Origin: a virus
DNA: 36,677 nt
Reading direction: 5' to 3' (one strand)
IMG/VR virus record: IMGVR_UViG_3300032240_002757
Coordinates: 1-36,677 of that record
Shown: positions 1-36,677 of the stretch, piece after piece
Layout of the letters: each line of letters starts with the position of its first letter
How positions within the stretch are numbered: position 1 is the first letter of the stretch
Made by a program: the position numbers and the translations under genes
The notes under the pieces: model-generated
What the model saw: the letters and a program-made list of their open reading frames with translations, nothing else
The model's database searches: none
What the model was told of the DNA's origin: nothing

Positions 1-390
1 CAGGTTCGCCACCTGAGCCAGTTCGGTGTCGCTCAATCCCTTCAGGTCGAGCGCCGCGACACTGATCGGGCCACCACCAGCGCCGGTCATCTCAGTGCGC
101 GCAAGTTTCGGCACGTGGTATTCGACGACACCCTGAAACAAGTTGAATGCCTTTTCCGGATTCGGCGGAACAACCCACAGCGGGTTGCCATTGTCGTCGT
201 GCATTTGGTTTCCCAGAGTGTCGTTGCGCGGGACGCCAGCCGCGACCGCATCGAGCCATTCCTGAAGCCGCTCTGCGTTGTTGTCGACGAACGACGCAAT
301 CGCTTGTCGCGCCTCTCGCGTCGCCTTGTTGGGGACGCCAGCCGGACGGCCAACGCTGTTCACGCCGGTGCGACCTTTGACTCCAGCCAA
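1..390 (-). CDS. Terminase small subunit-like protein (partial, runs off the window start)
   Basis: The reverse strand reads open for 130 codons from a TTG at 390 to base 1. The start is chosen because GGAGGTGAT, a nine-base match to the anti-Shine-Dalgarno sequence, lies six bases before the TTG. The protein begins MAGVKGRTGVNSVGRPAGVP and continues NKATREARQAIASFVDN. This GRPxGxxNKATxEAR opening is typical of phage small-terminase/DUF5681-type DNA-recognition proteins. A later segment, VVEYHVPKLARTE, fits the 'YHxPKxAR' feature of the same group. It would recognise phage DNA for packaging with the large subunit, which should lie beyond the window. The family call is by pattern memory; the reading frame itself is clear. 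Confidence 0.7.
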   Translation of the reverse strand, partial: MAGVKGRTGVNSVGRPAGVPNKATREARQAIASFVDNNAERLQEWLDAVAAGVPRNDTLGNQMHDDNGNPLWVVPPNPEKAFNLFQGVVEYHVPKLARTEMTGAGGGPISVAALDLKGLSDTELAQVANL

Positions 391-427
391 TTATCACCTC
401 CGAATATTTTTGGAATGCCGCGCTCTG

Positions 428-457
428 ATTATCGCCGCAGTCTCTGCTCAAAGGCAA
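428..457 (-). promoter_or_regulatory. Leftward promoter for the terminase gene
   Basis: On the reverse strand TTGCCT (457-452) is followed by an 18-bp spacer and GATAAT (433-428), a good sigma70-like pair. Transcription would start near 421 and give a leader of about 30 bases to the TTG start at 390. Two of the repeated CCCGAG-type sites (464-473 and 480-489) lie just upstream of the -35 element, where an activator or repressor could act. Confidence 0.55.
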
Positions 458-463
458 TCGCTG

Positions 464-643
464 ATCCCGAGATCCGAGTTGCCCGAGATTTCCTATTGTT
501 TTCTTATTTTAAATGTTTATTAATTTAATTATGTAATTTTCCAACAATTACTATCTTGGGTATTTTGGGATTATGCCTCAATCTCGGGATCGGAATCCCA
601 AGATGCCCGAGGCGACCCCAAACCGTAATTCCGTGCCCGAGAT
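464..643. repeat. Array of 10-bp operator/iteron-like sites
   Basis: Copies of a common 10-mer, written as the ATCTCGGG strand: 464-473 (reverse), 480-489 (reverse, ATCTCGGGCA), 553-562 (ATCTTGGGTA), 581-590 (ATCTCGGGAT), 595-604 (reverse, ATCTTGGGAT), 604-613 (reverse, GCCTCGGGCA) and 634-643 (reverse, ATCTCGGGCA). The copies at 581-590 and 595-604 form an inverted repeat with a 4-bp gap and one mismatch. Two more copies lie in the primase promoter at 3189-3198 and 3198-3207. Density and placement argue for a specific DNA-binding protein; origin iterons or operators are both possible. Confidence 0.6.
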
Positions 644-732
644 AATCCCGCGGCGATCATCCATCGCCCCTAACTACTAAGCGGTCAACCTTCGTTGAGA
701 GTCAGATGACGTCAACAAGTTGAAGAAAGTTG

Positions 733-761
733 TTGCCTTATGCTTCAAGGTCAGGCAGAGT
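733..761 (+). promoter_or_regulatory. Candidate early promoter P1 (weak)
   Basis: TTGCCT (733-738), a 17-bp spacer and CAGAGT (756-761) sit about 45 bases before the first early gene. The -10 is weak alone. However, the block resembles promoter P2 at 1322-1349: both have TTGTTGCC, then 22-23 bases, then TTCGTCTCA. An alternative pair, CAAGTT with 17 bp to TATGCT, overlaps it. Confidence 0.35.
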
Positions 762-805
762 TCGTCTCAGCAGCACCCAACTCAGAACTTAGACCGGAGA
801 ACGAA

Positions 806-1267
806 ATGCCCCGTGCAGCCCGCCAACCCAGAACCGCCGCTTTCACCGAACTGCAAGCCGCGGCCAACTCAGTGAACGAGAACAACGATTGCGCAGTGAA
901 GGCAGTCGCCATCGCCTGCAACGCCGACTACCACACCGTGCGCGACATGATGAACCAGATGGGCCGCAAGACTGGCAAGGGCACCGAATGGTCAATCATC
1001 AACGACACCATCGACCGTCTGGGCTACGACAAGGTGAAGGTCGACCCAGCGACCATCATCGCCAAGTACCCCAAGGGCCACCGCGACGTGCTGAAGAGCG
1101 TGACCACCCATCACCCCGACCGCTTCCGCGATGTGTGGGCCGATGGCAAGACCTACCTCATGTACACCCGCGGCCACGTGCTCACCATCGTCAACGGCGT
1201 CAACCACGACTGGACGCGCGGCACCGCCCGCCGCTGCTACTGGCTGTGGGAGATCGTGCAACGCTAA
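806..1267 (+). CDS. Papain-fold (C39-like) cysteine peptidase-like early protein
   Basis: First rightward gene, 153 aa. The ATG at 806 follows CTTAGACCGGAGA, so the longer frame from 740 is not used. The protein shows the layout of small phage papain-fold proteins: NENNDCAVKAVAIA puts a cysteine (C29) at the start of a helix, then MGRKTGKG, and later YTRGHVLTIVNG with a histidine (H124) and N130 or D135 as possible third residue. I recognise the pattern 'NDCxxxAxAIA ... GHxLxIxxG' from phage proteins of unknown substrate. As the first gene after the divergent region it could act early on a host or defence target. The fold is inferred; activity is not shown. Confidence 0.6.
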   Translation: MPRAARQPRTAAFTELQAAANSVNENNDCAVKAVAIACNADYHTVRDMMNQMGRKTGKGTEWSIINDTIDRLGYDKVKVDPATIIAKYPKGHRDVLKSVTTHHPDRFRDVWADGKTYLMYTRGHVLTIVNGVNHDWTRGTARRCYWLWEIVQR

Positions 1268-1321
1268 GTCGTTGTTCGGCAACGAGAATCGCAATAAGTC
1301 CAAAAATAATTGCGAAACTTG

Positions 1322-1349
1322 TTGCCGTCACCGCAGTTTCAGGCATACT
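1322..1349 (+). promoter_or_regulatory. Early promoter P2
   Basis: TTGCCG (1322-1327), 16-bp spacer, CATACT (1344-1349), about 50 bases before the ATG at 1401. The intervening leader carries the extended ribosome-binding box CAACTTAGAAAGGAA at 1379-1393. The block resembles P1 upstream of the previous gene. Confidence 0.5.
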
Positions 1350-1400
1350 TCGTCTCACGGTGATCAAACGACACCGTTCAACTTAGAAAGGAACCTAGCC

Positions 1401-1859
1401 ATGCTGAACATCACCACCGCCACCACCGCTGAACTCGTCGCCTTCTACAACGCCAACGCTGCCACCGCAGTGAAGAAGTTCGCCGACCGCAAGACCGCCG
1501 AGCGCCGCGTCGCCGCCCTGATCGAGACCATCAAGCCGGTGGTCGAGACCAAGGCCAAGACGAAGGCACCGAAGGTCTACAAGACCCACGAAGAGCGTAG
1601 CGAAGCCATCGCCAAGTCGTGGCTCGTGCCGGCCACCAAGGCCAAGCGTGTCACCCGCCACAGCGTCGACGTCGTCACGCCCGAGGGTCTGCGCATGGGC
1701 TTCCGCAGCACCAAGGAAGCGTTCGAGGTTCTGGAGCTGCCGCTCGGCCAGCACATCCGCTTCCGCGGCCAGCTGAAGCAAGCCGGCACCAAAGAGTTCG
1801 CAGCCAACGACGGCTCTTACAAGTTCATCCTGACCATGGGCTTCCTAACCGCAGCCTGA
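1401..1859 (+). CDS. Small basic phage protein, possible DNA-binding
   Basis: A 152-aa protein with an excellent ribosome site (TTAGAAAGGAA) eight bases before the ATG. The N-terminal part, with ATTAELVAFYNANA and VKKFADRKTAERRVAALIE, matches a motif ('ELVxxYNxxxxKxVKxFxDRxxxERRVxALL') I recall from many phage proteins annotated as hypothetical or nucleoid-associated. The middle is lysine-rich (KAKTKAPKVYKTHEER) and the C-terminal half has a compact mixed alpha/beta look. Strong signals suggest abundant early expression. A role in binding host or phage DNA is an inference, and it is one candidate reader of the repeated operator motif. Confidence 0.7.
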   Translation: MLNITTATTAELVAFYNANAATAVKKFADRKTAERRVAALIETIKPVVETKAKTKAPKVYKTHEERSEAIAKSWLVPATKAKRVTRHSVDVVTPEGLRMGFRSTKEAFEVLELPLGQHIRFRGQLKQAGTKEFAANDGSYKFILTMGFLTAA

Positions 1860-1867
1860 CAATCGCG

Positions 1868-1885
1868 GGGCGGCGCAAGCCGCCC
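1868..1885 (+). other. GC-rich hairpin with GCAA tetraloop
   Basis: GGGCGGC and GCCGCCC form a perfect 7-bp stem around a GNRA-type GCAA loop, directly after the stop codon at 1859. There is no U-run, so it is not a standard terminator. It could protect the upstream mRNA end or mark a processing point within the early transcript. Confidence 0.5.
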
Positions 1886-1913
1886 TCTGCACCAACCAAC
1901 AAGGAACCAAGCC

Positions 1914-2075
1914 ATGACCACCGGACAACTTATCTTCGCCCTGAGCACGCTGCCCCTCGACACCGAAGTCGTCGTGTGGGTCAACGGTGCGCCAGCCCAA
2001 AACACGTCCGAGCTGCCTCTGAGCCTGAGCCACGACGACATCACCCTGCAACTTCACGTCAACACCGAGGCCTGA
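1914..2075 (+). CDS. Small hypothetical protein
   Basis: An open frame of 53 aa beginning MTTGQLIFALSTLPLDTEVV, preceded by AAGGAACCAAGCC. It has a predicted helix followed by beta strands (TEVVVWVN, ITLQLHVN). The stop at 2073-2075 is two bases before the next ATG at 2078. The opening 'TxGxLIxALSxLPxDxxVxV' recurs in small phage proteins of unknown role. Confidence 0.65.
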   Translation: MTTGQLIFALSTLPLDTEVVVWVNGAPAQNTSELPLSLSHDDITLQLHVNTEA

Positions 2076-2077
2076 CC

Positions 2078-2266
2078 ATGCTAGACGACAAGTCATTCCG
2101 CGACGAGATCAACGTCGCCATCGCCCTGAACCAATTCCAGTACTTCATGTCCGAGGGTCGGATCCAAGCCGCCCGCGGCTTGCTGGAAGGTTTCCGCAAC
2201 GCTAACCCAACCCTCGCCAACCACCCACGCCTAGTTGAGGCGCTGGCATCTTCAGAAAGGAACTGA
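2078..2266 (+). CDS. Small hypothetical alpha-helical protein
   Basis: 62 aa, MLDDKSFRDEINVAIALNQF onward, largely helical by composition (FMSEGRIQAARGLLEGFRNA). It lies two bases after the previous stop and three bases before the next start at 2270. No ribosome site stronger than ACCGAGG is present, so translation is probably coupled to the gene before it. Function unknown. Confidence 0.6.
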   Translation: MLDDKSFRDEINVAIALNQFQYFMSEGRIQAARGLLEGFRNANPTLANHPRLVEALASSERN

Positions 2267-2269
2267 CCC

Positions 2270-2572
2270 ATGTGGTACTACGAACTCACCTTGCACCCCA
2301 GCGAAGCCGTCATCGGCCCCGTGGACCGCAACCAGCTGCTACAGCTGATCCGCAGCGGCACCAACCCGCGCATCTCGCCGGACGCCCCAGCCAGCTTCAC
2401 GGTGCACCCGATCAAGGTCGCCGTCAGCATCGAGCCGGTGCTCACCGAGGTTCACGCAGGATTCTTCGTGACCCTGCGGCACGCCGACGGCACGTTCATC
2501 CGCAACTCACAACTGTTCAGCGACCGCTGGACCGCCGAAGCCCACGCAGCAGATCTGGAGATGAAGTCATGA
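2270..2572 (+). CDS. Hypothetical phage protein
   Basis: 100 aa beginning MWYYELTLHPSEAVIGPVDR. The ATG follows CTTCAGAAAGGAACTGACCC, a copy of the extended ribosome-binding box that overlaps the end of the preceding gene. A beta-rich C-terminal half (AGFFVTLRHADGTFIRNSQL) suggests a small compact domain. The stop overlaps the next ATG as ATGA. No family recognised. Confidence 0.65.
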   Translation: MWYYELTLHPSEAVIGPVDRNQLLQLIRSGTNPRISPDAPASFTVHPIKVAVSIEPVLTEVHAGFFVTLRHADGTFIRNSQLFSDRWTAEAHAADLEMKS

Positions 2573-2883
2573 GGCTGTTTAACGAAAAGCAACTCGCCAC
2601 CACCGTCAGCATCGTCGAGGCCTATTCCGCTGTCATGGCCATGGCTGTGGTCGGCCTCTCTGAAGACAAGACCATGATGACCGTCAACGAAATAATCATC
2701 ACGGTTCTGGACGACGGCACCTACCACGTCGGCACCGCATCGCCGCTTCTGGACAAGCACCGCGGGGAAGCCTACGCCAAAAACTTGCTGGACGCAGTTG
2801 GGCTGGCCGTCGTGATGGCCATCGAAGCGGACGTATTCCGTTGCATCAACAGCCAAGGAGAAGAAAATGAGCAGCGTCACTAA
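2569..2883 (+). CDS. Hypothetical phage protein
   Basis: 104 aa, MRLFNEKQLATTVSIVEAYS onward, starting at the ATGA overlap with the gene before. An N-terminal helix with many small and hydrophobic residues (SAVMAMAVVGL) is followed by beta strands (NEIIITVLDDGTYHVGTA) and another helix. The last 17 bases overlap the next gene, whose ribosome site AAGGAGAAG lies inside it. Function unknown. Confidence 0.6.
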   Translation: MRLFNEKQLATTVSIVEAYSAVMAMAVVGLSEDKTMMTVNEIIITVLDDGTYHVGTASPLLDKHRGEAYAKNLLDAVGLAVVMAIEADVFRCINSQGEENEQRH

Positions 2884-3049
2884 GGAAGAGGTATTCGAGT
2901 TTCTGGACGACATGCGGGATTGGGGCGGCATCAACATGTACGGCGCTGGCCCTCACATCCAAGAAGCGTTCGGGGTTAGCCGCCAAGAGGCACGCAACTT
3001 GCTCTCGGAATGGATGAAGACGTTCTCCGAGCGCCATTCCACGACATAA
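2867..3049 (+). CDS. Small HTH-like phage protein
   Basis: 60 aa with a strong ribosome site (AAGGAGAAGAAA). Its features (EVFEFLDDMRDWGGINMYGA, then FGVSRQEARNLLSEWMKTF) match a small phage family with the pattern 'FLDxLRxxGxxNMxGAxPxLxxxFxxsrxEARxxLxxWM'. The second half looks like a helix-turn-helix, so a regulatory or DNA-binding role is possible. It precedes the regulated primase promoter. Confidence 0.7.
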   Translation: MSSVTKEEVFEFLDDMRDWGGINMYGAGPHIQEAFGVSRQEARNLLSEWMKTFSERHSTT

Positions 3050-3240
3050 TCAACTCTCGCAGCGCGACCTTCCGGTGTAGCGTCTGCGTTGGGGGTCTGC
3101 CCCAAGGTCGAAAGGGCAATGCAACAATGGACGCGTACTTTGTCTGCAACCTGAGTAGTGAACCGGCCCACCTGCGGCTTGCCTTTCTAGCCCGAGATGC
3201 CCGAGAATAGCTAACTCGTAAAACGTAGAAAGGAAAACAT
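3050..3240 (+). promoter_or_regulatory. Intergenic region with hairpin and primase promoter P3 carrying two operator-like sites
   Basis: No credible gene. A hairpin TTGGGG-GTCTG-CCCCAA lies at 3089-3105 without a U-run. Promoter P3 is TTGCCT (3179-3184), an 18-bp spacer and GAGAAT (3203-3208). Two copies of the repeated motif (3189-3198 and 3198-3207, abutting) fill the spacer and overlap the -10 box, so the cognate protein would directly affect this promoter. The ribosome box GTAGAAAGGAA is at 3225-3235. Confidence 0.6.
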
Positions 3241-4167
3241 ATGTCGGAAGCAGAAGCGTTCCTAGCTGAGCTCAGCGAAGGTCTGGACCGAGAAGAGCGG
3301 TTGATCCTCTGCGGCTTCCCTGGAGACCCTTACGAGGCTGGCCCCGTGGCTTGGAAGCCTAAGCCTTGGCGCTCTGGATCTGAATTCCCATTCCGCGAGC
3401 TGGACAACGCCTACGTGACCGTCTCTGGATTTAAGCGCGCCGCCGACAACACCTACCGCCGCCGCACCGAGACGTTCGGTTGTGGGCTGGCCTTGATGGT
3501 GGACGACGTTGGCACCAAGGTGGACCGCGCGTTCGTGGAAGAGATGCAGCCCACGTGGAAGATCGAGACCTCACCTGGGAACGAGCAGTGGTGGTACTTT
3601 CTGGATCAGCCCGAGCGCGACATGATCCGCTTCGACGGTCTGATCCGCGCATTCATCAGTGGCAAGTTGCTGGGCGCAGATCCTGGGATGTCGGGCGTGA
3701 CCCGCGTTGGCCGCTTGCCTGGACACCTGAACGGCAAGAAGGCCTACGAGGGCTGGATCACCCGCACCCTGGAGCGCAACGGCACCCGCTGGTCGCCACA
3801 AGACCTTCTGGACGGTTTCAACTTGCAGATCGTTGGCCGTCGCGTTTCGCGCACCAAGTTGCCGACCGAAGAGGCCATCGAACGCAACCGCATGTTCGGC
3901 AACACCTACAAATGGCTGGACCAACGCAACATGCTCAAGAAGCACGAGCCGGATCCGTCTGGATGGACAGAGATGACCTGTCCGTGGTACGAGAGCCACA
4001 CCAACGGCGTGGACAACGGCGCAGCCATCCGCGAACCCGCGGCTGAGAACGATTACTATGGCGCGTTCCGTTGCCACCATGGCCATTGTGTCTCCAAGGG
4101 TTGGTCTGATCTGACCGAATGGGTCAATGAGCAGTCGATAGAAGAACTGGAACGAGCCGCAGTATGA
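3241..4167 (+). CDS. RepB/AEP-like DNA primase with C-terminal zinc-binding segment
   Basis: 308 aa. It contains LALMVDDVGTKVD (about 84-95), resembling the catalytic hhhDxD strand of archaeo-eukaryotic-type primases, then ETSPGNEQWWYFLD (109-122) and RVGRLPGHLNGK (155-166), the order seen in RepB-like phage and plasmid primases. The C-terminus has C247, H253, C278 and C283 (TCPWYESH and FRCHHGHC), a likely zinc-binding site. It should make primers with the helicase encoded next, whose ATG overlaps its stop (ATGA). Its promoter carries two operator-like sites, which suggests control linked to the divergent region. The family assignment is from motifs only. Confidence 0.75.
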   Translation: MSEAEAFLAELSEGLDREERLILCGFPGDPYEAGPVAWKPKPWRSGSEFPFRELDNAYVTVSGFKRAADNTYRRRTETFGCGLALMVDDVGTKVDRAFVEEMQPTWKIETSPGNEQWWYFLDQPERDMIRFDGLIRAFISGKLLGADPGMSGVTRVGRLPGHLNGKKAYEGWITRTLERNGTRWSPQDLLDGFNLQIVGRRVSRTKLPTEEAIERNRMFGNTYKWLDQRNMLKKHEPDPSGWTEMTCPWYESHTNGVDNGAAIREPAAENDYYGAFRCHHGHCVSKGWSDLTEWVNEQSIEELERAAV

Positions 4168-5666
4168 CGACCATCGATGAACGCACGGCGGCGCGTGAAG
4201 CCGCCCTCCAAGATATTGTAGCCAACAGCCGCCGCCTTGCCAGACCAGAAGACTATGTTTTCGACAAGGCTCAAGAAGCGTTCTGGGATCTGCGCGACGG
4301 CACGCAACATTCTGAAAAGGCTGTGGACGCCTCCATCCCTCTGGAGCTGTGGCGGGTTGAGGTTGAAGAAGGTGACGACGAAGCGCCAGCCGAAGGGCGA
4401 CGGGGTCGTGGTCGTCCGCGCCGCCGCCGCGAGCGGTTGATCCCACCGAGCCGTGACATCATGCGGGTTGAGAACGATCAGTTCGTGGAAGGCTCCACGT
4501 GGTGGCCTGGAGAGACGCAAATCATCCGTGACATCTTCATCGACTCCAACGGTTGGCGTGCAGCATCTGGACGACGGATCTACAACAAGTACCTGCCGCC
4601 GCCCAGCGTGAAGCCTGGAGACTACAACGCCACACCGTGGATTGACCACGTGGTGAAGTTGTGGCCTGAGCCGGTTGAGCACAACTTCTTCTTCGACTTC
4701 TGCGCGCACATGCTGCAGCACCCAGAAGAGAAATGCAACGCCGCCATCGTCCTGAGCGGCACGCAAGGCATCGGTAAGGATGCAGCGCTCATGCCGGTGA
4801 AGTCAGCTATCGGCAACTGGAATACCAAGAACATCGACCCAGACGAGCTGTTCAGCCCTTATAAGCCATGGCTGGAAACTCTGATGCTGGTCGTCGACGA
4901 AGTGCGACCCACCAAGGACGAGTTCCACGCCAGCTCTGCATACAACATCCTGAAGCCGATGATTGTGGCGCCACCCGACACGCTGCCGCTCAATGACAAA
5001 TATGCCAAGTTGCGTCACATCATCAACCGGCTACGCGTGTTCATCACGACCAACGACTGGATGTCCATGTACATCCCGCCGGAAGACCGCCGCATGTTCA
5101 TCATGCATTCCCACCTGCCGCAAAAATGGCACGAGCAGGAAAAGGATCCTGAGTACTTCACGCGCCTGTTCGACTGGTTCTATTCCGGCGGCTGCGAAGC
5201 CGTCGCTGCGTGGTTGGCGACGCGTGATCTGAGTCATTTCAACCCGAAGGCTCAGGTGACGCGTACGTCTGGATGGGGAGCGGTTGCTGCCAGCTGGGGC
5301 GAACCAGAAGACGCGATTTGCTGGGCGCTGGACCATCTGGGCAATCCTGACGTGTTGCTCGGGCAAGAACTGGCACTGCCGCAGTTCGACCACCGCGAGG
5401 AAGTCTCCAACATGCTGAAGTCGCCGCGCAAGATTGCGCACCGCATGAACCGCGCTGGTTACGTCAATGTTCCTGCGCCCAATGGAGACCGCTGGGTGTT
5501 CCGTCACGAGGGCAAGGTCTCTCGTGCACGTTACGCGTTCGTCAAGGCCGCTCTCACCCGCGACATCAACGCCGCGGTGGCGATGGTCAAGGCCCACGGT
5601 GAGAAGTTGCTGGCCAACACGCAGGATGGTCAGGTGATCCCCCTGCAGCAGAAAAAGTCTAAATAA
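4164..5666 (+). CDS. D5/VirE-like replicative helicase with AT-hook-like motif
   Basis: 500 aa. The ATPase core has Walker A GTQGIGKD (199-206), Walker B MLVVDEV (241-247), sensor-like VFITTND (292-298) and a PEDRRMF segment (306-312) that may supply the arginine finger. This order fits the VirE/DUF5906 group of phage and plasmid helicases often paired with RepB-like primases. Walker A ends GKD instead of GKS or GKT. A basic stretch RGRGRPRRRR (80-89) matches the AT-hook core RGRP and sits in a low-complexity acidic/basic linker. The protein probably unwinds phage DNA at the fork, and the AT-hook could help it find AT-rich DNA. Confidence 0.8.
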   Translation: MTTIDERTAAREAALQDIVANSRRLARPEDYVFDKAQEAFWDLRDGTQHSEKAVDASIPLELWRVEVEEGDDEAPAEGRRGRGRPRRRRERLIPPSRDIMRVENDQFVEGSTWWPGETQIIRDIFIDSNGWRAASGRRIYNKYLPPPSVKPGDYNATPWIDHVVKLWPEPVEHNFFFDFCAHMLQHPEEKCNAAIVLSGTQGIGKDAALMPVKSAIGNWNTKNIDPDELFSPYKPWLETLMLVVDEVRPTKDEFHASSAYNILKPMIVAPPDTLPLNDKYAKLRHIINRLRVFITTNDWMSMYIPPEDRRMFIMHSHLPQKWHEQEKDPEYFTRLFDWFYSGGCEAVAAWLATRDLSHFNPKAQVTRTSGWGAVAASWGEPEDAICWALDHLGNPDVLLGQELALPQFDHREEVSNMLKSPRKIAHRMNRAGYVNVPAPNGDRWVFRHEGKVSRARYAFVKAALTRDINAAVAMVKAHGEKLLANTQDGQVIPLQQKKSK

Positions 5667-5679
5667 ATGCAAAAATCGC

Positions 5680-5708
5680 TTGCCGGCATATGCGGATTGG
5701 AGGAGAAT
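5680..5708 (+). promoter_or_regulatory. Promoter P4
   Basis: TTGCCG (5680-5685), a 17-bp spacer and GAGAAT (5703-5708), using the same -10 sequence as P3. It lies in the 85-base gap after the helicase gene and about 45 bases before the next ATG. The leader contains the extended ribosome box AACTTAGAAAGGAA at 5733-5746. It would re-start transcription of the middle gene block. Confidence 0.55.
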
Positions 5709-5751
5709 AGCACTCAGGTCGAGTTGACCTGTAACTTAGAAAGGAACCGAG

Positions 5752-5997
5752 ATGAAAGTGATGCAAGACCGCAGCCGCCGCACGCTAATCATCGTGCGCC
5801 AAGGCACGAAGTTTATCTCCGGCGTGGAACTCAGCGACGGCGAATTGACCGTCAGCAAGTTCACCGACGAAGATCTGCAAGAGCGCGGCTTCAAGGATAT
5901 CGATTACCCGCTGGACCGCGCCGTTGACCATTTCCTGCGCCACAATGGCGGCTTGTCTGACGCCGCACGCCGCGCATTGCTCGAACTCCGCAACTGA
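5752..5997 (+). CDS. Small hypothetical protein
   Basis: 81 aa, MKVMQDRSRRTLIIVRQGTK onward. The ATG at 5752 directly follows TTAGAAAGGAACCGAG, which decides the start; a longer overlapping frame from 5667 is out of phase and rejected. An N-terminal beta-rich part (TLIIVRQGTKFISGVEL) precedes a helical C-terminus (SDAARRALLELRN). It is the first gene behind promoter P4. Function unknown. Confidence 0.65.
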   Translation: MKVMQDRSRRTLIIVRQGTKFISGVELSDGELTVSKFTDEDLQERGFKDIDYPLDRAVDHFLRHNGGLSDAARRALLELRN

Positions 5998-6007
5998 GGA
6001 TAAAACC

Positions 6008-6751
6008 ATGCACAGCATTCCCGTCGCCGCTCTGGCAACCGCACCCGCTCCGACCGTCTCTGACCGTTATCAATTCATCAGCTCGCAGGATATCATTAAC
6101 AAGTTCTCCGAGCACGGCTGGCAGCTCAACTCTGCAAGCGTTGCAGCACCGCGCAAGCGCGATCCGCTCTACGCCAAGCACATGCTGGATTTCCGTCACC
6201 CCGACCACGAAGAGATCAACGGTGCAGTCCCACGCATCATCGTCGTCAACAGCCACGACGGAACCTGCAGCGCTCGCGTTATGGCAGGCGTGTTCCGTTT
6301 CGTCTGCAGCAACGGTCTGATCATCGGCGACGTGACCGCCAAGGAGACCGTTCGTCACTCCGGCGACGCCGCAGCCGACCTGATTCACCGCATGCAGACG
6401 TTTGCGCGCAATACCGAACGAGTGTATGATTCCATCTCGTCGTGGTCTAAGATCCAGCTGACGGTGCAACAGCGCAATCAGTTCGCACGGTTCGCCGCGC
6501 AGCTGCGCTGGGGCGACGCCAACCGTTTCCAACCGGAAGATCTGCTCATGGTTCGCCGCGACGCAGACGACAAGGGCGATCTCTGGACCACCTTCAACCG
6601 TCTGCAGGAAAATACCGTGCGCGGCGGCATCGAAGGGTTCTCGCGCTCTGGCCGCGCCGCGACCAGCCGCCCGCTCTCTGACATCAGCCGCTCGGTCGAC
6701 TACAACGCTCAGTTGTGGGAGCTGGCCGAAGAGATCGCTGAGACTTGGTAA
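6008..6751 (+). CDS. DUF932-family protein
   Basis: 247 aa from the ATG at 6008, ten bases after the preceding stop, with GAGGATAAAACC as ribosome site; an in-frame ATG at 5924 lies inside the previous gene and is less likely. The order of motifs fits DUF932: RYQFISSQDIINKFSEHGW near the N-terminus, then IIVVNSHDGTCSARVMAGVF, FRFVCSNGLIIGD and a helical C-terminal half with LLMVRRDADD. DUF932 proteins are widespread in phages and plasmids; their biochemical role is unknown, and some sit beside replication or recombination genes, as here. Confidence 0.85.
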   Translation: MHSIPVAALATAPAPTVSDRYQFISSQDIINKFSEHGWQLNSASVAAPRKRDPLYAKHMLDFRHPDHEEINGAVPRIIVVNSHDGTCSARVMAGVFRFVCSNGLIIGDVTAKETVRHSGDAAADLIHRMQTFARNTERVYDSISSWSKIQLTVQQRNQFARFAAQLRWGDANRFQPEDLLMVRRDADDKGDLWTTFNRLQENTVRGGIEGFSRSGRAATSRPLSDISRSVDYNAQLWELAEEIAETW

Positions 6752-6774
6752 TTCAACTTAGAAAGGAAACTGAC

Positions 6775-7092
6775 ATGCAAACCAACAACCCATACAAGGA
6801 AGGAACAATGAGCCACGCTCTCCAAGAGGCCATCAGCAAGCAGACTCCGATCGCACCGCGCGAGAAGGGCGTCGAAAAGCGCGTCACCATCAGCAAGGTG
6901 CGTGCCACGTTCGAAGGCACCTCCAAGCCGCAAAGCGCATCGATCCGTGCCGCCGTGCTGAAGTTCATCCAAGAAGCGCCCGAGCATACGACCACCGTCG
7001 AGGCTCTGGAAGAGCACTTCCAGCAACCTGTCCGCGGCTTCCTGCAGAAGTTGCTTGAGAAGAACCACATCGTGGTGGTCGCTGAAGAATGA
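6775..7092 (+). CDS. Hypothetical protein with winged-helix-like C-terminus
   Basis: 105 aa from the ATG at 6775 behind CAACTTAGAAAGGAA (6754-6768). An in-frame ATG at 6808 also has a fair ribosome site (AAGGAAGG), so a 94-aa form is possible. The C-terminal part (SIRAAVLKFIQEAPEHTTTV, then LEEHFQQPVRGFLQKLLEKN) has the helix pattern of a small winged helix. The stop overlaps the next ATG (ATGA). A DNA-binding or regulatory role is a weak inference. Confidence 0.65.
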   Translation: MQTNNPYKEGTMSHALQEAISKQTPIAPREKGVEKRVTISKVRATFEGTSKPQSASIRAAVLKFIQEAPEHTTTVEALEEHFQQPVRGFLQKLLEKNHIVVVAEE

Positions 7093-8006
7093 GCACGACC
7101 CCGACCATCATCGGGGCTGGCCTAGCTGGGCTGATAGCAGCCCACGCTTGGCCGCAAGCGCCGCTAGTTGAGGCTAGCCCTCAACCGCGCGCTGCCCATC
7201 GCGCGTTGTTGCGGTTTCGCAGCGACGCTGTCAGCCGGTTGACCGGCATCGAGTTCCGCAAGGTGATGGTCAGGAAGGGCATCTGGGCCGAAGGTCGGTT
7301 CCAAGAGCCGAACATCCGTTGGGCCAACCTCTATGCGCAGAAGGTGCTTGGCCATGGCCAGCTCAAGGGCGAGCGTTCCATCTGGAAGACAGAGCCGGTC
7401 GAGCGGTTTGTGGCACCAGACACATTGTACGAGCAGTTGCTGGAGTCGGTTAGCGACAGGGTCGCATGGAACCAAGGTGCTGATTTTTGCCGCCGTGACT
7501 TGTTGGTCAGCACCGCGCCCATGCCTGTAGCTCTGGCGACGCTGGGCATAAAGGACGAAGCGTTGCAGTTCCCGCGCTCAGCCATCAAGGTCTACCGTTT
7601 CCGAGTCCCTGGAGCAGATGTTTTCCAGACCGTTTATTTCCCTGAGCGCCATCTGGAAGTCTACCGCGCCAGCATCACAGGTGACACGCTCATCGTCGAG
7701 ACGACGGCCAACGCTTGCTATGACATTGACTCTGAAGAAGCCGTCAACAATGCATTCGGTCTGCATTGGGAGCAAGCCGAGATGATCGAGCAAGTTGACC
7801 AGAAGTATGGCAAGATCGCGCCGATCGACGAAGCCTTGCGCAAGCAGTTGCTGTTCAAGCTGACTCACGAACATAACATTTATTCGCTTGGCCGGTTCGC
7901 CACGTGGCGCAACATCTTGCTGGACGACGTTGTTGATGACATCGCGGCAATCAAGCGCATGCTCAAGGCCAACAGCGCCTACGACATCAGGAAGGCCGCA
8001 TCATGA
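7089..8006 (+). CDS. FAD-dependent oxidoreductase-like protein
   Basis: 305 aa. The N-terminus TIIGAGLAGLIAA is a classic dinucleotide-binding GxGxxG strand-helix, with E28 at the end of the second strand as expected for FAD binding. The C-terminal segment YSLGRFATWRNILLDDV resembles the final FAD-contacting motif of amine-oxidase or mutase-like flavoproteins. The middle is unlike enzymes I can name. It starts in an ATGA overlap and ends in one with the zinc-ribbon gene, followed by ThyX, so the three are probably co-translated. Substrate unknown. A reductant for the flavin enzyme ThyX, or a modification enzyme for a nucleotide or surface sugar, are only hypotheses. Confidence 0.7.
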   Translation: MSTTPTIIGAGLAGLIAAHAWPQAPLVEASPQPRAAHRALLRFRSDAVSRLTGIEFRKVMVRKGIWAEGRFQEPNIRWANLYAQKVLGHGQLKGERSIWKTEPVERFVAPDTLYEQLLESVSDRVAWNQGADFCRRDLLVSTAPMPVALATLGIKDEALQFPRSAIKVYRFRVPGADVFQTVYFPERHLEVYRASITGDTLIVETTANACYDIDSEEAVNNAFGLHWEQAEMIEQVDQKYGKIAPIDEALRKQLLFKLTHEHNIYSLGRFATWRNILLDDVVDDIAAIKRMLKANSAYDIRKAAS

Positions 8007-8320
8007 AATGCAACATCTGCGGCGCGCTCAGCGTTGAGTTGCACCGGACTTATAGCTCCAACATCCATCAGATGCGCATCGCACGCAAGTGCACCAATGG
8101 GCATTCATTTTTTACGGTTGAGGTTTACCCGAGCCAGTTGGCAGACGTTAGAGAGATGTCCTGCGCCATCCGCAGGATAAATCGCCGCATGAGTTTGTAT
8201 GAACGAGACTTGAACATCGCCAAAGACGACCGGCCCAACAAGATAGTAGCGCAGGAATACGAAATCACCGAAGCAAGAGTTCGGCAGATCCGCGCCGAAG
8301 TCAACTCAGAAAGGAAATGA
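8003..8320 (+). CDS. Zinc-ribbon protein with C-terminal HTH-like helix pair
   Basis: 105 aa. MKCNICGALS gives CxxC (C3, C6) and KCTNGHSFFTVEV gives C30 and H34, a zinc ribbon similar in layout to the N-terminus of NrdR. The C-terminus IVAQEYEITEARVRQIRAEV looks like a sigma/FixJ-type recognition helix. It therefore looks like a small DNA-binding regulator. It overlaps the gene before by ATGA, and its own end contains the ribosome box of thyX (CAACTCAGAAAGGAA, 8302-8316). It is a candidate reader of the operator-like motif; this is an inference. Confidence 0.7.
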   Translation: MKCNICGALSVELHRTYSSNIHQMRIARKCTNGHSFFTVEVYPSQLADVREMSCAIRRINRRMSLYERDLNIAKDDRPNKIVAQEYEITEARVRQIRAEVNSERK

Positions 8321-8321
8321 C

Positions 8322-9047
8322 ATGAAAGTCACCCTCATCAGCTGCACCCACGACGCAGCTACGTTGTTGTTGTTCACCAAGAACACGCGCCTCACGATGT
8401 CTCCAGGCCTCATGGAAGAGATCCGTGCATGGCCCACCGAGAAGAAACTGGAAGAGCTGGAATACATGGCCAACACCATTCCCAGCAGCTGGGAGTTCGT
8501 GGACTACGTGTTCATGATCGAAGGTGTCAGTCGCGCCTTCACGCACCAGTTCGTGCGCAGTCGCAACGCCAGTTACGCTCAACAGACCATGCGCGTCTTG
8601 CACATGGGTGAGTACGACTACGTCAAGACAGACCGCCTCGCGGCTGACGAGACCGCTTCTCAGATCGTCGACGCGGTGAACGAAACCATCCGCAACGCCT
8701 ACAACGAGCTGACCAACGACCTTGGACTGCCAGCAGAAGACGCACGCGGCATTCTGCCAACAAACATCGCCACCAACATCGTAGCCAAGTTCAACTTGCG
8801 CTCGTTCGTCGATCTAGCCAAGAGTCGCACCGGCGGTCGCACCCAGAGCGAATACCAGAAGGTCGTCAACGCCATGGTCGACGAGGTGCTCAAGGTGCAT
8901 CCGTGGGCAGACAAGTTCTTCTTCCACCAAGGGCGTGACTACTTCAAAGAGATCGAAGAGTTCGCCGAGCGCGAATATGGCGGCGACTTGCTCAAGAAAG
9001 GTCAGCTGCTCAAGATCGTAGACAAGATGCGGAAAGAAGCGCAATGA
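8322..9047 (+). CDS. thyX: Flavin-dependent thymidylate synthase ThyX
   Basis: 241 aa. ThyX makes dTMP from dUMP using methylene-tetrahydrofolate, FAD and NADPH. The segment FTHQFVRSRNASYAQQTMRV (73-92) aligns with the ThyX signature RHR-x7-S, and the tail with RTGGRTQSEYQKVVNAM fits the dUMP-binding arginine region. The signature is altered: R79-S80-R81 replaces RHR and T89 stands where the conserved serine is expected. Length is close to the usual 220-250 aa. It follows the zinc-ribbon gene and overlaps the next ATG. It supplies thymidylate for phage DNA synthesis. Confidence 0.88.
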   Translation: MKVTLISCTHDAATLLLFTKNTRLTMSPGLMEEIRAWPTEKKLEELEYMANTIPSSWEFVDYVFMIEGVSRAFTHQFVRSRNASYAQQTMRVLHMGEYDYVKTDRLAADETASQIVDAVNETIRNAYNELTNDLGLPAEDARGILPTNIATNIVAKFNLRSFVDLAKSRTGGRTQSEYQKVVNAMVDEVLKVHPWADKFFFHQGRDYFKEIEEFAEREYGGDLLKKGQLLKIVDKMRKEAQ

Positions 9048-9346
9048 ACCGCGATGACATCATCCGTATGGCACATGTGGCGGGGTTCTCGGACATAATC
9101 AAAAAGGGCGTTTGGATAACAGATGGTTGTTGGGACGAAGAACTTGAACGTTTTGCCGAACTGGTCGCCGCTGCCGAACGTGAGGAGTGTGCGAAGGTGT
9201 GCGAGCAGCAAAAAGATTACTTCATCACCGATGGATACCCTGCAGATCCTTTTATGCAACCGTGTGTTACTAAGCGGTTGGCAACGCCAGTTGATTGCGC
9301 CGCCGCCATTCGGGCGAGGGGAGAGAAGTTCCACAATATTGCTTAA
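9044..9346 (+). CDS. Conserved small phage protein
   Basis: 100 aa beginning MNRDDIIRMAHVAGF, with LERFAELVAAAEREECAKVCE in the middle and CAAAIRARG near the end. This combination is very common in proteins of phages and prophages of Betaproteobacteria and other proteobacteria, always without known function. It starts in the ATGA overlap with thyX. Two cysteines in ECAKVCE and one before AAAIRARG could form a structural pair or metal site, but this is speculative. Confidence 0.8.
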   Translation: MNRDDIIRMAHVAGFSDIIKKGVWITDGCWDEELERFAELVAAAEREECAKVCEQQKDYFITDGYPADPFMQPCVTKRLATPVDCAAAIRARGEKFHNIA

Positions 9347-9365
9347 CACCTTTCGTATCCAGTTC

Positions 9366-9379
9366 GAGCGATAATTAGC
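9366..9379 (+). promoter_or_regulatory. GAGCGATAATTAGC element upstream of denV
   Basis: The 14-mer GAGCGATAATTAGC occurs here and again at 17572-17585, each time about 25-40 bases before an ATG with an AGAAAGGA ribosome site. It contains GATAAT, the -10 sequence of the terminase promoter, but no good -35 is present at 16-18 bp in either copy. It may be an extended -10 promoter or a site for a phage factor. Confidence 0.45.
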
Positions 9380-9404
9380 TTGCAGTCCCAGAAAGGAGAA
9401 CCGT

Positions 9405-9773
9405 ATGACCAGAATCAATTGCGTACCACCGGAAGAGCTGTCCCGTCAACATTTGCTGGCTGAATGGAAAGAGTTGCCGCGCGTTTTTACGTTGGCAGAG
9501 AAGGCCTACGTGTCCGGTCGCGAAGTCGTCGCGCCTGAGCGTTATACTTTGGGCACCGGTCACGTCAAATTCTTTTACACGCGGCTCGGCTACTGCCGCA
9601 AGCGTTGGTACGCGCTGGAGCGCGAGATGAAGCGCCGCGGCTACAAGCCCAGTTTCATCAACCCTCCGCTTGTGCTGATAGCCGACAAGGAATGGTTCAA
9701 AGACTGGAAGCCTGACGACGAGGCCATCATGATCAACCGCCAACGCATCGCAGAGAGGACTAAGCCGCTATGA
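9405..9773 (+). CDS. denV: Pyrimidine dimer DNA glycosylase/endonuclease V (DenV-like)
   Basis: 122 aa. The N-terminus MTRINCVPPEELSRQHLLAE and the following WKELPRVF match T4 endonuclease V, including the catalytic N-terminal threonine (T2 after Met removal), R3, H16 and E23. GTGHVKFFYTRLGYCRKRWYAL matches the central helix region. The enzyme cuts the glycosylic bond at cyclobutane pyrimidine dimers and nicks the abasic site, repairing UV damage. It is somewhat shorter than the 138-aa T4 enzyme, missing part of the C-terminus. The start has the ribosome site AGAAAGGAG and the stop overlaps the next ATG. Confidence 0.9.
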   Translation: MTRINCVPPEELSRQHLLAEWKELPRVFTLAEKAYVSGREVVAPERYTLGTGHVKFFYTRLGYCRKRWYALEREMKRRGYKPSFINPPLVLIADKEWFKDWKPDDEAIMINRQRIAERTKPL

Positions 9774-10252
9774 AGAAGCACGTCATTTTAGATCTGGACA
9801 ACTGCATCGCCGATGACAGCTGGCGGATCCCGAACATCAACTGGCAGAAGGCCAACCCCATGGAGCGCTACCACGACTACCATTCGCTCAGCGCGTGGGA
9901 CAGGTTGTGCAATGCCAGGATCGCTCACGATACGCGTTACCATTACGTCATCTTCACGGCACGTCCGGTTCTCTACCGCGCCGTCACGGAAGAATGGCTG
10001 CGGCGTTGGGGCGTTTTCCATGAAGCGCTCATCATGCGTAACAATGAGGATCACACGCCGTCGGTTGAGTTGAAGCGCCGCATGCTGCAATGGCTACCAG
10101 AGCATTACGGTATCGAGTTGAGCAACATCGAAGCCGCTTATGACGACCGGCCCGACGTTGTTGAGATGTACAAGCAACAAGGCATCAACGGCCAAATCTT
10201 GAGCGTGCATGACGTTTGCGCGTACACCAACCCAAATAAGGAGGCAGCATGA
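9770..10252 (+). CDS. HAD-superfamily phosphatase (polynucleotide kinase 3'-phosphatase-like)
   Basis: 160 aa. HAD motif I is VILDLDNCIADD (D8 nucleophile, D10 acid/base), motif II is in IFTARP, a lysine follows in VELKRRM, and motif IV is AAYDDRPDVVEMY. The layout resembles the phosphatase domain of T4 PseT without the kinase part. A role in clearing 3' phosphates at DNA or RNA ends, perhaps after the DenV reaction encoded just upstream, is a plausible inference; nucleotide phosphatase activity is the alternative. It overlaps its neighbours by ATGA on both sides. Confidence 0.82.
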   Translation: MKKHVILDLDNCIADDSWRIPNINWQKANPMERYHDYHSLSAWDRLCNARIAHDTRYHYVIFTARPVLYRAVTEEWLRRWGVFHEALIMRNNEDHTPSVELKRRMLQWLPEHYGIELSNIEAAYDDRPDVVEMYKQQGINGQILSVHDVCAYTNPNKEAA

Positions 10253-10608
10253 AAGACGCATCACAGATCCTGATCGATATGGCGCAAACCTATATGGAGC
10301 GCAACAAGGTCTACGGCGACAATTACAAGCGCGTCGGCGACGTGATGAAAGCACTATTCCCGAACGGCGTAGCGATCAACACGCCTGAACAATTCACCGT
10401 GTGGCACCTGTTCGAGCTGATGGTGGTCAAAATGACTCGGTTCGCCAATACCGGCCTGAGCCATCAAGACAGCATCCACGACCTTGCTGTTTACGCCGCA
10501 ATGGTTGAGTCGCTCATCACGCCGCCCGAACCCGAAGCCGAGCCGCAACCGGAACCCGAAGCCGAGCCGCAACCCGCGGCTGAAGAGTCTGGAGAGCAAA
10601 ATGGCTAA
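10249..10608 (+). CDS. DUF6378-like small phage protein (possible nucleotide pyrophosphatase relative)
   Basis: 119 aa. The segment YMERNKVYGDNYKRVGDVM, then VWHLFELMVVKMTRF and HQDSIHDLAVYAAMVE, fits a phage family with 'YGD...LM..K..R......DS..DLA.YAA', which resembles all-alpha NTP pyrophosphatase helices and is often called DUF6378. The C-terminus is a low-complexity tail of two exact 8-residue repeats EPEAEPQP. It lies between the HAD and SDR genes with overlaps on both sides. A role in the nucleotide pool is inferred. Confidence 0.65.
   Translation: MKDASQILIDMAQTYMERNKVYGDNYKRVGDVMKALFPNGVAINTPEQFTVWHLFELMVVKMTRFANTGLSHQDSIHDLAVYAAMVESLITPPEPEAEPQPEPEAEPQPAAEESGEQNG
10528..10575 (+). 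repeat. Two-copy 24-bp tandem repeat inside a coding region
   Basis: GAACCCGAAGCCGAGCCGCA is followed by ACC plus one variable base, then the same unit again at 10552-10575. It encodes EPEAEPQP twice in the acidic tail of the protein. The near-identical DNA suggests a recent slippage duplication. Confidence 0.85.
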
Positions 10609-11281
10609 AGTGTTGGTGACCGGATCCAACGCCGGTCTGGGCAAGGCGATTGTCAACGCCATGCTGAAGCACGACCACGAGGTCTATCACTTCGACAAGA
10701 AGATCGGCCACGACGTCAGGAACCCAGAAGACAGCTATGGGCCTCCGCCAGATCGCCTGGATATCCTTATCAACTGTGCCGGCATCAACATCACCGGATG
10801 GTTGGAAGATTTCACTAGCTCTGAGTGGGATGAGGTTCTGGACGTCAACGCCAAGGGCATCTTCAAGATGAGCCAATGGGCGTTGCCGGAACTCAAGAAG
10901 TCGCGCGGCACCATCCTCAACATCGTCAGCAACGCTTCACACATGCCGATGACGACGAGCCTAGCCTACAACGCCAGCAAGGGCGCAGCGCACATCATGA
11001 CGCTGCAACTGGCTCGTGAGCTGACCAAGAAGCACGGCATCACGGTGTTCGGCGTCAGCCCCAACAAGTTGAATGGCACCGAGATGTCCAACGACATCGA
11101 AGAGCAGGTGTTACGCAACCGCAGCTGGACGGCTGAATACGCCAAGCAGTATCAACTCAATGCATTGCTCACCGGCGAAGAGACCGATCCGGCTCAACTC
11201 GCTGAATTCATTGGTTTTTTGTTGTCGTCGAAGCCGCGCCACAAGTTCTTGGCCGGTTGCATTCTTCCCTACGGAGCCTGA
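10601..11281 (+). CDS. Short-chain dehydrogenase/reductase (SDR)
   Basis: 226 aa from the ATG at 10601, inside the end of the preceding gene (8-base overlap, ribosome site GGAGAGCAA). TGSNAGLGKAI (about 7-17) is the TGxxxGxG cofactor motif, ILINCAGI the NNAG-like motif, NIVSNAS carries the active-site serine, and AYNASKGA gives the YxxxK pair. D32 in YHFDKK after the second strand would favour NAD(H). The protein is complete and all catalytic residues are present, so it is probably active. An SDR is unusual in a short phage genome. The substrate is unknown; a sugar-nucleotide or small-molecule reduction is possible. Confidence 0.85.
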   Translation: MAKVLVTGSNAGLGKAIVNAMLKHDHEVYHFDKKIGHDVRNPEDSYGPPPDRLDILINCAGINITGWLEDFTSSEWDEVLDVNAKGIFKMSQWALPELKKSRGTILNIVSNASHMPMTTSLAYNASKGAAHIMTLQLARELTKKHGITVFGVSPNKLNGTEMSNDIEEQVLRNRSWTAEYAKQYQLNALLTGEETDPAQLAEFIGFLLSSKPRHKFLAGCILPYGA

Positions 11282-11282
11282 A

Positions 11283-11771
11283 ATGAAATTCTTCATCGAA
11301 CAAATCGCCCTCAACCCGCCCAACCCTGCTGAGGCTCGCAAGTTGCTTTGCGCCCTCGGACTCGACGACTGGGTTGACGACCACGTAGTCGCCGTTGGCA
11401 GCGTGCACGGCAGCGACGGCTTGCGCAACGAAGCCGATCTGGCATTCAACTATCAGAACACGCGGCCCGAAGGCAAGCCGCTGGAGTTGGAGATCCTGCA
11501 TTACACCTCGGGTGCCAACTGGATGGCTGGTCGACCGCCGTCGGTCTCGCATCTGGGCATGCATTGCACCGAGGAAGAGCTGGAACAGTTCGCAACCAAG
11601 CTGTTCAACGAGATGGGGATCAAGATCGCTCAGGCGGTCATGACCCAATCCCACACCAATCCGTTCTTGCTGGAGACCGGTCGCAAGTACAAGTACGTCA
11701 TTTTCGACACCCGCCACATCCTGGGCGTCGACCTGAAGTTCATCGTGCGCCGCGAGAAGGAAGCCGAGTGA
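11283..11771 (+). CDS. VOC/glyoxalase-fold-like protein
   Basis: 162 aa, starting one base after the SDR stop. The N-terminus FIEQIALNPPNPAEARKLLC, then SHLGMHCTEEELEQFATKLF and a final strand KYVIFDTRHILGVDLKFIVR, has the paired beta-alpha-beta-beta-beta look of vicinal-oxygen-chelate proteins. Possible metal ligands are H in SHLGMH and residues in the last strand. Placement right behind the SDR suggests the two act together. The fold call is by pattern and is tentative. Confidence 0.6.
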   Translation: MKFFIEQIALNPPNPAEARKLLCALGLDDWVDDHVVAVGSVHGSDGLRNEADLAFNYQNTRPEGKPLELEILHYTSGANWMAGRPPSVSHLGMHCTEEELEQFATKLFNEMGIKIAQAVMTQSHTNPFLLETGRKYKYVIFDTRHILGVDLKFIVRREKEAE

Positions 11772-12331
11772 GCGAGCTCATCCTGGTTTTCGATACCGAG
11801 ACCACGGGCTTGACGTTGCACCCTGACGCGCCGTTGCACAAGCAGCCGAAGATCATCGAGATCGGCATCGTTCTGCTAGACCGCAACGGCGCTATTGTGG
11901 AGACGATCAATCACCTGATCGATCCGCAAGAGCAGATCACAGAGGAGATAACCAAGATAACTGGTATCACCAACGACGACCTGAAGGGTGCATTCACGTT
12001 TGCGCAAGCGTTGCCTAGCATCAGCAGCGCATTTGCGCGAGCCTCTGCAATGTTTGCTCACAACCTGCCATTCGACAAGACGATGTTGAAAAATGAGCTG
12101 GCCAGGATTGTGCATGGTCAGTTCCCGTGGCCGAAGAACGAGTATTGCACGGTGGGCATTCACAAGGAGCAGTGGGGCCGCAATCCCAAACTCACCGAGT
12201 TGTATGAGTTTGCGACCGGCGTGCCTCTGCCGCAAACGCACCGAGCCTTGGACGACGTGTTAGCGCTGGTTGACGCGATGCTGGCTTTGGATCTGCATAC
12301 GATGGCATTTTCTGAATTGGAGCTGCAATGA
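11768..12331 (+). CDS. DnaQ-like 3'-5' exonuclease (proofreading subunit candidate)
   Basis: 187 aa from a GTG at 11768 that overlaps the previous stop (GTGA). Exo I is VFDTETTG (D9, E11), Exo II is MFAHNLPFDKTML, and Exo III is THRALDDVLALVD with catalytic H and D, the DEDDh set. The middle YCTVGIHKEQWG fits the substrate-strand region. It lies two genes upstream of a DnaE-type polymerase, so it probably serves as a separate proofreading subunit, like bacterial epsilon. The C-terminal tail after Exo III is short. Confidence 0.85.
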   Translation: MSELILVFDTETTGLTLHPDAPLHKQPKIIEIGIVLLDRNGAIVETINHLIDPQEQITEEITKITGITNDDLKGAFTFAQALPSISSAFARASAMFAHNLPFDKTMLKNELARIVHGQFPWPKNEYCTVGIHKEQWGRNPKLTELYEFATGVPLPQTHRALDDVLALVDAMLALDLHTMAFSELELQ

Positions 12332-12639
12332 ATTTGAGCTACAGAGAGATAGAGCTGCTAGTCATCCGTTGGGCCGAAGCTAGACGGATCATTCCCAATG
12401 CCACGCCGGAGAGCCAATTGCTCAAAGCGTTCAGCGAGATGGGCGAGCTGGCAGACGCACAGAACCACAACGATATGGATGAGATCAAAGATGCCATCGG
12501 AGATGTGATGGTTTGTTTGATCAACTACTGCGCGCTGCGGGACGTGGACCTTGTTGAGTGCTTGAATCTGGCTTACAACCAGATCAAGGATCGCAAGGGT
12601 ACGCTTCTCCCCAACGGCGTATTCCTGAGGGATCAATGA
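12328..12639 (+). CDS. mazG: MazG-like nucleotide pyrophosphohydrolase
   Basis: 103 aa, starting in an ATGA overlap. LLKAFSEMGELADAQNHNDM followed by EIKDAIGDVMVCLINYC matches the MazG ExxE...ExxD metal-binding helices. MazG proteins hydrolyse NTPs or dNTPs to monophosphates; phage versions have been linked to nucleotide pool and ppGpp control. It sits between proofreading exonuclease and polymerase genes, consistent with a nucleotide supply role. Confidence 0.85.
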   Translation: MNLSYREIELLVIRWAEARRIIPNATPESQLLKAFSEMGELADAQNHNDMDEIKDAIGDVMVCLINYCALRDVDLVECLNLAYNQIKDRKGTLLPNGVFLRDQ

Positions 12640-12896
12640 TGGAGTTTATCACGCTGGACATCGGCGGCAAATACGCCATGCAGTTCGTTCAAGAGGGCAA
12701 GCAGTTTGTGCTGCGCATCCCACAAACGATGGTCGAAAAGATCCAGGAAGACATGGACAAGATATTCAAGCGCCAGCCGATGAGCGAAGAAGAGTTGGGC
12801 AAGATCATCTCAGAGCAGTGCTGTTTGACCGGCTGGAAAGTTCCACCGACCAAGCAGGTCGCCAGAGCGGTGGAAAAGTGGCACGGGATTGAGTGA
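12636..12896 (+). CDS. Small hypothetical protein
   Basis: 86 aa, MMEFITLDIGGKYAMQFVQE onward. Two ATG codons in tandem (12636 and 12639) overlap the mazG stop. Beta strands at the start are followed by a charged helix (MVEKIQEDMDKIFKRQPMSE). The stop overlaps the polymerase start. Function unknown; a small accessory protein of the polymerase is possible from position alone. Confidence 0.6.
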   Translation: MMEFITLDIGGKYAMQFVQEGKQFVLRIPQTMVEKIQEDMDKIFKRQPMSEEELGKIISEQCCLTGWKVPPTKQVARAVEKWHGIE

Positions 12897-15721
12897 TGAT
12901 ACCCCAGTTGCGCTGCAGGACTGAGTTCACATTCAGACAGGCGTTCGGCCCAGTCAACAGGGTCGCCGAAGCGGTCAAGGATGTTGGTGCTACCGCCGCG
13001 GGAATCGTGGACGGTAGCACGTGGGGCCACGTCCGTTGGGCCAAGGCTGCAGCCGCGGCTGGATTCAAGCCGCTGTTCGGGACTGAGTTCGCCGTGCCAC
13101 TGCCGGACGGACGCAAGCCGCAAGCATGGACGCTGGCAGAAGACACCAAGGCGTTCTACCGCTTCAGCACTGCGCTGCGGCAGAAGGAGGTGGATCCGGT
13201 TGCATTGTTGTCAGAGCACAAGGGCATTGTCCGGTTTGCAGGCGCGGGGTTGACCGATCCGGAGTTGTTCGATTACATCGACCTCAACCCTGCATCGCCT
13301 GTCATGCAGCGAGCCGCACTGATGTTGCACAAGCGCACCGGCAAGCCGCTGGTCGTGACTAGCGCTAACTTTTACCCGAAGGTCAGCGACTACGCCGCAT
13401 TCATGTCGATCGGTGGTCGGGAATCGACTACGCCGCAGCACGTCTTGACAGATGAAGAGTTGCGCAAGCACCTACGCATTCTGGACGACGCGGCTTGGGA
13501 ACGAGCCGTCAACAATACCCACGAGGTCGCCGAGCGCTGCGCAGGAGCGTTGCCGACCGCACCCATCATCCATGTGGATGGCGACTTACGGGCCTTAGCC
13601 GAGGAAGGCAGACAGCGCCGGTTACAACTAGGTCACCTGCCAGAATGGCCGCAGCTCTATGAAGATCGTCTGCAACGCGAGCTCAGCGCCATCGAGGCCA
13701 AGCAGTTCGAGAGCTACTTCATTGTGGTCTCGGACTTGGTCAATTGGGCCAAGGAACGCATGCTGGTTGGTCCAGGCCGCGGCTCGTCTGCAGGCTCGTT
13801 GCTTTGCTATCTCTTGGGCATCACCGAGGTTGATCCGATCCCGCACGGCTTGCTGTTCGAGCGGTTCATCGACTTGACCCGCAAGGATCTGCCGGATATC
13901 GACATTGACTTCTCAGATACGAAGCGTGACTTGTGCTTTGATTACTTGGCTGACAAGTATGGCCGCAATTGTGTGGCGCGCATAGGGAATGTTAACACCC
14001 TGAAACCACGCTCGGTTCTAGCCGAAGTATGCAAGCGGTTTGGCATCCCCGACAAGGAAAGATTTGAGCTGCTGAACGTGCTCATTGAATATTCGTCCGG
14101 CGACTCGCGTTACGGCAAGGGACTGGAAGATACCTTGCACAACACCGACATTGGGCGGCGCTTTATGGAGCGCAACCCGAAGGCTGTGGTCATGGGCGAA
14201 GTTGAGAACCACGCATGGCACACCGGCGTGCACGCCGCAGGGGTGATTGTTTGCAACGTGCCGGTTGACGAGTTCTGCACCATCGGGCCGGATGGGGTTG
14301 CCCACATCGACAAGCCCGACAGCGAATACCTTAACCTACTCAAGATAGACGCGTTAGGGCTGCGTACGTTGGGCGTTATCGAGGATAGCGGGGTCGTAAC
14401 CGCCGAGGCGTTGTACGCGCTCAAGTTGGATGACCCAGCCGTTCTCGAGATCTTCAACCAGAAGAAATTTACCGGCATTTTCCAGTTCGAAGGCCAGTCG
14501 CAGCGCACCATCTCGGCACAAGTCTATGTAGACTCATTCCGCACCGTGGACCATCTCACCGCGCTGGCAAGACCTGGACCATTGGGCGGCGGCGCAACCG
14601 GCAAGTATATCAGCCGCAAGGCCGGTCTGGAAGAGGTCTCGTACACGCACCCAGCTCTGGAAGGGTTGCTGAACGACACCTACGGCGTGGTGCTGTACCA
14701 AGAGCAGGTCATGCGCATTGTACGCGACATCGGCAAGTTCTCTTGGGACGAGACAACCGTCATACGCAAGGCGATGTCTGGCCGCAAGGGCAAGGAATTC
14801 TTCGACCGCCAAGGCGAGAAGTTTATTGCTGGCGCGGCTGAAGACAACATCGACAAGCGAACAGCCGCAGACATCTGGAACGAGATCTGTAACTTCGGCG
14901 CGTGGGGCATGAACAAGTCGCACACCTGCGCCTACGCCGTCATCAGCTATTGGTGCGCCTGGATGAAGGCCTACCACCCGCTGGAATACGCCGCCGCGTG
15001 CTTGAGGTCGGCGAAAGATGACGACCAAACGATGGAGATCCTGCGCGAGATGGCGGCTGAAGGCGTCAGTTACACGCCGTTCGATGCCGAACTCAGCGAC
15101 ATCAACTGGTCGGTGCAGGACGGCAAACTGATCGGCGGCTTCTTGAACCTAGTCGGCTTCGGCCCCTCCAAGGCTGTCGCAGCGGTTGAGGCTAGACGCT
15201 TGGGCGCGGTGGACGACAAGTTGCGCAAACGCATTGACGAGGCGCATGTCAAGTTCTCAGATCTGTACCCAATCAGCCGCACCTATGCTGAATGGTACGC
15301 AGATCCGGTCGCACACGGCTGCCGCGTTGGTTCCAAGATTTACACCGCCGACGAATTGCCTTACAGCGGCAACGTGCTGTTCATCGGCAAGATCGCCAAG
15401 AAGGAGCTGCGTGACGAGAACGAAACAGTCCGCGTAGCGAGACGAGACGGCAAACGTCTAGACGGTCAAACTCTGTTCGCAGACTTCTTCTTGAAGGATG
15501 ACACAGGCATCCCAATCATTTGTCGCATCAACCGTTTCAATTACGAGCCTTTGGGCCGCATTGCGATGGAACGGTTGGTGGCTGACCAGGATGTGCTTCT
15601 TATACGCGGCAGGCGTGTGCCGAATTTCAACATGATCCAGATCGAGCGGGTAAAGGTGCTCAACAGGGAGGAGAGCCTCAGTGAGACGTCCAGAGCAAAG
15701 GTTGTGGGACAGACTGCGTAA
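12896..15721 (+). CDS. dnaE: DnaE-type DNA polymerase III alpha subunit
   Basis: 941 aa from the ATG at 12896 (TGATG overlap); a GTG at 12893 would add one residue. Domains in order: an N-terminal PHP-like domain (about 1-250), the C-family palm with GPGRGSSAGS (about 292) and catalytic PDIDIDF (333-339), a third acidic residue in LLKIDALGLRT (about 485), then KAMSGRKGKEF and AWGMNKSHTCAYAVISYWCA of the fingers, and a C-terminal OB-like part. It is shorter than the roughly 1160-aa bacterial alpha. PHP metal ligands appear lost: LRCRTEFT replaces the usual LRVHSxYS. No clear clamp-binding motif is visible. It is the phage replicative polymerase, probably with the DnaQ-like protein encoded upstream. 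Confidence 0.92.
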   Translation: MIPQLRCRTEFTFRQAFGPVNRVAEAVKDVGATAAGIVDGSTWGHVRWAKAAAAAGFKPLFGTEFAVPLPDGRKPQAWTLAEDTKAFYRFSTALRQKEVDPVALLSEHKGIVRFAGAGLTDPELFDYIDLNPASPVMQRAALMLHKRTGKPLVVTSANFYPKVSDYAAFMSIGGRESTTPQHVLTDEELRKHLRILDDAAWERAVNNTHEVAERCAGALPTAPIIHVDGDLRALAEEGRQRRLQLGHLPEWPQLYEDRLQRELSAIEAKQFESYFIVVSDLVNWAKERMLVGPGRGSSAGSLLCYLLGITEVDPIPHGLLFERFIDLTRKDLPDIDIDFSDTKRDLCFDYLADKYGRNCVARIGNVNTLKPRSVLAEVCKRFGIPDKERFELLNVLIEYSSGDSRYGKGLEDTLHNTDIGRRFMERNPKAVVMGEVENHAWHTGVHAAGVIVCNVPVDEFCTIGPDGVAHIDKPDSEYLNLLKIDALGLRTLGVIEDSGVVTAEALYALKLDDPAVLEIFNQKKFTGIFQFEGQSQRTISAQVYVDSFRTVDHLTALARPGPLGGGATGKYISRKAGLEEVSYTHPALEGLLNDTYGVVLYQEQVMRIVRDIGKFSWDETTVIRKAMSGRKGKEFFDRQGEKFIAGAAEDNIDKRTAADIWNEICNFGAWGMNKSHTCAYAVISYWCAWMKAYHPLEYAAACLRSAKDDDQTMEILREMAAEGVSYTPFDAELSDINWSVQDGKLIGGFLNLVGFGPSKAVAAVEARRLGAVDDKLRKRIDEAHVKFSDLYPISRTYAEWYADPVAHGCRVGSKIYTADELPYSGNVLFIGKIAKKELRDENETVRVARRDGKRLDGQTLFADFFLKDDTGIPIICRINRFNYEPLGRIAMERLVADQDVLLIRGRRVPNFNMIQIERVKVLNREESLSETSRAKVVGQTA

Positions 15722-16112
15722 GGCTGCGGCTGGTCGAGTCCACACGGAGCGGATAGAGAATCTTGTTGGGGTCGGTAGGCCGGACGTAGACACGCTGGTT
15801 TCTGGCAGTTTCGTGCCGGTTGAGTTGAAAGCAATCGCTGATTGGCCGGCAAAAGCAGCGACGAAAGTTTTGGGCCGCAGCGGGTTGTCGCAGGTGCAAA
15901 AGAATTGGCACTTGAACTGGCGACGGTGGGGCGGTAGGTCATTAATTGTTGTTGAGGTAAAAGATGAAGTGTTCACATTCAACGGAAGTACCGCTGATCA
16001 TGTTAATGATTACAACACCAGAAATTTTCGCAGCGCGGCGATGGTTGTGGGCATCGAGGCAACGGTCGACCTTCTTGTTGGCCTGAGCCAGAAAGGCAAA
16101 GATGAAGACTAA
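15681..16112 (+). CDS. PD-(D/E)XK (VRR-NUC-like) nuclease
   Basis: 143 aa from a GTG at 15681 with ribosome site AGGGAGGAGA; it overlaps the end of the polymerase gene by 41 bases in another frame. GVGRPDVDTLVSGSFVPVELKAI contains the G-x-PD...ExK nuclease core, and IENLVGVG before it fits the VRR-NUC pattern. The C-terminal half is less conserved. Such small nucleases are often encoded next to an SNF2-like helicase in phages, as here, and may process branched or replication-intermediate DNA. The nuclease fold is well supported; the exact substrate is not. Confidence 0.75.
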   Translation: MRRPEQRLWDRLRKAAAGRVHTERIENLVGVGRPDVDTLVSGSFVPVELKAIADWPAKAATKVLGRSGLSQVQKNWHLNWRRWGGRSLIVVEVKDEVFTFNGSTADHVNDYNTRNFRSAAMVVGIEATVDLLVGLSQKGKDED

Positions 16113-17568
16113 AGGCATGCAACACCAAGTGCAAGCATTGCAGCGGCTGCAAGGCCGCGATGCATTCGCGCTGTTCATGGAACAAGGCACCGGCAAGACT
16201 TGGACGCTGCTGGCAGACGCCGAGCGGTTGTATGCGAAAGGTGAGATCGATGGCTTGTTGGTCGTGGCCCCCAATGGCGTGCACACCAACTGGGTCAACC
16301 GAGAAATACCGGCGCACATGGAAGGCAACATCATCGCGCGCGCTTGGCGGTCTGGAGCCAGCACCAAATACACCAAACATCTGGAAGAGCTGTTCAAGCC
16401 GAGGAACGAAGGCGAGCCGGTGCCGTTACGCATCTTGTCAATCAACATCGATGCGCTGGTCACCAAGAAAGGCGTGGAGTTCTGCGAACGGTTCTTGAAC
16501 GCGACCAACGCTATGATCGTGCTGGACGAGTCGTCTCGAATCAAGAACCCAGACGCTGCGCGCACCAAAGCATTGATGCGGCTGCGCAGGAAAGCAAAAC
16601 ACGCCCGCATCGCTTCAGGCACGCCGGTCACCAACTCGCCGGTCGACGTGTTTGCGCAGATGGAATTCCTTGAGTCTGGTTTGCTCGGCACAACCAGCTA
16701 CCGAGCGTTCGTCGCCGAATACGCCGACCTGATGCCGGCAACGCACCCATTGATGCAAAACATGATTCGCCGCAACCCCAGAGCGGCGCATGCGCAGATA
16801 GTTGCCAGGAATGCAGACGGTTCGCCGCGCTGGCGCAATTTGGACAAGTTGCAAAAGTTGCTGGAGCCTAACTCATTCCGCGTGCTCAAGAACGAATGTT
16901 TGGATTTGCCGGCAAAGATCTACAAAACCATCACGTTCGAGCTAGACTCTGACCAGCGCCGCGCATATGAGAAAATGCAAAATGAGCTGCGCATTGAGCT
17001 GGGTGACAGCACCGAGTTGCCGGTCAGCGAATTGGCGTCTCTGATCAAGTTGCAGCAAATCACCAGCGGCTACGTCAACACGCCAATGGGCGTCCAATAC
17101 GTCTCAGACAAGAACCCTAGGCTAGAGACCTTGATGGACATAATCGAGGATTTAGACGGGCAATTCATCATATGGGCGCGGTTCCGAGAAGAGCTCAGCG
17201 CCATAGCCGCGGCATTGACCAATGCGCAAATCAACAACGTGGAATATCACGGCGGCGTCGACGTCGCAAACCGAGAGCGAGCAGTCAACATGTTCTCTAA
17301 CGGCTCGGCCAGAGCGTTCGTCGGTCAGCCGCAATCCGGTGGCATCGGCTTAACCCTGACCGCGGCTGAGACCGTGATCTACTTTTCCAACGACTTCAAC
17401 CTGGAGACGCGGTTGCAGTCTGAAGACCGCGCGCACCGGATCGGCACCAAACGCAATGTTGTTTACATAGACATCGCGGCAGAGAACACAATCGACGAAC
17501 AAATATCACGCAATTTGCAAAGGAAACAAAGAGTTGCCGCAGTCGTGCTGGGCGACGCGGCGGCGTGA
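16102..17568 (+). CDS. SNF2-family SF2 helicase/translocase
   Basis: 488 aa, overlapping the nuclease gene by 11 bases; the ATG follows AGAAAGGCAAAG. Motif I is MEQGTGKTWTLL (26-37), motif Ia LLVVAPNGVHTNW, motif II VLDESSRIKN (D142-E143-S-S in place of DEAH), motif III IASGTPVTNSPVD, and motif VI SEDRAHRIG (440-448). The order and the DRAHRIG motif are those of compact phage SNF2 enzymes. It probably moves along double-stranded DNA to remodel or unwind it during replication or recombination with the adjoining nuclease. Confidence 0.9.
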   Translation: MKTKGMQHQVQALQRLQGRDAFALFMEQGTGKTWTLLADAERLYAKGEIDGLLVVAPNGVHTNWVNREIPAHMEGNIIARAWRSGASTKYTKHLEELFKPRNEGEPVPLRILSINIDALVTKKGVEFCERFLNATNAMIVLDESSRIKNPDAARTKALMRLRRKAKHARIASGTPVTNSPVDVFAQMEFLESGLLGTTSYRAFVAEYADLMPATHPLMQNMIRRNPRAAHAQIVARNADGSPRWRNLDKLQKLLEPNSFRVLKNECLDLPAKIYKTITFELDSDQRRAYEKMQNELRIELGDSTELPVSELASLIKLQQITSGYVNTPMGVQYVSDKNPRLETLMDIIEDLDGQFIIWARFREELSAIAAALTNAQINNVEYHGGVDVANRERAVNMFSNGSARAFVGQPQSGGIGLTLTAAETVIYFSNDFNLETRLQSEDRAHRIGTKRNVVYIDIAAENTIDEQISRNLQRKQRVAAVVLGDAAA

Positions 17569-17571
17569 GAA

Positions 17572-17585
17572 GAGCGATAATTAGC
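17572..17585 (+). promoter_or_regulatory. Second copy of the GAGCGATAATTAGC element
   Basis: Identical over 14 bases to 9366-9379 and located right after the helicase stop, 25 bases before the next ATG with its TCAGAAAGGAA ribosome site. It includes the -10-like GATAAT. It probably starts a sub-transcript for the ssDNA-binding candidate and its neighbours. Confidence 0.45.
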
Positions 17586-17610
17586 CTAGAACCGTCAGAA
17601 AGGAAAATAG

Positions 17611-17946
17611 ATGTCTAAAGTTTACGCGCCGCAAATACCGTCGAAGTACGACTCAGCCACCAAGTTGTGGTTGCCTTCGATCAACCTAGAGCCAGCCAAG
17701 AAGTTCGGCGAGCTGGTGGTCATGCTGCCGCCAAATGCGAATAGGTTGCACGTCAACCCATTGATCTCCGCTATAAAAGAGCAGATGAAAGATTATGGGC
17801 CTGAAGATTATATCGTAGCTGTTGGAGATCCATCCCTCATCGCGGCTTCCGCTTGCATCGCCGTCAAGAAGACCGGCGGCTTGCTGAAGATCTTGAAATG
17901 GGATAGGCAGTCCAGCAGCTATATAGCCGTGGAGATCGAAACATGA
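17611..17946 (+). CDS. Conserved hypothetical phage protein
   Basis: 111 aa with a good ribosome site (CGTCAGAAAGGAA, 17593-17605). The core VVMLPPNANRLHVNPLISAI and DYIVAVGDPSLIAASACIAV alternate strands and helices. I recall proteins of this pattern ('DYIVAVGDPxLIAxA') beside replication genes in other phages, without known function. The stop overlaps the next ATG (ATGA). Confidence 0.72.
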   Translation: MSKVYAPQIPSKYDSATKLWLPSINLEPAKKFGELVVMLPPNANRLHVNPLISAIKEQMKDYGPEDYIVAVGDPSLIAASACIAVKKTGGLLKILKWDRQSSSYIAVEIET

Positions 17947-18437
17947 GCGATGGTATCCAACGTGCAGTTAAACTGGCAGAATTGCTGATCGAGTTGCGCG
18001 GCAATGTAACCAGACTAGAGTCCGAATTGGCCACCGCTAAGGAAGATATGAGGCGTGTTGAGCAAGAAGATCTCCCAGACCTGATGCAAGAGTTGGGGCT
18101 GGAGACTTTCAAACTCAAATCTGGCGAAGTCATCGAGGTCAAGAATGAGGTGGAGTGCAGCATCTCAGAAGATCGCCGCGCTGTTGCTCATGAATGGCTA
18201 ACATCGAACGGCTTCGGTGGCCTCATCAAAACCGAGGTGGTGGTCAAGTTCGGACGCGACGAGCACGATGCCGCAGTTGCTTGTGCAGAGAGCGTGGGTG
18301 GTGAGATGGTAGAGCGCGTGCACCCGATGACGCTCAAGAGTTTCATCAAGGAGCAGATGGAGGCTGGCAGAGCCATCCCATTCGACACTTTCGCCGTCCG
18401 TCCGTTCAACAAGGTAAAGATAACGCTGAAGAAGTAA
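17943..18437 (+). CDS. Conserved phage protein with N-terminal coiled coil
   Basis: 164 aa. The first 55 residues form a likely coiled coil (ELLIELRGNVTRLESELATA, then KEDMRRVEQEDLPDLMQELG). The C-terminal part has FKLKSGEVIEVKNEV, LTSNGFGGLIKTEV and VHPMTLKSFIKEQMEAG. This arrangement is common in phages near helicase and ssDNA-binding genes, and I know of no proven function. It probably works with the proteins around it in DNA replication or recombination. Confidence 0.75.
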   Translation: MSDGIQRAVKLAELLIELRGNVTRLESELATAKEDMRRVEQEDLPDLMQELGLETFKLKSGEVIEVKNEVECSISEDRRAVAHEWLTSNGFGGLIKTEVVVKFGRDEHDAAVACAESVGGEMVERVHPMTLKSFIKEQMEAGRAIPFDTFAVRPFNKVKITLKK

Positions 18438-18441
18438 CGCC

Positions 18442-18455
18442 ACGCCGCGCGGCGT
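18442..18455. other. Perfect 14-bp palindrome ACGCCGCGCGGCGT
   Basis: The palindrome lies in the short gap between two early genes and is not followed by a U-run. It may be an mRNA hairpin that sets the relative level of the downstream gene, or a chance GC-rich palindrome. Confidence 0.35.
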
Positions 18456-18492
18456 ATCTGAGCGCGGCAACATGCTAGAAAGTGAGGGCCAA

Positions 18493-19317
18493 ATGGCTAC
18501 CAAGAACGAAGTTGTTGAGAAGAAGAGCACCGCAATCGCGATCCCCGCGATGGACTTTGCGGCTGACGCCGGTGCTGGTATGGAAGGTGCAGGGCAGGAA
18601 TCGTTCGCGATTCCGTTCCTGAGCGTGCTGCAAAAGGGTTCGCCGCAGGTAGACGAGGCCTCTGGTGCAGCCATTGAAGGCGCACGCGCCGGTATGTTGT
18701 TCGAGAACGTCACAGGCCGCTTGTTCAGTGGCAAGGACGGCGTCGTGGTCGTACCGTGTTCGTATCGCCGCGAGTTCTTGCGTTGGGGCGCGCGTGACAA
18801 TGGCGGCGGTTTCAAGGGCGCTTACAGCCCAGAGGAAGTTGCCGAGATGCGAGCCAAGGGCCAAATCGTCGAAGTCGAGGGCAAGTTGTATTCCCCTGAG
18901 TCCGACGGCTCTGTCAGCCCCACCAAGAGCGATCGCTTCAACGATACCCGCAACCATTACGTCTTGATCATGGACGAGGCTTCGGGCGCTTGGACTGAGG
19001 CGCTGCTCTCGCTGACCAGCACCCAGATCAAGAAGTCGAAGATGCTGATGTCGGCTCTCGCATCGGTCAAGTTGAAGAACAGCGCAGAACAGATGTATAC
19101 GCCGCCGACCTTCGCCAACTACGTGCGCATCACCACTGCCGGTGAAAGCAACGACAAAGGCACTTGGTTCGGCGTCAAGTTCGAGCTGGCTGGTACCGTC
19201 GACCGCGCTGAGGTCTATTCAGCGGCTAAGGCGTTCCACTCCAACATCGCCAAGGGCGGCGTGCAAGTCAAGTACGACGACGCCAACGGCGAAGAGACAA
19301 CCGCGCAAGGGTTCTGA
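18493..19317 (+). CDS. Putative ssDNA-binding protein of phage type
   Basis: 274 aa from the ATG at 18493. The start is chosen over 18472 because CTAGAAAGTGAGGG, a variant of the ribosome box, sits between the two. The middle has FAIPFLSVLQKGSPQVDEAS, MLFENVTGRLFSGKDGVVVV and a strand-rich region, then a C-terminal domain with KGTWFGVKFELAG. I recall this pattern ('FLxxLQxxSPQ...GxxxNxxTGxxxxGxxGxxxxP') from phage proteins next to replication genes that are sometimes called ssDNA-binding. There is no acidic C-terminal tip typical of gp2.5 or SSB. The assignment is tentative; no other SSB is present in the window. Confidence 0.6.
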   Translation: MATKNEVVEKKSTAIAIPAMDFAADAGAGMEGAGQESFAIPFLSVLQKGSPQVDEASGAAIEGARAGMLFENVTGRLFSGKDGVVVVPCSYRREFLRWGARDNGGGFKGAYSPEEVAEMRAKGQIVEVEGKLYSPESDGSVSPTKSDRFNDTRNHYVLIMDEASGAWTEALLSLTSTQIKKSKMLMSALASVKLKNSAEQMYTPPTFANYVRITTAGESNDKGTWFGVKFELAGTVDRAEVYSAAKAFHSNIAKGGVQVKYDDANGEETTAQGF

Positions 19318-19322
19318 CGAGG

Positions 19323-19340
19323 TCGGGGCTGCGGCCCCGA
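19323..19340 (+). terminator. Possible weak terminator or attenuator
   Basis: TCGGGGC and GCCCCGA form a 7-bp stem around TGCG, followed by TTCTTAT. The U-run is short and the next gene's ribosome box follows within ten bases, so partial termination or mRNA end protection after the abundant ssDNA-binding candidate is more likely than full stop. Confidence 0.45.
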
Positions 19341-19364
19341 TTCTTATCTTAGAAAGGAAAAGTC

Positions 19365-19700
19365 ATGAAAAAGCACACGAAAGTTTTCTGGACGACGCAG
19401 GAGCGTGAACAGATTTATGCACGACTCAAAGGGTTGTTCTTGACCGATAGAAACATCAGCGACACAGATGCGTTAGAAATGGCGCAGCGTATTCTGCCGT
19501 CTCACCGCAGACGCCCCAACAAATACAAGTTGGCGTGGATCATGCGCTCTGTCATCAATCAGGCGCGGCTGGAAGCTGAAATGAAAGACAATGGCAAGCC
19601 GGAAGGGCAAACTGCGACGGAAAGTTCCGTGTTGTTCGACGTAATGGTTGAGGCCGTCGCAGAGAAGATCGCCGCGCGCGTCAAGGAGTTGCTGAAATGA
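19365..19700 (+). CDS. Hypothetical phage protein
   Basis: 111 aa, MKKHTKVFWTTQEREQIYAR onward, with the ribosome box TCTTAGAAAGGAA (19345-19359). Basic and helix-rich, with ALEMAQRILPSHRRRPNKYK in the centre. The C-terminus is amphipathic. The opening 'WTxxExxxIxxRLxxLxxxx' looks like a small DNA-associated protein, but I do not recognise the family. Overlaps the next ATG. Confidence 0.65.
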   Translation: MKKHTKVFWTTQEREQIYARLKGLFLTDRNISDTDALEMAQRILPSHRRRPNKYKLAWIMRSVINQARLEAEMKDNGKPEGQTATESSVLFDVMVEAVAEKIAARVKELLK

Positions 19701-19924
19701 TCTACAAAGAACCTAGCTTCATCGAATCGATCATACAAGTCTTCAAAAAACCGGATGCTGATGAGTTGGCGCAACAAGAGTTGGAAGAGTCGCGCCGCAG
19801 CCTTCTGGAGTGCCAGCGCATGAAAGATTACTACGATAATATGGTAAAATTTCACACCGCGAGGATCGCTGCTCTCAAGAAGAACAGCAAACCAATAGAG
19901 GATGCCTTGGGGATACATTCGTAA
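19697..19924 (+). CDS. Small coiled-coil hypothetical protein
   Basis: 75 aa starting in an ATGA overlap. Residues about 20-60 form a likely coiled coil (DELAQQELEESRRSLLECQR, then KDYYDNMVKFHTARIAALKK). Such small helical proteins occur near the end of phage early regions; function unknown. Confidence 0.6.
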   Translation: MIYKEPSFIESIIQVFKKPDADELAQQELEESRRSLLECQRMKDYYDNMVKFHTARIAALKKNSKPIEDALGIHS

Positions 19925-20120
19925 CGTGCTTGGCCCTGGACTGCATTGGGGTCGCACTCAAGAGCAGTACAGGGCGGCTATCGCACGCGCTGAGGCTGAT
20001 GGTCAGCACGAGGCCGCAGAGCACATCAGAATCATCCTCCAACTCCGCAATTCTGTCATGATGGAAAAAGAAGCCCCGCAAGCAGCGGGGCTAAACGACA
20101 TTGTCGTCGGGGGAGATTGA
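19902..20120 (+). CDS. Small hypothetical protein at the end of the early unit
   Basis: 72 aa, overlapping the previous gene by 23 bases. The core GYIRNVLGPGLHWGRTQEQY and RAAIARAEADGQHEAAEHIR look protein-like, but the ATG at 19902 has no proper spacer from GAGG, so the true start is uncertain (GTG at 19926 is an alternative). Its 3' part overlaps the leftward terminator, and its stop lies three bases from the stop of the converging gene. Confidence 0.5.
   Translation: MPWGYIRNVLGPGLHWGRTQEQYRAAIARAEADGQHEAAEHIRIILQLRNSVMMEKEAPQAAGLNDIVVGGD
20065..20092 (-). terminator. Rho-independent terminator of the leftward structural unit
   Basis: On the reverse strand AGCCCCGC-TGCTT-GCGGGGCT (20092-20072) forms a perfect 8-bp GC stem and is followed by TCTTTTTCC. 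It lies about 30 bases past the stop of the last leftward gene. In the plus direction there is no U-run, so it acts mainly on leftward transcripts. Confidence 0.88.
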
Positions 20121-20122
20121 TC

Positions 20123-22150
20123 TTACTGAGGGTTCGCCCTCAAAGCCTCGATATCAGCTTCGATGTCCGGCCCTTCAATTTCGAGCGGCGCCATCTTCGA
20201 TGTATCACCTTCAATTTCTGGATTGCTGGAGGCCGGTGCTTGCGGCGGCGAGAACACAGATGCGGTTGCGCCGGTAGCGACGCCGCCTTCGATGGCTGCG
20301 GCTCTCTTAGCCTTGCCAGGAGCCTTGTTAGCGAAGTCTTCCAATAGGCGTACGGTCGCAGCCACTTCGTTCGGGTTCTTCGACATGAGCATGTCAGCCA
20401 ATTTGGACGCTGTCTTTTCGGTCATGTTGCTAGACTGAATTGCTCGAGAGGCCAAGCTCGCCAAAGAGCTGGTCCAGCCGCCGGTCACGGCTTGTGCCAC
20501 GGCATTACCGACTTGAGAGTCATTCTCCAGCTCGCTGCGCATCTGCATGCGTTTGCCGGTCTGTGAGCCGCCCAAGATCTTGTTGGCTTGGAAATACAAC
20601 TGCGACTCTCGTTCCAGCGCGGCCTTGAACAACTTGAACTGGTCTGGGTTGTCGAACAACGGTTGCAATTTGGCTTGCATTTCCGGCGAACCAATGAGAC
20701 GCTGCGCGGCATTAAAGTTGCCGCTAGGGTTCATGATCTTGCCGTACAAGTCACGTGACACACCAGTGCGGAATGCGTCTTTTTCAGCCGCGCCCATGCC
20801 GCTGACCGCTTTGATGATCTGTTCATGATCCATCTTGCTGAAGTCATTCATGCCGCTGCGCAACGCGTCTAGGACTTCCATGTCACCGGCGTATTGGCCG
20901 CGCGCCGCTTTGTATTCGGGGACTAGCAAGTCCAGACGATCGCGGAAACGGTTCCTGAGATCCTTCAACGCGTTCGCCTCTGCGGTGCTCATGCCCTCGC
21001 CGCGGAAGCCCGAATCGATCGTTGCATCGATGCCGCGCTTGATGTAATCCAGGGTGCGCACATCCGGCGATTCTTTGATGTTGAACCCTTTGAGGATCGG
21101 AGCGCCGGTTGCGGCATCCGTTTCGTAAATGGGTTCGTAGATTTGCTTGAGCTTGAACTTGTTCGGATCGCCGCCAGAGATTTTTGCGGCCAACGCCTCT
21201 TTGTCTGCGATCGACTTTGCTTTCTCAAAGAATTTGGCAAACGTCGGATCGGCCAGCACTTGGTTGATGATCGGGTCATTGACGTCACCAACAGAATACG
21301 CTTTTTCGTAAACGCTGTTGGCGTTTTTGCGCAGAGTATCGAGCATAGTTTGCTCTTGCGCATAGTAATCTTGCGGGTTCAACCCTTGCACCAATTGCTG
21401 ATGCGCACGTTCGCGCGCACCTAGTTTTTGCTGGTTGAGCGTCGTCTCGACTTTGCGTGCGCCGCGGCCAGTGCGTTGCGCAACCGCTTCAGCCAAATCT
21501 GCCAATCCGGTGTCGACGTTAGCCACAACGCTAGGCACGCCCATCGACCGGTCTGCGGCCATGCGGCTGGCTATATCCCTCGGTGAAACGCCCGACTCGT
21601 TCATAGCCCCAGTCATTTTGCCGAGCGCTGCTTGTTCGACTCTGGTTTCAGTTGGCAGCAACCGTTGCGCGGCCCAATTTGCAGCGCCGCCCGCCGTCCT
21701 AGCGGCGACCGGCACACCAACACCGAGAATGCCGCCCAGCGTTGCACCGCCAGCAGCGCCAGTTCCGCGTTCGCCTTCTTTGGCAACGCCAGCGCCGGTT
21801 ACGCCGCCTGTTACGGTGCCAGCCAACGCGGCTCTAGCCAACGGGCTGGAGGCCAACCTAGCTAGGGTACTAGCCGAGCGTGCAGCTTGGGCCGCACCGA
21901 TGCCTTGTCCACCAGGAACAAACATTGCGGCGACGCCGGGAGCCACGCCGCCTGTGAACTCTAAAGCCCCAGACGTGAACGGATGTTCTTGAGCGTATTG
22001 ACCATATTCAGAACGAATTTTCTGTACCAAGTCTTCATATTTGCCTTCTCCTAGTTTAGACCGCAACCACGCTTCGGCCTCGTCGCCCCAACCCATGCCG
22101 AGGCCTTGACCGAGCAGTGCACGTGTTCCTCCGACGAGAGCGTCTGCCAT
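20123..22150 (-). CDS. Large virion/DNA-ejection protein candidate
   Basis: 675 aa, last gene of the leftward unit. The N-terminus DALVGGTRALLGQGLGMGWG is followed by a charged helix and then by a long Gly/Ala-rich hydrophobic segment (about 61-160, many GxxxG steps) that could insert in a membrane. The rest is long, charged and helical. This arrangement and the position at the end of the tail module fit internal virion proteins ejected with podovirus DNA. I recall phage proteins with the same GWGDEAEAWLR opening of unproven role. Start overlaps the previous stop (TAATG). Confidence 0.6.
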   Translation of the reverse strand: MADALVGGTRALLGQGLGMGWGDEAEAWLRSKLGEGKYEDLVQKIRSEYGQYAQEHPFTSGALEFTGGVAPGVAAMFVPGGQGIGAAQAARSASTLARLASSPLARAALAGTVTGGVTGAGVAKEGERGTGAAGGATLGGILGVGVPVAARTAGGAANWAAQRLLPTETRVEQAALGKMTGAMNESGVSPRDIASRMAADRSMGVPSVVANVDTGLADLAEAVAQRTGRGARKVETTLNQQKLGARERAHQQLVQGLNPQDYYAQEQTMLDTLRKNANSVYEKAYSVGDVNDPIINQVLADPTFAKFFEKAKSIADKEALAAKISGGDPNKFKLKQIYEPIYETDAATGAPILKGFNIKESPDVRTLDYIKRGIDATIDSGFRGEGMSTAEANALKDLRNRFRDRLDLLVPEYKAARGQYAGDMEVLDALRSGMNDFSKMDHEQIIKAVSGMGAAEKDAFRTGVSRDLYGKIMNPSGNFNAAQRLIGSPEMQAKLQPLFDNPDQFKLFKAALERESQLYFQANKILGGSQTGKRMQMRSELENDSQVGNAVAQAVTGGWTSSLASLASRAIQSSNMTEKTASKLADMLMSKNPNEVAATVRLLEDFANKAPGKAKRAAAIEGGVATGATASVFSPPQAPASSNPEIEGDTSKMAPLEIEGPDIEADIEALRANPQ

Positions 22151-24108
22151 TACTCAAGCCCTCCGGTTTGCGTGGTGTTTCTGTACATGCCGGCATTGAT
22201 TTCGTTAAGCCGCTTGTTCTGCCGCGAGATAGAAGCCTTGAGTGCTTCATAAGTGTTGCGCATGATCGCGGCGCGCTCTTCCCTGCTCTTGGAGTTGATG
22301 CCTTCCAGTTGCAGCAAGATGCCGCGTTCGCCTTCTGTCGGGTTGGCGCCGAACGATGCGCGAAGTTTGCCAATAGCTTCTTTGCTGAGCAAATTTTCCA
22401 TGGTGCGCGTCGCCACAACTTTCGGGTCGTTGCTGCTGGTGTTTTCCAACAACAAACGGGTGCCTTTGTCCATCAACGAAGAATCAAATGTATTCGGATT
22501 CAGCTTGTACGCTTGCTGGATGTCTTTCAGCGCTTGGCTGGCGTTGCCGAGGAGTTCTTCGGTTTCAGACTTCATCTTGACTTCCGCAGGAGTCAACTTG
22601 GTGTTTTCATTTTTGTTGTAATCGAACTTTTGCTGAGCCAGCAGCAAATTAGCTTGTGCGGTGCTGATGCCGGCGAGCAACGATTCGATCTTAGCAGTTT
22701 GCGCTTCTAGGTTGCTGGCCGCGATGGCTCTGACGCGATCTTGGAACTCAGGCGTTCCAGGTTTCAGACCTTCGTCTCTGGCTTGTTTGCCAGCGGTGCT
22801 CTCGGCTTCGCCAGACTTCACATATTGCTTGAGCAGCTCGGCCGTGATGGCACGCTTGTCCTTCATGTCTTCTGCAGCGAGGGTGCGCAATGTGGTGAGG
22901 TCTTCTTTGGCGCCAGCAACTTTCAACTCTTGACCTTTGAGCGCCAGTTGCATCTTGGTGGCGAGGTCAGCTTTCTGCGCTTCGCGAGTCGACTTGGCGT
23001 ATTCTGCGGCTTCTTTGCCCGCGAGAGAAGCATTTTCTCCGAACGCGCCGGTTTTGGTGGGCGATAGGAACGCTGAAGCTAGCCGCCAGTACAGCTCTTC
23101 TTTCGAAGGCGCAGACGATTGACCTTTCATCGCGTCTTGGATCATTTGGGCAAACTTGTCAGACTCCGCTTTGGCGGCGGTTCTTGCCGTCTTGAGCTCA
23201 GAGCTGTAATCAGTGCCAGTTCCGGTGTATTTAGACAACGTGGCCAACATGCGCTCTAGGTCATTTTGCGGAGCAGTTGCAGCTTGCGGTTCTTGTTGCG
23301 ATTGCGGCGGCATCGCTGGCCGTTGCGTGACCATCGCCATAGGCACGCCAGACGTATCTTGCGGCGCCATCGCATTATTGATGAATCCGGGACTAACATT
23401 GCTCATTTCGTCCGGATTGTCGTATTTTTTGCTCAGGTCGACTAGGTCGCCTTCGTCATAATGCGTGCGCACGTTGCCGCCGTGGGCGTAAGGAACGAAG
23501 TATTGACCTTTAGCTTGGTCGTATCTTGCACCAGCTGGAACACCAGCAGGCAAAGAGGTAAAATTATTTACCAAAGACATGGGGGCTGGCGCCGCACCGT
23601 TGACATAATAGCCGCGTATACCAGCATTGAACGTCAGAGCTTGACCGCCTGGACCGGTACCAGGAGTGACGCTGCCAGAGTTCGAAGCGTTGGAGGTTTC
23701 ACTTTGCGTGTTGGTGCCGGAATAAGAAGGAGCGCGCAACAAATTGCCGTAATAGCTACCGGTGCTATTGTATAGTTGACGGCCAGGATCGTTGGTCGGA
23801 GTCAACGCGGTATCGAATTGCTTGTCCACGTACATCGGCGTGCTACCTTGCCGCGCGGCGTAATTCTGCTTGTAATCATTGTAAGCAGCTTGATCCGTGT
23901 TGTAGTTTTGCAAGTTGGTGTTATACGTGCCAAGATCTTTGTTGTATTGTTCCAGCGCGGTCTGGTAAGTTTTTTTGGCGCCGCTGTCCGTACCGGTGTA
24001 AGGCGTCGGTGCAACCGGCGCTGTCGGTTTGACATCACCAGAATAATTTTGTATTGTAGGGGTGCTCAACCCGTACTGTTTGACCAACCGATCGAGTTCA
24101 AATCCCAT
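22150..24108 (-). CDS. Large virion protein (internal/ejection-type candidate)
   Basis: 652 aa with ribosome site TTAAGGAAAAATC. The N-terminal 300 residues are low-complexity, rich in Tyr, Asn, Thr, Gly and Pro, with a helical part of Tyr/Asn spacing (QNYNTDQAAYNDYKQNY). The C-terminal half is a long helical region (ELLGNASQALKDIQQAY, ASFGANPTEGERGILLQLEG, then RNTYEALKASISRQNKRLNE). The last motif group is familiar from phage virion proteins and suggests a conserved C-terminal domain. No enzyme motif is visible. Confidence 0.55.
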   Translation of the reverse strand: MGFELDRLVKQYGLSTPTIQNYSGDVKPTAPVAPTPYTGTDSGAKKTYQTALEQYNKDLGTYNTNLQNYNTDQAAYNDYKQNYAARQGSTPMYVDKQFDTALTPTNDPGRQLYNSTGSYYGNLLRAPSYSGTNTQSETSNASNSGSVTPGTGPGGQALTFNAGIRGYYVNGAAPAPMSLVNNFTSLPAGVPAGARYDQAKGQYFVPYAHGGNVRTHYDEGDLVDLSKKYDNPDEMSNVSPGFINNAMAPQDTSGVPMAMVTQRPAMPPQSQQEPQAATAPQNDLERMLATLSKYTGTGTDYSSELKTARTAAKAESDKFAQMIQDAMKGQSSAPSKEELYWRLASAFLSPTKTGAFGENASLAGKEAAEYAKSTREAQKADLATKMQLALKGQELKVAGAKEDLTTLRTLAAEDMKDKRAITAELLKQYVKSGEAESTAGKQARDEGLKPGTPEFQDRVRAIAASNLEAQTAKIESLLAGISTAQANLLLAQQKFDYNKNENTKLTPAEVKMKSETEELLGNASQALKDIQQAYKLNPNTFDSSLMDKGTRLLLENTSSNDPKVVATRTMENLLSKEAIGKLRASFGANPTEGERGILLQLEGINSKSREERAAIMRNTYEALKASISRQNKRLNEINAGMYRNTTQTGGLE

Positions 24109-24117
24109 GATTTTTCC

Positions 24118-25662
24118 TTAAGGGCCAGTCAATGCTTTGTAACCGCTGTACGCACCTGCGATCTGAGAGAGCGGGGACGGGGAATAAGTCGCGCCTGTGG
24201 TCTGACCGCTTTGGCTGGTCTGTCTGTCAGACAATGGAGCAAGCCCACGGATTTGCGAATTGAGCCAATCTGCTTGCTGTTTGCCATATTGTTGTTCTGC
24301 ATCGAATTGTGACTTAGCCGCATTGAGTTGTGCTTGCTCTTGGGCTTGTTGCGCTTGACCCGCGGCTTCCAGAGAAGCGACGTCATTGGCGCGCAACCCT
24401 TGCGCTTGTTGCACCATATTTGCGACGTTTTGCAAAGCACCTTGTTGTCTAGAGAGATCTCCGGCCGCAGCTTGTTGTGCGTTGGTGGCGGCGTTCAACC
24501 CCAAAGTTTGTTGCGCTTGTCCTGCTGCAGATTGCGCTTGGCCTAGGTTGATCTGGTTTTGCATTTGTTGGTTGGACAACTGACCTTGTGCTTGGCCGAG
24601 GTTGGTCATGTTCTGGATTTGCTGCGAAGTCAACTGACCAGAAACTTGACCGATGTTTGCAAGGTTTTGCTGTTCTTGGCCAGCAAGCTGACCGGCGGCT
24701 TGGCCAAGATTTTGGTATTGAGCTGCGCCCTGCAACTGGCGGGAAAGGTCGTTGCCGCTGAGTTGTCCCGCCGTGCTTGCCAGCTGCCCTTGGCGAGCAA
24801 GATCGGTTCCTGCTGCTGTGAGCGCTTGATTGTAGCCTTGCTGAGCCGCTTGTGATTGCTGGTTAAGGATGGCTTCTTGCGTGTCGCGCAACGCACGAGA
24901 ACCAAACTCACCCATGCGGCTAGAACCGAATTGCCCTGCGCGGATGAATGCATCAGAAACGCCGGGAAGCAGGTTTTCAGTCAGGTTGCGAGCGCCCTGT
25001 TTTGCGATCACGTCCAGCACGCCTTGTTGATAAGGCGACATGTAAGAACCGACATTGGCTGCGGAAGATTGCGAAGCCGCATTAAGGTACGGGTTGGCCG
25101 ATTGCAGGGAGCTGCCCGACAATGCTTGTCCCGTCGCTTGGTTTGCCTGATTGAAATATGGAGACGCGGAAGACGTCGGACTCATACCGGCGGCTTTCGA
25201 AAGCAACGGTTGCGCAGCACCATAAGCATCCATGCCCGCAGCTTTAGAGAACATAGGTTGAGCTGCGGCAGACGGGTTCATGCTGCTGGCTTGGCCGAAT
25301 GCTTGCTGCGCGGCATTCAAGTTGCTGGAAACATCACCAGGACGCAAGTATTGGCTTTGCGCTGAAGTCAGGTCGCCAGCAGTGGTTTTTCCAGCCAAAT
25401 CTTGCATGCCAGATTGGGCTGCATTCAACCCAGACTGCCACGCACCTTGATTGGATACGACATTCTTATATGCTTGTTGTTGCAACGGCGACAACTGTGC
25501 AACTGTCGGCAGGTCATATGACTGGAACGGCCTGTTCGCGATGTTTTGCGCGACCTGAATCGAATTGTAAATTGCGTCTTGTTGCCACTTCGGGGAGTCC
25601 GAAGTTGTGGTGACGTAAGACGTCGCTGCTTGCGGCGAACCTTGGAATAGACTTCCCATCAT
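24118..25662 (-). CDS. Gln/Ala-rich virion protein
   Basis: 514 aa. The N-terminus (PKWQQDAIYNSIQVAQNIAN, then PFQSYDLPTVAQLSPLQQQA) is followed by a long repetitive region. Between about 300 and 400 an irregular repeat close to NLGQAxGQLxxQQxQNxxNLG recurs, giving a glutamine-rich helical rod. Two tandem ATG codons start the gene in an overlap with the previous stop. Proteins of this composition are common in podovirus virions between nozzle and ejection genes. A part of an ejection conduit is an inference. Confidence 0.55.
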   Translation of the reverse strand: MMGSLFQGSPQAATSYVTTTSDSPKWQQDAIYNSIQVAQNIANRPFQSYDLPTVAQLSPLQQQAYKNVVSNQGAWQSGLNAAQSGMQDLAGKTTAGDLTSAQSQYLRPGDVSSNLNAAQQAFGQASSMNPSAAAQPMFSKAAGMDAYGAAQPLLSKAAGMSPTSSASPYFNQANQATGQALSGSSLQSANPYLNAASQSSAANVGSYMSPYQQGVLDVIAKQGARNLTENLLPGVSDAFIRAGQFGSSRMGEFGSRALRDTQEAILNQQSQAAQQGYNQALTAAGTDLARQGQLASTAGQLSGNDLSRQLQGAAQYQNLGQAAGQLAGQEQQNLANIGQVSGQLTSQQIQNMTNLGQAQGQLSNQQMQNQINLGQAQSAAGQAQQTLGLNAATNAQQAAAGDLSRQQGALQNVANMVQQAQGLRANDVASLEAAGQAQQAQEQAQLNAAKSQFDAEQQYGKQQADWLNSQIRGLAPLSDRQTSQSGQTTGATYSPSPLSQIAGAYSGYKALTGP

Positions 25663-27398
25663 GCGGCTCCTTGGATGTATGCAAGAGGCGATTTAGCCGC
25701 GGGGCTGAATTTGCCTTTCGCCAGCACCTTGCCTTTTTGTTGACGCAATTTTGCTCTCATTTCGTCCAAGCGGCGTGCACCCTCTTCGGTGGAACCATCG
25801 CCCAGAAGTGCAACGGTCTCCGCATCCATGACATATTCGCCATCCGACAGCTTGGCGTCGATGGTGTCTGCGCGGCCAGAACCAGCGCCGCGCGCCATGC
25901 GTGCGATGCTGCTCAGAGCGCCGCCGCGTGCTTTGGCAGCTGGAGCATTTGTTTGGATGTTGTATTGGCCAGAGGTTATTTGCGGCCAATAACGGGCCAT
26001 ATATTGGTCCAAACTCAAATTTGCTTGGTTGGCGTCATTTTGCAGCTTGTTCCAGTCCCAAGTGATAGACGGGCGGTTGAAATATTCTTGCTGTTGCGGC
26101 GACAGCGTTTGAACCGCTTTTTGCACGTCTGGCGGCGCTGACATCAAAGAGTTCAAAGCCAACGCGCCGCCGATGAGCGTTTTTGCGTTCAAACCGCCAA
26201 GCAGCCCAGATTTGTCTTGCGAAGTTTCTTGCAACGCTTGTTGCGATGGCGATTGAGCGGAATTACCGAAATAATCCGGATTGCGCATGACACCGTCCGG
26301 CCCTTGCACCATATTCGTGGTCTGCGGGTTACCTTGGATGGTCGACTGGCCATTCGGAAAGTATTCTGGGTTGCGGTAAACACCATCTGCCGGCACGCTT
26401 TTCTCTTCGATCGGGGCCGGTTCACCCGTCCTTGAACTTGAGAAAGCCTTGCCAAGACCGGCGGTCGCACCGGCTATTAGCGCATCTTTGGGCTTGCCGC
26501 CAGCGGTGAGCATGTTGCCTGCAGCCTGCAACCCGCTGATGATTGGTTGCGGCATAGATGAGGAACTCAAAGAATTCCCGGCATAGCCGCTGACAGCACC
26601 CATCAAACCGCCGGTTATAGGGTTTTTGCCTTGCAATGCAGAAGCGCCAGCACCGATCAAGCCGCTGCCAATCGCTGATTGCACGCCTTGGCTGGCTCCG
26701 GGGGCGACCGAAGAGCCGAGCTGCCCACCAAGACCAGCACCCAAACCGCCGGTGATCGCACCCACCAACGGGTTACCGCCGCCCAACGCAGAAGTTGCAC
26801 CACCCAGCACAGCGCCGCCAACGATTGGTGCCCAAGTTGCACCAGCACCGAGCGCAGAACCAATAGCGGTTCCGATGCCAGGAGCGATGAAACTCAAAGC
26901 GATAGGAGCAACAACGCTCAGGATTTTCCCGAGGAACCCTTTGTATTCATGAAGGCCGGTGTGCGGGTTGATGGTGCCAGAACCGCCCATGGCGTGCAGC
27001 ATTGCGGCTTCACGCGGGTTGATATGAGCCAACATGCTGTCGCCGCCACGACCAGCGGCAGCAATTCTGCGCGCAGCAACGGTCAGACCGCCGCGAGCAT
27101 AACCGCGTTTGTGTAGACGGTCTTGCAAACCGTACAACGCGACCAGCAGCGAAATGATGAACACAGCATCGAACTGCGGCGGCAGTTGTCGTGCGTCGAT
27201 GACGCCATCTTTGATGGCTGCTTGAGCAACCTCTTGATAGCGGTCGGGGTTCTTGAGAACGAACTCAAGCATCTTGATGGCGTCATCAAGATCCTCCGGC
27301 ATGATCGGCATGCGTTCAAGTTGTTGTTCGATCGCATCAATAATCTGACCAAACTTCGGGTCAGAATGTGCCATTTGCATGATGGTTGCTTTATCCAT
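25659..27398 (-). CDS. Virion protein with glycine-zipper membrane segment
   Basis: 579 aa. A charged helical N-terminal domain (1-110) leads into a Gly/Ala-rich hydrophobic region at about 155-275 (FLGKILSVVAPIALSFIAPG, GGAVLGGATSALGGGNPLVG, GLMGAVSGYAG) resembling a membrane-active glycine zipper. The centre contains two copies of a 'GVxRNPxYF' motif. The C-terminus has DAKLSDGEYVMDAETVALLG followed by GDGSTEEGARRLDEMRAKLR, a motif I know from many podovirus virion proteins. It probably helps DNA cross the envelope; the mechanism is inferred. Confidence 0.6.
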   Translation of the reverse strand: MDKATIMQMAHSDPKFGQIIDAIEQQLERMPIMPEDLDDAIKMLEFVLKNPDRYQEVAQAAIKDGVIDARQLPPQFDAVFIISLLVALYGLQDRLHKRGYARGGLTVAARRIAAAGRGGDSMLAHINPREAAMLHAMGGSGTINPHTGLHEYKGFLGKILSVVAPIALSFIAPGIGTAIGSALGAGATWAPIVGGAVLGGATSALGGGNPLVGAITGGLGAGLGGQLGSSVAPGASQGVQSAIGSGLIGAGASALQGKNPITGGLMGAVSGYAGNSLSSSSMPQPIISGLQAAGNMLTAGGKPKDALIAGATAGLGKAFSSSRTGEPAPIEEKSVPADGVYRNPEYFPNGQSTIQGNPQTTNMVQGPDGVMRNPDYFGNSAQSPSQQALQETSQDKSGLLGGLNAKTLIGGALALNSLMSAPPDVQKAVQTLSPQQQEYFNRPSITWDWNKLQNDANQANLSLDQYMARYWPQITSGQYNIQTNAPAAKARGGALSSIARMARGAGSGRADTIDAKLSDGEYVMDAETVALLGDGSTEEGARRLDEMRAKLRQQKGKVLAKGKFSPAAKSPLAYIQGAA

Positions 27399-27840
27399 GT
27401 CGCCCTCTAAACCACTTGTGGTTGTGGTATTCTTCCGCTAAAAATCCATAAATACAAAGGTCGTCACCATCTTCGAATGCTTTCCTGACAACGCCTTCCG
27501 GTTTGAACCCAAAATGCTCATTGATGCGTTTCGCTTCAACATTCTTGCCGCGCAACAGACCTGTGACGCGCACAACTCGCAACTTGTCAAAAACGTAACC
27601 AAAAATCTCGTTGAACATAGAAACAGTTTCTTTTGGCCGTGGTGCTCTCTTGTCGCTGATGACGATGCTGAGATCGATGTTTCGAGCGCTGAAGTTGGTC
27701 ATCACGACAACGCACATGAACTCATCATCTTCATCGACCGCAGACAGACAACGAAACAACGACGGCGGTGCGTCAATTTGTAACCGTTTCCTAGCCCATT
27801 CTTCCGCTTCATCTTCACGATCGAATCCTATGAATTTCAT
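27391..27840 (-). CDS. GNAT-family acetyltransferase-like protein
   Basis: 149 aa. The C-terminal GKNVEAKRINEHFGFKPEG followed by VVRKAFEDGDDLCIYGFLAE fits the last part of the GNAT fold (the helix and strand behind the acetyl-CoA site), as seen in small phage acetyltransferases. The pyrophosphate-binding loop is not a clear Q/RxxGxG/A. It lies among the tail genes and overlaps both neighbours (ATGA at 27840, 8 bases at 27391). Its substrate, possibly a virion or host protein, is unknown. Confidence 0.72.
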   Translation of the reverse strand: MKFIGFDREDEAEEWARKRLQIDAPPSLFRCLSAVDEDDEFMCVVVMTNFSARNIDLSIVISDKRAPRPKETVSMFNEIFGYVFDKLRVVRVTGLLRGKNVEAKRINEHFGFKPEGVVRKAFEDGDDLCIYGFLAEEYHNHKWFRGRHG

Positions 27841-28070
27841 TCAACGGTCTGACAGAAACGCTGCGCCCATTCGCGCCAATCATCGAAATTGTACGGGATT
27901 GGGAGATTTTCTTTCAACGATGCGTTGTTGACAAGTTGCATACCCCAGTCTTGCCATTTCGATTCGTCCGACAACCGACCGAACGCGCCATACGGATCCA
28001 AGTCCAGTGCGACTTGGTCTGCCCAGTCTGTAAGGCTCATGCCCGTCGGGAATGTGATTTGTATTCTCAT
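27837..28070 (-). CDS. Small conserved tail-region protein
   Basis: 77 aa, MRIQITFPTGMSLTDWADQV onward, rich in Trp and Asp (SKWQDWGMQLVNNAS, FDDWREWAQRFCQ). Coupled by TAATG to the nozzle gene upstream and by ATGA to the GNAT gene downstream. I recall similar short proteins between the nozzle and acetyltransferase genes of other phages. Function unknown; a tail-assembly helper is possible. Confidence 0.65.
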   Translation of the reverse strand: MRIQITFPTGMSLTDWADQVALDLDPYGAFGRLSDESKWQDWGMQLVNNASLKENLPIPYNFDDWREWAQRFCQTVE

Positions 28071-29596
28071 TATCCGAGCACCGTCCTGTCGCCGCTGTCA
28101 AAGTGACCGATGATTTGACCCATCTGGTAGTCGCCATTGACTTGGTTAGATTCGAAACGAACGCGCAACTCGCGGCGCTGCTCTTTGAGCATCACGATTT
28201 GTTGGTAAGGTTCGTCGGCTGTTTGCGGGAACGTGAACATGCGGCTGTTGACTTCCGGAGCACGAGCATTTGCGCGGCCTGTTACTTGCACACTCATCTC
28301 ACCGGACTGCACAAAATCAGGCTCGATCATTGTGATCCGCAGCGCTTCATCAACGCCTTGTACCAAACGCGAAAGGTCGGAGGTTTCGAAATAGCTCTGG
28401 ATGGGGTAAGCGGTAGAACCAAAAACTTCGTTCGTGCCTTGCTCATGAATCCAAGTCTGGTAGCCTGAGCCGCTGTCAACCAGACCAGTCAACAACGGTG
28501 AAGCGAACCAGTTGTTGAAGGAGCCGGAAGACCTGCCGCCATTGGGCAACTCGGTGTCATACCAAGTCTGTTCACGCACATTGTAGACGACGGCGTGCGT
28601 CGGTTCAGTGGCATCGCCGCGCGGGTAGCACCACCAGATCTCTCCGAAGCGCGGCACCTTGAACGCGAAGATCTTGGCGCTGGCTGACCTGTTCAACCCA
28701 TCATAGAAATAGTTGAGGTTCATTTGGTTGGCCACTTCTCGTACCACGCCATTGAACATCAAGAAGCGGTCGACGCCAGCCCAATAAAACACACCGTCGT
28801 AGTCAACAACGCTGTCTGCGGAGATGATCGAAGTGTCTGTAGCGATGGTGTCGAACTGGAAAACAGTAGCGCCGCCTGTGAATGTGCAGCGCAATACAGC
28901 GTCATAAGCCCAGAAGATTCCAGCCGGTGCTGTGCCAGAGCCAGCGCGCAGCGGAATGCCTTTTATGATCTTTGTGCCCCAAACTCGGGCTACGCCAGAA
29001 CCAGCACTAGTGAAGTCGGTGGGGTTGCCGGCAACAGACCACGTGATGGTTCCTGAGTTGCCGTAGTACATCAAGTAGGGGTGCAACACGACGATGCCGC
29101 CAGTCGCTGTGGTATTCGGTTTGAGCGTTATGGCAGACAGCGCGGATGTCCCATAAACATCGCCGTAGTATATCTCACCACCGACAGCGTTCATGACAGA
29201 TTGGCCGTTAGGCGAAACGTGCGCTATGATGTAGGCTAGGTTGCTGGACGAATCGTATTGATAGTCGAACATCCATCGGTTGTAAGGGCTAGACGTCAAC
29301 CCCGCTGGAGTTCTGCTTGACACAACCGAGCTGTTAGCTGAAAAATCAAGCGTGAATCGCTCCAGAGAAGAAATGCCGCCAGAATGGCAGTAAATCAAAT
29401 CTTGTGAGGTGTAATTGGTGAAACCTTGGCTGATTTGAGACAGATATTTGTTGCATGAACGGTAGCCGCCCATCTTGCGCGGCAACCCGCGTTGAAAGCG
29501 CACCCATTGGCCGTCGACGTAGAAGTCGCCTTCATACTTCGTCCCATCCCGTTTGATTCCGGGATTGGACTTCAAGACCATTGTGCTTTCTGGCAT
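28070..29596 (-). CDS. Tail nozzle / DNA-stabilising tail protein (T7 gp12 or P22 gp10-like)
   Basis: 508 aa, beta-rich throughout. It begins MPESTMVLKSNPGIKRDGT, then FYVDGQWVRFQRGLPRKMGG, a pattern of podovirus 'packaged DNA stabilisation' or tail tubular B proteins. The C-terminal region has VQVTGRANARAPEV, QQIVMLKEQRRELRVRFESN and GQIIGHFDSGDRTVLG, which I recognise as a conserved ending of this group. It would form the tail tube tip below the adaptor encoded two genes upstream. Confidence 0.75.
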   Translation of the reverse strand: MPESTMVLKSNPGIKRDGTKYEGDFYVDGQWVRFQRGLPRKMGGYRSCNKYLSQISQGFTNYTSQDLIYCHSGGISSLERFTLDFSANSSVVSSRTPAGLTSSPYNRWMFDYQYDSSSNLAYIIAHVSPNGQSVMNAVGGEIYYGDVYGTSALSAITLKPNTTATGGIVVLHPYLMYYGNSGTITWSVAGNPTDFTSAGSGVARVWGTKIIKGIPLRAGSGTAPAGIFWAYDAVLRCTFTGGATVFQFDTIATDTSIISADSVVDYDGVFYWAGVDRFLMFNGVVREVANQMNLNYFYDGLNRSASAKIFAFKVPRFGEIWWCYPRGDATEPTHAVVYNVREQTWYDTELPNGGRSSGSFNNWFASPLLTGLVDSGSGYQTWIHEQGTNEVFGSTAYPIQSYFETSDLSRLVQGVDEALRITMIEPDFVQSGEMSVQVTGRANARAPEVNSRMFTFPQTADEPYQQIVMLKEQRRELRVRFESNQVNGDYQMGQIIGHFDSGDRTVLG

Positions 29597-30795
29597 TAGA
29601 ATGTCCCACCAACAACGACTCCAGCCGGAGCGACGCCAAGTGCCGAATAAGCCGCGGCTTGGCTTGCCGCCGTGAACAATGAAATGCCGACGCTGGTGCC
29701 ACCCAAGTTGATCAACGCCGCGCCAGCAGTAGTCGCGTTGGTGCCGCCTTGCGCAACCGTGATCGGCAACGAGATGCCCGCCGTGTTAGCATTCAATACG
29801 TCTGAGCCGTCGCAATAAAGGATCGACCGTGCACCTTGCGCGACGTTAACGCCGGTACCAGACGAGGTTCGCACATTCAAGATGTACGCCCCAGTCGTCT
29901 CGTTGTCCACCCAGTATTGCTGAACTGTAGCGGGCACTATAATGTTGCGGTTGCCCGTCAGCGCGCCGGTGAAACGATAAGAGATTCGGTTGAGCTCAGA
30001 GCCGCTGAGCGTGTAATTGCCGGTTCCAGGGACGTTGACAACCGTGTAGTCGAAAGCAAAAACAGCAGATTGACCGTAACCAATGGTGTAAAAATTGGTG
30101 CCGTCGCTGGCGATGATGGCTGAATCGTTGGGTTGCAAACTCAAAGACACCGACCCATTGATCAGAACGCTTCCTGGCGGCGTAGCGACGATCGCGCCGG
30201 AGCCGCTGTTGCGCAGGTAACAGAACCAGTTGTTGCCGACACTCGCTGCTGAAGGCAAAGTGAAAACGCCGCCAGCGCCAGTCCAGTTGAACATCTTGGC
30301 TCTGTCTGTGACGGCAGCGGTGTAATTGATGCTGAACTGCGTGACAGGGACTGATTGACTGAGAAGGGTGCCGACAGCGACGATGCCTGTGCCCGCAAGA
30401 GAAGAAGCATTGGCGGTGGAAGTCGTAGCGCCGTATTGCAAGACGCTCCAAGTTCCATTGGTCGTAGTGTTGTCAGTCAGGTAAATCTGCCACAATTGAC
30501 CCGCGGCCACCGTCACAATTTGTGTGCCGCTGGCATTGCGGATTGTGATGGTCTGAGCGCCGACGTTGTTGAACAGGATCGTGTTGCCGACCCCTGACTT
30601 CATCGCGTCCGGCAGGTAAATGCTGAAACCAGCGCTTGCTGCGGAAATATTGATGATGCGTGTTGCCAGATTGGTATTGACCGAAGTCTCTTCTGGCCAA
30701 TTCAACACGACATCAGCAGTCAGCGTCAAAGCGCTATAGCTGATCTCGCTAGGGTAGATGTTAGCGCCGCCGAATACGTCGGTGTAAGTAGTCAT
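29596..30795 (-). CDS. Tail fibre-like protein
   Basis: 399 aa, Thr/Ser/Asn/Gly-rich and beta-repetitive. It carries fibre-type segments such as NTILFNNVGAQTITIRNASG and the final 'LPITVAQGGTNATTAGAALI ... GVVVGGTF'. The QGGTNATT motif is common in phage tail fibres. The end GGTF, encoded by GGGACATTC before TAATG, is also present at the end of the fibre gene at the right edge of the window. It sits between adaptor and nozzle, so it probably attaches at the tail. Confidence 0.7.
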   Translation of the reverse strand: MTTYTDVFGGANIYPSEISYSALTLTADVVLNWPEETSVNTNLATRIINISAASAGFSIYLPDAMKSGVGNTILFNNVGAQTITIRNASGTQIVTVAAGQLWQIYLTDNTTTNGTWSVLQYGATTSTANASSLAGTGIVAVGTLLSQSVPVTQFSINYTAAVTDRAKMFNWTGAGGVFTLPSAASVGNNWFCYLRNSGSGAIVATPPGSVLINGSVSLSLQPNDSAIIASDGTNFYTIGYGQSAVFAFDYTVVNVPGTGNYTLSGSELNRISYRFTGALTGNRNIIVPATVQQYWVDNETTGAYILNVRTSSGTGVNVAQGARSILYCDGSDVLNANTAGISLPITVAQGGTNATTAGAALINLGGTSVGISLFTAASQAAAYSALGVAPAGVVVGGTF

Positions 30796-31427
30796 CAGTC
30801 GTCACTCCTGGTCGCAGAGCGATCCATGATACGTTTCAGGTCTTCGTTGCTGACAGCTTGTGCTGTGCGTTCGTACATGGCTTGCCAAGTTTGTATGCGC
30901 TCATCTTTCTTGAGGAAAGGAGTGGCCTCCAAAAGAGAAGCGTATAGAATAAGATCTGGAGCATATTCGGTCAGCCAATTGGTCTGAAGGTCATCGCCGA
31001 GCAGCGCCGGTTGTTCGTAATAAAGGATCTCAAGAGTTTGGGCCGCGTCCGGCGTCGGCGCGAAAAGCCAATGCTGGAAGTCATAATCAGCGTAGAACTG
31101 CGGCGTGCCGGTTTGGGCTTCGTCAGGCCAATAGTTGCGCAGATAGTCATAAGAGCGCGCAAAAATAGGCACGTTGTCCACGGTCATGGAAACCGTGTCA
31201 CGCCAGCGGTCTGGTTTGAGGTAGACAGCAACTCCAACCTGAAATGGGAGTTGGACGGCGCGGATGAAACCTTGAATCTTCAGGTCGCGAGCGCAACGAC
31301 GCTGAGCGATTGTGATCAATCGCGGCAACTGGTCGTAGACGATCGGATCGCTTTCTTCTGTGAAGCCGCGCTCCAGGTAACGTCTGACGTCTACCAGCAA
31401 GCTGTCGTACGTCATGCTATAGCTCAT
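30795..31427 (-). CDS. Head-tail adaptor protein (gp11-like)
   Basis: 210 aa, starting behind CGGAGAG. The N-terminus TYDSLLVDVRRYLERGF, then QLPRLITIAQRRCARDLKIQ, is the helical opening of podovirus adaptor (tail tubular A) proteins. A beta part (LKPDRWRDTVSMTV) and a C-terminal helix bundle with TEYAPDLILYASLLEATPFL follow, as in SU10/T7-type adaptors. It would join the portal to the nozzle. First gene behind a dedicated leftward promoter. Confidence 0.8.
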   Translation of the reverse strand: MSYSMTYDSLLVDVRRYLERGFTEESDPIVYDQLPRLITIAQRRCARDLKIQGFIRAVQLPFQVGVAVYLKPDRWRDTVSMTVDNVPIFARSYDYLRNYWPDEAQTGTPQFYADYDFQHWLFAPTPDAAQTLEILYYEQPALLGDDLQTNWLTEYAPDLILYASLLEATPFLKKDERIQTWQAMYERTAQAVSNEDLKRIMDRSATRSDD

Positions 31428-31478
31428 ACACTCTCCGAAGTGTCAGCAGCTGATGCAGCATGCGTCCGTTTTGCTTGA

Positions 31479-31508
31479 ATTATGGCCCCGAAAACAGACG
31501 CTAGGCAA
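31479..31508 (-). promoter_or_regulatory. Leftward promoter for the tail module
   Basis: On the reverse strand TTGCCT (31508-31503), an 18-bp spacer, CATAAT (31484-31479), in the 86-base gap between lysozyme and adaptor genes. It repeats the TTGCC plus 18-bp design of the terminase promoter. Start of transcription would be near 31472, about 45 bases before the adaptor ATG. Confidence 0.55.
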
Positions 31509-31513
31509 CTTAT

Positions 31514-31957
31514 TCATGATGCGTAAAGAGCAGCCTCATCGTTGCGGCGCTTGAGCAATCCAGGCAAAACTTTGCCGCCAGCTTTTGTATATTTCATCAA
31601 CCCTTGAACCGCGCCTTCTGTATCGCCGCGGTTCGTGCACATGCGGACTGAACTGCGCTGCAACCCGCCTAATCCCAAGTTAAAGGCAAAACTGACCAAG
31701 GCGTCGAATTGCCCTTGAGTAAGTAATACAGGGCAAAGACGAAGAACACCACTTTCAAAACGTCGAAGATCAGCCGCAAGTAGCCGATCAACTTCGTCCG
31801 GCGAGAATGTTCGATTCCACTCCGGCGGCAGCGTTTTGCCGTCACCGATGAGGTGTCCGACTCCAACCGTCCAGAGTCCCGCCGGACATCTGTATGGTTT
31901 GGGCCTAACACCTTCATGATGCTTGATAAGCGCTCGACCACGATCGGACACCCTCAT
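31514..31957 (-). CDS. Endolysin, GH24 lysozyme
   Basis: 147 aa. HHEGVRPKPYRCPAGLWTVG holds the E-x8-C-x5-T catalytic set (E15, C24, T30), the variant with Cys as in phage 21 lysozymes instead of the Asp of T4. GVGHLIGDG and the C-terminal GLMKYTKAGGKVLPGLLKRR followed by NDEAALY are standard for the family. No signal-anchor is visible at the N-terminus, so release would need the holin encoded just upstream. The start overlaps the holin stop (ATGA). Confidence 0.92.
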   Translation of the reverse strand: MRVSDRGRALIKHHEGVRPKPYRCPAGLWTVGVGHLIGDGKTLPPEWNRTFSPDEVDRLLAADLRRFESGVLRLCPVLLTQGQFDALVSFAFNLGLGGLQRSSVRMCTNRGDTEGAVQGLMKYTKAGGKVLPGLLKRRNDEAALYAS

Positions 31958-32439
31958 TTTTTCTGGAATGCTTGGCTACCGAACCAAAAGGCGATGATGG
32001 TGGCAAGAATCTGCATCTCTTGGTCGTCGAAACAAAGTTCCATAGCCTTCGCAAAGTCTACGCCAGTCGACCACGCCCACCAGATGCCGCTGATGTCTAC
32101 GACGACCAGAAGCGCCACAAACAGGTAAGTCACAACAGGGCGGACAGAGGCGCGCAGGTTAATGACCCACTGTGATGCACCTTCACCAATCTTCATGTCG
32201 TGCTGGTACAACGCCTCGCGCTCTTTGTAGTAGCCCTCGGTCTGAACTTCTTCTAACTTTATCTCTTCAATCTTCTGCTGGGCCGCGAAGCCGCGCTCTG
32301 CCATGGCCAGCTCGCGCTCGTTCTGAATACGGGCCAACTCCAGCTCATGCTTCTTGTCTGACTTGTCCTGGAAGAAGTCGAGGATCTTGGGTAGGCCAGA
32401 AGAGGCAAAGCCCAGGATGGTGGACAGGATGGTGAACAT
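31954..32439 (-). CDS. Holin of the GTA-holin/3TM type
   Basis: 161 aa. An amphipathic N-terminus (LSTILGFASSGLPKILDFF), a charged coiled-coil region (about 25-95), then NLRASVRPVVTYLFVALLVV with a hydrophobic segment to about 122, and a last hydrophobic stretch ILATIIAFWFGSQAFQKK. The 'RPVVTYLF ... FWFGSQAFQK' ending is that of the GTA_holin_3TM group. It would open the inner membrane for the lysozyme encoded next. Coupled by TAATG to the small membrane protein upstream. Confidence 0.8.
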   Translation of the reverse strand: MFTILSTILGFASSGLPKILDFFQDKSDKKHELELARIQNERELAMAERGFAAQQKIEEIKLEEVQTEGYYKEREALYQHDMKIGEGASQWVINLRASVRPVVTYLFVALLVVVDISGIWWAWSTGVDFAKAMELCFDDQEMQILATIIAFWFGSQAFQKK

Positions 32440-32603
32440 TAGTCTTTACCCCTCATCTTCTCATTGAACAGATCAAACAGCACGCGCACTTTTTCTTTCA
32501 ACTGCTCGATGTCGGAATGTGACTTAGCCAGCCAAAACACCAGCGCGGTAAACCCTACGGCGATTGGCCATAGCGTATTGATGACGGCTAGAAAGTCTTC
32601 CAT
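32439..32603 (-). CDS. Small single-membrane-span protein of the lysis module
   Basis: 54 aa, too short for many gene callers. M1 to A26 contains one hydrophobic segment (FLAVINTLWPIAVGFTALVF), followed by a charged helix (SDIEQLKEKVRVLFDLFNEK) that could form a coiled coil. The ribosome site TTTAAGGCAAAGC precedes the ATG and the stop overlaps the holin ATG (TAATG). Context and topology suggest a second holin, an antiholin or an inner-membrane spanin; no lipoprotein partner is seen. Confidence 0.7.
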   Translation of the reverse strand: MEDFLAVINTLWPIAVGFTALVFWLAKSHSDIEQLKEKVRVLFDLFNEKMRGKD

Positions 32604-32611
32604 GCTTTGCC

Positions 32612-32974
32612 TTAAACGCGTTCAACCCATTGCAACTGGTTTTCATCCCAGAGGTACAGCTTGCCGTCTCTCGGGTGAGGGATCGGCGGTTCCCACGAGG
32701 CCGTGTCCGCATTGAAAGTCCACGACGGATACGGGTTCGGTGCAACAAACGCATCAAGGTCTTCACGGTACGTGTATCCGGGTCCAGCTGGACGTTTTCT
32801 AAATTTTCTGTCGGGCTTTGTTTCTTTCCAATTTGTGTCTTGACCATACAGCGTTTTACAAAATGCTATTCCGGCTTCTTCTGAACGAACGCCGTCAATT
32901 TGGCAATCGTCTTCATTTATTACCAAGACGTTAACAACAATGTTGTTCTCATCGAGTTGAGCAAAATATGCCAT
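32612..32974 (-). CDS. Conserved small phage protein (tail-fibre/lysis region)
   Basis: 120 aa. MAYFAQLDENNIVVNVLVIN, then EEAGIAFCKTLYGQ, PAGPGYTYREDLDAFVAPNP and the end GKLYLWDENQLQWVERV match a small protein found in many marine and freshwater phages, often near fibres. Proline and aromatic residues suggest a compact beta domain. Ribosome site TGAGGT overlaps the upstream stop. Function unknown. Confidence 0.82.
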   Translation of the reverse strand: MAYFAQLDENNIVVNVLVINEDDCQIDGVRSEEAGIAFCKTLYGQDTNWKETKPDRKFRKRPAGPGYTYREDLDAFVAPNPYPSWTFNADTASWEPPIPHPRDGKLYLWDENQLQWVERV

Positions 32975-32981
32975 TTTTACC

Positions 32982-33866
32982 TCAAAAGGTTATTGAACCG
33001 CCGCCTGTCCAGTAATAGTATTTATACCCGCCGGTGTTGTTTATAACTGGCGAGCCAGTTGTGCTAGCTGGAGTTATAGAAGAAGGGAAAGACATGGTGA
33101 CAAGACCTTGAAAGCCGTTGCCGCCGGCGACGTCAACACCGCTTTCCTCTGCCGCACCACCGCCGCCGCCGCCGTACAGCGTGGCGGGGAAACCATCAGT
33201 GTCGCTGGTACTTGTGCCAATACCGCCGCCGCCGAGACCACCACTACCGCCAGTACCGTTGCGCACACCACCACCACCGCCGCCGCAAACTGGCCCTGTG
33301 CTGTACATTGGCGAATAAAGTCCGGAGCCGCCGCTTCCGGCAAGAGAAGCAGAGGCGTTTCCGCCAATGCCGGCAGCACCCCCACCACCGCCGCCGGGAT
33401 AATAAGTAGCGGCATTTTGCCCTCCACCGCCTGAATAGCCGCTGCTTATAGTGCCAATGCCGCCGTTCCCAGCACCGCCATTGTAGGAAGAACCGCCGCC
33501 GTTGCCGCCCACCGACCCGCTGAGGCCGTCACTAGCAGGACTACCACTACCGCCGCCGCCACAACCACCACCGCCGACCGATAAATACACCCAATAAGGG
33601 TCACTAGAGCTTATAGATGAGCTGCTTCCATTATTGCCGACACCGCCAGTTACGCCCAAACCGCCAGCACCAACACTGATGCTGTATGCGTATCCGCGTC
33701 TGATGTTTCTCATGCCATAATAATAACCACCAGCGCCGCCGCCGCCTTCGCCGCCGCCAGCGTTCGCCGCCGAGCCGCCCCCGCTCGCGCCGCCAGCAAT
33801 TATTTCAACGGCAACGGCGATTGTTGGGAATTTGTTGGCTGTAATGAAATTAGGTGCAGAAAACAT
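32982..33866 (-). CDS. Glycine-rich tail adhesin-like protein
   Basis: 294 aa from the ATG at 33866 in a TAATG overlap; a longer frame from 33980 reads through the previous gene and is rejected. After MFSAPNFITANKFPTIAVAV the protein has a very glycine-rich region, with many GGGGxGG clusters mixed with Ser, Asn, Ala and Tyr, then a beta ending (NGFQGLVTMSFPSSI, GYKYYYWTGGGSITF). It fits the Gly_rich_2 type domain and resembles glycine-rich receptor-binding adhesins whose polyglycine helices pack as a sandwich. It probably helps host recognition. Confidence 0.72.
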   Translation of the reverse strand: MFSAPNFITANKFPTIAVAVEIIAGGASGGGSAANAGGGEGGGGAGGYYYGMRNIRRGYAYSISVGAGGLGVTGGVGNNGSSSSISSSDPYWVYLSVGGGGCGGGGSGSPASDGLSGSVGGNGGGSSYNGGAGNGGIGTISSGYSGGGGQNAATYYPGGGGGGAAGIGGNASASLAGSGGSGLYSPMYSTGPVCGGGGGGVRNGTGGSGGLGGGGIGTSTSDTDGFPATLYGGGGGGAAEESGVDVAGGNGFQGLVTMSFPSSITPASTTGSPVINNTGGYKYYYWTGGGSITF

Positions 33867-34315
33867 TATGCGTACGCCTGTTGATAGCTTCCGTACCAAC
33901 TCGTGCCATTGGCAACAAAAGCAAATATGTCCACGGCGCTCCCAGTTGTTGTGACTGTCGGCGCAATGCCTCCGGGCCACTTAACGCCAGTGAATGTTGC
34001 TGATCCACTGCCACCGGCTGCTTGCGTCAATATCAGCATGAAAGACTTGCCAGCTGTGGCGGTAGGCATTGTGAACGTACAACCCGTGCTTGCTGTGAGG
34101 GTAGCAGTCAAAACCGTGCCGCTCGTGATTACCAATGTATAAGCAGTAGTCACCGTGCCGATCGCCGCAAGACTCTCTGTGTAGCCAGTCACCGTAGGCG
34201 TGTTCAGCGTTGCGCTATTGACCGTCGGGCTGGTCAACGTCTTGTTGGACATCGTCTGCGTGTTAGTCGCGGTGGTTACGTTGTTTGGTGGAGTGATGCT
34301 GGATAAGGTTGCCAT
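33866..34315 (-). CDS. Tail-fibre-associated protein
   Basis: 149 aa with ribosome site TTAAGGAAAAATT. The start MATLSSITPPNNVTTATNTQ, then MSNKTLTSPTVNSATLNTPT and GYTESLAAIG, continues to FTMPTATAGKSFMLILTQAA and a Trp-Tyr ending (GTSWYGSYQQAYA). This pattern is very common in phage fibre clusters. Beta-rich, probably part of a trimeric fibre or its chaperone/adaptor segment. Coupled by TAATG to the glycine-rich adhesin downstream. Confidence 0.78.
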   Translation of the reverse strand: MATLSSITPPNNVTTATNTQTMSNKTLTSPTVNSATLNTPTVTGYTESLAAIGTVTTAYTLVITSGTVLTATLTASTGCTFTMPTATAGKSFMLILTQAAGGSGSATFTGVKWPGGIAPTVTTTGSAVDIFAFVANGTSWYGSYQQAYA

Positions 34316-34324
34316 AATTTTTCC

Positions 34325-36586
34325 TTAAGCGACGAAGTTGCCTGAGATGCCTGCTACTTTTCTGACCGTATACCAACTACCAGCCTGTGGCGTAGCAGTA
34401 CCCGCACTTTGCGTAAGGTTAAACCGTAGGTTTGCAGCGGCGTTGGTGGTAACAAAAATTCTAAACTTTGCAACGTGGTACACAGCAGTGGTCAACGAAG
34501 CGGTTGTTGCAAAACTCAATGTTGATATGCTGGTGCTATTTACAGTTGCTTCGGCGTTGACCATAGCGCCCGTGATGAGGCTGGTTGTGAAGCCCGTGAC
34601 CGGCGTGTATTCAAGAGTTCCGTGCATCACGGTTGGGCCTGAAGAAAATGTTGGCCCCCAAGCCGCCGTGCCAGCCGTTGACTTCAAGAACCAACAGTAG
34701 GCTTCAATAAAGTACGTTGTGGTAGCGGCAAGTTGAATTGCGCTGTTGGAACCAAAGAAGTTGCCAATGGTGGGGCCAAACGCCGAACCGTTAGAAGACA
34801 AAACAAACTGCTGAGTCGAAGGAATGATACCGCGCAGTTCCGTGGTGCCAGTTGTGGGCGTGACGTAGTAGTTCGTGCCGTCATACTCAATGCTGCCAGC
34901 GACTGGGCTTGTAAGGTTTGTGCCCGACGTCAGCCTTGCAGGAGCAACCGATGTCGTACCAGCCGCCAACTCAAGCAACGCGTTGTTGGTAGGGGAGAAA
35001 GCAGGGCCGATGCCAAAGCAGCCAGCAGTACTGAGTTGCATCTTTTGCGCGTTGCTGTTGTAGAACGACAGCGGCAGATAAGAGTTCGAGCCGTTAACGC
35101 CAGAAACCAGTTGAACGTCCGTCGAGGCGTTCGTTGCAATCAGGATCTTGTTGCAGTTGGTTGGGTCTGCACTGTTAGCCGCTTGCCACGATGCCGCAGT
35201 AGACGTTCCATTCGGCAGTGCGTAAATACCAGTACTAGCGTTTGTGGTGCTGGTTTGGAACGCGCGACGGTTCGTTACCGTGGCGTTGTCAAAGTCCGCC
35301 AGGATGCGGCCACCAGAACCCGTGTATGTTTCATTACCACTAATGGTCGGGGTTGTGATGGTCGGCGAAGTGGCTAGAACAGTGCTGCCGCTGCCGGTAG
35401 TTGTGACGCCAGCCGCGCCCCCAAGAACATAAACATTCCACGTCGTGCCGTCGTAGATCATCTGGATTTCAACGCCTGAAATATCCAGAGTCAAGTCTGC
35501 GGCGGTACCTTCAATGGTTGAGCCATTGCGACCTACGGTCAAGTTGGTCGTGCCCCACGAGCCGCCGTCGGCAATCCACACTTGGTTGCCAGAAGAGGGC
35601 GTGGCTGGCAAAGTGACAGTGAACGTGCCGCCAGTGGTATCAGCAATAGCCCCTTGGTTGTTGGTGAGCGTGGTATTGGAGGTGAAGCGGGTGTATGCAA
35701 TACCGCCAGTGGCAGTGGCCCAAGTCGGAGCGCTAGAGCCGTTGGAAGTCAGAACTTGCCCCGAAGAGCCTGCCGCAGTGAAAGCATAAGCGGTGCCCGT
35801 GCCATACGGGACTCCACCAGAGGTCGGAGTTGACGTGCTGTTGGTGCCGCCGTTAGCAATGGCCAACGTGCCAGAAAGAGTGATTGCCCCAGTGGTAGCC
35901 GTGCTAGGCGTGAAACCGGTAGAGCCTGCGCTGAATGAGGTCACGCCAGACGCAACACTTGCAGAGGTGTAAAGGTTGTAAGACGAATACCATTGCGTGG
36001 TGCTGGAGGCGTTGAATTCCATGACGCCGCCGACAGTCAATGCTATCGAGGCATTGGCTGCGAGCGCATCGATGGAGCCGCCGGTGGCGGGGTATATGTT
36101 TACAGAATTAGCACCCTTGTTGACGATGACGATGCGGCGACCAGTAGTCGCCGTTGGCAACGTAACACCCGACGGGTTGGAGGAAGCCGTCGTAATGACG
36201 TTATAGTCATTGGTCAAAGCGCCTTGCCCTTGGGCGTTGGTGCCAGCAGTTACAGACGCGGCGGTGCTGAAAGTTTCAGCGGACAAAGCCGGAGTGGTCA
36301 AGGTTGGCGAAGTAGCCAAAGCAACCGTTGTCCCGCTGCCGCTGGTGCTGTATGAAGTGCCCCAAGCTGATCCGGTTGAATTGGCGATGCCGGCTCCAGG
36401 ATAGACCATACCTGTATTAGTTTTGCTCGCCAACAATTGAACTACGCCGCCGTTGTCTTTGTAATACAACTTGCCGTCGGTGATGTTGATGGCCAACTCA
36501 CCATTTGCTAGGTTGCCGGCGATCGGTGCTGCTGAAGCCGTCGTGGAGTAATACAGCTGGATTGGTGTGTAACCTGCCTGTGACAT
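34325..36586 (-). CDS. Large tail fibre protein
   Basis: 753 aa. The N-terminus QAGYTPIQLYYSTTASAAPI, then NLANGELAINITDGKLYYKD, is a widely used fibre-attachment module. The long shaft is Thr/Ser/Gly-rich with fibre motifs such as LAIANGGTNSTSTPTSGGVP and repeated 'ATSPTLTTPALSAE'/'ATSPTITTPTISGN' segments. The C-terminus contains beta-rich aromatic stretches (TTTYFIEAYCWFLKSTAGT, YHVAKFRIFVTTNAAANL) likely to form the receptor-binding head. Start in a TAATG overlap with the fibre gene at the window edge. Confidence 0.82.
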   Translation of the reverse strand: MSQAGYTPIQLYYSTTASAAPIAGNLANGELAINITDGKLYYKDNGGVVQLLASKTNTGMVYPGAGIANSTGSAWGTSYSTSGSGTTVALATSPTLTTPALSAETFSTAASVTAGTNAQGQGALTNDYNVITTASSNPSGVTLPTATTGRRIVIVNKGANSVNIYPATGGSIDALAANASIALTVGGVMEFNASSTTQWYSSYNLYTSASVASGVTSFSAGSTGFTPSTATTGAITLSGTLAIANGGTNSTSTPTSGGVPYGTGTAYAFTAAGSSGQVLTSNGSSAPTWATATGGIAYTRFTSNTTLTNNQGAIADTTGGTFTVTLPATPSSGNQVWIADGGSWGTTNLTVGRNGSTIEGTAADLTLDISGVEIQMIYDGTTWNVYVLGGAAGVTTTGSGSTVLATSPTITTPTISGNETYTGSGGRILADFDNATVTNRRAFQTSTTNASTGIYALPNGTSTAASWQAANSADPTNCNKILIATNASTDVQLVSGVNGSNSYLPLSFYNSNAQKMQLSTAGCFGIGPAFSPTNNALLELAAGTTSVAPARLTSGTNLTSPVAGSIEYDGTNYYVTPTTGTTELRGIIPSTQQFVLSSNGSAFGPTIGNFFGSNSAIQLAATTTYFIEAYCWFLKSTAGTAAWGPTFSSGPTVMHGTLEYTPVTGFTTSLITGAMVNAEATVNSTSISTLSFATTASLTTAVYHVAKFRIFVTTNAAANLRFNLTQSAGTATPQAGSWYTVRKVAGISGNFVA

Positions 36587-36677
36587 TAGAATGTCCCTCC
36601 TGAAATGCCACCAGTCACAGTCAAAACTCCGGTGGACGGATTAAACGTAAGTTTGGTCGATGTTACCTTTTGCGGGA
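36586..36677 (-). CDS. C-terminal end of another tail fibre gene (partial)
   Basis: The reverse strand reads open from the window edge to a TAA at 36588-36586. It gives QKVTSTKLTFNPSTGVLTVT, then GGISGGTF. This is a standard fibre ending, and its last GGTF is shared with the fibre-like gene ending at 29596, including the DNA GGGACATTCTAATG. The gene continues past the window. The stop overlaps the next ATG as TAATG. Confidence 0.75.
   Translation of the reverse strand, partial: PQKVTSTKLTFNPSTGVLTVTGGISGGTF

What the first reader, a model, noticed from the sequence alone, without database searches (positions are those of the whole stretch)
464..3207. A nine-copy 10-bp motif: phage origin iterons or operators linking the divergent region to the primase promoter
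Sites close to ATCTCGGGCA/ATCTYGGGAT occur seven times between 464 and 643, on both sides of an AT-rich stretch (about 490-575), and twice more, abutting, inside the promoter of the primase gene (3189-3207). Repeats next to an AT-rich element, plus extra copies in the promoter of the initiator gene, is the layout of autoregulated iteron origins in plasmids. No such element is described to my knowledge for phages with a RepB-like primase, VirE-like helicase and DnaE polymerase.
Basis: partly seen in the sequence, partly recalled or inferred. Interest (0 to 1): 0.76.

Follow-up and report, generated by a model that had tools for sequence, protein, structure and literature searches.

The report
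Phage replication origin with self-controlling repeats
A family of uncultured phages carries a 9-base repeat mainly in two places: in mirrored arrays around the most AT-rich DNA of the phage, which looks like its replication origin, and in the promoter of its replication genes, so the protein that starts replication probably also limits its own production.

Summary
The unit is a 9-bp iteron, (g/t)CCC(G/A)AGAT. In the window it forms inverted arrays on both sides of a 63-bp stretch (490-552) that is the most AT-rich DNA of the record, plus one tandem pair across the putative -10 of the primase promoter. Relatives show the same two-place layout: 55 of 103 motif hits in six contigs fall in under 1% of the sequence. 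In most relatives the array lies directly 3' of the DUF5906/SF3 helicase gene. It stays there when the neighbouring terminase is replaced, and it is absent beside more distant homologues of the window's terminase small subunit. Across lineages the iteron sequence drifts, and the promoter copies drift with it. This is best read as a replication origin of the kind known from PICI/SaPI satellites: helicase gene, then two iteron sets around an AT-rich melting site. The extra copies suggest an autorepressor operator. The likeliest ligand is the helicase's C-terminal, winged-helix-like domain. Binding, melting, origin activity and repression are all inferred. Packaging-site and divergent-operator readings fit worse.

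The parts
464..489 (-). Right arm of the origin (read on the - strand the arm lies 3' of the AT core): iterons 464-473 and 480-489 with a degenerate copy (about 472-480) between them
   Evidence: alignable in relatives
490..552 (.). AT-rich core, 84% AT, most AT-rich stretch of the record; proposed melting element
   Evidence: the core is the AT-richest 60 bp of the locus in 23 of 23 loci
493..500 (+). Edge box CTATTGTT next to the inner iteron
   Evidence: mirrored boxes in most lineages
543..551 (-). Edge box GTAATTGTT, inverted relative to the box at 493-500
   Evidence: in L130 both boxes read CTATTTGTT
553..590 (+). Left arm of the origin: iterons 553-562, 562-571 and 581-590, opposite in orientation to those at 464-489
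   Evidence: conserved order in L003, L005, L007 and L008
595..643 (-). Outer iterons 595-604, 604-613 (weak) and 634-643
3179..3208 (+). Putative primase promoter: TTGCCT (3179-3184), 18-bp spacer, GAGAAT (3203-3208)
   Evidence: read from sequence; below the consensus scanner's threshold; the same hexamer class and spacing is found for the terminase promoter
3189..3207 (-). Tandem iteron pair in the spacer and -10 of the primase promoter; proposed autorepressor operator
3241..4167 (+). Primase with RepB_primase domain (PF16793), archaeo-eukaryotic type
4164..5666 (+). DUF5906 (D5/VirE-like, SF3) helicase; proposed initiator
5295..5550 (+). Helicase C-terminal winged-helix-like domain (about residues 378-462); proposed iteron-binding domain, with SPRKIAHRM at residues 420-428
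   Evidence: fold match weak
1..390 (-). Terminase small-subunit homologue running off the left end; neighbour of the origin, not part of the mechanism

Best explanation
The array at 464-643 is the phage's replication origin and the pair at 3189-3207 is an autoregulatory operator, both bound by the same protein. Steps: (1) the initiator, most likely the C-terminal domain of the SF3 helicase 4164-5666, binds 9-bp iterons in two inverted sets; (2) two rings assemble head to head on either side of the AT-rich core 490-552 and melt it; (3) the primase 3241-4167 primes on the opened strands and the phage DnaE-type polymerase extends; (4) when initiator accumulates it occupies the tandem pair that covers the spacer and -10 of the primase-helicase promoter and blocks RNA polymerase, capping its own supply. 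Shown here: the two-place distribution, the inverted arms and AT core, conservation in relatives, linkage to the helicase rather than the terminase, concerted drift of promoter and origin copies, SF3 family of the helicase. Inferred: binding, ring assembly, melting, origin activity, repression, identity of the binder.
For: Motif confined: 55 of 103 hits in about 2.3 kb of 274 kb over six contigs (G002 and G003 are close relatives). Tandem pair 9 bp apart conserved about 45 bp before the primase ATG while flanks diverge. Array directly 3' of the helicase gene in most relatives. Three lineages fetched later (L170/L171, L173, L181; 61-64% helicase identity) show inverted iterons directly 3' of the helicase gene, as predicted beforehand. 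AT core is the AT-richest 60 bp of the locus in 23 of 23 loci. Terminase swap: L027 carries an Sf6-type TerS and a different TerL yet keeps the array, while TerS homologues at or below 60% identity have none. Promoter and origin copies drift together: 2.1 bits own-genome excess, p below 1e-4 over 13 lineages, p = 0.0014 without the two most divergent; L128/L129 use ACCGAG, and L020 CCTGAG, in both places. Lineages with an altered helix in the helicase C-terminus (L131 APRRFVLRM, L028 RGFVFRM, versus SPRKI.HRM) have altered repeats. Precedent: SaPI Rep and SCCmec Cch2 bind origin iterons directly downstream of their genes through their C-terminal domains (PMC7581432); PICI origins always have two iteron sets flanking an AT-rich region 3' of rep (PMC6092414).
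Against: No experiment. The binder is not fixed by gene content: DnaE, a second helicase and about ten other genes are also shared by the five long relatives. The winged-helix assignment is weak (Foldseek best E 0.13, best Z 4.9). The promoter pair is missing in L014, L016, L017, L021, L022 and L028 and doubtful in L131 and L132, so autoregulation is not universal. No GC-skew switch. The covariation test does not correct for phylogeny. In the window itself the helicase gene and the array are 5 kb apart. The primase promoter is not recognised by the consensus scan.
Confidence: 0.74

Rival explanations
1. Origin and operator as above, but the iterons are bound by another phage protein (the primase, or a small DNA-binding protein of the early operon), with the helicase recruited to it.
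For: Many early genes are shared by all long relatives; the winged-helix match of the helicase C-terminus is weak; in plasmid RSF1010 origin recognition is by a separate protein, RepC, apart from helicase and primase (discussed in PMC4234260).
Against: The array is usually directly 3' of the helicase gene, where SaPI Rep and Cch2 origins lie; changes in the predicted recognition helix accompany changes in the repeats in L131 and L028.
Confidence: 0.16
2. Packaging site: the array is a cosB or pac site bound by the terminase small subunit, whose gene lies next to it, with an AT-rich bend between binding sites as in lambda cosB.
For: The array is directly upstream of terS in the window and in L003, L005, L007, L008 and L014.
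Against: Array kept with an unrelated Sf6-type TerS and other TerL in L027, and next to HNH genes in L128, L129 and L131. No cluster beside TerS homologues at or below 60% identity. Does not explain the copies in the primase promoter.
Confidence: 0.05
3. Pure transcriptional operators of an early/late regulator, without origin function.
For: The promoter pair covers the putative -10; in the window the array lies between divergent genes, and a terminase promoter-like site is at 457-428.
Against: In most relatives the array is not between divergent genes; an operator does not call for an 84% AT core with mirrored edge boxes and two inverted arms kept in about 20 lineages; the terminase promoter lies outside the arms.
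Confidence: 0.05

Closest known systems
PICI/SaPI replication origins with Rep (or Pri-Rep) initiator helicase (PMC6092414; PMC7581432)
   Same: Primase gene, then initiator helicase gene, then origin directly 3' of it; two iteron sets flanking an AT-rich region; SF3-type helicase with a separate C-terminal domain; SaPI5 primase-helicase 7ola is among the fold matches.
   Different: Here in large phages with their own structural genes and DnaE-type polymerase, not satellites; separate RepB-type primase; extra iteron pair in the primase promoter; mirrored TATTGTT edge boxes; in the window's clade origin and helicase gene are separated. PMC6092414 states the organisation was known from no other bacterial replicon.
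SCCmec Cch2 / CCPol-MP system (PMC7581432)
   Same: Helicase C-terminal domain binds short direct repeats downstream of its operon.
   Different: AAGTG pentamers, A-family polymerase-type primase, no reported promoter copies in the passages read.
Satellite phage P4 alpha protein with ori1/crr
   Same: SF3-type helicase with C-terminal winged-helix origin-binding domain and repeats at the origin (as cited in PMC4234260 and PMC10516667); a second distant repeat cluster.
   Different: P4's primase is bacterial (Toprim) type and fused to the helicase (PMC4234260); here it is a separate RepB/AEP-type protein. The second cluster in P4 (crr) is a replication element (from memory), here it lies in a promoter.
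Iteron plasmids with autoregulated Rep (for example F/RepE)
   Same: Repeats at the origin plus related sites in the promoter of a replication gene.
   Different: Different initiator class; plasmid operators are usually inverted half-iterons (from memory), here a direct tandem pair.
pRN1 ORF904 origin (PMC4234260)
   Same: AEP primase plus SF3 helicase with C-terminal winged helix; origin directly 3' of the gene.
   Different: pRN1 uses a 100-nt stem-loop and no iterons.

Membership tests
[quoted passage not shown]
PICI/SaPI-type initiator-helicase origin | Origin directly 3' of the initiator helicase gene | tested here: inconclusive
   Met in most relatives; not met in the window and L003, where the cassette lies elsewhere
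PICI/SaPI-type initiator-helicase origin | SF3 helicase initiator | tested here: met
   Foldseek: NrS-1 6k9c E 6e-10, poxvirus D5/E5, SaPI5 7ola E 2.5e-5; model pLDDT 70.5
PICI/SaPI-type initiator-helicase origin | C-terminal domain of the helicase binds the iterons | not testable with these tools
   Indirect only: helix changes accompany motif changes in L131 and L028
PICI/SaPI (as elements) | Satellite of a helper phage with integrase, no full structural set | not tested
   Integrase and structural genes were not annotated systematically; relatives carry terminase large-subunit genes
P4 alpha-type replicon | Toprim primase fused to helicase | tested here: not met
   Separate RepB_primase-domain protein
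P4 alpha-type replicon | Winged-helix origin-binding domain at the C-terminus | tested here: inconclusive
   Winged-helix-like topology in the model; matches weak, P4 domain not listed
cosB/pac packaging site | Linked to and co-inherited with the terminase small subunit | tested here: not met
   Array kept with other TerS types, absent beside more distant TerS homologues
Autoregulated iteron replicon | Related sites in the promoter of the replication gene | tested here: met
   absent in some lineages (L014, L016, L017)
Autoregulated iteron replicon | Initiator represses its own promoter | not testable with these tools
   needs a reporter assay

The most novel reading that the evidence does not exclude
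A widespread clade of phages with RepB-type primase and DnaE polymerase starts replication from a symmetric origin in which a self-loading SF3 helicase assembles as a head-to-head pair on inverted 9-bp iterons; the mirrored CTATTGTT/CTAATTGTT boxes at the edges of the AT core are the primase start sites on the two strands; and the same helicase switches off the primase-helicase operon by binding a tandem iteron pair over its -10. This would be a phage with a plasmid-like, self-limiting replicon.
Probability: 0.28. Interest if true: 0.8.

Novelty: new variant of a known kind. Interest (0 to 1): 0.62.

Why it matters
Origins are unknown for most phages, above all uncultured ones. Here an origin, its likely initiator and its control site can be named from sequence and followed through about 20 lineages as the repeat changes, so the recognition code between a helicase domain and its iterons can be tested directly. 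It extends an origin organisation described as exclusive to satellite islands (PICIs) to apparently complete phages, which bears on where PICI replicons came from. It also suggests feedback control of initiation in a phage, where runaway replication is the usual expectation.

Tried and rejected
Packaging-site reading: rejected because the array follows the primase-helicase module, not the terminase. Divergent-promoter operator as the main role: rejected, since in most relatives the array is not between divergent genes. GC skew: no sign change at the element in the window or in seven other loci. Consensus promoter scan: no hit at the primase promoter; the promoter call rests on similarity to the terminase promoter hexamers and on conservation of GA(G/C)AAT. 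Foldseek and VIA-align with the C-terminal domain: only generic winged-helix proteins at weak scores; the P4 origin-binding domain was not listed, which says nothing either way. Named phages: nothing with near DNA similarity; best helicase match 35% over 54%, and its annotated surroundings did not point to a similar layout, not pursued. Bacterial genomes: only two remote matches, so no host or prophage clue. Stem-loop: the region can fold as single-stranded DNA slightly better than shuffles (z -2.0); this mostly reflects the inverted iterons and boxes and I do not read it as a pRN1-type stem-loop. L185 (37% helicase identity) shows no iterons 3' of the helicase, so the element may not extend that far.
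Full report
OBSERVATION. The nine sites are present at the coordinates given. A strict form of the motif (TCTYGGGH, both strands) has 14 hits in the window: 6 within 464-643, 2 at 3189-3207 and 6 scattered singles. Dinucleotide shuffles average 6.3 hits in all and never put more than 3 in 180 bp. In the window tandem pairs 9 bp apart occur only at 597 and 3191. The stretch 490-552 between the arms is 84% AT; 63-bp windows starting there are the most AT-rich of the entire record.

RELATIVES. The window is a complete IMG/VR virus record classed as linear, probably a fragment. Searches with the primase, the terminase small subunit and the helicase gave over 100 further viral loci. Upstream of the primase, the pair gCCCGAGATgCCCGAgAATa sits about 45 bp before the start codon in most relatives, although the surrounding DNA has diverged. 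The array is also conserved: the window's - strand from about 650 to 450 reads like the region between the helicase and terminase genes of L005, L007 and L012, with the same order of copies, the same edge sequences and an AT-rich centre. Over the window and five long relatives, 55 of 103 motif hits fall in the two elements, about 2.3 kb of 274 kb (two of the contigs are close relatives).

WHAT IT TRAVELS WITH. In the window the array is next to the terminase small-subunit gene, so a packaging site had to be considered. Three facts speak against it. L027 has an Sf6-type small subunit (PF20901) and a different large subunit, yet keeps a strong array directly after the helicase gene. L128, L129 and L131 have the array next to the helicase and then an HNH-like gene instead of the terminase. 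Homologues of the window's terminase small subunit at or below 60% identity have no cluster. In most relatives the array starts within or directly after the 3' end of the DUF5906 helicase gene. Three further lineages found later with the helicase profile (L170/L171, L173, L181) show inverted iterons there, as predicted; L181 has three perfect 9-bp copies on each side. In the window's own clade the primase-helicase cassette lies inside the rightward early cluster, 2.6 kb from the array; in G002, G003, G004, G006 and G007 the primase-helicase-array unit is divergent from the remaining early genes.

ANATOMY. In 23 of 23 loci the centre between the arms is the AT-richest 60 bp of the fetched DNA. 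The iterons of the two inner arms point in opposite directions. At each edge of the AT core, directly after the inner iteron, sits a box: (C/G)TAATTGTT on one side and, inverted, CTATT(G/C)TT on the other. The boxes lie 40-44 or 54-56 bp apart in most lineages (34-49 in a few) and survive where the iterons have changed; in L130 both read CTATTTGTT. The element is therefore roughly mirror-symmetric, which fits a pair of ring helicases loading head to head (inference; [quoted passage not shown]

DRIFT. The iteron is not fixed: L128 and L129 use ACC(G/A)AG, L020 CCTGAG, L023 and L009 often TACCCGAG, L136 AACCCGAGAA, L131 CCCGCAA together with CCCGAG, and L028 has CGCCCGAC repeats. The promoter copies follow: with one genome per lineage, promoter copies fit their own origin's profile 2.1 bits better than expected from permuted pairings (p below 1e-4, 13 lineages; p = 0.0014 without L128 and L020). 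This does not correct for shared descent. It is what one expects if one protein binds both places. Promoter copies also carry a constraint of their own: the second copy ends GA(G/C)AAT where origin copies mostly end GAGAT, as if it doubled as a -10 element.

THE BINDER. The helicase is of the SF3/D5 type: its model matches the NrS-1 phage helicase (E 6e-10), poxvirus D5/E5 and the SaPI5 primase-helicase. Its last 120 residues are predicted with good confidence as a helix-helix-helix-wing arrangement typical of winged helices, but database matches are weak. The conserved SPRKI.HRM helix is replaced in L131 and L028, two lineages with changed repeats. Together with gene position and the precedents of SaPI Rep and SCCmec Cch2 this makes the helicase C-terminus the favourite, not a proven, binder; roughly a dozen other genes are shared by all five long relatives.

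PROMOTER. The pair at 3189-3207 lies in the 18-bp spacer and -10 of a TTGCCT-N18-GAGAAT promoter (3179-3208), the same class as the terminase promoter TTGCCT-N18-GATAAT at 457-428 on the other strand; the generic consensus scan misses the primase one. Occupancy there should block RNA polymerase. The pair is missing in L014, L016, L017, L021, L022 and L028, so this control is common but not essential.

COMPARISON. [quoted passage not shown] The same works-like relation holds for P4 alpha, but the primase type and the split genes differ, so it is not a P4-type replicon; pRN1 has a stem-loop instead of iterons. I file it as a new variant of the PICI/SaPI-type initiator-helicase origin, with an added autoregulatory operator and a different primase, in apparently self-sufficient phages.

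LIMITS. Everything functional is inferred from sequence. Most relatives are fragments; several contigs are near-duplicates, so lineage counts are smaller than locus counts. Primase start codons in L131 and L132 were set by alignment and may be off.

Noticed in passing
window 428-457(-), 733-762(+), 1322-1350(+), 3179-3208(+): A shared promoter-like pattern TTGCC(T/G)-N17/18-(G/A)-rich -10 upstream of the terminase gene, gene 806, gene 1401 and the primase; likely the phage's or host's early promoter class. Genes 806 and 1401 also share similar leader sequences.
   Followed up: partly
window 1-5666; G002, G003, G004, G006, G007: The primase-helicase cassette has moved: codirectional inside the early cluster in the window's clade, a separate unit divergent from the early cluster in relatives.
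   Followed up: partly
L005 9922-12160; L027 10362-12286; L128, L129, L131, L181 after the array: The genes next to the origin are exchanged between relatives (two terminase types, HNH-like genes), so the origin marks a recombination boundary between replication and packaging modules.
   Followed up: partly
window 1401-1500: DNA of gene 1401 is about 76% identical over roughly 90 bp to hypothetical genes of many Pseudomonas PB1-like phages, although the genomes are otherwise unrelated at DNA level; the primase family is also shared with them (about 30% identity).
   Followed up: no
window 5924-6751: DUF932 gene (PF06067) directly downstream of the replication genes, kept in four of five long relatives.
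   Followed up: no
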